A DNA stretch of 63,117 nucleotides from Candidatus Salinicoccus stercoripullorum (GTDB taxonomy: Bacteria; Bacillota; Bacilli; Staphylococcales; Salinicoccaceae): assembly GCA_019113295.1 (NCBI GenBank), contig DXHR01000028.1, positions 1 to 63,117 of the forward strand. Reading direction: 5' to 3'. The notes below the pieces were generated by a model that was not told the DNA's origin, searched no databases, and worked only from the letters and a program-made list of their open reading frames with translations. This document shows, in pieces, positions 1-63,117 of this stretch. Position numbers and translations under genes: made by a program. Numbering within the stretch: the first letter of the stretch is position 1; the number at the start of each line of letters is the position of its first letter.

Positions 1-95
1 AGTTCAACGCTAAACTTAAAACTTTTTATCCTTTAAAGGCATAAAGTGTTAAAATGAATTTGAACATTCTTCACGCAGGGGGGAGGAATCATTTA

Positions 96-377
96 ATGTG
101 GTGGATACTGGCCATAGTGATTTTTGCTTCAATTGGCGGCTTCGGAAGCGAATATTTGAAACACCTGAGAAAGATGGAAAAGATCAAGGCGGAGGCCGTA
201 GACAAGCAGCTGGAACTCGAACGGTTGAAACAGGAGAATTTTCTGCTCGAAAATCAGCATATGAAATCAGAGCTCGAACGTATCAAAGAGGAGAATAGAA
301 AACTTCTTGAATCGAAACAGAAAGAAAAAGAAAGTCCCTGGCTCATAGAAGAGACAAGGACTGGTAAGGAGGAGTGA
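96..377 (+). CDS. small membrane-anchored coiled-coil protein
   Basis: This 93-aa protein is not recognised as a named family. It opens with one hydrophobic helix (residues 1-16, starting MWWILAIVIF) and continues as a highly charged heptad-like stretch rich in Glu, Lys and Leu (residues 20-80), which predicts a single-pass membrane anchor with a cytoplasmic coiled coil. The start is set by GGGGAGGAA at 79-87, well spaced from ATG 96; an ATG at 54 in the same frame has no such site. It is followed directly by a strong palindromic terminator and converges on the acetyltransferase gene. The layout resembles small phage-shock or PspB/LiaI-like membrane proteins, but no specific role can be assigned. 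Confidence 0.75.
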   Translation: MWWILAIVIFASIGGFGSEYLKHLRKMEKIKAEAVDKQLELERLKQENFLLENQHMKSELERIKEENRKLLESKQKEKESPWLIEETRTGKEE

Positions 378-398
378 ACGCGTTCACTCCTCTTTTTT
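369..398 (+). terminator. rho-independent terminator of the first gene
   Basis: A perfect 12-bp palindrome at 369-392 (core GAACGCGTTC) is followed by six T residues at 393-398. It overlaps the stop codon of the plus-strand gene and the last codons of the convergent acetyltransferase gene. Confidence 0.85.
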
Positions 399-818
399 AT
401 ATTCCATATGGTAATGGGGTATGTTATCTTCGAGATGCATTTCAGACACCACTTCAAAACCGAAAGACTCATAGTATTCTTTAAGATAGGCCTGGCCGTG
501 GAGGTATATCAGTTCTCCGGAGTGATGCACATCTACATATTCCATCGCCTGCCCCATCAGTTCCCGGCCGAGTCCGCTGCCCCGCCTGTCACTTCGGACA
601 ATCACCCTGCCGATTGAAACAGGCTTTTCCAGGATGATCCGCAGATAAGCGATGATCCCAGACGCATCAGTTTTATAAATATGGAGGGAAAATTCATCTT
701 TCCCGTCTATTTCCTGATAGGCACACTCCTGCTCTACTATGAATACAGCTACCCTCAACCTGTATATTTCTTCAAGTGTATGTATATCAAGGTCTTCAAA
801 TTCTCTGAAATGCCACAT
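384..818 (-). CDS. GNAT family N-acetyltransferase, ElaA-like
   Basis: This 144-aa protein is a predicted acetyl-CoA-dependent acetyltransferase of the ElaA branch of GNAT. The acetyl-CoA binding loop is visible as RRGSGLGRELM in the middle of the protein, preceded by a beta strand ending IGRVIV, and the N-terminal half contains the family-typical region RLRVAVFIVEQECAYQEIDG. The chosen ATG follows GGGAGG with seven bases spacing; an ATG 15 bases upstream overlaps that site and is unlikely. Length matches the family (about 150 aa). The natural substrate of ElaA proteins is not established. It converges with the preceding small gene. Confidence 0.88.
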   Translation of the reverse strand: MWHFREFEDLDIHTLEEIYRLRVAVFIVEQECAYQEIDGKDEFSLHIYKTDASGIIAYLRIILEKPVSIGRVIVRSDRRGSGLGRELMGQAMEYVDVHHSGELIYLHGQAYLKEYYESFGFEVVSEMHLEDNIPHYHMEYKKEE

Positions 819-861
819 GATTGTTCCTCCCATAGGAAATGTATTACAAAAATATTATCAT

Positions 862-890
862 AAAAATACCCGGCACATCGATGCGCCGGG
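862..890 (-). terminator. terminator of the azoreductase gene
   Basis: The imperfect inverted repeat CCCGGCACAT/ATGCGCCGGG (869-890) is followed on the minus strand by ATTTTTA. It lies 35 bases past the azoreductase stop. Confidence 0.8.
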
Positions 891-924
891 CTCATTTCAG
901 AAAAATTCTGTCTGCATGAAGGTT

Positions 925-1563
925 TTATGCAAATTGGCCGTCCAGTTCCCTTGCTGATTCACGGACGCTTTCAAGGCCTTCTTCGATGATCCGTGCCGCG
1001 TCCTGAGGCATTGCATTATGGCCTTCAATAATGATTTCATTGATGATTTCCATACCGAATATGCCGCCGAACACATTCTTCATGTAGTTCATGGACATAT
1101 CCATGCCCGAAGCTTCAGGTACGCTGTATACTCCACCGCGTGCATTCAGCAGTACGACTTTCTTGTCAGCCATCAACTGTGCCATGGAACCGTCAGCATT
1201 GTATTTGAAAGTGAATCCCGCAGCATATACATAATCGACGAATGTCTGCAGACGTGCCGGGATGGTCAGATTCCACAGCGGGAATGCAAACACGAGTACA
1301 TCCGCTTTTTCAAAAGCATCCATCGCCTTCTGTTTTGCATCCATCAGACGCTGCTCATCTTCGTCCAGTGCTTCTTCGTTTTGAAGCTTGCCGAAGGCAC
1401 TGAAGAGCTCCTGGCCGATATACGGCATATCTTCTGTGAAAGTATCATATACTTCAACGTTCATATTGTCACTTTCTTTGATCGTTTCCATGTATGCATC
1501 ATACATTTTTGTTGAAATTCCGTCGGGACGGTTATTCGCTTTAACCACGAGTACATTTGTCAT
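925..1563 (-). CDS. azoR: FMN-dependent NADH-azoreductase
   Basis: This 212-aa flavodoxin-fold protein matches the AzoR/AcpD family, which uses FMN and NADH to reduce azo bonds and quinones and probably protects against quinone and thiol stress. Visible signatures are the N-terminal strand MTNVLVVKANNRP, the FMN-binding segment FPLWNLTIPARLQTFVDYV near residues 95-115, and the GGVYS loop around residue 146. Length is typical (about 210 aa). TTTGGAGGAAC precedes the ATG at good spacing. It is a single-gene unit with its own terminator. The substrate in vivo is not known. Confidence 0.93.
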   Translation of the reverse strand: MTNVLVVKANNRPDGISTKMYDAYMETIKESDNMNVEVYDTFTEDMPYIGQELFSAFGKLQNEEALDEDEQRLMDAKQKAMDAFEKADVLVFAFPLWNLTIPARLQTFVDYVYAAGFTFKYNADGSMAQLMADKKVVLLNARGGVYSVPEASGMDMSMNYMKNVFGGIFGMEIINEIIIEGHNAMPQDAARIIEEGLESVRESARELDGQFA

Positions 1564-1688
1564 TTATATGTTCCTCCAAAAGTTTTCTCTTTTAACATAC
1601 AAGTTATATGATAACTAAAAGTAAGTTTATTGTAAATGTTTAATAATACTTTTTTGAAGGAAGGTCTCATAATCATCCTTTGGACCTA

Positions 1689-2489
1689 CTATTTCTTCTT
1701 ATTTCTATTTTCAAGGATGGCAATACTCAGCACATGCGGGATTTTATGTGTATCCTTTGAGAAGTTCTCCTTGATATATTCATCTATCTCCTCGAGTGTC
1801 CGTTTGCGCTTCTTCTCTTTGAAAGCAGCAAGCCAGGATACTGTAGCAAGCCGCCCCAGCCACTCTTCATTTGTGAATTTGACTTCATAGTCCATCTTAT
1901 ACAGTTCCAGCAGATCAAAGCGAGAGTATTTCCATTCATCGAACCATTCGACAGGGAAACTGTTGATCATCTGGGTGGCGTCCTCTTTCGCACCGGCTTT
2001 CTTGAGCTGTTTGTCGCTTGCGTTATTCTTGATTATCTTCAGGGATTTTTTCACTATTTTCACCCCGGATGTGAATCCCGAGTCCATGACAATCAGATGT
2101 CCTCCCGGTTTCAGGATCCTTTTGATTTCCTTGATTACCTCTTCTGTGTCAAACCAATGCCACGCACGCATGACAGTGACGAGGTCGTATGTGTCCGCTT
2201 TCAGACCAGTATCTTCTGCATACTTCTGCCTGAATTTTATGCGGGGATCATCCCCTACGAATTCCCTGCCGGTTTCAACCAGTTTTTCGGACGGTTCCAC
2301 TGCATCGACAATTGCGCCCCGGTTGCTGAGCATCTTGCTCAGAAGCCCCGGACCCGCGCCGAGGTCAGCCACTTTGCTGCCGCTTATGACCACGCCCCTC
2401 TTCTCCAGCCCTTCCAACAGACTTTCAGGTATATCATCCCTGTACTTCAAATATTCTTTCGCTACACTTCCAAAGTCTACTGTTTTCAT
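1689..2489 (-). CDS. class I SAM-dependent methyltransferase
   Basis: This 266-aa protein has the Rossmann methyltransferase core. Motif I is VADLGAGPGLLSKML around residue 40, the acidic ribose-binding residue follows in VDAVEPSEKL, and a downstream strand region reads YDLVTVMRAWHWFD, resembling the Methyltransf_11/25 group. The C-terminal 120 residues are helical and Lys-rich, as in many UbiE-like or YcgJ-like small-molecule methyltransferases. GGAG eight bases upstream selects the ATG at 2489 rather than one six codons earlier. It is divergent from the DJ-1/PfpI gene. The methyl acceptor cannot be told from sequence. Confidence 0.88.
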   Translation of the reverse strand: MKTVDFGSVAKEYLKYRDDIPESLLEGLEKRGVVISGSKVADLGAGPGLLSKMLSNRGAIVDAVEPSEKLVETGREFVGDDPRIKFRQKYAEDTGLKADTYDLVTVMRAWHWFDTEEVIKEIKRILKPGGHLIVMDSGFTSGVKIVKKSLKIIKNNASDKQLKKAGAKEDATQMINSFPVEWFDEWKYSRFDLLELYKMDYEVKFTNEEWLGRLATVSWLAAFKEKKRKRTLEEIDEYIKENFSKDTHKIPHVLSIAILENRNKKK

Positions 2490-2600
2490 TCCGAACACTC
2501 CATTCAATGAAATTTACGCCTCTGATTCCTGATTGGAATTTGCTTAGATTACTTTGCATCTATTGTGGGTAAACAGATGTAAAGGAGAGTTGATATCAAT

Positions 2601-3269
2601 ATGAGCAAATCTGTACTTATTATCGCAACGAATCACGGAACAATCAACAATGACAAAGACAGACCGACTGGTGTGTGGCTGAGCGAAGCTGCAGAGCCGT
2701 ATCAAATCTTCCAGGGAGCAGGACTGAAAGTGGATATCGCATCACCGAAAGGCGGCGAAGTTCCTATCGATCCCGCTTCCCTGACAAATGGCCAGGATGA
2801 TGAAAAGTTCAATGATGTCATCCGTCTGCTTCAGAACACGCAGAGTCTGAAGGATGTTGTATATGAAGGCTATGATGCCTTATTCTTCGCGGGCGGCCAC
2901 GGGGCAATGTACGATTTCCCCGGCAATCCGGAAATTCAGAATATCACTGCATTCTTCAAGGATGACGGCAGAACGATCGGAGCCGTCTGCCATGGTCCGG
3001 CCGCTTTTGCTGATGCAAAGATGAAAGGCGGCAGCTATCTCGTGGACGGAGTCAAAATTACCGGCTTTACAAATACAGAAGAACAGTCCATGAACCTCAT
3101 GGATGACATGCCTTTTGCGCTCCAGACAAAGCTTGAGTCCCATGGCGCCGGTTTTGTCGCCGGCAGTGAAATGGAAAGCAATGTCGTCAAAGACAGAAAC
3201 TTCATCACCGGCCAGAATCCCGCTTCTGCTGCAGACACTGCACAGGCAATCGTCAATCAGCTCACTTAA
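2601..3269 (+). CDS. DJ-1/PfpI family protein, Hsp31-like
   Basis: This 222-aa protein belongs to the type 1 glutamine amidotransferase-like DJ-1/PfpI superfamily, in the Hsp31-type group whose members act as glyoxalase III or deglycase-like and chaperone proteins. The reactive cysteine is C130 in the nucleophile elbow GAVCHGP, followed by H131. The conserved acidic partner lies near E29 in GVWLSEAAEPY. AAAGGAG precedes ATG 2601. A perfect bidirectional terminator follows. The exact activity (glyoxalase or holding chaperone) is not resolved by sequence. Confidence 0.9.
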   Translation: MSKSVLIIATNHGTINNDKDRPTGVWLSEAAEPYQIFQGAGLKVDIASPKGGEVPIDPASLTNGQDDEKFNDVIRLLQNTQSLKDVVYEGYDALFFAGGHGAMYDFPGNPEIQNITAFFKDDGRTIGAVCHGPAAFADAKMKGGSYLVDGVKITGFTNTEEQSMNLMDDMPFALQTKLESHGAGFVAGSEMESNVVKDRNFITGQNPASAADTAQAIVNQLT

Positions 3270-3293
3270 AGATTATATAACACTTGAAGATAT

Positions 3294-3330
3294 AAAAACA
3301 CAGAACATCGGTGCGATGTTCTGTGTTTTT
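3294..3330. terminator. bidirectional terminator
   Basis: A 17-bp perfect inverted repeat (arms 3294-3310 and 3314-3330, loop GTG) has A-runs on one side and T-runs on the other. It separates the convergent DJ-1/PfpI and DinB genes. Confidence 0.92.
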
Positions 3331-3332
3331 TG

Positions 3333-3788
3333 TTATTTTATGAGTTTTGACATTTCCTGTATTTTTCCTGCATGAAGTGCTTCATGGAGAATCATGAAGG
3401 ACAGCTGTTCATTTCTTTTAGTCATTCCCATGAATTCACGCGGGAGGTCCTCATCCAAGCTTTCTTCTGTAATATCTTCAAGCCGTGGGACCTGGCCTTC
3501 CAACAGCGCCTTGATCTCTTCGATTGAAGGGGTTTCATCATCAAAATCATCCGGGCCTGTGCCGTATCCGAAATATTTCTGGAACCTCTTCCCATCGTCC
3601 GACTTAGAATCTGTAAGCGCTGCAGTCGGCAGTTCCATCATGCCCGCAACATGGCCGAGCTGCCAGTGGATATTATTCCTGAATCCTTCCGGAATCTTCG
3701 TCATATCTTCTACAGATACTTTATCAAACGTTTCCAGTATCCACTCTCTGGTTGTTTTCACCTGGAATAATAGTGTTTCTTTTGCCAC
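3333..3788 (-). CDS. DinB family protein
   Basis: This 151-aa protein is a DinB/YfiT-type four-helix-bundle protein, a group including metal-dependent thiol-S-transferases such as bacillithiol transferases. Family-type histidines are seen in NIHWQLGHVAGMME (near residue 42) and near the C-terminus in LHEALHAGKI. AAAGGAG followed at proper spacing by GTG at 3788 sets the start; the longer frame to 3908 has no ribosome binding site and would enter a promoter region. The enzymatic role is unproven. It is divergent from the 58-aa membrane protein. Confidence 0.85.
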   Translation of the reverse strand: MAKETLLFQVKTTREWILETFDKVSVEDMTKIPEGFRNNIHWQLGHVAGMMELPTAALTDSKSDDGKRFQKYFGYGTGPDDFDDETPSIEEIKALLEGQVPRLEDITEESLDEDLPREFMGMTKRNEQLSFMILHEALHAGKIQEMSKLIK

Positions 3789-3910
3789 TGATAAAACTCC
3801 TTTCAAATTTAAATTCCTTATCCATAGTATCTTTACCCTGTTTCCTGTTTGCTTATTCAGGGCATTGAGTATAATATGGGCTTGAAAATATTCGATAGGA
3901 GGCTTCATTC

Positions 3911-4087
3911 ATGACCAGACTTCTTCTCAATCTCATTCTCATGGGAATCATCACCATCGGCATCTATTGGCTGATTGTCACATTCATCCCCGCTTTTTCC
4001 GGCTATTCCATTCCAATCGCTCTGCTTTTGGGCATTACAATCGGTTTCTTCATATATATACAGATAGACAACAGGATAGGACCATAG
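3911..4087 (+). CDS. small two-helix membrane protein (58 aa)
   Basis: This short gene encodes 58 residues: a hydrophobic segment (about residues 4-27, LLLNLILMGIITIGIYW), a short loop with FSGYS, and a second hydrophobic segment (about residues 33-50) ending in a polar tail QIDNRIGP. AGGAGG at 3897-3902 is ideally spaced before ATG 3911. A TATAAT box at 3870-3875 with a weak TTGCTT upstream gives a plausible promoter. No family is recognised. It lies 77 bases before the first DHA2 exporter gene but that gene has its own promoter-like sequence. Confidence 0.72.
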   Translation: MTRLLLNLILMGIITIGIYWLIVTFIPAFSGYSIPIALLLGITIGFFIYIQIDNRIGP

Positions 4088-4101
4088 TCAGGATAAAACA
4101 C

Positions 4102-4129
4102 TTGCTCATTTCGGAAATCGGAATATAAT
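4102..4129 (+). promoter_or_regulatory. promoter of the first DHA2 exporter gene
   Basis: TTGCTC (4102-4107) and TATAAT (4124-4129) are separated by 16 bases, giving a sigma-A type promoter about 30 bases ahead of the start codon. Confidence 0.6.
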
Positions 4130-4164
4130 AGTAAAGTACTGATTTAAGAAACAGGGGTAATATT

Positions 4165-5628
4165 ATGGAAACAAACATTAATAACAAACCGGACTACAGA
4201 CTGATTGTCATCCTGCTGTCCGGCGCTTTCGTCGCACTTCTGTCAAATACATTTCTGAACGTCGCACTTCCGTCCATAAAGAATGATTACGATATATCCA
4301 CCTCGACTGTACAGTGGGTTTCCACTGCCTACATGCTTGTAAGCGGCATCGTCATTCCGACCACCGCCTTCCTCATGCAGAGGTTCAGCGCCAGAAAACT
4401 TTTCATCGCGGCAATGGTCCTGTTCCTGACCGGTACACTGGTCGCAGGTCTTTCGCCGGTTTTCCCTGTCCTTCTTCTAGGACGTATGATCCAGGCATCC
4501 GGTTCGGCAATCCTCATGCCGCTCCTGATGAATGTGATGATCACGAGCTTCCCGCCGGCGCAGCGGGGAACGGCAATGGGGCTGTTCAGCCTGGTGATGT
4601 TCTTCGCACCTGCCATCGGCCCCACGCTCTCAGGGTTTGTCGTCCAGCACTATTCGTGGCACATGCTTTTCTTCATGATGGTGCCGGTGCTCCTCGTCGT
4701 ACTGTCCATCGGATGGATCAAACTTCCCGAAACAGATACCCACTACACTACGAAACTTGATATCCCATCCGTCATCCTGTCGACACTCGGTTTCGGCGGA
4801 CTGCTCTACGGATTCAGTGCAGCAGGCAACAGCGGCTGGATGCGTGCTGATGTATTGATAACACTCTTTGTCGGTTTTGTTGCGGTCTTCTTCTACATAA
4901 GAAAGCAGACCCGGATGGACAAGCCCATGCTGGACTTCAAAGTATACAAGTTCCCGATGTTCATGCTCGCCTCACTGCTTATCGGCACAATGAACATGGC
5001 ACTCTTCTCGGGGATGATTCTCATGCCGATATATCTGCAGGACATTCAGGGGATTTCACCGCTGGAAACAGGGGTTCTGCTGCTGCCCGGCGCACTGATC
5101 ATGGGCTTCATGAGTCCCGTCTCAGGCCGGCTGTTCGATATGTTCGGCCCGAAGGTACTGGCAATCACCGGGCTGGTGCTGACCGTTTCAACAACGTTCT
5201 TCTTCAGCCAGCTTGAAGTGGATACCAGCTATACCTTTCTGATCATACTCTACTCCATCAGGGCGTTCGGTATGACGCTCGTAATGACACCGGTCATGAC
5301 CAACGGCATGAACCAGCTGACACCAGAACTCACGCCTCACGGCTCATCCATCAACAGCATGCTCAACCAGGTTTCAGGCGCAATCGGAACCGCACTGCTG
5401 ATCACTGTAATGCAGAACAGGATGAATCAGAAACTTGGCGATGTTACGCCGTCGGATACAGCCGCTGTGAACCAGGCGATGCTCGACGGCATCAACTTCG
5501 CTTTCCTCATTGCGACATTGCTGCTCGCTGTGGCACTGATACTCGCCTTCTTCCTGAAACGCGTGACGTCAGACGAAGTCATCGGCAATGATATGACTAA
5601 GGCGAGGCCTATCGAATCGGATGAATAA
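4165..5628 (+). CDS. MFS drug:H+ antiporter, DHA2 family
   Basis: This 487-aa protein is predicted to have 14 membrane helices and belongs to the DHA2 (EmrB/QacA-like) proton-coupled multidrug exporters. The motif C signature of antiporters is present as APAIGPTLSG near residues 150-160, and the loop 2-3 region is LMQRFSARKLFIAAM. Length fits the family. An AGGGG site precedes ATG 4165. It is the most diverged of three DHA2 genes here; the other two lie on the opposite strand and are near duplicates of each other. The substrate is unknown. No dedicated regulator sits directly next to it. Confidence 0.92.
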   Translation: METNINNKPDYRLIVILLSGAFVALLSNTFLNVALPSIKNDYDISTSTVQWVSTAYMLVSGIVIPTTAFLMQRFSARKLFIAAMVLFLTGTLVAGLSPVFPVLLLGRMIQASGSAILMPLLMNVMITSFPPAQRGTAMGLFSLVMFFAPAIGPTLSGFVVQHYSWHMLFFMMVPVLLVVLSIGWIKLPETDTHYTTKLDIPSVILSTLGFGGLLYGFSAAGNSGWMRADVLITLFVGFVAVFFYIRKQTRMDKPMLDFKVYKFPMFMLASLLIGTMNMALFSGMILMPIYLQDIQGISPLETGVLLLPGALIMGFMSPVSGRLFDMFGPKVLAITGLVLTVSTTFFFSQLEVDTSYTFLIILYSIRAFGMTLVMTPVMTNGMNQLTPELTPHGSSINSMLNQVSGAIGTALLITVMQNRMNQKLGDVTPSDTAAVNQAMLDGINFAFLIATLLLAVALILAFFLKRVTSDEVIGNDMTKARPIESDE

Positions 5629-5678
5629 AAGAGCGGAACATTGTTCTACAGATATATAATATTCCTGATAACATGCAG

Positions 5679-5725
5679 AAAACCTGTACATCTGAGACCC
5701 GGAGGGCAACAGACGTACAGGTTTT
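5679..5725. terminator. bidirectional terminator between exporter genes
   Basis: Arms at 5679-5694 and 5710-5725 (AAAACCTGTAC / GTACAGGTTTT) pair with one mismatch, flanked by A and T runs. It serves the convergent first and second DHA2 genes. Confidence 0.88.
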
Positions 5726-5759
5726 TAATTTGGGGATTATTTGCAGCCCCCGTTTTCAA

Positions 5760-7184
5760 TCAATTATCATATGCTTCATCATATTCCGTGATGTCCGGAT
5801 TTTTAAGCCTGAAGGCAAGGAGAAATCCGATCAGGGCAAGACCGCCGGCGAACATGAATGAAATGTTCACCCCGCGGATCATGCCTTCGGCACCCTGCTC
5901 CGGAATCATCGTATTGGTCATGATGGAGACAAGCAGCGCAGTACCCACGGCACCGGCAACCTGGCGCATCGTGTTGTTCATCGCAGTACCGTGCGGCACC
6001 AGTTTTTTGGTCATCTGGTTCAGACCGGCAGTCGTCACCGGCATCATGACCATGGACACGCCGAGCATCCTGAATGCGTTGACTACAGCAAGATATGTGA
6101 ATGTCGTTTCAGTATCCAATGTTGTGAACATCAGGGAGGTTACCGCAACGATGGCAAGACCGATGATGGCAAGCCATCTTGCGCCATATTTATCGAAGAG
6201 CCGTCCGGTAATCGGACTCATTATACCCATGATGATCGCGCCGGGGAACAGCATCATGCCGGATGCCATTGCCGAGAACCCGAGCATGTTCTGCATCAGT
6301 ATCGGCAGTATGACCGATCCGCCGATCATCGCCATGAAGACAATCATGCCGAGCGCCGTCGTCAATGTGAAAATCCTATCCTTGAACACGGCAAATTCCA
6401 ATATCGGCTGTTCGAGACTGTTCTGGCGCCTGATGAAAATGTACAGTGTCACCGCACCGACAATGAGCGATATGATGACTGCCGGGCTCAGCCATCCGCT
6501 GTTGCCGGCCACACTGAATCCGTAGAGCAGTCCGCCGAAACCGAGTGTCGACAGTATAATCGAGATTACATCGAGCTTCGGATCCGTCTGTTCAGTGACA
6601 TTCCTTAAGATGAAATAGGCGATGATCAGGTCGATGATGACAATCGGAATCAGCATATAGAAGAGCCCGCGCCATGGATAGATGTCGATGAACCAGCCTG
6701 ACAGCGTCGGACCGATAGCCGGGGCAAAGCTGATGACGAGCCCGAACATGCCCATCGCCTTGCCCCTTTGATCCCGTGGATAAATGAGGAACAGGATCGT
6801 CTGCATCAGCGGCATGATGATGCCGGCGCCCGCCGCCTGCAGCACCCTTCCCGCCATGAGAACCGGGAAGTTCGGCGATATGCCGCATACCAGAGTACCA
6901 ATCCCGAAAAAAGACAGCGCTGTGAAGAACAGCGCGCGGGTCGAGAATTTACTTATTAAAAATGCTGTAACAGGTATCATGATTCCGTTGACCAGCATGA
7001 AGACGGACTGCAGCCACTGGGCCACGTCCGCTTCCAGGTCAAGATCCGCCATGATGTGCGGGATTGCTGTGGCCAGCAACGTCTGATTCAGTATTGCGGC
7101 AAATGCGCCGGACAGGAGCACAGCCATCAGGGTCAGGCGGCCTTTATTCGACAATTGACTATTACTTTCAAGTTGTGAAGACAT
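5760..7184 (-). CDS. MFS drug:H+ antiporter, DHA2 family (copy 2)
   Basis: This 474-aa, 14-helix exporter is closely related to the gene at 7769-9172. Motif C reads SFAPAIGPTLSGWF and the loop 2-3 motif is ISKFSTRALFFTAL. The ATG at 7184 follows GAGGG at good spacing; an ATG eight codons upstream has none. It is divergent from the marR gene, with a palindromic operator-like site between them, so repression by that MarR protein is likely (inference from context). One stretch of 68 bp is identical to the third exporter. Substrate unknown; hydrophobic drugs or lipids are typical for the family. Confidence 0.92.
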   Translation of the reverse strand: MSSQLESNSQLSNKGRLTLMAVLLSGAFAAILNQTLLATAIPHIMADLDLEADVAQWLQSVFMLVNGIMIPVTAFLISKFSTRALFFTALSFFGIGTLVCGISPNFPVLMAGRVLQAAGAGIIMPLMQTILFLIYPRDQRGKAMGMFGLVISFAPAIGPTLSGWFIDIYPWRGLFYMLIPIVIIDLIIAYFILRNVTEQTDPKLDVISIILSTLGFGGLLYGFSVAGNSGWLSPAVIISLIVGAVTLYIFIRRQNSLEQPILEFAVFKDRIFTLTTALGMIVFMAMIGGSVILPILMQNMLGFSAMASGMMLFPGAIIMGIMSPITGRLFDKYGARWLAIIGLAIVAVTSLMFTTLDTETTFTYLAVVNAFRMLGVSMVMMPVTTAGLNQMTKKLVPHGTAMNNTMRQVAGAVGTALLVSIMTNTMIPEQGAEGMIRGVNISFMFAGGLALIGFLLAFRLKNPDITEYDEAYDN

Positions 7185-7221
7185 AAAATTTCCCTCTTTC
7201 CTAGACATAGAACAAAAGTAA

Positions 7222-7234
7222 TTGTATTATACAA
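7222..7234. promoter_or_regulatory. palindromic operator-like site between exporter and marR
   Basis: TTGTATTATACAA is a perfect 6-bp inverted repeat around one central base. It overlaps a candidate exporter promoter on the minus strand (TTGACA, 18 bases, TACAAT) and lies 57 bases before the marR start, the usual position for autoregulation by MarR proteins. Confidence 0.5.
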
Positions 7235-7290
7235 CTATATTTCATGTCAATGAAAATAACCCGAAATTTGAAAGGCAGTGTTAGCTACAC

Positions 7291-7728
7291 ATGGTCAATG
7301 ATAAATCACTGGAAAAACTCGAACTTGAAATCGCCATGATGGTGCGGCGGCTCCGCCACCGGGCACCCGACATAGATGAAAAGCAGAAACTCCAGCAGGC
7401 CAGTTATCTCATCATGCTCATCCTGTCCGATCAAGGACCTATGGGTGTAAAGGATATGGCCTGCCGGCTGCACCTGGATGTTTCCACCGTCAGCAGACAG
7501 GCGGGCGATCTGCTCAAAAAGGAATTTTTGAAAAAGACACCATCTCAAACGGACCGGCGGTCCTACACGTATGAGATGACGAAAAAAGGGCAGGAGGCAT
7601 TCGAAAGCAACCGCGGAAGCCGTGAGGAGCGGTTCCAAAAAATGATAGATCAGTGGAATGAAGGAGAAATTGAGGAGTTTACCCGGCTGCTTAAAAAATT
7701 CAACAGTCTGGTTGAGCCGGGTTGTTAA
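7291..7728 (+). CDS. MarR family transcriptional regulator
   Basis: This 145-aa protein is a winged-helix MarR repressor. The recognition helix region is MACRLHLDVSTVSRQAGDLLK (about residues 54-74) and the wing follows with TPSQTDRRSYTYEMTKKG, which carries the conserved D-x-R-S/R of the family. Dimerisation helices flank it. Its position between two DHA2 exporter genes on the other strand, with a palindrome upstream, points to ligand-responsive control of those exporters. The ATG has only a weak ribosome binding site (AAAGG at long spacing), and an in-frame stop just upstream rules out a longer form. Confidence 0.9.
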   Translation: MVNDKSLEKLELEIAMMVRRLRHRAPDIDEKQKLQQASYLIMLILSDQGPMGVKDMACRLHLDVSTVSRQAGDLLKKEFLKKTPSQTDRRSYTYEMTKKGQEAFESNRGSREERFQKMIDQWNEGEIEEFTRLLKKFNSLVEPGC

Positions 7729-7732
7729 CAAA

Positions 7733-7766
7733 AGCAGCATCCCTGCGCGGGATGCTGCTCTTTTTT
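7733..7766. terminator. terminator between marR and the third exporter
   Basis: AGCAGCATCCC/GGGATGCTGCT (7733-7743 and 7749-7759) is followed by TCTTTTTT, giving a strong plus-strand terminator that may also serve the convergent exporter. Confidence 0.85.
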
Positions 7767-7768
7767 GT

Positions 7769-9172
7769 CTAATGCTCTTCTGTCTGCGGTTTACGCAGTC
7801 TGAATGCCAGGATGAACCCGGCGAGTGAAAAGACTCCGGTGAGGATGAACGACATGTTCACGCCGTGTATCATGCCCATAGCCCCCTCCCCGGGTATCAT
7901 TGTGATTGTCATGACCGACACGAAAAGTGCCGTTCCGACGGCGCCGGCAACCTGGCGCATCGTGTTGTTCATCGCAGTACCGTGCGGCACAAGCCTGTCT
8001 GACAGCTGGTTGAGTCCGGCGGTGGTGGATGGCATCATCACCATCGATATACCGAGCATCCGGACTGCATTGACTACTGCAAGGTACGTGAATGTTGTTT
8101 CTGTATCGAGCACCGTAAACATGAACGTGGTGACAGTGATGATTCCCAGCCCCGGTATCACCAGCCACCTGGCGCCGAATTTATCGAACAGCCGGCCGGT
8201 GACAGGACTCATGATGCCCATGAGAAGTGCGCCCGGCAGCATCATTAACCCGGACTCGAAGGCGGTGAAACCGAGCATGTTCTGCATGAAAATCGGCAGT
8301 ATGATGGCACCGCCGATCATCGTCATGAATGCCACCATGCCAATGATTGTCGCAAGCGTGAATACCGGGTCACTGAAGACTCTGAACTCCAGTATCGGCT
8401 GCTTGAGCCTGAACTGCCTTCTGATGAATAGAGTCAGCGTCACGGCTCCGACGAGCAATGACGTAACGACCGTCGGATTCAGCCAGCCGCTGCCTGCGAC
8501 ACTGAACCCGTAAAGCAGTCCTCCGAAGCCGAGTGTCGACAGGACGATCGAAGTGACATCGAGCTTCGGGTCCGTCTGCTCGGTGACATTCCTGAGTATG
8601 AAATATGCGACGATGAGGTCGAGGATGACAATCGGCAGTATGATGTAGAACAGACCGCGCCACGGATAGATTTCAACAAACCAGCCGGACAATGTCGGTC
8701 CGATGGCCGGGGCAAAACTGATGACCAGGCCGAAGAAGCCCATCGCGGTCCCCCGCTTTTCCCGCGGATAGACAAGGAACAGTATCGTCTGCATCAGCGG
8801 CATGATGATGCCGGCACCTGAAGCCTGCAGTATCCTTCCGAACATGAGTACCGTAAAGTTTGGTGCAGTGCCGCAGACTAATGTACCGATACCGAACAGC
8901 GTGAGTGCTGTGAAGAAAAGCCTTCTCGTCGTAAACTTGCCGATGAGAAATGCTGTGACGGGAATCATGATGCCATTGACCAGCATGAAGACGGACTGCA
9001 GCCACTGGGCCACGTCCGCTTCCAGGTCAAGATCCGCCATGATATGCGGGATGGCCGTGGCGAGCAGCGTCTGGTTCAAAATTGCGGCGAATGCACCCGA
9101 CAGGAGGACCAGCATCAGCGGCAGCTTCTTTATCTCCGTCCGTTTTTCCATTTCCTGTACATGTTGGGTCAT
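7769..9172 (-). CDS. MFS drug:H+ antiporter, DHA2 family (copy 3)
   Basis: This 467-aa exporter with 14 predicted helices is a near paralog of the gene at 5760-7184; most of the helices read almost identically. Motif C reads SFAPAIGPTLSGWF. GCAGGAAA upstream supports the ATG at 9172 over one six codons earlier. It ends 40 bases from the marR stop. The pair flanking marR looks like a tandem duplication, with marR on the opposite strand in the middle. Whether both copies answer to the same regulator is not known; no copy of the 13-bp operator palindrome was seen upstream of this one. Confidence 0.92.
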   Translation of the reverse strand: MTQHVQEMEKRTEIKKLPLMLVLLSGAFAAILNQTLLATAIPHIMADLDLEADVAQWLQSVFMLVNGIMIPVTAFLIGKFTTRRLFFTALTLFGIGTLVCGTAPNFTVLMFGRILQASGAGIIMPLMQTILFLVYPREKRGTAMGFFGLVISFAPAIGPTLSGWFVEIYPWRGLFYIILPIVILDLIVAYFILRNVTEQTDPKLDVTSIVLSTLGFGGLLYGFSVAGSGWLNPTVVTSLLVGAVTLTLFIRRQFRLKQPILEFRVFSDPVFTLATIIGMVAFMTMIGGAIILPIFMQNMLGFTAFESGLMMLPGALLMGIMSPVTGRLFDKFGARWLVIPGLGIITVTTFMFTVLDTETTFTYLAVVNAVRMLGISMVMMPSTTAGLNQLSDRLVPHGTAMNNTMRQVAGAVGTALFVSVMTITMIPGEGAMGMIHGVNMSFILTGVFSLAGFILAFRLRKPQTEEH

Positions 9173-9231
9173 AAGATTTCCTGCTTTCATTATCGAAAAA
9201 GTACGTCTCTGATCTTACTGCACATAATAGT

Positions 9232-9260
9232 GTAAGCGCCCCTTGAAGCGGGACGCTTAC
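9232..9260 (-). terminator. stem-loop after pepT
   Basis: GTAAGCG and CGCTTAC arms give an 11-bp stem with one G-U pair directly after the pepT stop. There is no T-run on the minus strand, so it may be a weak terminator or only a transcript-end stabiliser. Confidence 0.45.
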
Positions 9261-9265
9261 AAATA

Positions 9266-10489
9266 TCACCTGTTTTTGGCGAGCCTGCTGATCTCTGCGA
9301 TGACCTTCACTGCTTTTTCCATTACATCGACCGATGCGTATTCGAATTTGCCGTGAAAGTTCTCCCCGCCTGTGAACAGATTCGGTGTCGGAAGACCCTT
9401 GTACGACAGCTGGGAACCATCCGTCCCGCCCCTGACCGGCTGGATGACAGGCTCTATGTCCAGATTGCGCATTGCCTGTTCTGCATAATCGACGATTTCC
9501 ATCACCGGTTCAATCTTATCCTTCATATTATAGTACTGGTCGTGCATTTCAAGTTCCACACGTTCTTTACCGTATTTTTCGCCTATCTCCACAGTTTTCG
9601 CCTCCATCAGGCGTTTGCGGGCTTCGAATTTTCCTTTGTCGAAGTCGCGGATGATGAATTCCGCCTTCATCTTTTCAACATCCCCGCCCATTCGCGTCAG
9701 GTGGATGAACCCTTCATACCCCTCGGTTCGCTCCGGCGTCTCACCGGCATCGAACATCGTGACGAATTCGGATGCCATGCGGCCGGCATTCACCATCTTG
9801 TCCTTGGCAGTCCCGGGATGTACACTGTTGCCGGTAAATGTCACATGTGCACTTGCGGCATTGAAACTCTCATACTGGAGTTCGCCTTCCGGGCCGCCGT
9901 CCACGGTATAGGCAAAATCGGCCCCGAAGCGGTCGACATCGAAGTGATGCGGCCCGCGCCCTATCTCTTCATCCGGCGTGAATGCCACACGTATCTTACC
10001 GTGTCTTATTTCATCGTTATTGATCAGGTATTCCATCGCCGTCATGATTTCAGCGATGCCGGCTTTATTATCCGCTCCGAGGAGCGTCATGCCATCTGTC
10101 GTCATCAGCGTATGGCCTTTGTATTTTTCAAGTTCAGGAAACTGGTTCGGCGACAGTACAACATCCTCCTCCTCATTCAGGATGATGTCTCCCCCCATGT
10201 ACTCGACAATCTGCGGATTGACACCGGTGCCTGTGAAATCGGTCGATGTATCCACATGTGCCAGGAAGCCGATGACCGGCGCATCCTCGATATTCTCCGG
10301 CAGTGTCGCCATAAGATATCCTTTTTCATCCGTTTCCACTTCCGTCATCCCGATATCTTTCAGCTCCTGTTCGAGGAGCCTGATCAGGTTCCACTGCTTG
10401 TCAGTGGAGGGTGTCGCGCCACTTGCTGCATCCGATTGCGTATCTATTTTTACATATCTTGTCAGGCGTTCAATAAGCGTATCTTTCAT
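9266..10489 (-). CDS. pepT: peptidase T (tripeptide aminopeptidase)
   Basis: This 407-aa protein is a cytosolic zinc-dependent M20B aminopeptidase that removes the N-terminal residue of tripeptides. Signature elements are the HVDTS metal-binding motif near residue 78, a second metal site in GADNKAG, the catalytic TPDEEIGRG near residue 173, and the C-terminal [10 protein letters not shown]. Length matches known PepT (about 408 aa). GGGGGAA selects the ATG at 10489; the ATG five codons upstream sits on top of that site. It appears monocistronic. Confidence 0.96.
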
Positions 10490-10592
10490 GTCCCATTCCC
10501 CCAAGAGTCATTTTAGTTATATTCTATCATACGAATGAGTGGAAATTTATCGATTGGCACACACTGACGGCAGTATGAAGACAACTGAATCC

Positions 10593-10617
10593 AAAAAAGC
10601 AGACCTCCCGGTCTGCT
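10593..10617 (-). terminator. terminator of the ddl-NUDIX-GNAT operon
   Basis: AGCAGACC/GGTCTGCT arms with a TCCC loop (10598-10617) are followed on the minus strand by TTTTTT. It lies just past the acetyltransferase stop. Confidence 0.87.
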
Positions 10618-10628
10618 CCGGCAATAAT

Positions 10629-11141
10629 CTATATATTTTTGATATCTTTCCATCCAAATACAAGTTCAGTCAGTGTGTCGCCGCCGATATCCGTTTCTTC
10701 CTTGGCGATGACTTTACCGCCCATCTTCTCATAGAAGCCGCATGCCTGATTGTCTTCAAGCGCGATGATGATCATGCTTTCAAAACCGCGTTCAATGAGG
10801 TCGGAGACCACTGCATCAAACAGCTGGCGTCCGCCGCCCCTGCCCTGCACCGCCTCATAAAGATATATGGCGTAGAGCTCACCGTCATATCCAATATGCT
10901 CCTCGGAACGTTCCGGACCGCCGACGGCAAAGCCCACCGTACTCCCGTCCCCATCAATAAGCAGGAATGTATTATTCTGCGTAACCACCGCTTCCCATAC
11001 TTCCTCGCGTTTTTTATAATCGAGCGCAGAAAGATAATCATCACTGACGATCCCTTTATAAGTCGTGCGCCAGCTGTCGACCTGCACTTTCGCTATATCC
11101 CTGGCATCCGGCTGGCCGGCTGTTCTGATTTTGAATGACAT
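10629..11141 (-). CDS. GNAT family N-acetyltransferase
   Basis: This 170-aa protein has the GNAT fold: an N-terminal part with VDSWRTTYKGIVSDDYL typical of a widespread Firmicute subfamily, beta strand 4 as GELYAIYLYEAVQG, and the acetyl-CoA loop RGGGRQLFDAVV. GAGGGGG precedes ATG 11141. It is the last gene of a unit ddl, NUDIX, GNAT with short gaps and ends at a clear terminator. The substrate is unknown. Confidence 0.9.
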   Translation of the reverse strand: MSFKIRTAGQPDARDIAKVQVDSWRTTYKGIVSDDYLSALDYKKREEVWEAVVTQNNTFLLIDGDGSTVGFAVGGPERSEEHIGYDGELYAIYLYEAVQGRGGGRQLFDAVVSDLIERGFESMIIIALEDNQACGFYEKMGGKVIAKEETDIGGDTLTELVFGWKDIKNI

Positions 11142-11177
11142 TGCACTTCCCCCTCTCATCCTGACAGGCTGCATTTA

Positions 11178-11627
11178 TTACAGCAATTTCAGCCTGAATC
11201 CCTCTTTTTCTTTGTAGTAATAGAACTCCGACAGCAGTTCGGAGTCGAATACTTCGAACATCTCCTTGAAATCACGGGCGAGCTCATAGTCCAAAAGTGC
11301 ACTTTTATCAATCCAGAACACTTCCCCTTCATCACTTGAAGTAAGCTCCCCTTCAAACTCATCCGTCCGGTAGAATAAAACGACATACCTTGCATCATTT
11401 TTGTCCTGGAACTGTTTCGTCCCGCACAGGCTCAAAGATTTTACAGTAAGTCCCGTTTCCTCATAGACTTCCCTTCTGACCGATTCGACGAATGACTCTC
11501 CCTTCTCAATCTTTCCTCCCGGAAAAGTGATGCCCGGCCAGCTGCTTATCCGGTCCTGCACGAGAATCCTGTCTCCGTCACATACCATGCACATATTGGT
11601 AAATACCGCATTTTCATAATCTGCCAT
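11178..11627 (-). CDS. NUDIX hydrolase
   Basis: This 149-aa protein contains a full Nudix box, beginning GGKIEKGESF near residue 39 and ending with the metal-binding REVYEETGL. It should hydrolyse a nucleoside diphosphate-linked substrate; sequence does not say which. The MutT-like size and the N-terminal TNMCMV strand resemble the 8-oxo-dGTPase group. The chosen ATG follows AGGTGAGG; a GTG three codons upstream is too close to that site. It begins 10 bases after the ddl stop, so it is co-transcribed with ddl. Confidence 0.93.
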   Translation of the reverse strand: MADYENAVFTNMCMVCDGDRILVQDRISSWPGITFPGGKIEKGESFVESVRREVYEETGLTVKSLSLCGTKQFQDKNDARYVVLFYRTDEFEGELTSSDEGEVFWIDKSALLDYELARDFKEMFEVFDSELLSEFYYYKEKEGFRLKLL

Positions 11628-11636
11628 ATCCCTCAC

Positions 11637-12698
11637 CTACATGATGTCCGTCTTCAGCTGCCGGCTGCGGTTGTGTCTCTCAAGCGAGAGTTCGATCAGC
11701 CGGTCGAGAAGTTCGGAATATTCGATGCCGGATGCTTCGAGCAGCTTCGGGTACATGCTGATGCTTGTGAAGCCGGGCAGTGTATTGATTTCGTTGACGA
11801 TGACTTCGCCGGTGTCCGTCAGGAAGACATCCACCCTGGCCATGCCTTCGCAGTCGAGGATCCGAAAAGCATCAAGCGCCGTCTTCCGGATCCGCTGCTC
11901 TGAACTCTCATCAAGTTTCGCGGGAATTTCCAGGGCCGCCCCGCTCTCGTCGATATATTTCGACTCGTAGCTGTAGAAATCAGTATTCGCAACGATTTCA
12001 CCCGGCACGGATGCCATCGGATGTGCATTCCCCAGGACGGACACTTCGATTTCGCGCCCTTCAACCGCGCTTTCAACCATAACCTTGGTGTCGAATTCAA
12101 ATGCGAGCGCCACTGCTTCATAGAAGCTTTCTTCATCCGTGACTTTGGACACACCAACGGAAGAGCCCTGGTTCACAGGCTTAACGAACATCGGGAGGCC
12201 GAGTTTCCCTCTGACAGTGCCGTAGTCCGCATCGTTCTTTTCATTGTGTCTGAATAACACCCAGTCCGCCACCTTTATGCCCTCAAGCTTCAGCAGTTTC
12301 TTCGTCATGTCCTTGTCCATGCAGACGGCGGAACTCCGCACGTTGCAGCCGACATACGGGATGTCCGCCATCTCCAGCAGACCCTGCACGCTGCCATCCT
12401 CCCCGGCTGTACCATGCAGGATCGGCAGGATTACATCGAGGGATTCCACACCTTTTTCCGACGACAGCTGTTTCGACGGGATGATGGACAGTCCTGTAGA
12501 CCCGTCACCTGCTTCAAGGCTTCTGATCTCCTCCGACTGGTGGCTGAGCAGCCACTCCCCTTTCTTTGAAATATGTATAAGCTTCACATCATATTTATCT
12601 TTATCGAGGGCATTCAGTACACTTTCCGCCGAACGCATTGACACCTCATGCTCCGTCGACTGTCCGCCGTATAGTATCCCCACATTCAATTTCACCAT
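11637..12698 (-). CDS. ddl: D-alanine--D-alanine ligase
   Basis: This 353-aa ATP-grasp enzyme joins two D-alanines for peptidoglycan precursors in the cytosol. Visible are GGQSTEHEVSMRSA at the N-terminus, ILHGTAGEDGSVQGLLE near residue 95, the ATP lid KPVNQGSSVGVSKV, and the magnesium and substrate motif NEINTLPGFTSISMYP. The loop SYESKYIDES carries a tyrosine where D-Ala-D-Ala ligases have one and VanA-type D-lactate ligases do not, so normal D-Ala-D-Ala specificity is expected. It leads an operon with a NUDIX hydrolase and an acetyltransferase and is divergent from the ABC exporter. Confidence 0.96.
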   Translation of the reverse strand: MVKLNVGILYGGQSTEHEVSMRSAESVLNALDKDKYDVKLIHISKKGEWLLSHQSEEIRSLEAGDGSTGLSIIPSKQLSSEKGVESLDVILPILHGTAGEDGSVQGLLEMADIPYVGCNVRSSAVCMDKDMTKKLLKLEGIKVADWVLFRHNEKNDADYGTVRGKLGLPMFVKPVNQGSSVGVSKVTDEESFYEAVALAFEFDTKVMVESAVEGREIEVSVLGNAHPMASVPGEIVANTDFYSYESKYIDESGAALEIPAKLDESSEQRIRKTALDAFRILDCEGMARVDVFLTDTGEVIVNEINTLPGFTSISMYPKLLEASGIEYSELLDRLIELSLERHNRSRQLKTDIM

Positions 12699-12799
12699 AT
12701 CATTCCACTCCTAGATTCTGACCATTTCTGTTTACTTAATAATATCACACAGCGCCTTCCGATTCTTTTATTTTCCTCCGCATCCGCTCATTTCCATGC

Positions 12800-12805
12800 T
12801 ATAAT
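12800..12805 (+). promoter_or_regulatory. -10 box of the ABC exporter gene
   Basis: TATAAT at 12800-12805 lies 48 bases before the TTG start. It makes the in-frame TTG at 12808 impossible as a start, because transcription would begin beyond it. The -35 region is weak. Confidence 0.5.
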
Positions 12806-12852
12806 CTTTGTTGGATAAAATTTCATATTCCGAAATAAAAGGAGGGTTACCC

Positions 12853-14568
12853 TTGAAGAAATTCTTCTCCTATTATGCACCATATAAAGCACTGTTCACG
12901 CTGGATTTCACATGTGCAGTCATCGTCGGGCTGCTAGAGCTCGCATTCCCGCTCATCGTCAACCTGTTCATCGACGAATTGCTGCCGACTGAAAACGTCC
13001 GGCTCATACTGCTGGCGGCAGTGGGCCTCGTTGCCATATACCTCTTCAACACCCTGCTCCAGTTCATTGTTACTTACTGGGGCCACATGCTCGGCACCAA
13101 CATCGAGCGTGACATCAGAAACGAAATGTACAGCCATATCCAGCGGCTATCCTACCGCTTCTTTGACAATACGAAGACCGGCAGGCTGCTGACACGTCTG
13201 ACGAATGATCTGATGAACGTCGGAGAGATGGCGCACCACGGGCCGGAAGACCTGTTCATCGCACTCATGACACTACTCGGCGCCTTCGGCATCATGCTGT
13301 CGATCAATGCGGAGCTTGCGGTGATCTCCTTCGTCATCGTCCCTGTCATCCTCGTCATCGCCATCTATTTCAACAAGAAGATGACGGTCGCGTTCAGGGA
13401 ACTGTTCGGGAGGGTCTCGGACTTCAACCATATGATCGAAGACAAAGTCGGCGGCATCCGTCTTGTACAGGCATTCGCCAATGAAGACCGCGAACTTCAG
13501 GCATTCAGGGAAATCAACGAAGCGTTCAGAAAGACGAAACTGAAAGCCTATAAGATCATGTCCTTCAACAATTCATCCACCTACATGCTCATGCGGCTGG
13601 TGACGGTCTTCATCCTGATTGCGGGCACATACTTCGTGATGAACGGAGACCTCAGCTACGGCGAATTTGTCGCTTTCGTCCTGATTTCAAATATGCTGTT
13701 CAAACCGCTCGAGAAGATCAATGCAATCATCGAACTGTATCCGAACGGCATCGCCGGATTCAACCATTTCAGAGAGATCATGCGCGAGGAACCCGATGTC
13801 AAAGAGAATGAGGATGCCATCGAATTGAAAGATGTCCGCGGGAACATCACGTATGAAAATGTCAATTTCAGATATGAAGACAAGACGATACTGGATGACA
13901 TTTCCCTCACTGTGAATCCGGGGGAAACAATCGCCATCGTCGGGCCGAGCGGCGCCGGAAAGACGACACTCTGCTCACTCCTGCCCCGGTTCTACGATAT
14001 AAACGGAGGTTCAATCAAAATCGACGGCACCGACATCCGCGACCTGACACTTGCTTCACTCAGGGAAAATATCGGCACCGTACAGCAGGATGTATTTTTA
14101 TTCTCCGGTACGCTCCGGGACAATGTTGCATACGGCAAACCCGGGGCGGATGATGGGGAAATCCATGAAGCTTTGGACAAAGCGCGGCTGACCGAACTTG
14201 TTGAAAGCTACCGCGACGGACTCGGTACTGTCGTCGGTGAACGCGGTGTCAAACTTTCAGGCGGCCAGAAGCAGCGGATCGCAATCGCCCGGATGTTCCT
14301 GAAAAACCCACCTATATTGATTCTGGATGAGGCGACAAGTGCGCTCGACACTGAAACCGAGATGCAGATCCAAAAGGCATTGAACCGCCTTGCCGAAGGC
14401 CGGACGACGCTCGTCATCGCCCACAGGCTCGCCACTATCAAAAATGCAGACCGCATCATGGTTGTGACGAAAGACGGCATTACAGAGAGCGGCACCCATG
14501 AAGAACTGCTTGACATCGAAAAAGGTGTCTACAGGGGACTTCACGATGCACAGTTCAGCGTACAATAG
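12853..14568 (+). CDS. ABC exporter, fused membrane and ATPase domains
   Basis: This 571-aa half-transporter has a six-helix type IV exporter domain (about residues 1-310) followed by a nucleotide-binding domain. Walker A is GPSGAGKTTL, the Q-loop follows, the signature is LSGGQKQRIAIAR, Walker B is ILILDEATSALD, and the H-loop is IAHRLATI. It should act as a homodimer like Sav1866 or BmrA, exporting lipids or drugs; the substrate is not known. The start is a TTG after a strong AAAGGAGGG. A bidirectional terminator follows. It is divergent from ddl. Confidence 0.93.
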   Translation: MKKFFSYYAPYKALFTLDFTCAVIVGLLELAFPLIVNLFIDELLPTENVRLILLAAVGLVAIYLFNTLLQFIVTYWGHMLGTNIERDIRNEMYSHIQRLSYRFFDNTKTGRLLTRLTNDLMNVGEMAHHGPEDLFIALMTLLGAFGIMLSINAELAVISFVIVPVILVIAIYFNKKMTVAFRELFGRVSDFNHMIEDKVGGIRLVQAFANEDRELQAFREINEAFRKTKLKAYKIMSFNNSSTYMLMRLVTVFILIAGTYFVMNGDLSYGEFVAFVLISNMLFKPLEKINAIIELYPNGIAGFNHFREIMREEPDVKENEDAIELKDVRGNITYENVNFRYEDKTILDDISLTVNPGETIAIVGPSGAGKTTLCSLLPRFYDINGGSIKIDGTDIRDLTLASLRENIGTVQQDVFLFSGTLRDNVAYGKPGADDGEIHEALDKARLTELVESYRDGLGTVVGERGVKLSGGQKQRIAIARMFLKNPPILILDEATSALDTETEMQIQKALNRLAEGRTTLVIAHRLATIKNADRIMVVTKDGITESGTHEELLDIEKGVYRGLHDAQFSVQ

Positions 14569-14580
14569 CCGATGTCAGAC

Positions 14581-14628
14581 GAAAAAATCTCCGGAATCAC
14601 TTCATGACAAGTGACGCCGGAGATTCTT
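14581..14628. terminator. bidirectional terminator
   Basis: AATCTCCGG/CCGGAGATT with inner arms TCACTT/AAGTGA forms a long hairpin, with T-rich sequence on both outward sides. It separates the ABC exporter from the convergent nhaC-like gene. Confidence 0.85.
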
Positions 14629-14636
14629 TGTCCGTA

Positions 14637-16118
14637 TCAACGTTCGTTTCCATCAGGCCTTTCCTTTAGCTCCTCGCCATTTTTCCCTTCATAGCGCAGC
14701 CCCCACCCAGTCAGAGCTGCAACGAGCATGATGATGAAAAGGAACCAGCCCTGGAACACAAACGGAAACACTGCGGTCGGCTCGACGACGGGCAGCCAGT
14801 CATATGAATCTGCCTTTATCGTCTGGATTGTCGACCAGCCAAGCAGGACCGGTGCACCCCACGGGAAAATATAGCCCAGTGCAGAAGTTACCGCATCCAG
14901 CATGTTTGCGCGGCGGTAACGGTGGATCTGATATTTCTCACCGATTTCCTTCACAAATGGCGCAGCTGCGATTTCTGCTGCAGTATTGATTGTTATGGAA
15001 CTGTTGAGCAATGCTACGATCGCCCAAATGGAAAGTTCTGCCCTCCGGACGGAATTTCTGATCCATTTGACCAGTCCGTTCGTTATCGCAGCCATTGTTC
15101 CGCCGAGACGCATCACATGCGCCGACCCGACAATCAGCAGGATGAGTATCGCCATGTTGAAATACCCTGTCAGTCCGGAAACAAGTGCACCCTGGACTAC
15201 ATTATCGGAGTCTGGATTGAAGCGTATGATATCCCCGAGTGTCCCCGGAGCAATCAGCAGTATCATTACAATCGCCGACAGGATTCCCCATGTCAGTGAA
15301 GTCAGCAGATGCTGGCCGGATAAAGCAAGAATAAGTACGAGTGCGAAAGGCACCAGCATTATAAGACCGCTCGGGCCAACGGATTCCATTATGGATCCTG
15401 CAGATGCCTGGTTCGTCGTCGAGCCGCCACCGCCGAATATCGCGAAAAGGATGACGGCAGGAACAGCTGCAGCAATCGAATATTTGAAACGGCTGCGGAC
15501 GACGCCCGGCACATCCGCTTCCTGGGTCGTCGCTGAAACGATCGTCGTATCAGAAACCGGCGCAAGGTTGTCACCGAATACTGCGCCCGCCAGAATGGCG
15601 GCGAACAAGAATGTCGGATCTCCCCCCACTGCAACACCTGCCGGATACATCAGCGTACAGAATGCAACGGTTGTTCCATATCCTGTACCGACAGCAGTTG
15701 AGAATACTGATGCGAGAAGGAAGGTCAGTGCGACAAACAGTCCGCCTTCGACACCTGTCACCGAACCGATCCAGACAAGCCCTTCCACCAGCCCCCCAAC
15801 CTGGAGGATCTGGGCGAACATGCCCGCATAGAACCATGCAACCATGGCAATCACACCTATCGGCTGTGCCAGACCGTCAAACAGCCCCTGTGCGTAATCC
15901 TCCCATTTGCTTTTGCATAAAAGGAGTCCCAGAGTCACACCCATCACAGCACCCAGGACGAGCGCAACTTCAGACGATAATTGCATTACACTGATCGTAA
16001 TCGCCCATACTACAAAAAATAATAAAGGGACCGCTGCGCCAAATGGTCCCATCCGGAACTCCAGTTTCTCAACCGTCCGTTCCCCTGTCGCACGGTTCAA
16101 TTCTTCATTGTTATTCAT
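14637..16118 (-). CDS. Na+/H+ antiporter, NhaC family
   Basis: This 493-aa membrane protein has about 12 hydrophobic segments and the NhaC-type signature region AILAGAVFGDNLAPVSDTT, whose acidic residue lies in a membrane segment. It would expel sodium in exchange for protons, fitting a halotolerant lifestyle. A second conserved patch is ASVFSTAVGTGYGTTVAF. GGGGGGAG precedes the ATG. Some NhaC-fold relatives carry other exchanges such as malate/lactate, so the exact ions are inferred. It is a single gene with a shared terminator. Confidence 0.9.
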   Translation of the reverse strand: MNNNEELNRATGERTVEKLEFRMGPFGAAVPLLFFVVWAITISVMQLSSEVALVLGAVMGVTLGLLLCKSKWEDYAQGLFDGLAQPIGVIAMVAWFYAGMFAQILQVGGLVEGLVWIGSVTGVEGGLFVALTFLLASVFSTAVGTGYGTTVAFCTLMYPAGVAVGGDPTFLFAAILAGAVFGDNLAPVSDTTIVSATTQEADVPGVVRSRFKYSIAAAVPAVILFAIFGGGGSTTNQASAGSIMESVGPSGLIMLVPFALVLILALSGQHLLTSLTWGILSAIVMILLIAPGTLGDIIRFNPDSDNVVQGALVSGLTGYFNMAILILLIVGSAHVMRLGGTMAAITNGLVKWIRNSVRRAELSIWAIVALLNSSITINTAAEIAAAPFVKEIGEKYQIHRYRRANMLDAVTSALGYIFPWGAPVLLGWSTIQTIKADSYDWLPVVEPTAVFPFVFQGWFLFIIMLVAALTGWGLRYEGKNGEELKERPDGNER

Positions 16119-16288
16119 TTTTCTCCCCCCAATGTTTTGGCGGCATCTTAACGTTGAAGAAGCCGCTTCCCATTTCAGCCTATCATAATTTCTGAATATA
16201 CCGAATAGATAAATAACTGTTTTTATCTTAACTGATTTTCATAAAAAGCAGTCCGGGGTTGATTTGCCTGAATATTCGATAAAAATCA

Positions 16289-16317
16289 TTGACTTTCAAA
16301 TGAAGTACTGATATCAT
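16289..16317 (+). promoter_or_regulatory. promoter of the pheA leader transcript
   Basis: TTGACT (16289-16294) and TATCAT (16312-16317) are separated by 17 bases. Transcription would start near 16324, leaving a short untranslated stretch ahead of the leader peptide ATG. Confidence 0.65.
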
Positions 16318-16350
16318 TTGTTACAATCTTAATTGAATTGAGTGATACTT

Positions 16351-16410
16351 ATGTCAAACACATATATGCAGACTCAATCGAATACTTTCTTTTTCAGCGA
16401 TTTTAGATAG
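16351..16410 (+). CDS. PheL-like leader peptide (19 aa)
   Basis: A 19-codon reading frame lies between the promoter and pheA. Its second half reads TFFFSDFR and then a TAG stop, so four of its last seven codons are Phe. A weak GAG site sits eight bases before the ATG. The stop codon directly abuts the first strand of a series of mutually exclusive hairpins ending in a terminator. By analogy with the enterobacterial pheA leader, its job is to let ribosome stalling at Phe codons report charged tRNA-Phe levels; the peptide itself needs no other function. Confidence 0.8.
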   Translation: MSNTYMQTQSNTFFFSDFR

Positions 16411-16522
16411 CGTCTATATTCCATCGTGGATATAGGCGGCGCGCATATATCTATGATGGCTGATTTGGACATGCAAATTTTCAAAATCCGGCCATGGAGC
16501 GATCTGAATGGCTGGATTTTTT
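16411..16522 (+). promoter_or_regulatory. phenylalanine transcription attenuator of pheA
   Basis: Five segments pair in alternative ways. Segments 1:2 are 16411-16423 with 16427-16438 (one bulge). Segments 2:3 are 16421-16438 with 16442-16459, an 18-bp stem with one mismatch and a 3-nt loop. Segments 3:4 are 16456-16466 with 16484-16495, the antiterminator. Segments 4:5 are 16483-16495 with 16508-16520, a 13-bp terminator followed by a T-run. A ribosome paused at the Phe codons leaves segment 1 free, so 1:2 and 3:4 form and transcription continues. A ribosome at the stop codon hides segment 1, so 2:3 and the 4:5 terminator form. Confidence 0.8.
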
Positions 16523-16534
16523 CATTACTTTTTT

Positions 16535-16577
16535 AACCATTCGGGTTCCTTCTGCAGGCGGGTCCGGGTGGTTTTTT
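16535..16577 (+). terminator. second terminator-like hairpin before pheA
   Basis: A 14-bp stem rich in G-U pairs (16535-16548 with 16560-16573) is followed by T residues to 16577, only 15 bases before the pheA ribosome binding site. It may be a backup terminator or a structure that limits leader read-through. Confidence 0.5.
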
Positions 16578-16605
16578 ATTTCACAAAATTCGAGGAGTGG
16601 TTTTT

Positions 16606-17460
16606 ATGTTGATTGGATATCAGGGAGTCGAAGGGTCGTACAGTGAGCTGGCTTGCAGAAAGTTTGCAGGCGGATCAGAATACCGGATGAAAGGCTACCC
16701 GACCTTCAGGACCCTCGTTACGGCAATGATGGACGGGGAACTCGATTACATTGCACTGCCGGTGGAAAACTCCACAAGCGGGCCGATTACGCGTACCATC
16801 GATCTGATGAAATATCTGGAAGTTTCAGCTGTCCGGGAAGTGTACATCAAAATTGACCATGCGCTGATTATGAAATCCGCTGCGGAAATGTCCGAAATCT
16901 CCACTGTCTACTCCCACCCCGAAGCGCTTGAACAGTGCTATTCCTATTTGAGCGAATATCCGAACATAGAAGTCCGTGAATATACAGACACTGCCGAAGC
17001 GGTGAAGATGGTGAAAGAAGCCGGTGATCCCCGCATCGCCGGAATCGCAGGCAGCCATGCCGCAGCTCTGTATGATATGACCGTCATTCGCAGGAACATC
17101 AGTGACAACCCGCTCAATACCACACGGTTTTTATTCTTCCGCAGGGGTGTGCAGGGCCCGCGGCCGGAAACGAATAAAACATCGCTGTACATCGAATCCG
17201 ATCACAGCACCGGCTCACTGAGCGAAATCCTGAATATTTTCAGCCGGCACGGCATCAATCTGCTGAACCTCACCTCCCGCCCTATCCAGCACAAGCCATT
17301 CTCCTACGGGTTCTTCATCGATGTCGAAAAAGGCAGAGAAGACTCCGTGCTGGCCGAGGCATTGGAGGATATCGGGCAGGTGAGTAAATATATAAATATG
17401 CTGGGCACATATCAGAAAGGCGAGATTCCGTCCTACAAGGGGGTTCTGGTGAATGAGTAG
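16606..17460 (+). CDS. pheA: prephenate dehydratase
   Basis: This 284-aa enzyme converts prephenate to phenylpyruvate, the committed step to phenylalanine, in the cytosol. The catalytic domain (residues 1-180) shows the N-terminal YQGVEGSYSE, the conserved LPVENSTSGPI near residue 50 and NTTRFLFF near residue 173, whose Thr is essential in the family. A C-terminal ACT domain (from about residue 195) has SLSEILNIFSRHGINLLNL and SRPIQ, the usual phenylalanine feedback site. GAGGAG eight bases upstream selects ATG 16606. It is controlled by a Phe attenuator and overlaps the downstream symporter gene by eight bases. Confidence 0.95.
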   Translation: MLIGYQGVEGSYSELACRKFAGGSEYRMKGYPTFRTLVTAMMDGELDYIALPVENSTSGPITRTIDLMKYLEVSAVREVYIKIDHALIMKSAAEMSEISTVYSHPEALEQCYSYLSEYPNIEVREYTDTAEAVKMVKEAGDPRIAGIAGSHAAALYDMTVIRRNISDNPLNTTRFLFFRRGVQGPRPETNKTSLYIESDHSTGSLSEILNIFSRHGINLLNLTSRPIQHKPFSYGFFIDVEKGREDSVLAEALEDIGQVSKYINMLGTYQKGEIPSYKGVLVNE

Positions 17461-18682
17461 TATTTTGACATCCAAAAAGCACCTTTTTACGCGTATTTCA
17501 ATAGGTTTTGCACTGGGAATACTCATGGGAATCCTGCTTCCCGGTTTTTCCATACAGACAAAATTCGTCGGTGATATCTATCTCAATCTGATTCAGATGA
17601 TGATCATACCGGTCATCTTCGTCGCGGTGTCCGGTGGCATCATCAATATTGGCAGCACAGAGGACCTTGGGAGGATCGGGCTTAAAAGTGTGGTTGTTTT
17701 TGTCCTGATGTTCATTGCAACAGCAGCGATCGGCCTGATCATCTCATACATTGTAAGACCGGGGAATCATATAAATATTGATTCCCCCGGTTATGATGAA
17801 GAAGTCACTTCTCCCTCAGTCCAGGATTTCTTCATGAATATTGTTCCCGATAACATATTCCAGGCGATAAGTGACGGAGCCATACTTCCTACCATATTGT
17901 TTACTCTGCTGTTTTCTGTTGCAGTCGTCGCAGTCGGAAAAGAAGCTGAACCCGTCAGGATTTTTCTCAACAGTCTGTCCAAAGTGGTATTCAAGATCCT
18001 TGATTTCATCATGGAACTTACTCCCATCGGCGTGTTTTCGCTGATGGCATTTGCCATTGCCGAATACGGTGCAGCCATATTCTCCGCTCTGGGACTGTAC
18101 ATAATTACAGCCTGGGCAGCATGCATCATCGCTTTCATAATTGTCATGCTGCTGCCGGTCTGGTTATATGCCGGTCTTTCGCCGCTGCAGTTTATAAAAG
18201 GGATTTACAAAGTGTGGCTCGTTTCCCTTTCAACCACAAGTTCAGCTGTCACGCTCCCAACCAATATGCGCGTCAGCATCAATGATTTCAAAGCACCTGA
18301 ATCTATCACAAACTTTGTCGTACCTCTGGGTACAACGATCAATATGGCCGGAGGTGCGATTTCCTTCAGTCTGTTAGCGGTATTTGTCTCCGACTTCTAT
18401 CAGATCCCCCTCAGCGTTCCGGAAGTCATATACCTTGTAGTCATTGCCACCATTCTTAATATGGCAGCGCCCGGAATTCCGGGGGGAGGCATAGTGCTCG
18501 GCGCCTCTTTCCTGACATTGCTCGGACTTCCCATAGAACTGATGGGACCAATCGCCGCCATTTACAGACTTCTCGATATGGCATATACAACTATGAACGT
18601 GACAGGAGATGCAGCAGCAAATCTGTTGATTTCAAAATCGGAAGAAAAACGTATGTACAAAGATAGACGAGTCTCCACATAA
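17453..18682 (+). CDS. DAACS-family amino acid:cation symporter (non-acidic substrate)
   Basis: This 409-aa membrane protein has the GltPh/DctA fold: hairpin 1 with SLSTTSSAVTLP, helix 7 with PLGTTINMAGGAI, hairpin 2 with NMAAPGIPGGGIVLGA, and helix 8 with LDMAYTTMNVTGD. Helix 8 carries Tyr where acidic amino-acid carriers have the carboxylate-binding Arg (GltPh R397), and the sodium-site motif NMDGT is NMAGG. It probably takes a neutral, perhaps aromatic, amino acid (inference). Its ATG lies within the last codons of pheA, so it is translationally coupled and under the same Phe attenuator. Confidence 0.85.
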   Translation: MSSILTSKKHLFTRISIGFALGILMGILLPGFSIQTKFVGDIYLNLIQMMIIPVIFVAVSGGIINIGSTEDLGRIGLKSVVVFVLMFIATAAIGLIISYIVRPGNHINIDSPGYDEEVTSPSVQDFFMNIVPDNIFQAISDGAILPTILFTLLFSVAVVAVGKEAEPVRIFLNSLSKVVFKILDFIMELTPIGVFSLMAFAIAEYGAAIFSALGLYIITAWAACIIAFIIVMLLPVWLYAGLSPLQFIKGIYKVWLVSLSTTSSAVTLPTNMRVSINDFKAPESITNFVVPLGTTINMAGGAISFSLLAVFVSDFYQIPLSVPEVIYLVVIATILNMAAPGIPGGGIVLGASFLTLLGLPIELMGPIAAIYRLLDMAYTTMNVTGDAAANLLISKSEEKRMYKDRRVST

Positions 18683-18735
18683 CAAACATCCTCCCACAAA
18701 AATAAGAGACTCGTACATAAATACTTTAGAAAAAA

Positions 18736-18824
18736 ATAATCCGTACATTAGCTTACCCGGGCATCGCGTAAACCTGTAGTCTTACGCAGATGCTGTCCCC
18801 CCGGGAGTCTAACATACGGATTTT
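18736..18824. other. long structured inverted repeat between convergent genes
   Basis: About 88 bases fold into one extended hairpin: 18738-18745 with 18815-18822, then TTAG with CTAA, CCCGGG with CCCGGG, GCATC with GATGC, and GCGTAA with TTACGC around a 10-nt loop. A-rich and T-rich ends make it terminator-like in both directions, but it is far larger than the other terminators here. Ahead of it, the 9-bp inverted repeat ACGAGTCTC/GAGACTCGT spans 18667-18714. Confidence 0.65.
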
Positions 18825-18887
18825 ATCTGTGATTCATAAATTACACTATCTTCCGGGAGCTTTTGCCCCAGTCATTAATCCTTTCAA

Positions 18888-21800
18888 CTATTTCCGATAC
18901 CTGACGCGGTAGTAAAGGTAGTACAGCGCGGGTGTTGCGACGAGTGACAGTATTGTCGAGAACGCGAGTCCTGCGATTACGGTCACTGCCAACGGTTCGA
19001 ACAGCACATCTCCGGAAAGTGCGACCGGCACGAGTGCGATGATGCTTGTGAATGTTGTCAGCGCAATCGGTTTGAATCTTACCCGGCCGCTTTCGAAAAT
19101 CGCCTGATGGATATCGAAGGCCCCTGCTTTTCGCCTGGCTTCGATGAAGTCGATCAGTACGACGGCGTTCCTGACGACGATCCCGGACAGGGACACCATC
19201 CCCATGATTCCGAGGAAACTGATTGGTGTCCGGGTGATGAAGAGTCCGATGATACCGCCGCTGAGTGCCAGGAAGATGCTGAACACTGTGATGAGCGGCA
19301 TAAGGATTGAATTGAATTCTATGGCGATGACCAGATACACAAGTACCAGTATCACTGAGAATAAAATCCCGATCTCGACGAAGAAATCGGTCTGATCGGA
19401 CGATTCCCCTCCTACTGTGAGTTCTGTCGTTCCGCTGAGACTGTCTTCGAAGTCAGCAATCGCATGGTTCACCTTTTCCTCATCATCTGAAAATACTTGG
19501 AGTTCAGCCGTCCGTTCTCCGTTGCTGTGTTGAATTGAAGGCGTATCTTCCGTCTCTTCAATGTTTACGAAATCAGCCAGCGGATATGTCTCAGGCTGTC
19601 CTTCGCCCGTTTTGACGATGGCCACGTCATCCATCGTGTATTCACCGGAATATTTGAGATTCGTCTCCCTCGAATCCCCGTCCACGATGATTTCCTGGAT
19701 TGGAATACCTTCTGAGATCATGTTCAGTTCATTCTTCACCTGGGAGATGGATACGTCTTTCTCTTCAAGTGCCGCATAGTCGATGCTGTAATTCGTGGTC
19801 CGGACCGGACTTCCTATATTGGAGGTGACGATGGCCCCTTCGGATTCAAGGGATTCCGTCAACCGATCCACTCCCTCATTCAAGGTATCCAGATCCTCCT
19901 CGAAGAGTTCGACAGTGACCGGTGCACTTGCCGGCGGCCCCTGGATGATCGTTGTCATGAAAATCGTGGCTTCCGGAAATTCCTCACGGACCTCGTTCTC
20001 ATATTCATTGATGGTTTCAGATGCGCTCATCTGTTCTTTATCTATCTCAAGCGCAATCTGTGCCGTGTTCGGCCCCGGCTGGTCAAGTGAGGCACCGAAC
20101 AGGTTCGGCAGCCCGTCCCCTGTGAATAAAGAAGCCGATTCCACATGTTCCATCTCCCCAGTCAAATAGGACAGTACAGCCTGCGCATCTTCATGCGTTT
20201 TTTCGATTGTCTGCCCCTCATCGAATATCAGGTCGAGGGTCACTTCCGACCGGTCCGCCTCCGGGAAGAATTCAAATGGTGTGAAGCGGATCAGCCCGAC
20301 AGAAAACACTGCGACGATAAGCACTGCAAGAAATGTAAGCAGCGGACGCTTTATGATTTTGGGAAGGATCTTATCCGCATAGAAGTTACTGCACCATGTG
20401 AAGGCTCTGCCGATTAGTCCCGGATGTCCCGGCATCTTCTTTTTGACGATCAGATACCGGACCGCCGGCACGAATGTCAGTGCAAGCACGGTCGATACGA
20501 TCATCGTTGATATCAGTATGCTTGGCAGCGCCTTGATGAAATCACCGTTGGCTCCGGACAGGAAAAGCAGCGGTGAAAATGTGAAAACGATCGCAAGCGT
20601 CGATGCAACAACAGACGGAGCAACTTCCTTCACGCCGTTGTAGACGGCCTCAAGCCGCCTGTCCCCGAGCGCAAACCGCCGTTCTATGTTGTCGTTGACC
20701 ACAATCGAATCATCAACCAATATACCGAGCGCAATGATCAGACCGATAACGGAAATCTGGTTGAGATCGACACCCATCCACGGGATAGGAGCCAGCCCTA
20801 TAAGCACCGACAGGAACACAGTGACCATCACAGTGGCAGAGCCGAACCATGACATTCCGAGGGATGTACCGACGATGACCGCAAGCAGCGCGATGGCAAG
20901 TGATGTATACAGTCCGACGAATATATCCTCGACATTCTCACGTTCGGAGGAGATGTTATCCACTGTTATATTTCCAGGCATCTCTCCGAATCTGTCATCA
21001 ATAACAGACTCGACATTTTCTGAGACAGAAGGCACATCTTCTCCCGGTGCCAAAAAAACAGTGAAGGAAACCGCAGGTTCCCCTTCATATTCCACGATGT
21101 CCTCCGGCTGATTCTGTACTTCGGCGACTTCAGCCACCTCCTCAAGAGGTATGTCATCACCGATCCTCACCTGCTCAAGGACTTCAACCGGTTCCCTGTC
21201 CTTGAATGACAGGCGGATGGTCTCATCGCCTTCCGTCTCCTGTCCAAGTATTACCGGATTCAGGGATTGTTCAATCTCATTCATGATTTCATTCGGGTTC
21301 AGCTGGTTTTCAGCCATGGCATCCCAGTCCAGCTGAATCTCATACTTATAGTCCTCATAGCCTTTCAGCGTGACACTGTCGACGCCGTCCATCTGGGAAA
21401 CTTCCTGCTCCAGCTTCTCGAGGCTGCTTCTTGCCCCGTCCAGGTTTGTCCTGTCATCACTGTGGATCTGATAGCTGAGGAGCGGGAAGTTGTTGCTCAG
21501 CGATTCCACTTCCGGTTCTGCGGCATTTTCCGGCAGGCCGCTGCCGAGTCCTCCCACGACGTTGTTGATGTCATTCAGTACATCATCCGGATTGCTGCCG
21601 TCCGCAAGCTGAAGTGTGATGACGGAAACATCATCCTGCGACACCGAGGACACATCCTCAAGTCCTTCCACACCGAAAATTTCCGATTCGATGAGATTTG
21701 TGACATTCGTCTCCACATCCGTCTTGTCCGCCCCGGGCCATGCCGTCGTGACATTGACAAGATTGACTTCGGTCTCGGGGATTTCACGCTGCTCGATCGT

Positions 21801-21893
21801 CAGAAATGTATATACGCCCAAAACTGAAACTGTGAATATCAGTATGATGAACAGAAGACTTCTCGTCAGCAGTATTTCATAAAGCTTCTTCAT
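18888..21893 (-). CDS. RND-family efflux transporter
   Basis: This 1001-aa protein is an RND permease of the AcrB/SwrC type, with a helix at each half start, two large extracellular loops and 12 predicted helices. The proton-relay aspartate pair is seen in IALGILVDDSIVVNDNIERR (helix 4). Gram-positive relatives such as SwrC and FarE export lipopeptides or fatty acids, which is the best guess for its role. No membrane-fusion partner or TetR regulator lies next to it. GAGGAAA precedes the ATG. It follows a 51-aa membrane protein gene by 27 bases and probably shares its transcript. Confidence 0.93.
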   Translation of the reverse strand: MKKLYEILLTRSLLFIILIFTVSVLGVYTFLTIEQREIPETEVNLVNVTTAWPGADKTDVETNVTNLIESEIFGVEGLEDVSSVSQDDVSVITLQLADGSNPDDVLNDINNVVGGLGSGLPENAAEPEVESLSNNFPLLSYQIHSDDRTNLDGARSSLEKLEQEVSQMDGVDSVTLKGYEDYKYEIQLDWDAMAENQLNPNEIMNEIEQSLNPVILGQETEGDETIRLSFKDREPVEVLEQVRIGDDIPLEEVAEVAEVQNQPEDIVEYEGEPAVSFTVFLAPGEDVPSVSENVESVIDDRFGEMPGNITVDNISSERENVEDIFVGLYTSLAIALLAVIVGTSLGMSWFGSATVMVTVFLSVLIGLAPIPWMGVDLNQISVIGLIIALGILVDDSIVVNDNIERRFALGDRRLEAVYNGVKEVAPSVVASTLAIVFTFSPLLFLSGANGDFIKALPSILISTMIVSTVLALTFVPAVRYLIVKKKMPGHPGLIGRAFTWCSNFYADKILPKIIKRPLLTFLAVLIVAVFSVGLIRFTPFEFFPEADRSEVTLDLIFDEGQTIEKTHEDAQAVLSYLTGEMEHVESASLFTGDGLPNLFGASLDQPGPNTAQIALEIDKEQMSASETINEYENEVREEFPEATIFMTTIIQGPPASAPVTVELFEEDLDTLNEGVDRLTESLESEGAIVTSNIGSPVRTTNYSIDYAALEEKDVSISQVKNELNMISEGIPIQEIIVDGDSRETNLKYSGEYTMDDVAIVKTGEGQPETYPLADFVNIEETEDTPSIQHSNGERTAELQVFSDDEEKVNHAIADFEDSLSGTTELTVGGESSDQTDFFVEIGILFSVILVLVYLVIAIEFNSILMPLITVFSIFLALSGGIIGLFITRTPISFLGIMGMVSLSGIVVRNAVVLIDFIEARRKAGAFDIHQAIFESGRVRFKPIALTTFTSIIALVPVALSGDVLFEPLAVTVIAGLAFSTILSLVATPALYYLYYRVRYRK

Positions 21894-21920
21894 CTGATTT
21901 CCTCATTCCATTTTCTTTTA

Positions 21921-22076
21921 TTATAACTCCGAGCCGTACGTAATATAAATTCCGGCGACGAATAAAAAGAACACGGCAAAATAACCGGGTATTGTCAGCG
22001 CATCAGGCAGGAATGTCTGTGTACCGAACATGATGAGCGTCCCCAGTCCGAAACAGATTGCTGCTGCCACTTTCAT
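21921..22076 (-). CDS. small two-helix membrane protein (51 aa)
   Basis: A 51-codon gene sits between the nitroreductase and RND genes on the same strand, with gaps of 21 and 27 bases. GGAGG is seven bases before its ATG. The protein has two hydrophobic segments: residues 3-18 (VAAAICFGLGTLIMF) and residues 30-46 (PGYFAVFFLFVAGIYIT). It has no recognised family. The position suggests co-expression with the RND exporter and possibly an accessory role like the small AcrZ protein of E. coli, but that is only inference. Confidence 0.7.
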   Translation of the reverse strand: MKVAAAICFGLGTLIMFGTQTFLPDALTIPGYFAVFFLFVAGIYITYGSEL

Positions 22077-22097
22077 AAAAAATCCTCCGCTCTGTTT

Positions 22098-22679
22098 TTA
22101 CAAATCGTCGCTGTCGATCCATGACGTCTTTTCATCAAAAGGGATCCGTTTGACATTGTTTTTCGTCATATCAGGTTCGCCCACAAAAACAAGCCCCAAA
22201 ATCTCCTCATCCTCCAGGAGCCCAAAGTGTTCCTTCACCTGCAGTGTATTGTAGATCGGGCCGCTCCGCCAAATTGCACCGAGTCCGAGCGAGTGCGCCG
22301 TGAGCAGCATATTCTGGGTGGCTGCTGCGACCGCGCAGACATCCTCTATGTAGATCGCCTTCGGATTATCAGACGGGGACAGGGCAACTACGATCACCGT
22401 CGGGGCGGCGAAAGGCTTTTTGCTGATCTTCTCTATGCGTTTTTTCCCTTCCGCGGATTCAGGATCATCCACTCTGCCACGGGCAACCTCTCTGAGCACA
22501 CGGGACAACGGTTTTCTGCCCTCCCCGCTCAGCACGAAAAATTTCCAGGGTTCCGTGCGGTGGTGATTCGGCGCCCATACCGCCGACTCGAGCATCGTCT
22601 CTATCTTTTCCCTTTCAACCGGCGTGTCCTTCACTCTGCCCAGACTGCGCCGTCCTCTGATTGCTTCTGTTATGTCCAT
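22098..22679 (-). CDS. nitroreductase family protein
   Basis: This 193-aa flavoprotein fits the NAD(P)H nitroreductase fold of the YdjA/TM1586-like single-domain group. FMN-contacting elements are IRGRRSLGRVKD at the N-terminus, the region WAPNHHRTEPWKFFVLSG, and the late GLGAIWRSGPIYN. GGAG at proper spacing picks the ATG at 22679 over a GTG two codons earlier. It starts 27 bases after the M20 hydrolase stop, so M20 hydrolase, nitroreductase, small protein and RND exporter may form one operon. The natural substrate is unknown. Confidence 0.92.
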   Translation of the reverse strand: MDITEAIRGRRSLGRVKDTPVEREKIETMLESAVWAPNHHRTEPWKFFVLSGEGRKPLSRVLREVARGRVDDPESAEGKKRIEKISKKPFAAPTVIVVALSPSDNPKAIYIEDVCAVAAATQNMLLTAHSLGLGAIWRSGPIYNTLQVKEHFGLLEDEEILGLVFVGEPDMTKNNVKRIPFDEKTSWIDSDDL

Positions 22680-22706
22680 AATCACTGCTCCTCAATTTTT
22701 ATACTT

Positions 22707-23873
22707 TCAGAGTACCAGACTTCTCGCGACTTCAACAAAATAAAGGGAGCCTTTCTCTAGTGCTTCCTCATCAACAGTAAATTTGGGATGATGAAGCGGA
22801 TAGGACTGCCCCATATCCCTGTTGTGCACCCCGATGAACTGCATCGATGCAGGGACTGCTTGTGAAAATGAGGAAAAATCCTCGGTGCCGAAAATCGGCT
22901 GTTCAATTTCGATCAGCTTATCAGTATCGAATATCTTTCCAGCGGCGTTCCGCGTCACTTCCACCGCTTCACTCCTGTTGAATACGGATGGGTATCCAAT
23001 GTCCCAGTCTATCGTGTACTCCGCCCGGTGTGCTGCCGTCACGCCTTTGAGAACATGTTCCAGTTCCTCGCGTGCCCGTACTCGCGCGGCTTCGTCTATC
23101 GAGCGTATTGTACCGCCGATTTCGACATATTCAGGGATGACGTTCATCGCATCGCCGCCGTGGAAATTGGTAACTGAGATGACAGGCACTTTGTGCGGCG
23201 ATATCTTGCGTGAGACGATTGTCTGCAGACTCATCGTGAACTCCGAGCCGGTGATGATCGGATCGACAGTCTCATCCGGACTCGCAGCATGTCCGCCTCT
23301 GCCCGTTATCCGTATGCGGAAATCATCCGCCGAAGCACAGAATGCGCCTTCCCTGACAGCGAAATATCCAGTTTCATAATCAGGGGACACGTGGAGGGCG
23401 AAAGCGTAATCCACCCCGTCTGCCACACCGAGATCGACAAGTTCATGGGCGCCGCCCGGGAAGTCTTCCTCGGCATGCTGGAAGATGAACCTGATTTCCC
23501 CGTCCATTTCACTGCGCATACTTGAGAGTTCACGCGCCGCCCCGAGCAGCATGGCAGCATGGGCATCGTGTCCGCAAGCATGCATCACACCCGGTTTTTC
23601 CGATGCATACTCCGCGCCCGTCTCCTCCTTTACAGGCAGCGCATCGATATCCGCCCGGAGAAGTATTACCGGGCCATCGGTTTTCGTCCCTCTGAGCACT
23701 CCCAACACGCTCGTTTCTGTCGGTCTCGTCACTTCAATACCGTCGAATGTCCTTAGTACCTCTGCAATATACTTCGATGTTTCATATTCTTTATATGAAA
23801 GTTCCGGATTTCTGTGAAAATGTCTCCGCCAGTCGATCAGTGATTGTTTAAGATTCTTCGTTTCCGTTGTCAT
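22707..23873 (-). CDS. M20D family amidohydrolase
   Basis: This 388-aa metallopeptidase-like protein belongs to the M20D group (hippurate, N-acyl-amino-acid or IAA-conjugate hydrolases). Metal and catalytic motifs are HACGHDAHAAMLLG near residue 98 and QHAEEDFPGGAHELV near residue 133; the substrate loop GRGGHAASPDETVDPI is also typical. GGAGGGG selects ATG 23873; the ATG five codons upstream overlaps that site. It would hydrolyse the amide bond of an N-acylated amino acid in the cytosol; which one cannot be read from sequence. Confidence 0.93.
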   Translation of the reverse strand: MTTETKNLKQSLIDWRRHFHRNPELSYKEYETSKYIAEVLRTFDGIEVTRPTETSVLGVLRGTKTDGPVILLRADIDALPVKEETGAEYASEKPGVMHACGHDAHAAMLLGAARELSSMRSEMDGEIRFIFQHAEEDFPGGAHELVDLGVADGVDYAFALHVSPDYETGYFAVREGAFCASADDFRIRITGRGGHAASPDETVDPIITGSEFTMSLQTIVSRKISPHKVPVISVTNFHGGDAMNVIPEYVEIGGTIRSIDEAARVRAREELEHVLKGVTAAHRAEYTIDWDIGYPSVFNRSEAVEVTRNAAGKIFDTDKLIEIEQPIFGTEDFSSFSQAVPASMQFIGVHNRDMGQSYPLHHPKFTVDEEALEKGSLYFVEVARSLVL

Positions 23874-24006
23874 GAATTTCCCCTCCAAATGGTTCTTATC
23901 CTACAGTATACTAAAGCCGTGCAAATTAAATAAGGCCGAGTTGCCAATAATCCGGCTCTCATATAAAATAGCTTAGTATCAATAAAAATTAAAGGAGATG
24001 GAAGTT

Positions 24007-24930
24007 TTGATAATGCTGATTATTCTGGGAGCCATCGCAGGGTCGCTCATCCCGGTCCAGACTTCCATCAACAACCGGCTGGCCGTATTCACCCGGTCGG
24101 TCTTCCTGTCGTCATTCTATTCTTTTCTCGTCGGCACTCTCATGCTTGTCCTTTTCAATCTTTTCGCCAACCCGGAAAAACTCTCGCCATCCTATATGAT
24201 GGATCAGGATATTTCATACATATGGTTTGTCGGCGGCCTGATGGGGGTCATCTATCTGACCGGCAACGTCCTGCTCCTGCCCAAGATCGGCGCGGCACTT
24301 ACAGTGATCATGACGGTGGCCGGACAGATGGTCATCGGCCTCCTGATCGATACGTTCGGCTGGTTTGACGCCGATATACAGCCCATCAACATTTTCAGGG
24401 TGCTCGGCATCATCATCATGATTGCAGGTATCATTTTCATGAATTACAAGAAGAAAAGTGCGCGTCAAGCGGAGGAGTCATCGAACATCTGGCTCGCATT
24501 CGGCCTGTTCACCGGTGCCATGCCGCCCATCCAGACCGCTGTAAACAGCGCACTCCGGCATGAAGTCGATTCGTTCTTTTTTGCATCCCTCGTATCCTTC
24601 ATCGTCGGGGCTGCCGCACTGCTCATACTGTCACTGATCATCGCCAGGCACATCCGCTTCGTCACATACGACCACACAATTGGCAGCATCAGACCGTGGC
24701 ATTTCATCGGCGGGGCACTTGGCGCGCTCTACGTCACGACCAACATCGTCCTCATGCCGCACCTCGGTGCCACACTGACGCTGATGACCGTCATCTTCGG
24801 ACAGATGCTTATGGGACTGCTCATCGATCACTTCGGGCTCCTCGGCATCCATAAAAACCCGATCGATACGAGAAGGATCACCGGAGTCATCATGATTCTG
24901 TCCGGCATCGTACTGCTTCAGATGTTCTGA
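24007..24930 (+). CDS. DMT-family transporter, duplicated DUF606/YdcZ
   Basis: This 307-aa membrane protein consists of two tandem YdcZ (DUF606) halves of about 145 residues, each with five helices. The halves repeat the same landmarks: PVQTSINNRL against PPIQTAVNSAL, and AGQMVIGLLIDTFG against FGQMLMGLLIDHFG. Single YdcZ proteins act as pairs, so this is the fused form of that dimer. The function of the family is poorly known. The TTG start is best spaced behind AAAGGAG; an ATG two codons later is the alternative. A strong terminator follows. Confidence 0.88.
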   Translation: MIMLIILGAIAGSLIPVQTSINNRLAVFTRSVFLSSFYSFLVGTLMLVLFNLFANPEKLSPSYMMDQDISYIWFVGGLMGVIYLTGNVLLLPKIGAALTVIMTVAGQMVIGLLIDTFGWFDADIQPINIFRVLGIIIMIAGIIFMNYKKKSARQAEESSNIWLAFGLFTGAMPPIQTAVNSALRHEVDSFFFASLVSFIVGAAALLILSLIIARHIRFVTYDHTIGSIRPWHFIGGALGALYVTTNIVLMPHLGATLTLMTVIFGQMLMGLLIDHFGLLGIHKNPIDTRRITGVIMILSGIVLLQMF

Positions 24931-24934
24931 ACGC

Positions 24935-24969
24935 AAAGAGGGCGGCCCGACTTGGGCCGCCCTCTTTTT
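24935..24969. terminator. bidirectional terminator
   Basis: AAAGAGGGCGGCCC pairs with GGGCCGCCCTCTTT around a short loop, with A and T runs outside. It separates the DMT and TDT transporter genes. Confidence 0.95.
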
Positions 24970-26005
24970 ACATCCTTCTCAACTGTTTTCTCATAAGGCT
25001 GAATACCATCCCAACCAAGATGGCCAGCCACACGCCGATGGCTGCAAATATCGTGGTGTATGGAATGATCATCAGAAATCCAAGATCCAGTGCGATGGAG
25101 AGTTTCGTCGTACCGACGGTATACATGGCGATCGGGAAAGCCATGCCCCACATCTGAGGATCATAGGTGAACGGATAATGGTTTACAATATGGCGCCATA
25201 CACCGAGCGCGATGAGCAGTGGTATCCACCATGTTCCAAGTACCCAGTAGAACAGGGTGAAGCCTTTGATGAACACGCTTAGCTCCCTGACCAGTGCGGA
25301 GTCCGTGCCGTAGATCATGAGGACAGAGCCGGCGAGTGTCGTGATGGCCAGTGCACCCATGTTGATCCAGTACGGCGGTGCGAGCGACATCGCCTCCACT
25401 TTCAGGAACATCAGCCTGTAGAATATGAATGCGATGATATTCAGGTAAAGCATGCAGCCGAGCAGGAAGTGGCAGAGTGATATGAACAGTATGATGTCGC
25501 TGTACGCGCCCATGCCGGAAGCGACCAGTGTCCCGAGCACGGCGATGGATTGCGTGGAAACGACGGCCAGCAGCCATCCGCCGTTTACCGCCTCTTCTAT
25601 CACCGGCTTCACCTTTTTGATGATGATGATGGTGAAAAACGTATACATCAATACTGCCCAGAGGAAAAATGCCACGCTCCAGAATATGAATCCCCATACA
25701 TAAAGCCCTTTGATGACCACCAGCTGGCTGCCGAGGACCTCGGTGCTGGCGATCAATGTGAAGAATCCCGGGCCTTTGCTGTGGTCCCCTACATCGGCGA
25801 GGAATTCACCGGTATTGAGCGTAAGCCGTATGATATTCAGTGCGAGCAGGATTACATATATGAATAGATTGAAGTATATGAGCGCTTCCGCAACGATGGG
25901 GAGCCCCAGATACCAGCATGAAAGCGACAATGCGCCTGTCGCCATGACCATCGCAAAATATCCCGGGAACAGGTTGCGAGACTGACGCCTGAAAAAATTC
26001 AACAC
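24968..26005 (-). CDS. TDT-family transporter (TehA/SLAC1-like)
   Basis: This 345-aa protein has about ten membrane helices and belongs to the tellurite-resistance/dicarboxylate transporter family, whose members include TehA, the malate carrier Mae1, the sulfite pump Ssu1 and plant SLAC1 anion channels. Family marks are NLFPGYFAMVMATGALS at the N-terminus and NGGWLLAVVSTQSIAVLG in the middle. Substrate could be sulfite, a small organic anion or tellurite-related; it is not resolved. The GTG at 26005 is well spaced from AAAGAG, better than a GTG three codons earlier. Confidence 0.87.
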   Translation of the reverse strand: MLNFFRRQSRNLFPGYFAMVMATGALSLSCWYLGLPIVAEALIYFNLFIYVILLALNIIRLTLNTGEFLADVGDHSKGPGFFTLIASTEVLGSQLVVIKGLYVWGFIFWSVAFFLWAVLMYTFFTIIIIKKVKPVIEEAVNGGWLLAVVSTQSIAVLGTLVASGMGAYSDIILFISLCHFLLGCMLYLNIIAFIFYRLMFLKVEAMSLAPPYWINMGALAITTLAGSVLMIYGTDSALVRELSVFIKGFTLFYWVLGTWWIPLLIALGVWRHIVNHYPFTYDPQMWGMAFPIAMYTVGTTKLSIALDLGFLMIIPYTTIFAAIGVWLAILVGMVFSLMRKQLRRM

Positions 26006-26146
26006 GGTACCCACTCTTTCTGTCCTTATTTATAAAAAGTTTAACCTACTTATGATATCCAACTTTTTAATTTTTTTCAATTTGCCATCATTTGAAAATA
26101 AAAACTGCCACCATAAAAAGATGACAGTGTTGAACATCTATAGGAT

Positions 26147-26278
26147 CTATTTGTACTGCCTTACCTGTCCATCATCTTTTTCGCCGCTGTGATTGAGCCT
26201 GTAGATCAGATAGCCGAAGCCGCCGATTGCCGAAAGCCCGGCAAGCTGGAAGAGAAAATCTGCAAGTGTCGCATCCAT
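26147..26278 (-). CDS. small hydrophobic protein (43 aa)
   Basis: A 43-codon gene with GGGAGA ahead of its ATG encodes one short hydrophobic segment (residues 7-25, DFLFQLAGLSAIGGFGYLIY) and a charged tail HSGEKDDGQVRQYK. It lies alone between the TDT transporter and a truncated DUF805 fragment. No family is recognised. Good ribosome binding site and membrane-like composition argue for expression, but coding at this length is not certain. Confidence 0.55.
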   Translation of the reverse strand: MDATLADFLFQLAGLSAIGGFGYLIYRLNHSGEKDDGQVRQYK

Positions 26279-26368
26279 GACAATCTCCCTTTCTATAAAT
26301 TATTAAAGGAATTGTAGCACGGAATGTAAGTGGTTTCACTACTTTTTTATAAATATTCGATGGAAATT

Positions 26369-26485
26369 TTACAGACGGCTACCGAACAGACCGAGCACAA
26401 TGTCCGGCACCCAGTATTCTCTTCTTGTCGCACGTCCCCTGAACTGGAACATCTTTACGAAATACTCCTTCAGATCATTGGACAT
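26369..26485 (-). pseudogene. truncated DUF805-like fragment (38 aa)
   Basis: A 38-codon frame with a strong GGAGG site begins like a DUF805 membrane protein: EYFVKMFQFRGRATRREYW matches the family's F-x-G-R-A-x-R-x-E-Y-W opening. The stop comes soon after, at GLFGSRL, before any complete membrane helix, whereas family members exceed 100 residues. No continuation was recognised in the neighbouring sequence. It is best read as a remnant, though a short expressed peptide cannot be excluded. Confidence 0.6.
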
Positions 26486-26569
26486 ATCCATTCCTCCTCA
26501 TTGATCGTTGTTCTCATTATACTAAAAATAATTATTTCCTCATAAGATACACCCCTTAAAACACGAAAG

Positions 26570-26601
26570 TTAATGCGTTTGATACTATGAAAACGCATTA
26601 A
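26570..26601. promoter_or_regulatory. operator-like 11-bp inverted repeat
   Basis: TTAATGCGTTT and AAACGCATTAA form a perfect 11-bp inverted repeat with a 10-base spacer. No T-run follows, so it is unlike a terminator and more like a protein-binding site, located upstream of the truncated DUF805 fragment and before the xpt promoter. The rest of 26486-26627 shows nothing recognisable. Confidence 0.45.
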
Positions 26602-26627
26602 AACATGAACTTAATCCAATAATACTG

Positions 26628-26655
26628 TTGAAAAGTTCGTCAATGGTGTTACAAT
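26628..26655 (+). promoter_or_regulatory. promoter of xpt-pbuX
   Basis: TTGAAA (26628-26633) and TACAAT (26650-26655) with a 16-base spacer lie just ahead of the riboswitch. Confidence 0.65.
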
Positions 26656-26675
26656 AGTATTATTCTAAATTAAAG

Positions 26676-28784
<2,109 letters not shown>

Positions 28785-28789
28785 GATTT

Positions 28790-28817
28790 AAGGGCGTCTC
28801 CCCGGAGGCGCCTTTTG
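28790..28817 (+). terminator. terminator of xpt-pbuX
   Basis: GGGCGTCTCC pairs with GGAGGCGCC, including G-U pairs, followed by TTTTGTTT. Confidence 0.8.
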
Positions 28818-28818
28818 T

Positions 28819-28847
28819 TTGCGGATTGACACTTGCTGGAATATACT
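28819..28847 (+). promoter_or_regulatory. promoter of the DoxX-like gene
   Basis: TTGCGG and TATACT with a 17-base spacer stand 33 bases before the start codon. Confidence 0.45.
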
Positions 28848-28880
28848 GATTCACATGACAATCAGTAAGGAGCAGCCAAA

Positions 28881-29237
28881 ATGAAAAGAATGATCATGGG
28901 TACGGTATTCCTCATTGCAGGAATTGCCCACTTCCTGAAACCGGGGAAATTTACCGGTATAACCCCCGGCTTCATGCCTTTTAAGACATTCATCGTCTAC
29001 TTAACCGGCCTGCTGGAATTTGTTTTCGGGGTACTGCTGTTTCTGGACAGGACCAGAAACTGGCAGCTAAACGGAATGCAGAAATTCCTGTGGACAGTAT
29101 TTCCTGCCAATGTCTATATGTATACCCATCAGGAAAAGCTCGGCCTTGAAAAATACCCGAAATGGGCACTGCTCGGACGCCTGCCGCTTCAACAGCTGAT
29201 GGTCGATATGCTTGAAGATATGAAGAAACAGCAATAA
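28881..29237 (+). CDS. DoxX-like small membrane protein
   Basis: This 118-aa protein starts with hydrophobic MIMGTVFLIAGIAHFLKPG, has a second helix region TGLLEFVFGVLLFLD and ends in an amphipathic region with WTVFPANVYMYTHQEKLG. The AGIAHF pattern and size match DoxX/MauE-type or YphA-like four-helix membrane proteins of unknown function, often linked to redox. AAGGAG precedes ATG 28881. It stands alone; the convergent neighbour is an FAD monooxygenase. Confidence 0.75.
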   Translation: MKRMIMGTVFLIAGIAHFLKPGKFTGITPGFMPFKTFIVYLTGLLEFVFGVLLFLDRTRNWQLNGMQKFLWTVFPANVYMYTHQEKLGLEKYPKWALLGRLPLQQLMVDMLEDMKKQQ

Positions 29238-29360
29238 CCTCCAAAAGAATACCTGAATGACAGGTTCTCTATCCGTCCCCTTGTACTCAAATACGGCATA
29301 CCGTCAAAAAATTGCGCGGAAATGGATTATGATAAACCCTGCAGAGTATCGTTCAACGAA

Positions 29361-30869
29361 CTAAGATGCATTCATGAAGATCTTTTCATATTCGAAAAAT
29401 CGTTCCACATTATTGTCATCAGAAATCACCGCAATATGGCCGTCCGGGCGGATGAGCATGACCGTATTTTTGTTGATGCCCGCCTTTTTAACTGCTGCCG
29501 TCAAATTGAATTCATACAGTTCAAAACTTGATTTTTGCAAGAAACGGCGCATTTCAGCACTCGTCTGGCCGTATATCTGATAATGGAACTCTGCGCCTTC
29601 AAGCGGGGCGTAATTGTCACTGTCCCCATACTTTACCCATGGCAGCCGGTCGCCGCTTTTCACCTTTCCGGCTCTGCCGCGTGACAGCATGCTGTCTTCA
29701 TACTCGATATGGATCTGGGAAACGAGGCGGAACATCGCCCGGCGTACTGCCCCGAGCCGTGCGAGACCGGAGACCAGGGCGGGCATGAACAGACTCCTCA
29801 ACGCATCCGATACGGGTTTGTCAGCAATCATACCCTTGAATACCTGATCAGTTGTTCTGACCAGAAGCCTCGCAAAAGGTATTCTTTCCTCTTCATAGGA
29901 GGCAAGGATTTCCGCATCCATTTTCCCTTCGATCACTTTGGCCAGTTTCCATGACAGATTCATTGCATCCCCGATGCCTGTATTCATCCCCTGGCCACCT
30001 GCCGGACTGTGAATATGTGCTGCATCACCGGCAATAAAGACCCGTCCTTTTCTGAAATGTTCACTGATCCTGTGGTGGACTTTATAGGTTGAAAACCAGT
30101 TGACCGTTTCCGCCTCTATCCCTGTATGATTTTCCACATAGTCGCTGACATCTTTGTACCGGGCATTTTCTTTGCTTTGGACGGGCTGCCCGGGAACAAG
30201 TCCGATGATACGCAGCGAACCGGATGTCCTTACCGGCAGAACAAGTGCAAAGCCCTCTTTTGACATATGAACCTGCACACCGCAGGCCCTGCTGTCACTC
30301 ATCACATCAGCCACGAAAAACACCTCTTCGTATGTGCCTCCCGGAAAGTCATAGCCCATCTGTTTCCGTACAGAGCTCCCCGGTCCGTCGCAGCCGCACA
30401 GAAACCCGGCTTCAAGTGTCTCCAGCCCATCACCATCTGATATGACAGCTTTTATTCCGCCCTCTGTTTCTTCGTAGTAAATGAGTTCACGGTTCCATTC
30501 GACTTCAATATTTTTCCTCTGAAGGTAGCAGATGACGATGCGTTCATGCACGTCCTGGGGCAGACTCAGCACGAAGGGAAAACGGCTGAGCCCTTTGCCG
30601 ATATTACCGAAATTGATCTTTCCCCGTCTGCTGCCATCATTAAAAATCGCGACGCTGTCAGCAATGATTCCCTTCTCAATCATCTCACCGGCCAGACCGT
30701 GCTGGTCATACAGTTCAAGTGTCCTTGCATGGACCACCATGGCCCTCGATTCTTCACCGGGGCCGCCTGCCTTATCTATGATCCTGAATGGTATGCCTTT
30801 GCGTTCCAGGCCGACAGCCATCGCAAGTCCTGTCGGCCCTGCCCCCACAATCAATACTTTGCTTTGCAT
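29361..30869 (-). CDS. FAD-dependent aromatic monooxygenase
   Basis: This 502-aa flavoprotein has the p-hydroxybenzoate hydroxylase fold. The dinucleotide fold is VLIVGAGPTGLAMAV, the DG motif is GCDGPGSSVRK, and the GD motif is VFIAGDAAHIHSPAGGQGMN. A thioredoxin-like C-terminal region, as in phenol hydroxylase and rifampicin or tetracycline-inactivating relatives, is suggested by length and by NTVMLIRPDGHIAVI. It uses NAD(P)H and oxygen to hydroxylate an unknown aromatic. AGGGGCGG precedes the ATG. It sits 21 bases after the phosphodiesterase start region in the same direction but no functional link is evident. Confidence 0.9.
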   Translation of the reverse strand: MQSKVLIVGAGPTGLAMAVGLERKGIPFRIIDKAGGPGEESRAMVVHARTLELYDQHGLAGEMIEKGIIADSVAIFNDGSRRGKINFGNIGKGLSRFPFVLSLPQDVHERIVICYLQRKNIEVEWNRELIYYEETEGGIKAVISDGDGLETLEAGFLCGCDGPGSSVRKQMGYDFPGGTYEEVFFVADVMSDSRACGVQVHMSKEGFALVLPVRTSGSLRIIGLVPGQPVQSKENARYKDVSDYVENHTGIEAETVNWFSTYKVHHRISEHFRKGRVFIAGDAAHIHSPAGGQGMNTGIGDAMNLSWKLAKVIEGKMDAEILASYEEERIPFARLLVRTTDQVFKGMIADKPVSDALRSLFMPALVSGLARLGAVRRAMFRLVSQIHIEYEDSMLSRGRAGKVKSGDRLPWVKYGDSDNYAPLEGAEFHYQIYGQTSAEMRRFLQKSSFELYEFNLTAAVKKAGINKNTVMLIRPDGHIAVISDDNNVERFFEYEKIFMNAS

Positions 30870-30890
30870 ACAACCGCCCCTTTGCGAGTG

Positions 30891-31658
30891 TTACTCCCCT
30901 GTTCCCGCTTCCGCCGCCTGATATTCCCGGCGGGCCTGGATCATTTCCCGCGGGAAATCCGTCATGATGGCTTCGACACCGAGTCCGAAAAAATGTTTCG
31001 CACTCTCACTGTCGTTGACCGTCCAGACACGGACTTTATCTTCGATATGGTTGATCCGTTCCTCTTTTTTCATTACTGCCTTATATGACAGATGAAGCGC
31101 ATCGAGTTTCAGTGTATTGATATAATCATAGATGATACCCGGCACCTTCTTGCTGAGCCATGCAGTCCTTGCATTTGGATTGATCGTCTTCATGCGGATC
31201 AGTGTCGGGAGATGGAACGAGGAATAGATTACCTTGTGTTCGATCGAATAGGTGCTGACCATCGCATCCACCTTTTCTTCAATGCCCTCATACAAAACCT
31301 TGTTTGTCTTGAGTTCGATGTTCAGCTCTATATCGTGATGATCCGCAAGGTTCAGCACTTCTTCGAGCGTCGGCACAGTCTCTTTGTCCCACCTTTCCTC
31401 ATAGGCCTCAAAATCCTTATATCTGACTCCCGCGCTCAAATCCCTTACCTCTGCGAGTGTCATATCCCTGATCATGCCGCAGCCGTCGGTCTTCTCCTCA
31501 ACATATTCATCATGGATGACCACGAGGTGGCCGTCCGTTGTCATATGCACATCAACCTCCAGACCATCCACCCCTGCATCAACGGCTTCCTTAAAAGCCA
31601 GCATCGTGTTTTCGGGGTGGGTGCCCATGGCCCCTCTGTGCGCGTATATTTTAGTCAT
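30891..31658 (-). CDS. glycerophosphodiester phosphodiesterase
   Basis: This 255-aa GDPD TIM-barrel protein hydrolyses glycerophosphodiesters to glycerol 3-phosphate and an alcohol. The catalytic pair is in YAHRGAMGTHPENT (His and Arg near residues 7-8), metal ligands are in LEVDVHMT, and the second His is in VVIHDEYV. There is no signal peptide, so it acts in the cytosol like UgpQ rather than the exported GlpQ. A terminator upstream separates it from the hexulose-phosphate operon. It precedes the monooxygenase on the same strand. Confidence 0.94.
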   Translation of the reverse strand: MTKIYAHRGAMGTHPENTMLAFKEAVDAGVDGLEVDVHMTTDGHLVVIHDEYVEEKTDGCGMIRDMTLAEVRDLSAGVRYKDFEAYEERWDKETVPTLEEVLNLADHHDIELNIELKTNKVLYEGIEEKVDAMVSTYSIEHKVIYSSFHLPTLIRMKTINPNARTAWLSKKVPGIIYDYINTLKLDALHLSYKAVMKKEERINHIEDKVRVWTVNDSESAKHFFGLGVEAIMTDFPREMIQARREYQAAEAGTGE

Positions 31659-31682
31659 TGTCCTTCACACTCCATTTGAATT

Positions 31683-31736
31683 AAAAAAGGAGGACAAACA
31701 TTCCCATGCTCATCCCCACTTATATCACTGTCCTCC
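31683..31736 (-). terminator. terminator of the TRAP/HPS operon
   Basis: GGAGGACA and TGTCCTCC arms (31689-31696 and 31729-31736) enclose a long loop and are followed on the minus strand by TTTTTT. Confidence 0.7.
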
Positions 31737-31745
31737 AGTGCAGCT

Positions 31746-32372
31746 TCAATTATATTTACCCAATGATTTTTTAATCAAACCCGCTTTTTCCTTTTTATCT
31801 TCCACCTTGGTGATGCCGCTTCCGACGATGACCACTGCCGGAGCCAGATCGAGATAGCGGTCCAGGTTGGTCTCATTGATGCCGCCGGCGACATACACTT
31901 TGAAATCCCTGTCTGTAAGCCTTTGAAAGAACGGATCATGTCCCTCGTTTCCCGACTGCTGGTCCTTGCCGATATGTGCACTGACAGACCTGACACCGAT
32001 GGATTCGAGCTGATCGAAGACTTCCGGGTCTTTATAGTTCAAAAGATCGACCACAACTTCTTTCTGTCTTGCCTCTGCCGCGTCCACACAGGCTTTGATC
32101 GTATTCATGTCGGCAAAGGACATGACGGTGATGATATCTGCGCCGTAATCGAAAGCCGTCTCGCTTTCGCTCTTTCCGGCATCGCATATTTTGACATCGG
32201 CCAGCACCGATTTCCGAGGATACTTCTCTTTTATATCCCTGACGATGCCGAGACCGTATTCCTTTATGACCCCGGTACCGATTTCGATGATATCCACCGA
32301 TTCATCCACCTGGGCGAGTGTCCGGAAGCATTCATCATACGTCAATCTGTCAAGCGCGATCTGAAGCTTCAT
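31746..32372 (-). CDS. hxlA: 3-hexulose-6-phosphate synthase-like protein
   Basis: This 208-aa protein belongs to the OMPDC suprafamily that includes hexulose-6-phosphate synthase (HPS) and 3-keto-L-gulonate-6-phosphate decarboxylase (UlaD). It shows IIEIGT, the metal and catalytic motif ADVKICDAGK, the HPS-like AHIGKDQQ, and the phosphate-binding VAGGI and IVGSGI. The AHIGKDQQ loop looks like HPS, whereas DVKICDAGK is closer to UlaD. HPS condenses ribulose 5-phosphate with formaldehyde or works in reverse. Pairing with an hxlB homologue in the same operon favours HPS. It is the last gene of the operon; GAGGAG precedes the ATG. Confidence 0.85.
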   Translation of the reverse strand: MKLQIALDRLTYDECFRTLAQVDESVDIIEIGTGVIKEYGLGIVRDIKEKYPRKSVLADVKICDAGKSESETAFDYGADIITVMSFADMNTIKACVDAAEARQKEVVVDLLNYKDPEVFDQLESIGVRSVSAHIGKDQQSGNEGHDPFFQRLTDRDFKVYVAGGINETNLDRYLDLAPAVVIVGSGITKVEDKKEKAGLIKKSLGKYN

Positions 32373-32393
32373 ATCTTTCTCTCCTCTCTTTGA

Positions 32394-33044
32394 TCAGTTA
32401 TACGTTTTAAAGCCCTGTTCATTGAATGAAACAATCTCTTTGATATGGCAGTTGAATATGCCTGTTTCAACCACTCCCGGAATGTTCACCAGTTCCTGAT
32501 GCAGTTCATCGGGATCACCCGGCGTATTGTAAGTGCAGTCGATGATGTAATTTCCATTGTCAGTGATGAATGAACTTCCCTCCGCCATTCTCATTTCTGT
32601 CACAGCACCGGTTGCTTCAAGGAGCCTTCTTGTCATCCTGTAAAGATACTGGTTGATCTCAACAGGAATTGGAACGCCGTCAAAGCCCTCCACTTCTTTA
32701 TCCTCATGTGCTACGAGGACAAGCCTGTCGGCAAAATAGTCCACCTGCTTTTCCCTGAGAAGCGACCCCCCGCCGCCTTTTACTGCAATGCAGTTCTTGG
32801 TGAACTGGTCTGCCCCGTCAATTGCGGTGTCCACCGTCTCTGCATCATGGATGACGGTGAGACCAAGATCCTGCAGCGCCCTTTCAGTTTTCAGCGAAGT
32901 GGATAAGAACCGCACTGACAGATCACTGGCGTCAATGTGGGCTTTCATCACCGGGAGGTATTTTTCTATCGTCGTCCCGGACCCCATGCCGATGATACTG
33001 CCGTCTTCAATATAGTGATTGAGGTATTCAAAAGCTTTTTCCAT
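32394..33044 (-). CDS. rpiA: ribose-5-phosphate isomerase A
   Basis: This 216-aa enzyme interconverts ribose 5-phosphate and ribulose 5-phosphate. Conserved segments are IGMGSGTTIEKYL, AIDGADQFTKN with the catalytic Asp, and VKGGGGSLLREK with the catalytic Lys and Glu. Length is normal. The ATG touches the dctM stop codon (TAAATG) and uses GAGGGGG inside the end of dctM. In this operon it would supply or drain ribulose 5-phosphate, the partner of the downstream HPS-like enzyme. Confidence 0.95.
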   Translation of the reverse strand: MEKAFEYLNHYIEDGSIIGMGSGTTIEKYLPVMKAHIDASDLSVRFLSTSLKTERALQDLGLTVIHDAETVDTAIDGADQFTKNCIAVKGGGGSLLREKQVDYFADRLVLVAHEDKEVEGFDGVPIPVEINQYLYRMTRRLLEATGAVTEMRMAEGSSFITDNGNYIIDCTYNTPGDPDELHQELVNIPGVVETGIFNCHIKEIVSFNEQGFKTYN

Positions 33045-34331
33045 TTATTCCGCCCCCTCTGCCATCATATCAGGAATGATGAAGACAAGGCCCGGTACGA
33101 ATGCAATCAGCAGCAGTACGGCGAGGATGATGAGAAGATAAGGGATGACCGCCGCAAAAGATCTCTCAATCGAGAGTCCGGCAATCTTTCCGGCAATCAG
33201 TAGGCAGAGGCCATACGGCGGTGTTGCAAGGCCGATTGCCAGCGTGATGACGACAATGAGTCCAAGGTGGACCGGATCGATGCCGAAAGCCTCGGATGCC
33301 GGCAGTATGATCGGCACGAAAAGGATCATTGCAGGAATCGCATCCATGAATGTACCGATGATCAGGAAGAAACCGATGATCAGCAGGATGAACACCCATT
33401 TCACTGAAATGTTTTCTGTGAAGAACGCCTGTGCATGTGCTGCAAGCTGATAGTAGCTCAGAAGTTCACCCAGTGCACTGGCTGTTGCCAGAGCGAAAAG
33501 AGATAATGCACTGAGTGATAATGTATCAAAGATGATTTTCGGCAGATCCCTGACTTTCAGCGTCTTATAGTAGAACATGCTGATCAGAAGCGTATAGACC
33601 GAAGCAATCGCCGCTGATTCAGTGGCGGTGAACAGACCGGTCATTATGCCGCCGATAATGATGATGATCGTCAGCAGTGCAGGAAAAGTGTCCAGGAGCT
33701 TTTTACCTATTTCCTTCAAATGTACCCTTTTGAAAGTAGGATATCCCTTTTTCACGGAAAGAAAATATATGAATATCATCATGCCGAGGCCGATCAGTAT
33801 TCCCGGTATGATTCCGCCCAGGAAAAGTGTGCCGACGGATGCGTTCGCAACCCCTGCAAAAATGATCATCGGTATACTTGGTGGTATGACGACACCTATT
33901 GTGGAGGATGCCGCCGTCACACCAGTTGCCGTCTCCCTGTCATATCCATTTTTGAGCATGCTCGGAATAAGCACCTTACCGGTGCCTGCCGTATCTGCCT
34001 GTGCAGCACCTGAAACGCCGGCAAACATCATCGACACAAGCACATTCGCCTGGGCGAGTCCGCCTTTCAATGGTCCGACGATTGCAAGTGCCAGATCGAT
34101 CATCTTTTCGGAAATCTTGCCGGAGTTCATCAGGTTGGCAGCCAGTATGAACAACGGCACGGCGAGCAGGACGAATGAATCCAGCCCGTTGACCATCTTC
34201 ATCGGGATGATCACTTCCGGTATATCAGGAATCGTCATCATGCCGAGCAACGCCACGATTCCTATGACAAATGCGATGGGTACACCGATTATGAGAAGTA
34301 TGACAAACAGCAAAACCAAAAGATAACCCAT
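33045..34331 (-). CDS. dctM: TRAP transporter large permease
   Basis: This 428-aa protein with about 12 helices is the ion-coupled large subunit of a tripartite ATP-independent periplasmic (TRAP) transporter. Family marks are IPAMILFVPIILPASEAFG, GLATPPYGLCLLIAGKIAG and the repeated VSGAAQADTAGTGKVLIPSM. It overlaps the dctQ stop by one base (TGATG), so the two are translationally coupled. With the binding protein and DctQ it should import a carboxylate using the sodium gradient. Confidence 0.96.
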   Translation of the reverse strand: MGYLLVLLFVILLIIGVPIAFVIGIVALLGMMTIPDIPEVIIPMKMVNGLDSFVLLAVPLFILAANLMNSGKISEKMIDLALAIVGPLKGGLAQANVLVSMMFAGVSGAAQADTAGTGKVLIPSMLKNGYDRETATGVTAASSTIGVVIPPSIPMIIFAGVANASVGTLFLGGIIPGILIGLGMMIFIYFLSVKKGYPTFKRVHLKEIGKKLLDTFPALLTIIIIIGGIMTGLFTATESAAIASVYTLLISMFYYKTLKVRDLPKIIFDTLSLSALSLFALATASALGELLSYYQLAAHAQAFFTENISVKWVFILLIIGFFLIIGTFMDAIPAMILFVPIILPASEAFGIDPVHLGLIVVITLAIGLATPPYGLCLLIAGKIAGLSIERSFAAVIPYLLIILAVLLLIAFVPGLVFIIPDMMAEGAE

Positions 34332-34825
34332 CAGTTACCGACCTCCTTTCCATTCATTTTCCTGAGCTTTCCAATCGAACCTGCGATGTGATCCACAGAA
34401 TACAGGATCATCGTCACAGACATCACCGGCACAGCCAGCCAGACAAAGCCCATCTTAAGCACCGGCACTGTTTCCCATGTATAGTTCCAGAAATGCTCCA
34501 GCAGCTGGAAACCGTACATTGTGATCAGTACGTTGAATGCCACGAGAAGTGCATCGATGAATATATTCAGATATAATCTGTTCTTCTGATTGAGCTTCAT
34601 CTGGAGGAAATCGAATGTGAAATGTTCTTTATGATTCACCATGACGGCCGCCCCCATGAAGATTGCCCAGATGAATGCATTATTTGCGAGCTCCTCTGTC
34701 CATAAAACCGACATCCCCATATAGCGGGTGATGATCTGCAACAGTGTGGCAAGGAAAAAGATTACCAGAAATATGATGCCTGCAGTAATCTGTACCTTTT
34801 CTATCGTCTTTATCAGTCTGTTCAT
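34331..34825 (-). CDS. dctQ: TRAP transporter small permease
   Basis: This 164-aa protein has four predicted helices and matches DctQ subunits, including the central LWTEELANNAFIWAIFMGAAV, with the conserved E-E-L and aromatic pattern seen in the family. It scaffolds DctM in the membrane. It begins 22 bases after dctP and overlaps dctM. Confidence 0.95.
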   Translation of the reverse strand: MNRLIKTIEKVQITAGIIFLVIFFLATLLQIITRYMGMSVLWTEELANNAFIWAIFMGAAVMVNHKEHFTFDFLQMKLNQKNRLYLNIFIDALLVAFNVLITMYGFQLLEHFWNYTWETVPVLKMGFVWLAVPVMSVTMILYSVDHIAGSIGKLRKMNGKEVGN

Positions 34826-34847
34826 TCTTCCACCTCCGGAACTCTCA

Positions 34848-35876
34848 TTATTCTTCTCTCAAACTTCTGATCTTTTCCAGTGTTTCAGTCATATCCAATT
34901 CTTCGGCAAGTCCGTCCTGGATAGGTTCCGCCACTTCTTCCATCTCGGAAGTATCCATCTGGTTCACCTCCGCACCGGCATCGGTGGCGATCTCCTTATA
35001 CTCCTCATCCTGCGCGATCACTGCTTCCCGCTCTGCTTCAACAGAGGCTTCGGATGCCTGCATCAGTATGTCCTGTATATCTTCGGGATATTCGTCGAAT
35101 CTGTTGCCGTTGGCAAGCAGGAACCTGGTCGTATAATCGTGTGCGGTCTCGGTGATATATTTGCCGTTCTTTGTCGTATGGTGGTTCTGCTGTACGAAGT
35201 ATGGATATGAGTTCTCAGAGGAATCCACGACATTCTGCTGCAGCGCCTGGTAGAGTTCACCCCATGAGACAGATGTTGGGATCGCGCCAGTCTTTTCCCA
35301 GAAATCAGATACGACACCGGATGTCTGTGTCCTGATCGTCATCCCGTTCAGATCTGACATTTCCTCTATCGGCTTTTTGCCGTAATAGTGTCTTGCACCT
35401 GCCGACCAGTAGCCGAGCATCTTAAAGTCGTTGTCCGACTTCTCATTTACCGTCTCTGCAAATTCCCGGCCGATTTCTCCGTCAACCACCTTCTCCCAAT
35501 GCTCATAGTCCTCGAACAGATAATGCAATGCGAAGAAATCAAATTCCGGTATCCCTGTCCGTGTCATGAAGCCCGGCGATACCAGTACGACATCCGCCGC
35601 ACCGACCACAAGCTTCTGCACGAGTTCCGGCTCTTCTGTACCTATGGTGCCGGCGTGCACTTCAACTTCTATGCGGCCGTCGGACGCTTCCTCAGCCACT
35701 TCCTTGAATTTCAGAAGTCCGGCCTGGTAGGGACTTTCACTCGAAGTCTGGTTGTGTGCCGCTATGATCTTGATCGGTTCCTCTTTCGTACCTTCCGCGA
35801 CATTCTCCACGTCGGAACAGGATACGAGAGTCAGGCTTGTCACTGCTGCAAGCAGGATCAGAAAAAATTTTTTCAT
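34848..35876 (-). CDS. dctP: TRAP substrate-binding lipoprotein
   Basis: This 342-aa DctP-family protein begins with a lipoprotein signal (KKFFLILLAAVTSLTLVSC, lipobox LVSC), so it is tethered outside the membrane. The substrate-clamping arginine expected for carboxylate ligands is in GMTIRTQTSG near residue 165. This suggests an organic or sugar acid as cargo. GAGGAG eight bases upstream selects the ATG at 35876. It follows the PHI gene by 13 bases. Confidence 0.94.
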   Translation of the reverse strand: MKKFFLILLAAVTSLTLVSCSDVENVAEGTKEEPIKIIAAHNQTSSESPYQAGLLKFKEVAEEASDGRIEVEVHAGTIGTEEPELVQKLVVGAADVVLVSPGFMTRTGIPEFDFFALHYLFEDYEHWEKVVDGEIGREFAETVNEKSDNDFKMLGYWSAGARHYYGKKPIEEMSDLNGMTIRTQTSGVVSDFWEKTGAIPTSVSWGELYQALQQNVVDSSENSYPYFVQQNHHTTKNGKYITETAHDYTTRFLLANGNRFDEYPEDIQDILMQASEASVEAEREAVIAQDEEYKEIATDAGAEVNQMDTSEMEEVAEPIQDGLAEELDMTETLEKIRSLREE

Positions 35877-35889
35877 AAATAACACTCCT

Positions 35890-36432
35890 CTACTCCAGAT
35901 TGAAATGTTTCGCTTTTATTTCCCCGGCGTCTTTGTCAGCTTTTTTGTTCAGATGGATGATGAGACTGTCCAATATGAGATGCATGGATTGGTCAAACTG
36001 ATTGCCGAGGGGCTGGATCGTCGGGATGTCATTATGTTTGGTGCTGGCACCGATGGACAGTACCGCATCGAACGTCTCCCGGAGTACCGCATCGTCTGCT
36101 GCAGTGACAAGCGCTGTTTTGCCGCCCAGGCTTCTGGCCTTCTCCGTCATCGTCATGATCGAGTGCCCTTTGCCGGAACCGCTCAAAATGATGAGCAGGT
36201 CGTTCTCCTCAAAAGCAGGTGTCGTCGTTTCACCGATTACGTACACGCCGTAGCCGCTGTGCATCAGCCGCATCGCAATCATCCGGCCGACCAGTCCACT
36301 CCGGCCGTTGCCGTATATATAGATGCTTCCCGCACCTTCGATCTCTGCACCGAGCGCTTCAAGCTCCGATGCATCCACCGACCTGCAAACCTTGTCAACT
36401 TCTTCAGATACCGTTTTCAAAATTTCATTCAT
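35890..36432 (-). CDS. hxlB: 6-phospho-3-hexuloisomerase
   Basis: This 180-aa SIS-domain protein matches PHI, which converts D-arabino-hex-3-ulose 6-phosphate to fructose 6-phosphate. Marks are IYIYGNGRSGLVGRMIAMR near residue 36, VIGETTTPAFEENDLLIILSGSG, and the C-terminal PLGNQFDQSMHLILD. Length matches PHI (about 185 aa). The start used here is the ATG spaced eight bases behind AAGGA; it overlaps the end of the LacI-type gene by eight bases, so the two are coupled. Together with the HPS-like enzyme it completes ribulose-monophosphate chemistry. Confidence 0.92.
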   Translation of the reverse strand: MNEILKTVSEEVDKVCRSVDASELEALGAEIEGAGSIYIYGNGRSGLVGRMIAMRLMHSGYGVYVIGETTTPAFEENDLLIILSGSGKGHSIMTMTEKARSLGGKTALVTAADDAVLRETFDAVLSIGASTKHNDIPTIQPLGNQFDQSMHLILDSLIIHLNKKADKDAGEIKAKHFNLE

Positions 36433-37429
36433 TTGCATAATCCTTCACCGACTCCCTTATTATCAATTCAGGTGTGAACCTGTGGATGCTAACCGGATGC
36501 TCTTCCCCGTTGATGATGCCGAATAAAGACCGTGCTGCCTCTGTTCCTATGCTGAATGCCGGCTGGGCCACGGCTGTGATCGCCGGATTGAAGAATTCAG
36601 CGAACGCAATATCATCTATGGTAATGATGGATACATCATCCGGCATGGCGAGTCCAAGCCGCTTCAGCGCCTTCAGCACTTCAAACAGTGCGAGATCATT
36701 CGACACGATCAATGCTCCCGGCAGTTTCTCCTCGTCTGCCAGACGGCTTATACGCCCTTCCACCACATCGGGTTCCCCGATGATTTCAAAAGTTTCCATA
36801 TCATTTTTCCTGCAGAGCCGCCTGTACATATCCAAACGTTCCCGCCTCGGGGCTATTTCACAAAGCGGCTGCGACACAAAGCCGATTGCACCATGTCCCT
36901 TCTCCATCAGATGACTGAATGCCTCACGAACCGCGGTTTCGTTATCCAGCATGAATGACGGCACGGGAGCATCTTCAATGATCCGGTCGACAAACACTGT
37001 CGGATACCCATCTGCTGCAAGCCCGGTGAATAAACCGGCATTCCCTTCTGTCGGGATGACCACTATACCGTCCACCTGCTTCGCCCGCAGCATCTTTATA
37101 TAATCCTCCTCTTTATACGGATCATTATCTGCATTGCAAACGATGACATGGTAGTTCATGATCCGTGCATAATCTTCTATCGCCCGGATGATCTGCGTGG
37201 AAAAACTATGTAATATGTTTGCGACGATGATGCCTATCGTCATCGTCTTTTTATCCTTCAGACTTCTCGCCACGACATTCGGCTGATAGTTCAGATCATG
37301 GACAGCGCTTGAGATCCTCTCCCTTGTGTCCGCACCCATTGCTGCGTACCGTCCGTTCAGATAATGGGAAACCGTGGTCTTCGATACACGTGCAGCCTGT
37401 GCCACATCGTTGATGGTCACTCTTTTCAT
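36425..37429 (-). CDS. LacI family transcriptional regulator
   Basis: This 334-aa repressor has the LacI helix-turn-helix at its N-terminus (TINDVAQAARVSKTTVSHYL), the hinge helix NVVARSLKDKKT and a periplasmic-binding-protein-like sensor domain ending LIIRESV. It is the first gene of the operon, and two overlapping palindromes lie at its own promoter, so autoregulation and control of the whole TRAP/HPS operon are likely. The sensor ligand is unknown; it may be the TRAP cargo or a phosphorylated intermediate. Confidence 0.95.
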   Translation of the reverse strand: MKRVTINDVAQAARVSKTTVSHYLNGRYAAMGADTRERISSAVHDLNYQPNVVARSLKDKKTMTIGIIVANILHSFSTQIIRAIEDYARIMNYHVIVCNADNDPYKEEDYIKMLRAKQVDGIVVIPTEGNAGLFTGLAADGYPTVFVDRIIEDAPVPSFMLDNETAVREAFSHLMEKGHGAIGFVSQPLCEIAPRRERLDMYRRLCRKNDMETFEIIGEPDVVEGRISRLADEEKLPGALIVSNDLALFEVLKALKRLGLAMPDDVSIITIDDIAFAEFFNPAITAVAQPAFSIGTEAARSLFGIINGEEHPVSIHRFTPELIIRESVKDYANE

Positions 37430-37445
37430 ACGATAACCTCACATC

Positions 37446-37481
37446 GTTTACTAAACCGATTTAGTAAACCGGTTCACTAAA
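37446..37481 (-). promoter_or_regulatory. two overlapping LacI-type operators
   Basis: GTTTACTAAA-CCGA-TTTAGTAAAC (37446-37469) is a perfect 10-bp-arm palindrome. It shares one arm with TTTAGTAAACC-GGTTCACTAAA (37460-37481), a 22-bp palindrome with one mismatch. Both start at the downstream edge of the -10 box, where a bound repressor would block transcription. Confidence 0.8.
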
Positions 37482-37510
37482 GTATAGGACAAGTGTAAGC
37501 GTTTTACAAC
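37481..37510 (-). promoter_or_regulatory. promoter of the LacI-TRAP operon with cre-like site
   Basis: On the minus strand, TTGTAA and TATACT are separated by 17 bases. The -35 region overlaps TGTAAGCGTTTTACA (37494-37508), a palindrome that resembles a CcpA cre box with one inserted base, suggesting carbon catabolite control. Confidence 0.5.
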
Positions 37511-37530
37511 CTTTATTTAAAAATTTGGCC

Positions 37531-37562
37531 AATTAAAAAAACCGGGCGGTCTACCCGGTTTT
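37531..37562 (-). terminator. terminator of the hydrolase gene
   Basis: AAAACCGGG and CCCGGTTTT arms (37538-37546 and 37554-37562) with a 7-nt loop are followed on the minus strand by a T-run. Confidence 0.9.
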
Positions 37563-37578
37563 CTGATTGACCAATCCT

Positions 37579-38580
37579 TCAGTCTGTGATGTTCGTTTCC
37601 AGAAATTGCATCAGTTTACGGCCGCTCTCCTCCTCCGCCGTTTCATTGGCTTCGAGCGTACCTCCAACTGCGAGACCGCCGACTGCGGCAGGCACCCCGA
37701 ACAGATGCCCCGCCTTTGGATATATATCCACCTCTGCCCTGTCGCCGAGTGCTTCTCCTATTTCTTCCGCTGCGACTTCACTCTGCCACATCGCATCGTC
37801 CCCGCCGGCAATCAAAAGGGCGTTCCCATCAAAGTTTGATGTATCAACACGTTTTTCTTCACTGTTGCCATTCATTTCGACTGCTGAAACGTAAGTCTCC
37901 CTGTATTTCACCGGGTTCAGTACGATCGAATCGAAAATCGTTCTTGCAAACGCTCCAAAATCCGACTGCTGCAGGCTGATATAAGGCAGATCCTCACCAT
38001 TCCACGTCCAGGAAGAGTGGGCCTCACGGCCGAAACTGAGACCCTGGAATACATAGCTGCTCGGCGCATACAGTACCAGGTTGCTGATTTCATCATAATA
38101 GTTCGTCAATACGAGGCCCAGTTCCGCTCCTTTGGATGCACCGATTACGGTGACCTCTTTACCGCCAAGCTCTGCATGTTCCAGAAAGTCACCGAAAAAT
38201 TCCAACGGTACCTGAGCAAGTTCTTCATTCTGATTCGGTGCACCGAAGAAGAACAGGGAGTACACTTCATAGCCTTCCTCTGCAAGCTGCAGAGCCATAT
38301 CAAAATTACTGCTGCCCTCGGAACCCCCGAATATGGCAATTGTTTCAGTCCCGACAGGCGCATCGGGCAACAGATGGAACCCCGCTGCCTCTCCCGTCTC
38401 GAAATATTCTATTGTCCCTCCTTCAAATGAATCCGGATAATCCGACAGATCATGATAATCCGGCATTCCCCCCGACAGGTCGTATTTTTGTGTGTTGTAT
38501 AAACGCATGCCGAATACCGCGATGACGACAACAACAATAAGGACAACAAATCCCAACAATACTTTGAGCACAGTTTTCAT
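37579..38580 (-). CDS. membrane-anchored alpha/beta hydrolase, BAAT/thioesterase C-terminal type
   Basis: This 333-aa protein has an N-terminal hydrophobic helix (residues 4-24) that anchors or exports it, followed by an alpha/beta hydrolase domain of the acyl-CoA thioester hydrolase/BAAT C-terminal type. The nucleophile elbow is VIGASKGAELGL with the Ser near residue 149, the acid is probably in IAGGDDAMW, and the His is in PKAGHLFG. Its outside location makes a true acyl-CoA substrate unlikely; an extracellular ester or thioester is more plausible (inference). The ribosome binding site is weak. It ends at a clear terminator. Confidence 0.82.
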   Translation of the reverse strand: MKTVLKVLLGFVVLIVVVVIAVFGMRLYNTQKYDLSGGMPDYHDLSDYPDSFEGGTIEYFETGEAAGFHLLPDAPVGTETIAIFGGSEGSSNFDMALQLAEEGYEVYSLFFFGAPNQNEELAQVPLEFFGDFLEHAELGGKEVTVIGASKGAELGLVLTNYYDEISNLVLYAPSSYVFQGLSFGREAHSSWTWNGEDLPYISLQQSDFGAFARTIFDSIVLNPVKYRETYVSAVEMNGNSEEKRVDTSNFDGNALLIAGGDDAMWQSEVAAEEIGEALGDRAEVDIYPKAGHLFGVPAAVGGLAVGGTLEANETAEEESGRKLMQFLETNITD

Positions 38581-38710
38581 CAATCACATCACACCCCTGT
38601 CTCTGTTTAGTTTTTATTCACATACCCTTATAGTTGTAACTTTATACCAATATATGGCTGGTGTTTGGTATTATGGTGGAAATGAATACGTATGGGAGTG
38701 ATATTTCAAT

Positions 38711-39328
38711 ATGAAGAGAATGAACCTGGAAAACCTTCCGTACTGGCAGGAAAATCCGGCCTGGCTCAATGAAGATACTGAAGGGTACCGTATAACGGAC
38801 CGGGACATATATTTCGGGGATGACTATAAGGAGCTGTATCATTTCAGAATAGAAAAATCACGTTTCCATGATGGATTCAGGGGCCGCCATCTCGTAAAGG
38901 TCCAGTTTTTCAACTGCGACTTTTCCAACATGCAATTTGAATCCGCCACTCTGCTGAAAGTGGAATTCAACCAGTGCAATCTGACCGGGACGGAATTCTC
39001 GAATATGAATATGAAATCCGTCATGTTCAATGAATGTAAAATGATGTTCAACAATTTTACAGAATGCAAATTTGAGAATATCGTGTTCAATGACATCATG
39101 TTCAAACAGCTGTTCCTCAATCAGACCAAAATGAAATCCCTGGAATTCAACCGGTGTCAGATCGATGACTTTGAAGTATTCGACACGCCGCTTGCAGATG
39201 TCGACCTTTCCGGCATCGATTTAGGGAAAATCACCATTCAGGAAGAGGACCTCAGAGGCAGTATCATCTCGTCCGGACAGGCAGCCGACTTTGTCAAATT
39301 GTTCGGCCTCAGGGTGAAAAGGGAATAA
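38711..39328 (+). CDS. pentapeptide-repeat-like protein
   Basis: This 205-aa protein contains degenerate pentapeptide repeats from about residue 65 to 150, with phenylalanine or leucine at the centre of each unit (VQFFNCDFSNMQFES, CNLTGTEFSNMN, and so on), which should form a right-handed beta-helix. QnrB and MfpA are relatives that mimic DNA and protect gyrase, but this protein's partner is unknown. The N-terminal 55 residues are not repetitive. A GGGAG site stands at rather long spacing from ATG 38711. It stands alone. Confidence 0.85.
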   Translation: MKRMNLENLPYWQENPAWLNEDTEGYRITDRDIYFGDDYKELYHFRIEKSRFHDGFRGRHLVKVQFFNCDFSNMQFESATLLKVEFNQCNLTGTEFSNMNMKSVMFNECKMMFNNFTECKFENIVFNDIMFKQLFLNQTKMKSLEFNRCQIDDFEVFDTPLADVDLSGIDLGKITIQEEDLRGSIISSGQAADFVKLFGLRVKRE

Positions 39329-39443
39329 AGTTGACTATCAGCCGATTCTGTTACAGAATTAAAGTAGTAGAATCGCTTGTTGTCAGTTACCAAGCCTTAA
39401 GGGAAATGAACAAAGTATCTGAAAAGAATAAGGAGTGGAATTT

Positions 39444-40334
39444 ATGAACCAGGAACAGTTTGATAAAGTCAAAAACGGCAACGGTTTCATTGCTGCACTG
39501 GACCAGAGCGGCGGCAGTACTCCAAAGGCGCTGAAAGCCTACGGCATAATGGAAGACTCATACTCCGGTGAAGATGAGATGTTCGACCTTGTCCATGACA
39601 TGCGTACACGCATCATCACGTCCCCTTCGTTCAATGCAGATCGGATTTTGGGTGCCATCCTGTTCGAACAGACAATGGACAGGAAAATCGAGGGCAAATA
39701 TACCTCTGAATATTTAGCTGATAAAGGCATCGTCCCTTTCCTTAAAGTTGATAAAGGACTCGCTGATGAAGCAAACGGTGTCCAGCTGATGAAGCCGATG
39801 CCTGACCTTGAGAGCCTGCTCGGGCGTGCAAATGAGCGGGGCATCTTTGGTACAAAGATGCGCTCAAATGTTCTGGAACCAAATGAACAGGGCATCAAAG
39901 AAGTCGTGGACCAGCAGTTTGAAGTCGGCAAACAGATCATTGCTGCAGGGCTCGTTCCGATCATTGAGCCTGAGGTGAATGTATACAGTGACAATAAGGA
40001 CGAGTCCGAAGAAATCCTTAAAAATGAAATCCAAAAGCACCTCGACCAGCTGTCGGAAGATCAGAACGTCATGCTGAAACTTTCAATTCCGACAGTGGCG
40101 AACCTCTACAAACCGCTCATCGATCATCCGCGCGTCGTCAGAGTCGTCGCCCTCTCCGGCGGTTACTCCCGCGAGGAGGCCAACGAAAAACTGAAAGATA
40201 ACGACGGACTCATTGCAAGCTTCTCCCGCGCCCTCGCATCAGACCTGAATGCAAACCAGTCCGATGAAGAGTTCAACAAGGCACTGAAGGATGCAGTCGA
40301 CACAATCTACGACGCTTCAGTGAACAAGAAGTAA
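39444..40334 (+). CDS. fda: fructose-bisphosphate aldolase class I
   Basis: This 296-aa enzyme is the staphylococcal type of Schiff-base aldolase, splitting fructose 1,6-bisphosphate to triose phosphates. Conserved features are [14 protein letters not shown] near the N-terminus, IIEPEVN near residue 179 and the Schiff-base lysine in VMLKLSIP near residue 207. Length equals that of S. aureus class I aldolase. AAGGAG fits ATG 39444; a GTG three codons upstream overlaps that site. It stands alone with its own terminator. Confidence 0.96.
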
Positions 40335-40340
40335 AGTAAT

Positions 40341-40378
40341 GATAATGGCACTCCGGGAGTGCCATTATCATATTTTTT
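40341..40378 (+). terminator. terminator of the aldolase gene
   Basis: GATAATGGCACTC pairs perfectly with GAGTGCCATTATC around CGG, followed by ATATTTTTT. Confidence 0.95.
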
Positions 40379-40389
40379 CACTTTTATAG

Positions 40390-40568
40390 TAGACATTTAT
40401 ATGAATTTGATGTATAGTGTCCTTAATAAGATTTTTAAGTACAGCAATATCTAATTCACATGTTACAAAGAGTAATCGTGACTAGACGGTACTTTTTGTA
40501 ATGTGTGGATTTTTTTATTCCAGCGTATTTAGGATTATTATTAAATATATTTTTGGAGGTCATCATTC
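40390..40568 (+). promoter_or_regulatory. promoter and long 5' UTR of the cold-shock gene
   Basis: TAGACA (40390-40395) and TATAGT (40413-40418) with 17 bases between give a transcript starting near 40425 and a leader of about 140 bases before the ATG. Long structured leaders that open at low temperature are typical of csp genes; here only the length is seen, not the switch. TTGGAGG sits just before the start codon. Confidence 0.6.
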
Positions 40569-40769
40569 ATGACACAAGGTACAGTTAAATGGTTCAACGC
40601 AGAAAAAGGTTACGGCTTCATCGAAGTTGAAGGCGGAGACGACGTATTCGCTCACTTCTCCAACATCGAAGGCGAAGGCTACAAAACACTTGACGAAGGT
40701 CAAGCGGTAGAATTCAACATCGAAGAAGGTCAGCGTGGACCACAAGCTGCTAACATCGTAAAACTTTAA
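40569..40769 (+). CDS. csp: cold-shock protein (CspA family)
   Basis: This 66-aa protein is a complete cold-shock domain that binds single-stranded RNA and DNA and acts as an RNA chaperone. RNP1 is KGYGFIEV (residues 13-20) and RNP2 is VFAHFS (residues 26-31). Size is that of staphylococcal CspA. It has a long leader and an own terminator. Confidence 0.97.
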
Positions 40770-40794
40770 TAACAATCTAATTGTTGTTAAATTG

Positions 40795-40831
40795 AAGAAC
40801 CTCCCGGACATTTTGCCCGGGAGGTTCTTTT
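40795..40831 (+). terminator. terminator of the cold-shock gene
   Basis: AAGAACCTCCCGG pairs with CCGGGAGGTTCTT, followed by TTCTT. Confidence 0.88.
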
Positions 40832-40852
40832 CTTATGCGGCGATATCCTGGA

Positions 40853-41016
40853 AACGGAGGCCGGCAAAATGCGTTGGCGGTCTCCGCAGGCCGGACGGCG
40901 GCCGTTGTTTAAGAGCATCGGCCCCCGTTCTCTCAACGGAGGCCGGCAAAATGCGTTGGCGGTCTCCGCAGGCCGGACCGCGGCCGCTGTTTAAGAGTAT
41001 CGGCCCCCGTTCTGTC
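40853..41016. repeat. 82-bp GC-rich tandem repeat, two copies
   Basis: Copy 1 (40853-40934) and copy 2 (40935-41016) differ at four of 82 positions. Each unit is much richer in G and C than its surroundings and contains self-complementary parts, such as GGAGGCCGGCAA against TTGGCGGTCTCC, so each should fold into hairpins. It lies between csp and proA. No coding sense was found. It resembles intergenic repeats of staphylococci (STAR-like) in size and character but does not share their known core sequence. Confidence 0.9.
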
Positions 41017-41041
41017 GCGGGTACTTGTGCCGCCCTGCTCC

Positions 41042-42313
41042 CTATTCCCTGATCTGTCCTGCACCTTCGATTACATACTTATAGCTGGTGAGCGCCTCGA
41101 GACCCATCGGTCCTCTGGCGTGAAGTTTCTGTGTGCTTATTCCGATTTCCCCACCGAATCCGAACATTTCTCCATCTGTAAAGCGTGTGGAAGCGTTGAC
41201 ATAGACTGCCGCGGAATCGACTTCATTCAGGAAATTCTGGATGGTTCCGTAATCTGTTGCGGCAATCACATCTGAATGCCCCGTGGAATATTCGTCGATA
41301 TGGTCGATAGCGGCCTGAAAGTCGTCGACGACTTTCACCGCAATCTCATATCCAAGATATTCTTCGCTGTAATCTGTTTCTGTTGCGGGCACCGCTTCAG
41401 GAATCAGGGTGCATGTCTTTTCATCGCCGTGGATTTCCACGCCCGCCTCAATCAGTGCTCTGCCAAGCACGGGCAGTTCCTTATCTGCGATACTCCTGTC
41501 AATGAGCAGTGTTTCCAGCGCATTGCATACGGACACTCTGTGCGTCTTTGAATTTATGAGCAGGGATTTTGCCATCTCCGGATCTGCAGACTCATGTACA
41601 TACAGATGACAGTTGCCGGTCCCTGTTTCTATCACCGGTACGGTGGCCTGTTTCAGTACGGTCTGAATGAGTCCCTCCCCGCCTCGTGGAATGAGGCAGT
41701 CCACATACTCATTCGCCTGCATGAATTCCGCCGCGAGCTCCCTTGAAGGATCTGTGATCAACTGCACACTTTCTTTCGGTACAGCAGTCCCGGAAAGTCC
41801 TTCCTGCAATGCTTCAACAATCGCCCTGTTACTGTTCATCGCTTCCTTTCCGCCGCGCAGTATCACAGCGTTCCCCGCTTTCAGACATAGCCCTGAAGCA
41901 TCCGCCGTGACGTTCGGACGGGATTCATAGATAATGCCGATCACACCGAGCGGCACGCGCACTTTACCGATTTTAAGTCCTTGGCCGTTCACCCACTGTC
42001 CTTCATTATGCGTCGTCGGATCGGTGAGTTCCGTCATCTGTCTGAGCCCGTCCTGCATCCCGGTCAGACGTTCTTCATTGAGAGTCAGCCTTTCAATCAG
42101 TGCATCGCTCAGGCCGCTCTCTTTCCCGTTTTCGATATCTTTACTGTTGGCTTCAAGAATCTTTCCGGTGTGGTTCTTCAAGCTTTCAATCATCGCTTCA
42201 AGCGCCGCATCTTTCTCATTGGCGGACAGCTTCCTCAGCACTTTCGCCGCATGTTTCGCTTTCATTCCCAAGTTTTCAATTACTGTTTCTCCAGTCAGTA
42301 CATTTTCAGTCAT
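41042..42313 (-). CDS. proA: glutamate-5-semialdehyde dehydrogenase
   Basis: This 423-aa NADPH-dependent enzyme reduces gamma-glutamyl phosphate in proline synthesis, relevant to osmolyte supply. The catalytic cysteine is in THRVSVCNALETLL, the cofactor region includes VPLGVIGIIYESRPNV, and the C-terminus ends with FGFGGEIGISTQKLHARGPMG. The chosen ATG is spaced ten bases from AGGGGG; an upstream frame extension would overlap proB. It starts five bases after the proB stop. No clear terminator follows. Confidence 0.96.
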   Translation of the reverse strand: MTENVLTGETVIENLGMKAKHAAKVLRKLSANEKDAALEAMIESLKNHTGKILEANSKDIENGKESGLSDALIERLTLNEERLTGMQDGLRQMTELTDPTTHNEGQWVNGQGLKIGKVRVPLGVIGIIYESRPNVTADASGLCLKAGNAVILRGGKEAMNSNRAIVEALQEGLSGTAVPKESVQLITDPSRELAAEFMQANEYVDCLIPRGGEGLIQTVLKQATVPVIETGTGNCHLYVHESADPEMAKSLLINSKTHRVSVCNALETLLIDRSIADKELPVLGRALIEAGVEIHGDEKTCTLIPEAVPATETDYSEEYLGYEIAVKVVDDFQAAIDHIDEYSTGHSDVIAATDYGTIQNFLNEVDSAAVYVNASTRFTDGEMFGFGGEIGISTQKLHARGPMGLEALTSYKYVIEGAGQIRE

Positions 42314-42317
42314 ATAA

Positions 42318-43151
42318 TTAATCATCCCCCTGTATCTGTAGTTCAGCTTCGTTCTTTTTGAATAAAGTTCCCGTATCCTCACCGTTCAGAATATCGAATA
42401 TGATGTTCGGATTTTCCGCTGAAGTAATGATCATGGATTTGTTGATCGACATCATCTTCTGGGCCGCCTTCAGCTTCGTCTCCATCCCGCCGGTTGAGAA
42501 TATGGAACCTGCACCGCCTGCCATGGACAGTATGTCAGTATCGATTTCACCGACGTATGAAATAAGGGACGCATCCGGGTTCGTATGCGGATTTGAATCA
42601 TACAGCCCATCCACATCGCTCATGATGATGAGAAGGTCTGCGTCTACAAGTTCCGCCACTACGGCAGCAAGCGTGTCATTCTCTCCGAATTTCGTGCAGT
42701 GTCCCGATTCATCCACAGAAACTGCATCATTTTCATTGATGACGGGTATTATATCCTTGTTCAAAAGCGAATTGATGGATGTGTTACAATTAGCATAAGA
42801 GTTGGGGTAGTTGATGATATCCCGCGTCATGAGTATCTGGCCGATATATTGTTCATAGTGCTGGAAAAAACGGCTGTAAAGGTTCATCAAGGCGCTCTGA
42901 CCGACGGAGGCAAGCGCCTGCTGTTCAGCAACGGAACTCGGATACTTTTCCATTTTGAGCGTACTCGCCCCTACACCGACAGCCCCGGAAGATACCAATA
43001 CTATTTCTTTTCCCTGCTGCTGCAAAGATGAACAGACGAAAGCAAGACGGTCAATCTTGTGATAGTCCACCTTTGTCGGGGATTTCATTATGGAATTCGT
43101 ACCAATTTTAATGACGACGCGTTTACATTCTTTTAAAATATCACGATTCAT
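42318..43151 (-). CDS. proB: glutamate 5-kinase, short form without PUA domain
   Basis: This 277-aa kinase makes gamma-glutamyl phosphate, the first step to proline. The amino-acid-kinase core is complete: VVIKIGTNSI, LVSSGAVGVG, VINENDAVSV, FGENDTLAAVVA, and the lysine-containing GGMETKLKAAQ. It stops there, lacking the roughly 90-residue C-terminal PUA domain present in B. subtilis and E. coli ProB. The reading frame ends cleanly against proA, so this is a natural short form rather than a break. AGGAG sets the ATG. Feedback control by proline may differ, but that is not visible. Confidence 0.94.
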   Translation of the reverse strand: MNRDILKECKRVVIKIGTNSIMKSPTKVDYHKIDRLAFVCSSLQQQGKEIVLVSSGAVGVGASTLKMEKYPSSVAEQQALASVGQSALMNLYSRFFQHYEQYIGQILMTRDIINYPNSYANCNTSINSLLNKDIIPVINENDAVSVDESGHCTKFGENDTLAAVVAELVDADLLIIMSDVDGLYDSNPHTNPDASLISYVGEIDTDILSMAGGAGSIFSTGGMETKLKAAQKMMSINKSMIITSAENPNIIFDILNGEDTGTLFKKNEAELQIQGDD

Positions 43152-43287
43152 CCATTTCACTCCTATTGGTAAATATAATGCTTTTAATTATACATAATAT
43201 AGTATAAAAATCCACCTATTATCCTTAATTATTTTCTTTTTACATATTAAAACGTTTTCATAAATATTATTATATAAAATGTCTTCA

Positions 43288-43318
43288 TCAAAAAGACCGG
43301 CCGAAAACCGGCCGGTCT
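43288..43318 (-). terminator. terminator of the PBP gene
   Basis: AGACCGGCC and GGCCGGTCT arms around GAAAACC are followed on the minus strand by TTTTTGAT. Confidence 0.9.
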
Positions 43319-43324
43319 CTCATC

Positions 43325-45325
43325 TTATTCATCATTCAGGTCATCGTGGATCTCTGCGAATTTCCCTGCAGTGTATTCACTCATGCCGCGATCTTCAACA
43401 TCCTCCACATAGAGGCTCATCATCATGTCTTTCTCTTCCTGGTCATAACCGATGAACCATCCGGTTTCAGAACCCCTTGATTCCTGGGAGACTTTATTCT
43501 CGCTGGTGCCCGTCTTGCCTGCAAACTCTGCGTAATCCCGCTCTGTATCATCCGGGTGGTTTTCTGTGACGACCGCCCTCATCGCCTCTTCCAGATAATC
43601 CAGATTTTTCTGGCTGGAAATGCCTTCAATCTGCACTTCATCTTCCGACTCTTTCAAAATGTGAGGTGTGTACACATCACCGCCATTGATGATGGCACTG
43701 TATATGGAAGTGATCTGTATCGGTGAAATCATCAGTTGTCCCTGTCCATATGCCGTATCTGCCAGCTGGATGTCACTTTCAATCGTCTCTTCATTCGCCA
43801 CCTGGCTCGTGTAGATCGGATAGTCTGTGTCATAGACATGCCCGATGCCAAGGTCTTCCATACCATGGACGAATGTTTCGGCCCCGAGATCAAGCGCCGT
43901 CTGGGCCATGTAGATGTTATCAGAGTAGGTCAGCGCACGTTTAAGATCGAACCCGCCGTCAATTTCATGGTAGCGGTTGACTTTGTAGCCGCCCCAGGAG
44001 CCGTCTTTCTGCCAGCCCTTGCCGGTGATGGTCCGTGTTGCATTCTTATCAAAGCCTTCTGAATTCATCGCGACGATGGATGTCAGCATCTTCTGTGTCG
44101 ATCCGGGGGATGTGGCCCGGTTGAACTTATTGAGCAGCGGGTTGTCCTCGTCTTCATTGAGGGCATCGTAGTCAGACTGGGAGATGCCGAACATGAAGTC
44201 GTAGGGACTCGGACTCGGATAGCTTACCGTCGCAAGCATATCTCCGTTTGACGGATCCATTGCGACACTCGCCCCTGAATCATCCTCCAGGTTCGAGTAG
44301 ATCGTCTGCTGGACCTCCTTGTCGATTGTCAGTTCAACATCTTCGCCGTCTTTCGGTTCTTTGGAAAACAGATTTTCCACTTCCCCGCCGCTCCCGTCAA
44401 CGATTGAAATATTGTAACCACGTTCCGGCCTGAGTCTCTCCTCATAAAGTTTCTCGATGCCGCGTTTGCCGATGATGTCGCCGGACTGATAGCCTTCACC
44501 TTCCTCCATCTCTTCCTGCGTCACTTCGCCGACGTGTCCGAGGAGATGGTATGTTGCATTATCCAGGGCGTATTCACGGGCCGGTGATTCTGTGACGGAA
44601 AGCCCGTTCTCGCTGAATTTCTGTTTTTCCTTCTCAGTAAACCTGTGTGCGTCCTTGATCGGCACAAACATTCCATCGCTGATCCATTCCTGGTCAAACA
44701 GATTCCCGAGGCTCTCTTCACTCATTTCGAGCTCATCACTCAGTGAAAGAATATCTTCCTCGTCTGTTGAGCCGGCAGTATATCCGACCGTTTCCTTCAT
44801 ACCATTGAATGCAAGCTGTTCGCCGTCTTTATCAAGGATTTCACCGCGTTCCCCGTTCAACGGCTCTATGTTGAGTTCATTACCCGCAAGGCCCGGCACG
44901 ATCATATCCGGTGTCCATTCAACGAACCAGTCACCCGCTTCATCGTCATATGAAAGCAGGATTTCATAATCCCGCTGCAATTCACCATATGCCGTGTCCA
45001 TCGTCAATTCACCGGTATATTTTTTGGAACTGTCACCGGAGTCCGCTTCGGATTCCGCGAGATTATCCAGTGTTACCTGTTCAACGCCAAGGCTGTCAAA
45101 AATCTGTGCATTGCGATCCACCACTTCCCCCTCGGAGTATGAATCTTTTGATTCGTCACTGACATAGCCGTACAGTTCATCGAAATTCTCTTCCTCATAG
45201 GCAGCAGTGAAGCCGTCCAGTGTTTCATCTTCCGATTTCTGCAGGAGACCGGAGCTCAGAACCAGGAACACCGCTGCGGCAATCACCACAACCGCCAAAC
45301 CTATCCACACTATTTTCTTTTTCAC
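43325..45325 (-). CDS. MecA (PBP2a)-type class B penicillin-binding protein
   Basis: This 666-aa cell-wall transpeptidase is built like PBP2a (668 aa): an N-terminal membrane helix (residues 5-25), a MecA_N/NTF2-like domain (about 30-145), a dimerisation domain and a C-terminal transpeptidase domain. The active-site motifs are S409-T-Q-K, S468-D-N and K604-T-G-T, and wide stretches such as TSPGSTQK and GKGWQKD.SWGGY match MecA. It is a subclass B3 PBP. No mecR, mecI, recombinase or insertion sequence lies nearby, so it looks like a native chromosomal gene. The start is a GTG behind AGGGTGAG. Confidence 0.94.
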   Translation of the reverse strand: MKKKIVWIGLAVVVIAAAVFLVLSSGLLQKSEDETLDGFTAAYEEENFDELYGYVSDESKDSYSEGEVVDRNAQIFDSLGVEQVTLDNLAESEADSGDSSKKYTGELTMDTAYGELQRDYEILLSYDDEAGDWFVEWTPDMIVPGLAGNELNIEPLNGERGEILDKDGEQLAFNGMKETVGYTAGSTDEEDILSLSDELEMSEESLGNLFDQEWISDGMFVPIKDAHRFTEKEKQKFSENGLSVTESPAREYALDNATYHLLGHVGEVTQEEMEEGEGYQSGDIIGKRGIEKLYEERLRPERGYNISIVDGSGGEVENLFSKEPKDGEDVELTIDKEVQQTIYSNLEDDSGASVAMDPSNGDMLATVSYPSPSPYDFMFGISQSDYDALNEDEDNPLLNKFNRATSPGSTQKMLTSIVAMNSEGFDKNATRTITGKGWQKDGSWGGYKVNRYHEIDGGFDLKRALTYSDNIYMAQTALDLGAETFVHGMEDLGIGHVYDTDYPIYTSQVANEETIESDIQLADTAYGQGQLMISPIQITSIYSAIINGGDVYTPHILKESEDEVQIEGISSQKNLDYLEEAMRAVVTENHPDDTERDYAEFAGKTGTSENKVSQESRGSETGWFIGYDQEEKDMMMSLYVEDVEDRGMSEYTAGKFAEIHDDLNDE

Positions 45326-45451
45326 GTTCTCACCCTAACATTAAAATCAAGATTAAGGTCATTATACAGAAATTCATATGCTCCTGGAATCAATTACCTT
45401 CCGGATACAGTAACAAACTCATACTCAATGCCCATTACAAACAAGTCCCAT

Positions 45452-45480
45452 TTGACCTATCATTGAATTTAGCTTACCAT
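45452..45480 (+). promoter_or_regulatory. promoter of the ferredoxin gene
   Basis: TTGACC (45452-45457) and TACCAT (45475-45480) are separated by 17 bases. Confidence 0.5.
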
Positions 45481-45544
45481 TTAAATATATTAAATTGATT
45501 AAGGGCAGAGCGCTTATGATATTTATAATTAGGAGGTAATTACT

Positions 45545-45784
45545 ATGGCATATGTAATTCTTCAACCGTGCATGGAGGAAAAATCCGGAGATTGCGTTGA
45601 AGTTTGTCCTGTAGATTGCATAGAAGAAGGTCCGGACCAGTTCTACATCGATCCGGAAATCTGCATCGACTGCGGTGCATGCGTAACGGCATGTCCGGTG
45701 GATGCGATCGTGGAAGAATACGAAATGACGCCTGAAGACGAGCCATTCCTTGAAAAAGCCGAGAAATTCTACGGCATCAAGTAA
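45545..45784 (+). CDS. fer: ferredoxin, 7Fe (3Fe-4S/4Fe-4S) type
   Basis: This 79-aa electron carrier has cysteines at 9, 17, 21, 25, 40, 43, 46 and 50. The spacing C-x7-C-x3-C-P in the first half and C-x2-C-x2-C-x3-C-P in the second is that of Bacillus 7Fe ferredoxins, holding one 3Fe-4S and one 4Fe-4S cluster, with C25 probably free. Composition is strongly acidic, as in halotolerant proteins. AGGAGG precedes ATG 45545. A strong terminator follows. Confidence 0.94.
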   Translation: MAYVILQPCMEEKSGDCVEVCPVDCIEEGPDQFYIDPEICIDCGACVTACPVDAIVEEYEMTPEDEPFLEKAEKFYGIK

Positions 45785-45809
45785 GGGTTACAATTCGACA
45801 TACTGACCC

Positions 45810-45851
45810 CCCCGGACGCGGAATACATTTCTCCCGCGTCCGGGGATTTTT
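45810..45851 (+). terminator. terminator of the ferredoxin gene
   Basis: CCCCGGACGCGG and CCGCGTCCGGGG pair perfectly over 12 bp, followed by ATTTTTC. Confidence 0.93.
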
Positions 45852-45997
45852 CATTCATCCATCCGCCGGATGCAGTTCTTTTGGCATCGGTGCATTTCCA
45901 TCAAATTCCCGTATCGCCCGTCCATTCGGTTGCAGCCGTCAGTGAACATAATCAGTAAGGCCGCACAAGGAAGCAGTCTGTTTTTCCTTTCCTTCAT
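45851..45997 (-). CDS. possible small lipoprotein (48 aa)
   Basis: A 48-codon frame begins 15 bases after the symporter stop on the same strand, with GAGG nine bases before the ATG. The N-terminus KERKNRLLPCAALLIMFTDGC resembles a lipoprotein signal with the cysteine at residue 22, followed by a short polar tail. It ends at the ferredoxin terminator. The lipobox (FTDGC) is poor, so coding is uncertain. Confidence 0.35.
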   Translation of the reverse strand: MKERKNRLLPCAALLIMFTDGCNRMDGRYGNLMEMHRCQKNCIRRMDE

Positions 45998-46011
45998 ATA
46001 AACATTCCTCT

Positions 46012-47244
46012 TTATCCTTTCTTACGCCGTGCCTTCTTCTCACTTTCATCCACGAGCTTTGCCCCGATAAGATCGCCGGTAATATTGAGTGAAGTCGCAC
46101 CCATCTGTATGATGGCGTCAACCCCCGCAATAATGGCGACGACTTCAAGCGGCAGTCCCGCCTGGGTCAGCACGATGGATAAGGCAACGATTCCCGCACT
46201 CGGGACACCGGCTGTACCGATGGAGGTCAGAGTGGCTGTCACCACGAGCAGGAACATGCCCGGAAGTGTCATATCCTCTCCAGCGATGGTCGCTGCAAAA
46301 ATGGCCGCAATGCCGAGCCGTAGAGCGGCGCCATCCATATTGACAGTGGCGCCGATTGGAATGGTGAATGATGACACTGACTCGCTGATTCCCGCCTTTT
46401 TGGCAGACTCCAGCGTGACCGGCAATGTGCCAAGGCTTGATGATGTGATGAATGAAAGCGCCATCGCCTCCCTGATATTTTTGAAGAATTTTATGACCGG
46501 TACCCTGAATATCATAAGCAGCACCACATATATGGCCAGCAGGTGGAATATGAAAGCACTGTAGGTGACAGCAGTCAATGCAACCAGAGATCCCAGTACT
46601 TCGAGCGACTGGTTGCCGAATGTCGATGCTCCGATGCCGAACACACCGATCGGTGCATACTGCAGCACACCCTTCAATATTTTGAGTGTCGCCTCCGTAA
46701 TGGCATCCGAAATATCAAAGAGCAGATTGCCAAGCCGTTTCATTCGTCCGTCCTCACTGTAGCGCATGTAGGAAATCGCAAAACCGAATACCAGAGCCAC
46801 GAATACGATGGCCAGAACATCCGCTTCCACCAGCGCTTCAAAAATATTGGATGGGACAATATTCAACAATGTATCCACAAACGATGGTGCTTCAGGCGTC
46901 TCGACCTCTGCATCTCCAAGAGTGACACCCCCCGCCGGGTTGAAGACGACTGAAAAGAGGATGCCGATAGTCACTGCCATGGATGTGGTCAATAGATAGT
47001 AGATGAATATCTTACCACCCACCCGGCCAAGCCCGGCGGGATTGGAATTATTCGCAGCCACGATAAGCGTGAACAGAATGAGCGGTATGACAATCATCTG
47101 CAGCAGATTGAGGAACAGTGTTCCCAACGGTTCAAAGACGCCGGCAGCCGGGCCCATTATGATTCCAGTGATGATTCCCAGTATGAAACCGATAGACATT
47201 TTCACAAGCAGCGGCGTTTCCAGATACTTTTTGAATAGTTTCAT
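46012..47244 (-). CDS. DAACS-family amino acid:cation symporter (second)
   Basis: This 410-aa protein has the glutamate-transporter fold: hairpin 1 with FITSSSLGTLP, helix 7 with PIGATVNMDGAAL, hairpin 2 with GTAGVPSAGIVAL, and helix 8 with AIIQMGATSLNITGD. In helix 8 the positions that bind the substrate amino group (Asp) and side-chain carboxylate (Arg) in GltPh are Gln and Ala, so acidic amino acids are unlikely cargo. The sodium-site motif NMDG is kept. AAGGGAG selects ATG 47244. It is not in an operon that reveals its substrate. Confidence 0.88.
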   Translation of the reverse strand: MKLFKKYLETPLLVKMSIGFILGIITGIIMGPAAGVFEPLGTLFLNLLQMIVIPLILFTLIVAANNSNPAGLGRVGGKIFIYYLLTTSMAVTIGILFSVVFNPAGGVTLGDAEVETPEAPSFVDTLLNIVPSNIFEALVEADVLAIVFVALVFGFAISYMRYSEDGRMKRLGNLLFDISDAITEATLKILKGVLQYAPIGVFGIGASTFGNQSLEVLGSLVALTAVTYSAFIFHLLAIYVVLLMIFRVPVIKFFKNIREAMALSFITSSSLGTLPVTLESAKKAGISESVSSFTIPIGATVNMDGAALRLGIAAIFAATIAGEDMTLPGMFLLVVTATLTSIGTAGVPSAGIVALSIVLTQAGLPLEVVAIIAGVDAIIQMGATSLNITGDLIGAKLVDESEKKARRKKG

Positions 47245-47340
47245 GGCATCTCCCTTCAAGTGTGACTTATGCATCAGATACTTTATATATGTATACCCTG
47301 AAACGCTTTGAATAATTTCATCTTATCTGTTTTCGGCATA

Positions 47341-47373
47341 CAAAAAAGAGGCAATCCAAAGGATTGCCTCTTT
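47341..47373 (-). terminator. terminator of groES-groEL
   Basis: AAAGAGGCAATCC and GGATTGCCTCTTT pair around AAA, followed on the minus strand by TTTTTTG. Confidence 0.95.
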
Positions 47374-47401
47374 CGATATTTTGAAAAAATGCAAACGGAA
47401 C

Positions 47402-49054
<1,653 letters not shown>

Positions 49055-49091
49055 TCATATCTTAATGTATTATTGTTCCATTATCAGCTGA

Positions 49092-49376
49092 TTATCCGAT
49101 GACTGCCAGAATGTCTGTTTCAGAAACGATCAGATAATCCTTGTCTTCATGTTTGATTTCTGTACCGGCGAATTTGGAATAAACCACACGATCGCCTTCT
49201 TTAACTTCAAGTTCCACCTTATTGCCATTGTCCAGAACTCTGCCGGAACCTACAGCAACGACTGTACCTTCCTGCGGTTTCTCTTTCGCTGATTCAGTCA
49301 GGATGATGCCGCTTTTAGTCGTTTCTTCCTTTTGAGTCAGATCAATAACTACTCGATTGCCTAATGGTTTCAACAC
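49092..49376 (-). CDS. groS: co-chaperonin GroES
   Basis: This 94-aa protein forms the heptameric lid of GroEL. It shows [12 protein letters not shown], the mobile loop region [18 protein letters not shown] and the C-terminal [20 protein letters not shown]. It leads the groESL operon, with CIRCE-like and CtsR-like sites upstream and a divergent mroQ-like gene. Confidence 0.98.
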
Positions 49377-49415
49377 GTGAAAGCCCTCCTTAGAAAAGTT
49401 AAAATAAAATGGATA

Positions 49416-49442
49416 TTAGCACTCGTTCATACTAAGTGCCAG
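49416..49442 (-). promoter_or_regulatory. degenerate CIRCE (HrcA) operator
   Basis: TTAGCACTC is a perfect CIRCE half, followed after nine bases by AAGTGCCAG, which matches the expected GAGTGCTAA only in its centre. HrcA binding is likely weaker than at a full CIRCE. Confidence 0.7.
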
Positions 49443-49455
49443 CAATTTAAATAAT

Positions 49456-49472
49456 AATCAAAGTTGGTCAAA
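49456..49472 (-). promoter_or_regulatory. CtsR-like heptad repeat at the groES promoter
   Basis: AATCAAA-GTT-GGTCAAA reads as the CtsR box (A/G)GTCAAA-N3-(A/G)GTCAAA with two changes in one heptad. It overlaps the minus-strand -35 (TTGACC). Dual HrcA and CtsR control of groESL is known in staphylococci. Confidence 0.65.
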
Positions 49473-49551
49473 AATGCAAGGATTTTCTCTTTGCTTTAAC
49501 CTAACAATAATTTCATGTAAAATAAAGCTATTGAAAATTGGAGGTTCTATC

Positions 49552-50304
49552 TTGAGACAGCTGTACAGCGCACTAATTATCGTCGTATTCATCGCGGTCC
49601 AACTGGCCGTGCTGCCAGTATCATTCATATTGGCATTCACAAATCCCGGCATGACAGAAACAGAGATGCTCGATGCTGTCATGCCCTACCAGGCCACCGC
49701 CTTTGCCATAGGTGTCGTCATCGTGATCATTCTCGGACACATCCATAAGAACAAGAACAGGATCGAGCGCGGCAGGCAGTCGGACATCCCCGTCACCATC
49801 GCCTGGATTGTCGGTGGGGTCTTCATTGCCTACGGTTCACAGGTGCTGGCGGGACTTCTCAATGTCTATGTACTCGGCAATCCTCTCGAAAGTGAGAACA
49901 CATCCGGAATCATAGAAATGATCGAGTCTGCACCGTTTATGATACTCGTCGTCGCCCTCCTTGGTCCGATACTCGAGGAATACGTTTTCAGACGGGCGAT
50001 ATTCGGAGAAATCTATGAAATGATTCCCGGTCCTAAAATCGTCGGCTTCCTCGTCGCCGGACTGCTGAGCGGTCTTGTTTTTGCTCTTGCCCACTGGGAT
50101 TTCACACATATCGTCATCTATCTTGCCATGGCCTATGCATTCAGCTTCCTCTACGTCATCAGCGGACGGCTGATTGTGCCGATCCTTGTCCATATGATCA
50201 TGAACGGCATCGTGGTACTGATCCAGGTGATCTTCAAGGATTATGTTGAACAGCTCGAAGAGGTGCAGCAGGGGCTCGGCATCATCATCCAAATGCTCAT
50301 GTAA
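49552..50304 (+). CDS. CPBP intramembrane protease, MroQ-like
   Basis: This 250-aa protein has about seven to eight helices and the CPBP/Abi (CAAX protease-like) motifs: GPILEEYVFRR (the E-E-x-x-x-R glutamates), a histidine in FALAHWDF and a further one in ILVHMIMN. In S. aureus the gene next to groESL encodes MroQ, which helps mature the Agr autoinducing peptide; the same divergent position here suggests an orthologue (inference, as no agr genes are in the window). The TTG start is set by TTGGAGG; the longer frame runs into the heat-shock operators. Confidence 0.88.
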   Translation: MRQLYSALIIVVFIAVQLAVLPVSFILAFTNPGMTETEMLDAVMPYQATAFAIGVVIVIILGHIHKNKNRIERGRQSDIPVTIAWIVGGVFIAYGSQVLAGLLNVYVLGNPLESENTSGIIEMIESAPFMILVVALLGPILEEYVFRRAIFGEIYEMIPGPKIVGFLVAGLLSGLVFALAHWDFTHIVIYLAMAYAFSFLYVISGRLIVPILVHMIMNGIVVLIQVIFKDYVEQLEEVQQGLGIIIQMLM

Positions 50305-50306
50305 TG

Positions 50307-50336
50307 AAAAAACGGATTCCGGGAATCCGTTTTTTT
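50307..50336 (+). terminator. terminator of the mroQ-like gene
   Basis: AAAAAACGGATTC pairs with GAATCCGTTTTTT around CGG, followed by T residues. Confidence 0.93.
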
Positions 50337-50536
50337 ATTCCTCCTCTCATTATCTTCCATCCGCGCCCCGCATGTCTCTATGATCTTCCGTCTCAGCCAT
50401 TCACCCACCTCTTAAGTTATTATATACTTCCCCAATTACCCGAAACGGAATTTTCTGAACATAATGGGGATTCAAATATTTTTTCTCTTCATTATGGTAA
50501 AATGGCCTTGTAAATAAAACATAGGGGGAAGCGTTA

Positions 50537-52237
50537 ATGGTCACAACTTTCAAGGATTATAAATATGAACGCCCGGATCTGGCAAAGCTCGATACTGAAG
50601 TGGACGCCCTGCTCATCGAGTTCGACCTTGCCGGCTCAGCCGACGTGCAGGCGGAAATCATCGACAGGCTGAACGCACATTTCAACACTGTTTCCACAAT
50701 GGAGAACCTTGCCTATATCCGCTCATCCATCGATACGAACGATGAATACTATGACGGGGAACGCAATTTCTTTGATGAGTATGGTCCCACGATCCAGGAA
50801 ATCACAAACAAGTATTACAAAGCGATCACGGAGAGTACCTACAGGGAGGAACTTGAAGAGAAATACGGCAGACAGCTGTTCGAACTCGCCTCCAATTCTT
50901 TGAAGGCTTTCGACCCGAAAGTGAAGGAATTGCTCCAGAAGGAGAACAAACTGGACTCCGAATATTCAAAACTGCTCGCATCAGCAGAAATTGAATTTGA
51001 CGGGAAAAAGCTCAATCTCTCTCAGTTCGGGCCCTACTCCCAGCATACCGACCGCATGATGAGACGCGGTGCAGCGGAAGCTGTCCAGGGATTCATGGGA
51101 GAAAACCTTGAGAAAATCGATTGCATTTACGATGACCTTGTGAAGACAAGGGATAGGATCGCCAAGGAACTCGGCTATCGCGATTTCGTTGAACTTGGCT
51201 ACGTTCGTATGGACAGGATAGACTATGACAGGAATATGGTGGAGAACTTCAGGGACCAGGTGGCCAAATTCATCGTACCGCTTGTAACGGAGCTCAAAGA
51301 AAGACAGAGCGCACGGATAGGCCTCGATTCACTGAAGTCATATGACGAAAATTTTGATTTCCTGACAGGCAATGCCACGCCTCAGGGGGATACCGAAGAG
51401 ATTCTTTCGAATGGAGAGAAAATGTACCGTGAACTTTCACCGGAAACAGATGAATTCTACAGTTTCATGAGGGAGCGGGAACTGTTTGATGTCGAAGCCA
51501 AGAAAGGCAAGGAAGGCGGCGGCTACTGTACTTTCATCGCTGATTACTCCTCCCCGTTCATCTTTTCCAACTTCAACGGTACACTGGATGATGTCACAGT
51601 GCTGACCCACGAAGCCGGCCATGCCTTCCAGACGTATATGTCACGGGGCTACAATGTGCCGGAGTACCAATTCCCGACATACGAATCTGCTGAAATCCAT
51701 TCAATGAGCATGGAGTATTTCACATATCCGTGGATGGAACTCTTCTTCAAAGAGGACACCGATAAGTTCAAGTTTTCCCATATGGCGGGTGACATCACCT
51801 TCCTCCCCTATGGCGTGGCGATTGATGAATTCCAGCATATCGTCTATGAAAACCCGGAACTCACACCGGAACAAAGGCGCAGCGAATGGCAGAAACTTGA
51901 GGAAAAATATCTGCCGCACCGTGATTACGACGGCATAGAACCACTGGAGAGCGGATCATTCTGGCACAGACAGGGACACGTTTTCGGCGCACCGTTCTAT
52001 TACATCGACTATACACTCGCCCAGATATGTGCGCTCCAATTCTGGAAGCGTGCCAACGATGATTTCGACAGCGCATGGAACGACTATATCAACCTTTGCA
52101 GATTAGGTGGCATACTGCCTTTCAACGCACTCGTAGAAGCCGCCAACCTGAGGTCCCCGTTCGAGGACGGGTGTCTCGAATCGGTGGTCGGGGAAGTACG
52201 GGACTACCTCAATTCCATCGATGATAAAACACTTTAA
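50537..52237 (+). CDS. M3 family oligoendopeptidase
   Basis: This 566-aa zinc metallopeptidase degrades peptides in the cytosol. The M3 active site is HEAGHAFQ near residue 358 with the third zinc ligand in AEIHSMSMEYF. It is close in size to PepF/YjbG-type oligoendopeptidases (about 560-600 aa). The ribosome binding site is AGGGGGAAG before ATG 50537. It is a single gene with its own terminator. Confidence 0.95.
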   Translation: MVTTFKDYKYERPDLAKLDTEVDALLIEFDLAGSADVQAEIIDRLNAHFNTVSTMENLAYIRSSIDTNDEYYDGERNFFDEYGPTIQEITNKYYKAITESTYREELEEKYGRQLFELASNSLKAFDPKVKELLQKENKLDSEYSKLLASAEIEFDGKKLNLSQFGPYSQHTDRMMRRGAAEAVQGFMGENLEKIDCIYDDLVKTRDRIAKELGYRDFVELGYVRMDRIDYDRNMVENFRDQVAKFIVPLVTELKERQSARIGLDSLKSYDENFDFLTGNATPQGDTEEILSNGEKMYRELSPETDEFYSFMRERELFDVEAKKGKEGGGYCTFIADYSSPFIFSNFNGTLDDVTVLTHEAGHAFQTYMSRGYNVPEYQFPTYESAEIHSMSMEYFTYPWMELFFKEDTDKFKFSHMAGDITFLPYGVAIDEFQHIVYENPELTPEQRRSEWQKLEEKYLPHRDYDGIEPLESGSFWHRQGHVFGAPFYYIDYTLAQICALQFWKRANDDFDSAWNDYINLCRLGGILPFNALVEAANLRSPFEDGCLESVVGEVRDYLNSIDDKTL

Positions 52238-52246
52238 TATACAAAG

Positions 52247-52276
52247 AATCGCCGCCCTGTCCAGGCGGCGATTTTT
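52247..52276 (+). terminator. terminator of the oligoendopeptidase gene
   Basis: AATCGCCGCC pairs with GGCGGCGATT around CTGTCCA, followed by TTTT. Confidence 0.9.
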
Positions 52277-52283
52277 TGTGCTG

Positions 52284-53474
52284 TTACTGGTTGCGCGGCT
52301 TTCTGGTCAGGAAATAAAGGATGATTCCCGCAATCAGAAGCACAACACCATAAATATAGGTATACTGGTTGTTTTCACCTGTGTTGGGCAGTTCCTCCCT
52401 GCCAGTCTGACGGCTGATCTGCTCCCCTTGTTTAACTTCTTCCTCGATTTGCATGATTTCCTCTTCGCTCATATCTTCAACATCAACGATTTTGGAAGTC
52501 ATCACATGATTGACACGTTTGTCGAGCAGCTGCAGCTGTTCTTCAGATCCTCCCGGCGTAAGGCTGATCCCTTCCAGCATATCGTAATCATACCGGTAGA
52601 TTTCCCTTTTGCCCTGACGCTCTTCTGCACCGGAATCATTGCCTCGTTCACCGGTTGTCTCTTCCGGTATTTCCATTTGCTCTTCAGTCGGCTCTTCAGA
52701 TGGCTGCTCTTCAGATGGTTCCTCTTCAGATGGTTCCTCTTCAGACGGTATCTCATCCGTCGATTCCTCTGTCGGCTCTTCCGGCACGGTTTCATCTGCC
52801 GGTTCTTCAGATGACTCTTCTGTGGACGGCTGTTCCAGTGGTTGCTCTGTTACAGATTCCCCGGCCTCATCTTCTGTCGTTTCTTCAGAAGGTTCCTCGG
52901 CAGATGGGGTTTCCCGGGGCTCTTCACCGGTCTGTTCCTCAGCAGAAGCTTCAGCTGACTCTTCTTCTCGGGATTCTCCCTCATCGTCGGTTCCATTGCC
53001 TGGAAGGAAGTCGTCTGCCTGTTCCGTTTCCTCCCGATTTTCATCAGTCTGCTCCTGCCTGTCATCGATGGCATCTTCCTTGGCTGCTTCCGCATCGTCC
53101 TTTTCAGGCTCTGCCGGCTCTAAGTGTGATTCAGAAGCCTTTGTTTCCTGTTTTGGGGCTGACTCTTCATCCTGAGTTTCCGCAGTCTCTTCTGAAACCG
53201 TCTCTTCAGTTGATTCTTCCGCGGTGTTCATTTCTTCATTTTGTTCCTGTGCAGCTTCTTCTGACAGTTCGTTCTCAGATGCTCCTTCTGTCGTTTCAAC
53301 CGCTTCATTCAATTGATTTTCTGTCTCTTCGGATTCCTGCTGTGGGGCCTTTGTGTCCTGTTCTTCTATATCTTCTGTTTCATCAGCACTTATAGTTGTC
53401 ATCAATCCCGGAGAAAATATCGTTGAGGCTGCGAATAAAGTTATGATCGCCAACTTTGTCATTCTCTCTTTCAA
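52284..53474 (-). CDS. LPXTG-anchored acidic repeat surface protein
   Basis: This 396-aa protein has an N-terminal export signal (residues 6-30, KLAIITLFAASTIFSPGLMT), a very long region made mostly of Glu, Ser, Thr, Pro and Ala (about residues 32-280), a short globular-looking part with YRYDYDMLEGISL, and a C-terminal sortase signal LPNTG followed by a hydrophobic helix and RKPRNQ. It should be covalently attached to peptidoglycan by sortase. Part of the acidic region is encoded by 15-bp tandem repeats giving PSEEE units. The function is not known; such stalks often project a small binding domain. The start is a TTG after GGGGGAA. Confidence 0.9.
   Translation of the reverse strand: MKERMTKLAIITLFAASTIFSPGLMTTISADETEDIEEQDTKAPQQESEETENQLNEAVETTEGASENELSEEAAQEQNEEMNTAEESTEETVSEETAETQDEESAPKQETKASESHLEPAEPEKDDAEAAKEDAIDDRQEQTDENREETEQADDFLPGNGTDDEGESREEESAEASAEEQTGEEPRETPSAEEPSEETTEDEAGESVTEQPLEQPSTEESSEEPADETVPEEPTEESTDEIPSEEEPSEEEPSEEQPSEEPTEEQMEIPEETTGERGNDSGAEERQGKREIYRYDYDMLEGISLTPGGSEEQLQLLDKRVNHVMTSKIVDVEDMSEEEIMQIEEEVKQGEQISRQTGREELPNTGENNQYTYIYGVVLLIAGIILYFLTRKPRNQ
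52691..52750 (-). repeat. 15-bp coding tandem repeat in the surface protein
   Basis: Four units of 15 bp (CTCTTCAGATGG core) encode successive PSEEE-type pentapeptides. Exact DNA repetition makes length variation by slippage likely. Confidence 0.85.
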
Positions 53475-53711
53475 AATTATTCCCCCATACCATTTTTCTC
53501 ATTCTTCATCTAGGAAAATTTGGACTTATTCTTTCTTTAATTAAGAATTAAATCAATTATATTAGATGCGGCAGTCTGTATCTACAAAATTTTCGATATG
53601 TTACATAACCTTAATAAAGCAAAGGAATTAATGAAGAATATTTCAGGAATATTTCAAATATATATCTAATAATCTTAAAAATCTGATTATCAAAATTCTA
53701 TTTGACAAAAC

Positions 53712-53741
53712 AAAAAATCCGGGGCATTCCGCCCCGGATTT
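53712..53741 (-). terminator. terminator of the RpiR-type regulator gene
   Basis: AAATCCGGGG and CCCCGGATTT pair around CATTCCG, with TTTTTTG on the minus-strand side. The 53475-53711 stretch ahead of the surface protein gene is AT-rich and holds nothing else recognisable. Confidence 0.92.
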
Positions 53742-53747
53742 GCATTG

Positions 53748-54584
53748 TCAGTGTGTTACATCATATGTTTTCAGGATAGTATCGTATGCAGAAGAGCCGA
53801 GCTCGCGGCACACGTAGAAGAAGAGCACATCGCAGATGACAAGCTGTGCAATGCGGCTGGTCATGTTCATATACTGGATGTTCGTCTCCTCTTCTGTAAT
53901 TTCAATTGCCACATCTGCATTCCTTTTCGCAATGGAGGCGTGGTTCTGTGTCAGTATCACCGTCTTTACACCCAGCCGTCTGGCAAGCTTCACAACTTCA
54001 ACAATTTCCGGTGTCTTACCGGATAAAGTGATGAGGAACAGAACATCGTTTTCCTTGGCGTTGGACAACCGCGTCTTGCACAGGTACTTATTCTGTGTAA
54101 AAAACGCATTCACATTCACTCTGTGGAGCTTCTGAGCGAATTCATCCCCTACGTTGGCGGAATCCCCGACCCCAAATATGAAAGTGTTATCCGCACCGGC
54201 AAGTATCCGGGCAGCTTCGGCCATCTTTTCCCGCTCTACTATTTTTTCGGTATTATGAAGCGCCTGTACAGTATTTTTGAGCACTTTGTCGAAAATATCC
54301 TTATGGCTGTCCATTTCCAGATCGATGACCCTTGAGATATTTTCCTTTTCAAGCGTATGTAATTCCTTGGCAAGCTCGACTTTCAGCTCTTTAATGCCCC
54401 CGAGGCCGATGCGTTTGGAAAATCTGACGATTGCGGCGTCGCTGGTGTCACTGTGCCTGGCTATTTCCTTTACCGGCATATTGATGATCTTTGTCGGGTT
54501 ATCCAACATGAAACGTGCAATGCGCCTTTCAACCGGTGTCATATATTCAAGACGTTTGCTGATCTGACTCAATACTGAAAACAT
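53748..54584 (-). CDS. MurR/RpiR family transcriptional regulator
   Basis: This 278-aa protein has the RpiR-type N-terminal helix-turn-helix (PVKEIARHSDTSDAAIVRFSKR, near residues 40-62) and a C-terminal SIS domain that senses a sugar phosphate (TFIFGVGDSANVGDEFAQK; LFLITLSGKTPEIVEVVKLA). GGGGGG sets the ATG at 54584. It lies 218 bases downstream of the GH32-like gene on the same strand, so it may regulate or be co-expressed with it; no PTS or sugar kinase gene is next to it. Confidence 0.92.
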   Translation of the reverse strand: MFSVLSQISKRLEYMTPVERRIARFMLDNPTKIINMPVKEIARHSDTSDAAIVRFSKRIGLGGIKELKVELAKELHTLEKENISRVIDLEMDSHKDIFDKVLKNTVQALHNTEKIVEREKMAEAARILAGADNTFIFGVGDSANVGDEFAQKLHRVNVNAFFTQNKYLCKTRLSNAKENDVLFLITLSGKTPEIVEVVKLARRLGVKTVILTQNHASIAKRNADVAIEITEEETNIQYMNMTSRIAQLVICDVLFFYVCRELGSSAYDTILKTYDVTH

Positions 54585-54802
54585 TCCAATCCCCCCGATG
54601 GACAATTAATGTGTATTTTTATAGTATCAAAAATTTTAGTCAAGTTTAACAAAATTTGAAATTTAAATATATTAATTTCCTGAATTTCTCACCAAACCCG
54701 CATCATGATCCTATATCTTCTGATTATATAGAGTCGGATTGAAATGACCAAATGAAAAAACCTGAATTTTACCAATAGACTGTTCTTGGCTTTTGAACGA
54801 TT

Positions 54803-56281
54803 TCATGATGATTTCATTTTATATTGAGTCATGGAGACGTAGCAGTCTCCGATTTCTGTCGACATTTCCACGCCATGTGCCCTTTTATCGGGGAATATTC
54901 TGGAAGACATCACCGCTTCCCCTTCATTTATGAAGATTTCAATACTCGATTTGTCCATGTATATCCTCAGCTGTCTCAGATCCTCTTCCAGTTCAACACT
55001 CCGTTTCGTACCATCAACATTACCGGGCAGTTTCCCGCTGAATTCGACATCCAGTGTAAACAGCCGGCTTTCAGTATTGTATATGAGCAGAGTCTCTTCC
55101 TGTCTGCTCATCCGCAGTTTGATGTATATTTCTGATGCATTATTCTCATTGATGTCGATGATCAGCTCGTAACAGTCACCATAGAAATCCTTCATCTTCC
55201 TCGGGAAGTGATTGAAATAGCCTTCCGCCGATATCCTGTCGTACCTGAGCGCCTCAAGCGCCGGGGCCGGATTCTGACGTATCCTCTCCCCTCCCAGAGT
55301 CAGCACTCTCGGAATGGTCATGCAGCCGCCCCAGCCACGATCTTCTGTCGGGTAGTCGGTGTCTTCGATACCCATACTGGCAATCAGTATCCTTTCGCCG
55401 TTTTCTCCGGCTGTTGTCTTTGGCGCATAAAAATCAAAACCGTGATCGAATTCATGGAATTCCCCGTGATCCATCACGAGTGTACCACGGTAAAGACGGC
55501 CGATGACATAGCCCGACTGACAGGCATTCCAATAGCTGTAGCGGTATTTGTCCACTCCATGCGGGCAAAATGCAAATACATCCTTGCCCTCAATTGTGAA
55601 GAAGTCGGTATGTGCCCACATGAAACCGAACTGATCAAGGTCTGTGCGGAGTTCGCCCCTGTACTTGAAGCTGCCCGGATCCCCGGCGGAATAAACCACC
55701 GCCCTGCCGTAGTCAGATCGAGTCTGCGCACCGGCAAGCATGTAAAATACACCGTCCTCTTCCCATATTTTGGGGTGCCCGAAATTGTCTGTGAACCCCT
55801 CAGGTGGTCCTTTTTCAATCGGAATCGGTTCTCTTCTCACTCTGAAGTGTTCATTCAGCACTGCCCGGAGCTGGTTTGGAATAATCCGGCCGGCTTCTGT
55901 CATATGAGCGCCGGTATAAGCGATATTGACTGTGCCATCAACTACAAAAGCAGAGCCTGCAAGGGCTCCGTGACTGTCATATATCGTATCCGGATGAAGT
56001 TTGACCCCGCGGTTATTAAAAGAGGCAAGACCTTCTCCCATCACATGATACCAGTATCTGATACCCCTGTGCTCATCAAACGGTGACCACTCATAAAAGA
56101 GATGATAGAGACCTCCGTGATGGATTAAGGCCGCCGGGGCACCGAGATGTCCTGTCACAGGCTGTATATGATACCTCTGTCTCCACGGGTCTTCTGAAGC
56201 TTTCTCCATAAGTGATTCCATTTCATCAAGGGATATTGAATCCAGTTTTTTAAATCCATCAGTTTTTGAAGTCTCTTCCAT
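54803..56281 (-). CDS. GH32-like protein lacking the catalytic residues (probable pseudoenzyme)
   Basis: This 492-aa protein aligns along its whole length with bacterial sucrose-6-phosphate hydrolases (five-bladed propeller plus beta-sandwich; e.g. GFDFYAP at 281-287 and MDKSSIEIFINEGE near the C-terminus). However, the nucleophile motif NDPNG is GAPAA (A48 in place of Asp), the transition-state motif RDP is GHP (H169), and the acid/base motif WECPD is WAHTD (A223). All three catalytic carboxylates are gone. There is no signal peptide. It begins right after tatC, its AGGAGG overlapping the tatC stop, so it is in the rex-tatA-tatC unit. A sugar-binding or regulatory role is inferred. Confidence 0.88.
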   Translation of the reverse strand: MEETSKTDGFKKLDSISLDEMESLMEKASEDPWRQRYHIQPVTGHLGAPAALIHHGGLYHLFYEWSPFDEHRGIRYWYHVMGEGLASFNNRGVKLHPDTIYDSHGALAGSAFVVDGTVNIAYTGAHMTEAGRIIPNQLRAVLNEHFRVRREPIPIEKGPPEGFTDNFGHPKIWEEDGVFYMLAGAQTRSDYGRAVVYSAGDPGSFKYRGELRTDLDQFGFMWAHTDFFTIEGKDVFAFCPHGVDKYRYSYWNACQSGYVIGRLYRGTLVMDHGEFHEFDHGFDFYAPKTTAGENGERILIASMGIEDTDYPTEDRGWGGCMTIPRVLTLGGERIRQNPAPALEALRYDRISAEGYFNHFPRKMKDFYGDCYELIIDINENNASEIYIKLRMSRQEETLLIYNTESRLFTLDVEFSGKLPGNVDGTKRSVELEEDLRQLRIYMDKSSIEIFINEGEAVMSSRIFPDKRAHGVEMSTEIGDCYVSMTQYKMKSS

Positions 56282-56293
56282 CAAGAATGCCTC

Positions 56294-57055
56294 CTAGTCG
56301 GAATCCAGTGATTCTTCGATTGCCTTCTGTTCCGCCTTCAAATATCTTCTGTATCCAATTTTGGATATATATATACTGATTTCATACAGGATGATCATCG
56401 GGATGGTCAGCATGATATGCGTCATAAGATCAGGCGGCGCAATCAGCGCCGCAAAGATCAGCAGTATGAAATACGCGTATTTTCTGTTCTTCTTCAGGAA
56501 CATAGGTGTAATGATGCCAAGTTGCGTCAGGAATAAAACCAGTATCGGCATCTGGAAAACCAGCCCGAACGGTATCACCGTCCTGAACAGGAAGCCGAAA
56601 TACTGGTTGATCCCGATGGTTGTGACAATCCCCATCTCGTCGGATAACTGGAAAGTGAAGTCTATGATATACGGCACCAGTATGAAATAGCCGAAAGCCA
56701 TTCCTCCGAGCATAAGCACCATGACAATGGGTATGTAGCTCAGTGTCAGTTTTCTTTCATTGTTATGGAGCCCGGGGGCTACAAACGCCCACAGCTGGTA
56801 CATGATCACCGGCAGTACTATGACAAACGCAATGATCACAATGACAAGCAGATATATTTTAAGCGGATCCGTCACCTGGAATGCGTGCATCTGTATGCCG
56901 TTGGTCCAGGAGGCGTTCTGCATTTGATAAATCAACGGTTTTGACAGGAAAAAACCAACGAGCATGGCGGCAACGAAAAAGTACATCACTATGAGCAGCC
57001 TTTTTCTCAGCTCATCCAGATGCTCGGTGACTTCTCTTTTTTCCTCATCATTCAT
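56294..57055 (-). CDS. tatC: Sec-independent translocase TatC
   Basis: This 253-aa protein with six membrane helices is the twin-arginine signal receptor of the Tat pathway. Conserved features are the N-terminal EHLDELRKRLLI with its essential Glu, the first periplasmic region, and VFQMPILVLFLTQLGI. AGGTG precedes the ATG. It follows tatA after a terminator-like hairpin and is coupled to the GH32-like gene downstream. Confidence 0.97.
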   Translation of the reverse strand: MNDEEKREVTEHLDELRKRLLIVMYFFVAAMLVGFFLSKPLIYQMQNASWTNGIQMHAFQVTDPLKIYLLVIVIIAFVIVLPVIMYQLWAFVAPGLHNNERKLTLSYIPIVMVLMLGGMAFGYFILVPYIIDFTFQLSDEMGIVTTIGINQYFGFLFRTVIPFGLVFQMPILVLFLTQLGIITPMFLKKNRKYAYFILLIFAALIAPPDLMTHIMLTIPMIILYEISIYISKIGYRRYLKAEQKAIEESLDSD

Positions 57056-57073
57056 ATTATTCTTTCACCTCTT

Positions 57074-57094
57074 TAAAAAAAGGCGGCTTCCGCC
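57074..57094 (-). terminator. terminator-like hairpin between tatA and tatC
   Basis: GGCGG and CCGCC arms with a 3-nt loop are followed on the minus strand by seven T residues. Partial termination here would make more tatA than tatC message. Confidence 0.75.
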
Positions 57095-57100
57095 ACCTTG

Positions 57101-57334
57101 TTAACTCTGTGCATCCTGTGATTCGATTTTCTTCTGCTTTTTGTTTTTGTCATCGTCATCATCAGACGCAAGACCTTTAGTCGCATTTTTAAACTCTTTC
57201 AAAGTGGAACCCATTGCACGGCCGAACTGCGGCAGTTTTTTGGGTCCGAAAATGATCAGTGCGACAACTGCGATAACGATCATGCTTGTAGGTCCGACCG
57301 CCATCAATGTGCCCGGCATTAGTAATTCAAACAT
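57101..57334 (-). CDS. tatA: Sec-independent translocase TatA
   Basis: This 77-aa protein has one short membrane helix ([19 protein letters not shown]), the FGP hinge, and an amphipathic helix [18 protein letters not shown], the standard TatA plan, with an acidic DDDDD tail. It polymerises to form the Tat pore. It begins 10 bases after the rex stop behind AGGAGGG. Confidence 0.96.
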
Positions 57335-57344
57335 AATAACCCTC

Positions 57345-57977
57345 CTAGAAATTTTTCATATAAAAGAATAATGCCTGCAATTCAACACTCAAATCTATGT
57401 TATGAACATAAATACCATCACTTACATCCAGTCTGATGGGAGTAAAGTTCAATATCCCCTTGATGCCTGCTGCTTCAAGACGTTCTGCCATCTTTTGCCC
57501 GGCTTCAGCAGGCAGTGTAAGTATCGCAACATCGATGCCCTGCTCCGGGATGATCTTCTCCAGATCATCAGAGTCGAACACTTCGGTATCGTTGATCTTC
57601 GTTCCGATGATACCCGCATTCCTGTCAAACGCAGCTACTACATTCATTCTATCATTTATATTGCTGAATTTATAGTTCAACAGGGCGCTCCCAAGGTTCC
57701 CGGCACCTATGATTGCCACATTCCTTGTCTCATTTCCGTGGATGTGTTCCATGAAGAATTTCAGCAGACTCTTTACGTTGTAGCCGTATCCCTTCCTGCC
57801 AAGCTCCCCGAAATATGAGAAATCCCTGCGGATTGTTGCAGAATCTATATCCAGGGCATCACTGATTTCTTTTGAAGATACCCTGTCCGCGCCGGATTTT
57901 TCAGCTTCTTTAAAATACCTGTAATATAAAGGGAGACGTTTCATTGTTGCGTTTGGGATTTTCTTTTTATTGTTCAA
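57345..57977 (-). CDS. rex: redox-sensing repressor Rex
   Basis: This 210-aa protein senses the NADH/NAD+ ratio and represses fermentative genes when NADH is low. The winged helix includes [21 protein letters not shown], the NAD-binding fold starts with [14 protein letters not shown], and it ends [15 protein letters not shown], as in S. aureus Rex. The TTG at 57977 places the N-terminus ([19 protein letters not shown]) in register with known Rex proteins and is spaced ten bases from AGAGG. It leads the tatA-tatC-GH32-like unit. Confidence 0.96.
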
Positions 57978-58116
57978 ATGTCCCACACCTCTTCTTTTAG
58001 CCTCTATCGTTATATTATATCACAAGTTCATTTTTTTAGTGTAGTATAAAAAGACTTTATTTCATCGTTTTTTTGATGTCTTTATTGTAAACTGGAGGAA
58101 AGAGAGGGAATTTAAA

Positions 58117-60027
58117 ATGATAGTAATGCAACTTGGAAATATAAAGAAATCATACGCGACGGACTTAATCTTTGAAAATATAAATCTTGAGGTAAAATCA
58201 GGTGAAACGACCGGTGTCGTCGGGAAAAATGGCGCCGGAAAGACAACTCTGATGAAGATAATGGCCGGTGAACTGTCTTATGATGAAGGGACGATTTCTG
58301 TACCGAAAGGTACTTCAATCGGCTACCTCACACAGCAGATGACACTTGAGTCCTCCCAGACTGTCCGCGAAGAGATGATGCGTCCGTTTTCCCGACTGAT
58401 TGAATTGAAAACGGAAATCGAAGAGATTACCGGATGGCTCGCAGACCATGACTACAACCACAGTAATTATGAAGATCAGCTAAGGCGTTTCGAGCAGTTG
58501 CAGAGCCGTTTTGAAAACGAGGACGGCTACAATATTGACACTAGAATAAAAACGGTCATGACCGGCCTGAACTTTGATGTGGATGACCTCGGACGGAATG
58601 TTGATGAGTTTTCCGGCGGTCAGAAAACCCGCCTTGCACTCGGTCAGATGCTCCTGTCCGCCCCTGATCTCCTACTGCTTGATGAGCCGACCAACCACCT
58701 CGATATGACAACCGTCTCATGGTTGGAACAATATCTGAAGAGCTTCCGCGGTGCGGTCGTAATCATCAGCCATGACCGCTACTTTCTCGATAGTACTGTC
58801 GACAGGATATTCGAAGTTGAAATGTTCAAAGGGACACTTTACCACACCAACTATACAAAATACGCAGTGGAGAAAGAAAAACGGTTCAACCTGCAGATGA
58901 AGGCCTACGAAGAGCAGCAGAAAGAGATAAAGCGGCTCGAGACGTTTGTTGAAAAGAATATTGCAAGAGCCTCTACAAGCGGCATGGCCAAAAGCCGACG
59001 CAAACAGCTTGAACATATGGATCGCATCAATATGCCGATGCAGGACAGCAGAAATGCCAACTTTTCCTTTGATATCAAAAGGGAAAGCGGCAATGACGTA
59101 CTCAGGATAAAAGATATCGGCATCGGATACGAAAAGCCATTGAATGAGGGTATCAGCTTCAATGTCGATAAAGGCGACCGCATAGCGGTCATCGGGCCGA
59201 ATGGTATCGGTAAATCGACGCTCGTCAAAACGATTGCAAAACATCTTCCGAAACACGGCGGAGAAATCATTTACGGAACGAATGTATCCATAGGTTACTA
59301 TGATCAGAAGCAGGCTGAATTTACGTCCGGCAGAACTGTACTCGAAGAACTCTGGCATGAATATCCACACATGAAAGAAAGTGACGTCAGAGCAGTGCTT
59401 GGCCGCTTCCTGTTCACCCAGGATGAAGTGCTGAAGCACATCAATGACCTGAGCGGGGGGGAAAAGGCACGCATCCAGCTGGCTAAATTGATGCTCGAGA
59501 GAAATAACCTGCTCATACTCGATGAACCAACCAACCATCTGGATATCGACAGCAAAGAAGTACTCGAAAATGCCCTCAAGGACTATCCCGGCACCATCAT
59601 CTTCGTTTCACATGACCGGTACTTCATCGACCGTATCGCTACAAAAGTGATGGAGATGGATCACCGGTCAATCAGGCTGTATCAGGGTGATTACAGTTAC
59701 TATGTCCACAAGAAAGAAGAACAGGAATCATTGGAGATACAATCCGAATCCACCGGACAGAAAAATATTGGTACAAACGACTATGCCTCCCAGAAACAGA
59801 AGCGCAATGAAATACAGCGCCTGAAAAGGAACATTGCCAAAATCGAAGATGAAATACACCGTATCGAACAGGAAATCGGGGAAATTGAAGAAACACTCCT
59901 TGACCCTGAAGTCTATGGAGATTATGAAAAGGCCGACGAGTACAATCAACAGCTTGGACAGAAAAACCAGGAGTTGGAAGAGCTGATGTCGGAATGGGAA
60001 AAAACAGAAGAATTGGTGGATGAATAA
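58117..60027 (+). CDS. ABC-F family ATPase (YdiF-like)
   Basis: This 636-aa soluble protein carries two ABC ATPase domains without membrane segments. Walker A motifs are GKNGAGKTTL and GPNGIGKSTL; signatures are FSGGQKTRLALGQ and LSGGEKARIQLAKL. Between them is the ABC-F linker helix pair (about residues 235-310), and a C-terminal coiled coil follows (from about 555). ABC-F proteins act on the ribosomal E site and relieve stalls. The order tsaD, ABC-F, rex, tat matches ydiE-ydiF-ydiH-tat in B. subtilis. GAGAGGG precedes the ATG. Confidence 0.94.
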   Translation: MIVMQLGNIKKSYATDLIFENINLEVKSGETTGVVGKNGAGKTTLMKIMAGELSYDEGTISVPKGTSIGYLTQQMTLESSQTVREEMMRPFSRLIELKTEIEEITGWLADHDYNHSNYEDQLRRFEQLQSRFENEDGYNIDTRIKTVMTGLNFDVDDLGRNVDEFSGGQKTRLALGQMLLSAPDLLLLDEPTNHLDMTTVSWLEQYLKSFRGAVVIISHDRYFLDSTVDRIFEVEMFKGTLYHTNYTKYAVEKEKRFNLQMKAYEEQQKEIKRLETFVEKNIARASTSGMAKSRRKQLEHMDRINMPMQDSRNANFSFDIKRESGNDVLRIKDIGIGYEKPLNEGISFNVDKGDRIAVIGPNGIGKSTLVKTIAKHLPKHGGEIIYGTNVSIGYYDQKQAEFTSGRTVLEELWHEYPHMKESDVRAVLGRFLFTQDEVLKHINDLSGGEKARIQLAKLMLERNNLLILDEPTNHLDIDSKEVLENALKDYPGTIIFVSHDRYFIDRIATKVMEMDHRSIRLYQGDYSYYVHKKEEQESLEIQSESTGQKNIGTNDYASQKQKRNEIQRLKRNIAKIEDEIHRIEQEIGEIEETLLDPEVYGDYEKADEYNQQLGQKNQELEELMSEWEKTEELVDE

Positions 60028-60058
60028 AGAATGCAGATTCCATGCATTCTTTTTTTAT
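60026..60058 (+). terminator. terminator of the ABC-F gene
   Basis: AAAGAATGCA and TGCATTCTTT pair around GATTCCA, followed by a run of T. Confidence 0.92.
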
Positions 60059-60119
60059 CCCGGCAACCAGATGTTCGGTGGAATATGTAATTTAATAGAA
60101 AATTTACTTAAACACAATA

Positions 60120-60268
60120 TTATTCACACCAATAGGCCGATGAACAGTGGTTTTTTGATGGTTATCCACATAATCAACAATTGAACGCAGAGTTATACAC
60201 ATTTATATCCACACCTGTTAATAACCTTATCCACGACTTATCCCCAAGTTATCAACAGATGTGGATAA
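60120..60268. other. DnaA-box cluster
   Basis: Eight DnaA-box-like 9-mers lie in 149 bases. Two are perfect: TTATCCACA at 60162-60170 and TGTGGATAA at 60260-60268. Six have one mismatch: 60120-60128, 60193-60201, 60205-60213, 60227-60235, 60238-60246 and 60249-60257. No gene or origin-type AT-rich unwinding element was recognised. It fills most of the 364-base gap between the ABC-F gene and tsaD. Such clusters in Bacillus titrate DnaA and modulate initiation. Confidence 0.85.
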
Positions 60269-60391
60269 AACACACGTTCCGTATTGACAATGTAAAGATT
60301 GCTTTTACGCTTCACTGCTTTGAATATATGTTCGCAGAAAAAAATCCCGATATCTTTTCAGATACCGGGACAGTATTAATATACAGAGGCA

Positions 60392-61411
60392 TTATACAAA
60401 AAGTTCTATGTCGATAAAATTCCTGCCATTCAAATCCAATGAGGCGAAATGGTCTTTCTGATACAGATGATGTGCCACTGCACCGATCATCGCTGCATTG
60501 TCTGTGCAGAATTTAAGGTTTGGTATGCTCAATTTGACATCATTCTCTCTGCACAATGACTCAAAACGCTGACGCAGGCCACTGTTCGCGGCGACGCCGC
60601 CAGCAACGAGCAGATGACTTACTTTATATTCTTCCACCGCATCCATCGTTTTTCTTGTCAGAACGTCCACTACACTTTCCTGAAAGCTTCTTGCGACATC
60701 TTCCTTCCTCACTTCCAGGCCCTTCTGAGTGTGATTGTGCAGGGTATTTATTACAGCAGATTTAAGGCCGCTGAAACTGAAGTCATAACTGCCCGGTTCA
60801 AGGTATGGCCTTGGGAAATCAAATGTATCCGCGCCTTCCCTGCTCAGCCTGTCTATATGCGGACCGCCGGGATAAGGCAGCCCGATGACTCTTGCCACTT
60901 TGTCGTATGCCTCTCCGACAGCATCATCCCTCGTTTCCCCGATGACTTCGAATGAAAGGTGATCCTTCATATAGATCAGTTCAGTGTGTCCCCCTGAAAC
61001 AATCAGGGCCATCAATGGAAATTCCAGTGCCTCTTCCAGCTGGTTGGCATAGATGTGGCCGGCAATATGGTGAACCGGAATAAGTGGCAGGTCGTGTGCA
61101 AAGCTGAATGCCTTCGCAGCATTGATACCTACAAGAAGCGCACCAATAAGGCCCGGTCCTTCCGTCACAGCCACTGCAGAAAGCCCTTCAGGTGTTATAC
61201 CTGCTTCCTCCAATGCCTCTTCTATCACTAATGTTATCGTCTCCACATGATGCCTTGAGGCGACCTCGGGAACCACGCCGCCAAAGCGTTTATGACTCTC
61301 TATCTGGCTCACTACAACATTCGATAGTATTTCGCTGCCGTTTCTCACAACACTCGCTGCTGTCTCGTCACAGCTTGTCTCTATGCTTAGTATCACTGTA
61401 TCCTGTGTCAT
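60392..61411 (-). CDS. tsaD: tRNA N6-adenosine threonylcarbamoyltransferase TsaD
   Basis: This 339-aa ASKHA-fold enzyme transfers the threonylcarbamoyl group to A37 of ANN-decoding tRNAs. Marks are [14 protein letters not shown], the metal-binding [21 protein letters not shown] and [12 protein letters not shown]. The ATG used overlaps the rimI stop by four bases (ATGA). It is last in the tsaE-tsaB-rimI-tsaD operon. Confidence 0.97.
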
Positions 61412-61860
61412 TTCAATTTCACCCACATCACATGTGCATCCTTTCCCGGCCCATAATAATCTTTGCGTACTCCGCCGTATTTGAAATCCTCTTTTTCATA
61501 CAGTTTCATCGCAGGCTCATTGTCGACGCTTACCTCAAGCGAAAGAAAATCAGACTGTTCAGCGGCATACTCCTTCACATATTTGAGCAGCGCATTACCC
61601 AGACCGTTACCTCTCGCATGTTTGGCGATTGCGATTGTAGTGATCTGGCTCTGATCGATGACCATCCAGAGCCCGCAGTAACCGACGATCTCATCATTTT
61701 CCTCCATCACAAAATAATGGGCGAACTGGTTGACAGTCAATTCCTTCAAAAACGATTCCATATTCCAGGATGTATTCGGAAAGGAGGCGGTCTCAATTTC
61801 ATGGACTGCTTCCAAATCATCAATTTCCATATGTCTTACGACTTGTTCTTTTCCATCCAA
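61408..61860 (-). CDS. rimI: ribosomal protein S18-alanine N-acetyltransferase
   Basis: This 150-aa GNAT protein fits RimI, which acetylates the N-terminal alanine of ribosomal protein S18. The acetyl-CoA loop is [16 protein letters not shown] and the context between tsaB and tsaD is the usual one. The TTG start at 61860 is spaced ten bases from GGAGG and overlaps tsaB by 25 bases. Confidence 0.94.
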
Positions 61861-62492
61861 TTTCTTTCCGCCTCCGATATCCTCAAATATTCCGGCACCA
61901 GGGAATGAATATCTTCTTTTTCCAGTGCAGCTTCAAACTGCTCAACCATACTGATGCGCGGCACAGCGTGGACAAAATCTTCCACACTGGTATTTATCTT
62001 CTCCTGACCATCCAATAAAATGACAGATGAATCATAGGAAGAAAGCTTAGTCTGCAAATCCTCCAGGCTCATATAAGCCGGCTCCAATTCTTCAGTAAAA
62101 CTGTCCGCTTTCATATTATAAACAGCACCAAACACATTGCCCCTTCGCGCATCGAACAGAGGGGCTACAATGCCATGCCTGCTGCATGATGCCGCAACCA
62201 CAAACAGGGAAGATACACTGTACAATTCAGTTCCGAGGGCATAGGCAAGCGTTTTAGCTACAGTCACACCGATCCGCACACCCGTATATGAGCCTGGCCC
62301 TTTTGCCACAATGATTCTGCCGATATCGTTTTTCTTCATATCCGCCATTTTGAAAAGTTTGTCTATATAATCCATCACTGTTGCAGAGTGCGTCTTTTTT
62401 ACAGTGGTATTGATTTCCGCCAAAGTAAAACCATCGAGGTTCAAAGCCACAGACAGCGGCCGGTTTGATGTATCAATTAGAAGGGATAACAT
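61836..62492 (-). CDS. tsaB: tRNA threonylcarbamoyladenosine biosynthesis protein TsaB
   Basis: This 218-aa ASKHA-fold partner of TsaD shows LLIDTSNRPLSVAL at its N-terminus and VAKGPGSYTGVRIGVTVAKTLAY near residue 65, typical of TsaB. GGAGG sets the ATG at 62492, inside the end of tsaE (20-base overlap). The longer upstream frame is tsaE coding sequence. Confidence 0.95.
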   Translation of the reverse strand: MLSLLIDTSNRPLSVALNLDGFTLAEINTTVKKTHSATVMDYIDKLFKMADMKKNDIGRIIVAKGPGSYTGVRIGVTVAKTLAYALGTELYSVSSLFVVAASCSRHGIVAPLFDARRGNVFGAVYNMKADSFTEELEPAYMSLEDLQTKLSSYDSSVILLDGQEKINTSVEDFVHAVPRISMVEQFEAALEKEDIHSLVPEYLRISEAERNWMEKNKS

Positions 62493-62943
62493 TTTGAAGC
62501 GCCTCCAATATAGAATCGTATTTCTCACCGTTCGATTCAAAAGTGAACAACCTGCCATCCTCAGCAGTATTCTCAATCGTTACAGACAGATATTCATCAG
62601 GCAGAAATTCTGCAATAAAACCTGGCCACTCAATGATGGAAACATCATGCTCATTGAAGTATTCATCAAACCCCAGATCCTCATCACTGTTTTCCAAACG
62701 GTAACAGTCCATATGGTGAACAATGAAATTTCCGGCATTATAAGATTTGATGATGTTGAAAGTCGGCGAACTCATACGGCGCCTGACACCCAAAGCACTC
62801 CCTACAAACTGTGTGAAAGTCGTTTTGCCAGCCCCAAGATTACCCGCAAGAAGTATCACCGTACCACCAGATATGAGGGTTGCCAGTTTTTCAGCAAGCT
62901 GTTCAGTCTCTTCAATATTGTTAATATCTACTTCCAATTTCAT
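62473..62943 (-). CDS. tsaE: tRNA threonylcarbamoyladenosine biosynthesis ATPase TsaE
   Basis: This 156-aa ATPase supports the TsaB-TsaD complex. Walker A is GNLGAGKTTF near residue 36, followed by SSPTFNIIKSY and the HMDCYRLE motif. AGGAGGG precedes the ATG. It is the first gene after the rRNA operon terminator on this strand. Confidence 0.96.
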   Translation of the reverse strand: MKLEVDINNIEETEQLAEKLATLISGGTVILLAGNLGAGKTTFTQFVGSALGVRRRMSSPTFNIIKSYNAGNFIVHHMDCYRLENSDEDLGFDEYFNEHDVSIIEWPGFIAEFLPDEYLSVTIENTAEDGRLFTFESNGEKYDSILEALQNVIPSN

Positions 62944-62979
62944 CAAAAACCCTCCTGCTCCATAACTCTCATTTACCCT

Positions 62980-63011
62980 ATTATACAAAAAAAGAGACCT
63001 TTTAAGGTCTC
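62980..63011 (-). terminator. rRNA operon terminator with an embedded tsaE -10 box
   Basis: GAGACCT and AGGTCTC arms (62994-63000 and 63005-63011) are followed on the minus strand by seven T residues. Directly after, TATAAT (62985-62980) could serve as the -10 of a tsaE promoter. Confidence 0.85.
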
Positions 63012-63044
63012 AATGCGGCTCATCGCATCCATATTGAATATGTA

Positions 63045-63117
63045 CTGCCCGGCAGCGTCCTACTCTTGCGGGACGTCAGTCCAACTACCATCGGCGCTGG
63101 AGAGCTTAACTGCTGTG
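63045..63117 (-). rRNA. rrf: 5S ribosomal RNA, 3' part
   Basis: The minus strand reads the 3' half of 5S rRNA, including AGTTAAGCTCTCCAGCGCCG, GATGGTAGTTGGACTGACG and the end GACGCTGCCGGGCAG. The 5' part lies beyond the window. The 3' end is placed near 63045 by the terminal stem; the exact end may differ by one or two bases. A terminator follows about 33 bases downstream. Confidence 0.93.

Follow-up and report, generated by a model that had tools for sequence, protein, structure and literature searches.

The window, by which we mean the whole stretch of DNA analyzed (63,117 nt), comes from a Salinicoccus contig; the genus is filed under Staphylococcaceae by NCBI, and the PheA encoded in the window is 93% identical to the PheA proteins of S. 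sediminis and S. carnicancri. Upstream of pheA, the gene for prephenate dehydratase, lies a leader with a promoter, a short Phe-rich open reading frame (ORF), eight RNA segments with alternative partners, and two hairpins that end in U-runs (Table 1). An earlier note, made from the sequence alone, had described the promoter, the 19-codon ORF with its Phe codons near the stop, and five of the segments. The promoter and the ORF were both borne out; hexamers comparable to those of the window promoter were seen by eye in leaders L002, L006, and L018 only. The symporter gene that overlaps the end of pheA is probably cotranscribed with it and would fall under the same attenuator. Elsewhere in the window there is a purine riboswitch (26659-26759, 77.1 bits).

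Table 1. Features of the pheA leader and flanking genes in the window, with the positions of the RNA pairings.
Feature	Position	Strand	Remarks
Promoter, sigma-A type	16289-16317	+	TTGACT-17-TATCAT; TG precedes the second hexamer; 10/12 matches
Possible weak stem over leader start (alpha:beta), arm	16337-16343	+	partner 16372-16378; by eye
Shine-Dalgarno-like GAGTGAT of leader ORF	16340-16346	+	sequence; invariant G-n-GTG columns in alignment A1
Leader ORF, MSNTYMQTQSNTFFFSDFR and stop, 19 codons	16351-16410	+	19 codons in 20/21 leaders, including the window's own; 18 in L015
Sensor codons 13-15 (Phe-Phe-Phe)	16387-16395	+	middle Phe in 21/21; FFF in 15/21
Segment 0 (last leader codons)	16394-16409	+	partner: segment 3 at 16448-16463; compensatory changes across the family
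Segment 1	16411-16423	+	partner: 2
Segment 2	16421-16438	+	partner: 1 or 3
Segment 3, three-way switch	16442-16472	+	partner: 0, 2, or 4
Segment 4	16477-16498	+	partner: 3 (antiterminator) or 5 (terminator 1)
Segment 5 with U-run 16517-16522	16501-16522	+	partner: 4 or 6; U-run of at least 4 in 18/21 pheA leaders
Segment 6	16532-16551	+	partner: 5 or 7
Segment 7 with U-run 16572-16577, second terminator	16556-16577	+	U-run of at least 4 in 20/21 pheA leaders
Pairing 1:2	16411-16421/16428-16438		
Pairing 2:3	16421-16438/16442-16459		17 pairs and one mismatch
Pairing 3:4	16456-16472/16477-16495		
Pairing 4:5	16483-16498/16503-16520		then T run to 16522
Second terminator with own U-run	16535-16577		before pheA
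pheA, prephenate dehydratase	16606-17460	+	PF00800, E 1.1e-54; NF008865, 207.1 bits, below cutoff of 219
Sodium:dicarboxylate symporter family gene	17453-18682	+	PF00375, E 4.9e-105; overlaps pheA end

One hundred relatives were screened, 68 genomes had a PheA match, and the upstream regions of the best 30 matches, all in family f1, were read. All 12 g1 genomes and all 9 g6 genomes had the leader directly before pheA (21 of 21 loci, our own genome included); it was absent from that position at all 6 g2 loci, both g5 loci, and the single g3 locus (0/9 overall). The g3 genome does carry a leader of this family, upstream of an aroF-pheA operon; three g4 genomes had no PheA match. Group g1 is Salinicoccus, as eight Salinicoccus loci share match coordinates with G001, G004 to G008, G010, and G011; g6 may be Jeotgalicoccus, f4 may be Gemella, and f29 may be Streptococcus.

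In the 21 pheA leaders, the codons matching 14 and 18 encode Phe in all, codon 15 encodes Phe in 20, and the stop codon is always TAG, while the first half of the ORF varies in sequence. Among 825 ATG-initiated ORFs of 10 to 30 codons in the window, three have at least four Phe codons in their last seven, and at least two of these three are nested starts of the pheA leader itself; when the window was shuffled five times by mononucleotide, none occurred. With a folding energy of -59.6 kcal/mol (z, -3.22), the 217-nt leader is more stable than all 200 of its shuffled versions. Extended Shine-Dalgarno pairing is used by S. aureus (PMC13009471). The alpha:beta stem at the start of the leader is weakly supported (own partner, -8.5 kcal/mol; swapped, -7.3; shuffled, -5.3; 21 loci).

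Pairings conserved in the pheA leaders

Across the 21 pheA loci, the mean duplex energies of neighboring segments, from 1:2 through 6:7, were -14.0, -20.8, -13.8, -15.4, -17.1, and -18.1 kcal/mol, compared with -3.1 to -9.7 kcal/mol for all nonneighbor combinations of segments 1 to 7. RNAalifold gave an extra helix, 0:3, in which the leader codons AGC-UAU-UUU-AGA pair with segment 3. The four pairings claimed earlier (1:2, 2:3, 3:4, and 4:5) are present in the window and conserved in the 21 pheA leaders; the five-segment device into which they had been assembled did not stand, since 0:3, 5:6, and 6:7 also belong to it. The downstream extension was made on the grounds that 5:6 and 6:7, like 4:5, show both pairing and covariation.

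Covariation of 0:3, 1:2, and 2:3 was assessed in a structure-blind alignment (A6) of 38 hand-chosen leaders out of 77, without the seven symporter leaders of family f4, L160, and further copies. For 0:3 and 1:2 together, 94.7% of cells were paired, versus at most 43.4% when the arms were slid, and two-sided changes were seen in 15 of 26 pairs, a result reached by 0 of 500 shuffles. For 2:3, the corresponding values were 88.9% versus at most 55.9%, with two-sided changes in 7 of 12 pairs; 15 of 500 shuffles reached this count of pairs and none the count of cells. The remaining pairings were assessed in the 21 pheA leaders. Those of 3:4 and 5:6 had 92.1% of cells paired and two-sided changes in 6 pairs, all of them in 5:6; 79 of 500 shuffles reached 6 pairs, and none reached the cell count (19 versus 8.2). 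Those of 4:5 and 6:7 had 87.7% of cells paired and 10 two-sided pairs, a number reached by 10 of 500 shuffles, with a cell count exceeding all 500. Slid versions of both sets paired in at most 54.8% of cells. The covariation and Phe codon conservation that the earlier note had asked for in aligned pheA leaders were found, with one restriction: every other pairing has compensatory changes, and 3:4 alone has one-sided changes only.

Helix 0:3 was stronger with its own partner in 2,851 of 3,436 swaps, with 68 ties (L160, whose frame passes the usual stop by three codons, was left out of this count and of the sensor counts below). It is written, for example, as UUCAGC/GGCUGA in pheA leaders and as UUUAGC/GGCUAA elsewhere; further versions are AGAUA/UAUCU, UGAUAC/GUAUCA in aroF leaders, and AGCUAUCGCAGGUA/UACUUGCGAUGGCU in L149. 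Covariation on both sides of a competition, here 0:3 with 1:2 against 2:3, is what one would expect of an alternating switch. An automated search for both hairpins in 76 leaders picked wrong helices in many loci, and nothing here is built on it. In that search, mean 5:6 energies of -15.9, -15.7, -16.4, and -11.5 kcal/mol in pheA, aroF, aroE, and trpX-type leaders (shuffled, -8.6, -8.2, -9.2, and -6.2) suggest that 5:6 is present in all four groups; the same error-prone search did not show 5:6 in the f4 symporter leaders (-6.7 versus -5.2 shuffled). In alignment A1, L020 is misaligned near segment 1.

Hairpin 4:5 lacks a U-run of at least 4 in L015, L020, and L021, and by eye it likewise appears without one in the aroF leaders L084 to L089. 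In such leaders, 4:5 would be a relay and 6:7 the terminator.

Sensor codons and the pairing arm

The codons of segment 0 form the arm of 0:3, and the three codons before the arm can be compared across 76 leaders. Aromatic residues fill 212 of 228 of these sensor positions, versus 19 of 841 earlier positions. The middle sensor codon differs between groups of leaders: it encodes Phe in pheA leaders (21 of 21) and f4 symporter leaders (7 of 7); Tyr in the aroF leaders of Salinicoccaceae (28 of 28), aroE-aroF leaders (6 of 6), and TrpX-type leaders (12 of 12); and Trp in the symporter leaders of Salinicoccus (4 of 4; NIWYSYR). Outside this set the code is looser: L160 has Y-S-F before SYF, and L146, L147, and L148 have Y-F-Y, with Tyr present but Phe in the middle. 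The Phe sensor codons alternate between TTT and TTC, and the Ser codon of the arm, which could be any of six, is AGC in 21 of 21 pheA leaders. Synonymous drift in the sensor, absent from the arm, makes it seem that the sensor codons are selected for the amino acid they encode and the arm codons for their RNA sequence.

This distinction bears on a different explanation, that of an arrest peptide, in which the nascent FFFSYFR would stall the ribosome on free Phe or Tyr rather than on uncharged tRNA, in the way that TnaC stalls the ribosome with Trp. In its favor, the C-terminal S-Y-F-R is strongly conserved across the family. However, residues of a TnaC-type peptide would be conserved independently of the RNA, and here they change with their pairing partner: segment 3 changes along with SYRR in L149, SFFR in L168, SYY in L095, GYY in g5, and a UGA stop in aroF leaders, and even the VPF of f4 keeps a pairing, though a weaker one. 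The invariant AGC beside drifting Phe codons also argues against this model, and the sign of the response would be reversed for biosynthetic genes. We consider an arrest peptide very unlikely.

A proposed kinetic switch

We consider it very likely that the pheA leader senses how much Phe-tRNA is available and controls transcription by ribosome-mediated attenuation, through a three-state kinetic choice, and that it is built on a chassis that, with swapped sensor codons, would also serve other aromatic amino acid genes in Bacilli. The stalling logic put forward in the earlier note is in this respect supported, by Phe at codon 14 in 21 of 21 leaders and by the conserved pairings. The leader has several features expected of such an attenuator: a short, putatively translated ORF whose last part contains codons for the regulated amino acid; a mutually exclusive terminator and antiterminator with compensatory changes, although 3:4 itself has one-sided changes only; and a downstream gene that makes or imports the amino acid (pheA by PF00800; the substrates of the transporters elsewhere in the family are putative). 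The ORF, its Phe codons, the mutually exclusive pairings, and the two U-run hairpins are there to be read, and from them we infer the dynamics.

The leading edge of a ribosome lies about 15 nt past the first P-site base. When Phe is low, a ribosome waiting with Phe codon 14 in the A site would have its edge at 16402 and would cover most of segment 0, freeing segment 3 from 0:3 while leaving segment 1 open. Pairing 1:2 would then form and keep segment 2 off segment 3, 3:4 would block terminator 4:5, 5:6 would block terminator 6:7, and pheA would be transcribed. A ribosome with the stop codon in its A site would instead have its edge at 16420 and cover most of segment 1, so that 2:3, 4:5, and 6:7 would form and transcription would terminate. 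Without translation, 0:3 enclosing 1:2 would hold segment 3, and both terminators would form.

Since the terminators prevail at equilibrium nearly whatever the ribosome does, the choice has to be a kinetic one. In equilibrium folding of the full-length RNA, 4:5 and 6:7 were found in nearly every locus regardless of the mask, the exceptions being L020, which lacked 4:5 under the F14 mask, and L011, which was mixed; a purely thermodynamic switch was ruled out on these grounds. We also applied a cotranscriptional folding heuristic to 10 of the 21 pheA loci at two barrier thresholds (6 and 9). Under the F14 mask, threshold 6 gave 1:2 and 3:4 without 4:5 in 6 of 10 loci (failing in L006, L015, L018, and L021), and threshold 9 gave 3:4 without 4:5 in 6 of 10 (failing in L001, L015, L020, and L021), with 3:4 standing beside 2:3 rather than 1:2 in L004. 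Masking the stop codon left 4:5 in place at the first terminator in 8 (in L015 with 5 pairs only) and 9 of the 10 loci at the two thresholds. With no ribosome, 0:3, 1:2, and 4:5 formed in 10 of 10 loci at threshold 9, whereas threshold 6 gave 4:5 in 6 of 10, which did not include L001. In L001, the window's own leader, the F14 state succeeds only at threshold 6 and the state without a ribosome only at threshold 9.

The distal part of the switch fared less well. When F14 was masked, threshold 6 yielded a complete 5:6 in 1 of 10 loci, with a partial one in a second, and threshold 9 yielded it in 4 of 10. A 6:7 terminator of at least 12 pairs formed in 4 of 10 at each threshold; read-through of the second terminator is therefore the least supported step. 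Taken as a whole, the parts list is solid, and the stepwise logic has moderate support.

A family of leaders before aromatic amino acid genes

The earlier note had treated the leader as a single oddity, which it is not: our own genome holds three copies, and the family is spread over Bacilli. A covariance model built from the pheA leaders alone (R1) found matches in 37 of 157 genomes of the order. Second copies turned up in 11 of 12 g1 and in all 9 g6 genomes, and other copies in g2 (6 of 6), g3, g5 (2 of 2), and family f4, where they lay in seven genomes of genus g9. The leaders found in this way precede DAHP synthase in 28 of 28 Salinicoccaceae loci compared; those of f4 precede a sodium:neurotransmitter symporter in 7 of 7 cases, and one f4 genome also has such a leader before a TrpX-type ABC transporter. 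HMMs served to identify eight of the downstream proteins encoded outside the window, and tblastn similarity to members of the set served for the rest.

The family also leads to an RNA already in Rfam. At a relaxed threshold, RF02863 ("Enterococcus sRNA 2410") matched the leader in L084 (E 5e-6), L095 (9e-6), L090 (1e-4), and L001 (0.026), all below the gathering score, and did not match the f4 symporter leader L093, one of the five sources scanned; the window copy scores 33.8 bits against a gathering score of 61. Searched in turn against 398 sampled Bacilli genomes, RF02863 gave 43 matches in 34 of them, 9 of the 398 with matches over the gathering score, and the best match (135.8 bits) was a copy before a TrpX-type ABC transporter (L150). 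R1 matched 77 of 78 loci at the expected place with E of 0.027 or better, including loci brought in by RF02863; L162, which it did not match, was left out of everything based on R1. A broader model, R2, hit the same 34 of 398 Bacilli genomes as RF02863, 30 of 33 genomes in the family of our own genome, and 3 of 299 in a phylum sample, all Bacilli. R2 was partly built from sequences that it matched, so that its scores for them are not independent, and one of the 43 rows of alignment A5 and R2 (L115) is on the wrong strand. Judged by sequence, the window leader is of the same RNA family as RF02863 through intermediate members, though it lies below that family's threshold.

The RF02863 RNA was described in E. 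faecium by RNA-seq and Northern blotting as a 195-nt sRNA with two transcripts and was tested for a response to daptomycin, according to the portion of PMC5593968 consulted, which names no leader ORF, gene context, or attenuation for sRNA_2410; its one-line Rfam listing, typed as "Gene; sRNA," names none of these either. That listing, and RNAs of the predicted size on those blots, would fit a trans-acting small RNA whose position before aromatic genes is secondary. Against this, a leader ORF was present in 40 of the 40 matches examined out of 43 (G321, G419, and G490 were left out), the pairings end in a terminator before the gene, and 59 of the 60 loci compared encode a relative of one of five reference proteins from this set (DAHP synthase, TrpX, the symporter, AroE, and PheA), the 60th encoding a transketolase. 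Twenty stretches derived from RF02863 all carry the ORF; 6 of them are followed by aroE-aroF, 12 by TrpX-type ABC transporters, 1 by a symporter (this is the third copy in our own genome), and 1 by the transketolase. The 40 matches with the ORF comprise 30 loci from the RF02863 search (29 by script and L148 by eye; seven more loci that the script read repeat places among these), eight more from the twenty stretches, and two pheA leaders. A trans-acting role is in our judgment highly improbable. We think it likely that ribosome-mediated attenuation runs here on a portable Bacilli chassis, in which two or three sensor codons are swapped for Phe, Tyr, or Trp, the SYFR codons form a pairing arm, segment 3 is a three-way switch, a domino passes through 5:6 to the distal terminator, and the RF02863 RNA is the attenuated product in Enterococcus- and Streptococcus-like genomes.

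That pheA is controlled by a T-box, the usual device in Bacillota, or by a ligand-binding riboswitch, with the ORF incidental, is barely credible: our own genome does have 14 T-box matches at E of 0.001 or less (one over the cutoff), but none of them lies on contig C24, RF00230 was not matched upstream of pheA, no Rfam family reached its gathering score on the pheA leader, and the frame, a near-constant length, and the Phe codons are kept in the 21 leaders. T-box and other Rfam families at the pheA leader were ruled out by these Rfam scans.

Like the enterobacterial pheA leader, the leader described here combines a short Phe-coding ORF with alternative pairings and an intrinsic terminator, and the his leader also has more than four segments. 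Unlike in enterobacterial pheA, the register here is inverted, in that segment 1 must be free for read-through, and the 0:3 helix would supply the off state without a ribosome. When five loci (L001, L084, L090, L093, and L095) were scanned against 4,227 Rfam families at E of 1 or less, no enterobacterial leader was matched, and a weak "trpB" motif (RF04312, E 0.82) was found in L001. The enterobacterial pheA, trp, and his leader operons are named in PMC1183508, and leader-peptide attenuation has been reviewed for Listeria, Lactococcus, Corynebacterium, and Streptococcus (PMC6123439).

Leader-peptide attenuation itself is already known in Staphylococcaceae, and the idea in the earlier note that this would be its first case there has to be given up: the S. 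aureus ilv-leu operon has a leader-peptide attenuator (Kaiser 2018; PMC5794164). The two are alike in having a leader rich in the regulated amino acid and a terminator and antiterminator, in a Staphylococcaceae genome and with no T-box. Compared by description, ilv-leu differs in that it responds to Leu and Ile rather than to aromatic amino acids, and the part of PMC5794164 consulted describes no seven-segment relay or second terminator. Another known system is uORFC-13-1, a proposed Phe-coding uORF with a terminator before aroF, the DAHP synthase gene, in Acholeplasma; again compared by description, it has 24 representatives, in Acholeplasma and environmental sequences only (PMC8632094). In the open-access literature searched, we recognized no description of the aromatic leader family; as far as that search reaches, the family appears to be new, as do the relay of eight segments and the reassignment of RF02863.

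Under this proposal, an Rfam family now listed as a small RNA would gain a function, and the aromatic amino acid genes of Bacilli would have another kind of RNA control in addition to T-boxes. Its predictions can be read from the codons: for pheA, Phe; for DAHP synthase and for transporters resembling TrpX, the tryptophan ABC transporter, Tyr with Phe; and for a sodium symporter, Trp-Tyr. If true, it would need a ribosome close to the polymerase, and it thus bears on whether transcription and translation in Bacilli are close enough for ribosome-dependent attenuation, which Johnson and others are said to have doubted for B. subtilis in 2020.

The third copy in our own genome (L149, G000:C36:29819-29949) lies before a sodium:neurotransmitter symporter gene and has the leader MFRIISTNIWYSYRR and stop; its Trp-Tyr sensor codons recur in 4 of 4 Salinicoccus symporter copies (L149 and L181 to L183), which suggests a putative Trp (or Tyr) importer. 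The leaders of the TrpX-like transporters have Tyr and Phe and no Trp in their sensor codons in 12 of 12 counted (L150, L153, L155, L157, L158, L161, L164 to L168, and L095), and the L150 transporter, at 338.9 bits, falls below the NCBIfam TrpX cutoff of 390; tyrosine may be the substrate or the signal. A search for prephenate dehydratase (PF00800) found none in 5 of 5 g9 genomes (G035, G037, G040, G042, and G044), and G035, G040, and G042 carry the same leader before a symporter, so that the leader there would be an importer version in apparent Phe auxotrophs. In L162 (G276:C39), an RF02863 match with a leader peptide ending in RYYYFGWFS stands directly before a transketolase gene; transketolase supplies erythrose 4-phosphate for aromatic synthesis. 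An FMN riboswitch lies near the f4 symporter locus L093 (446-570, minus strand).
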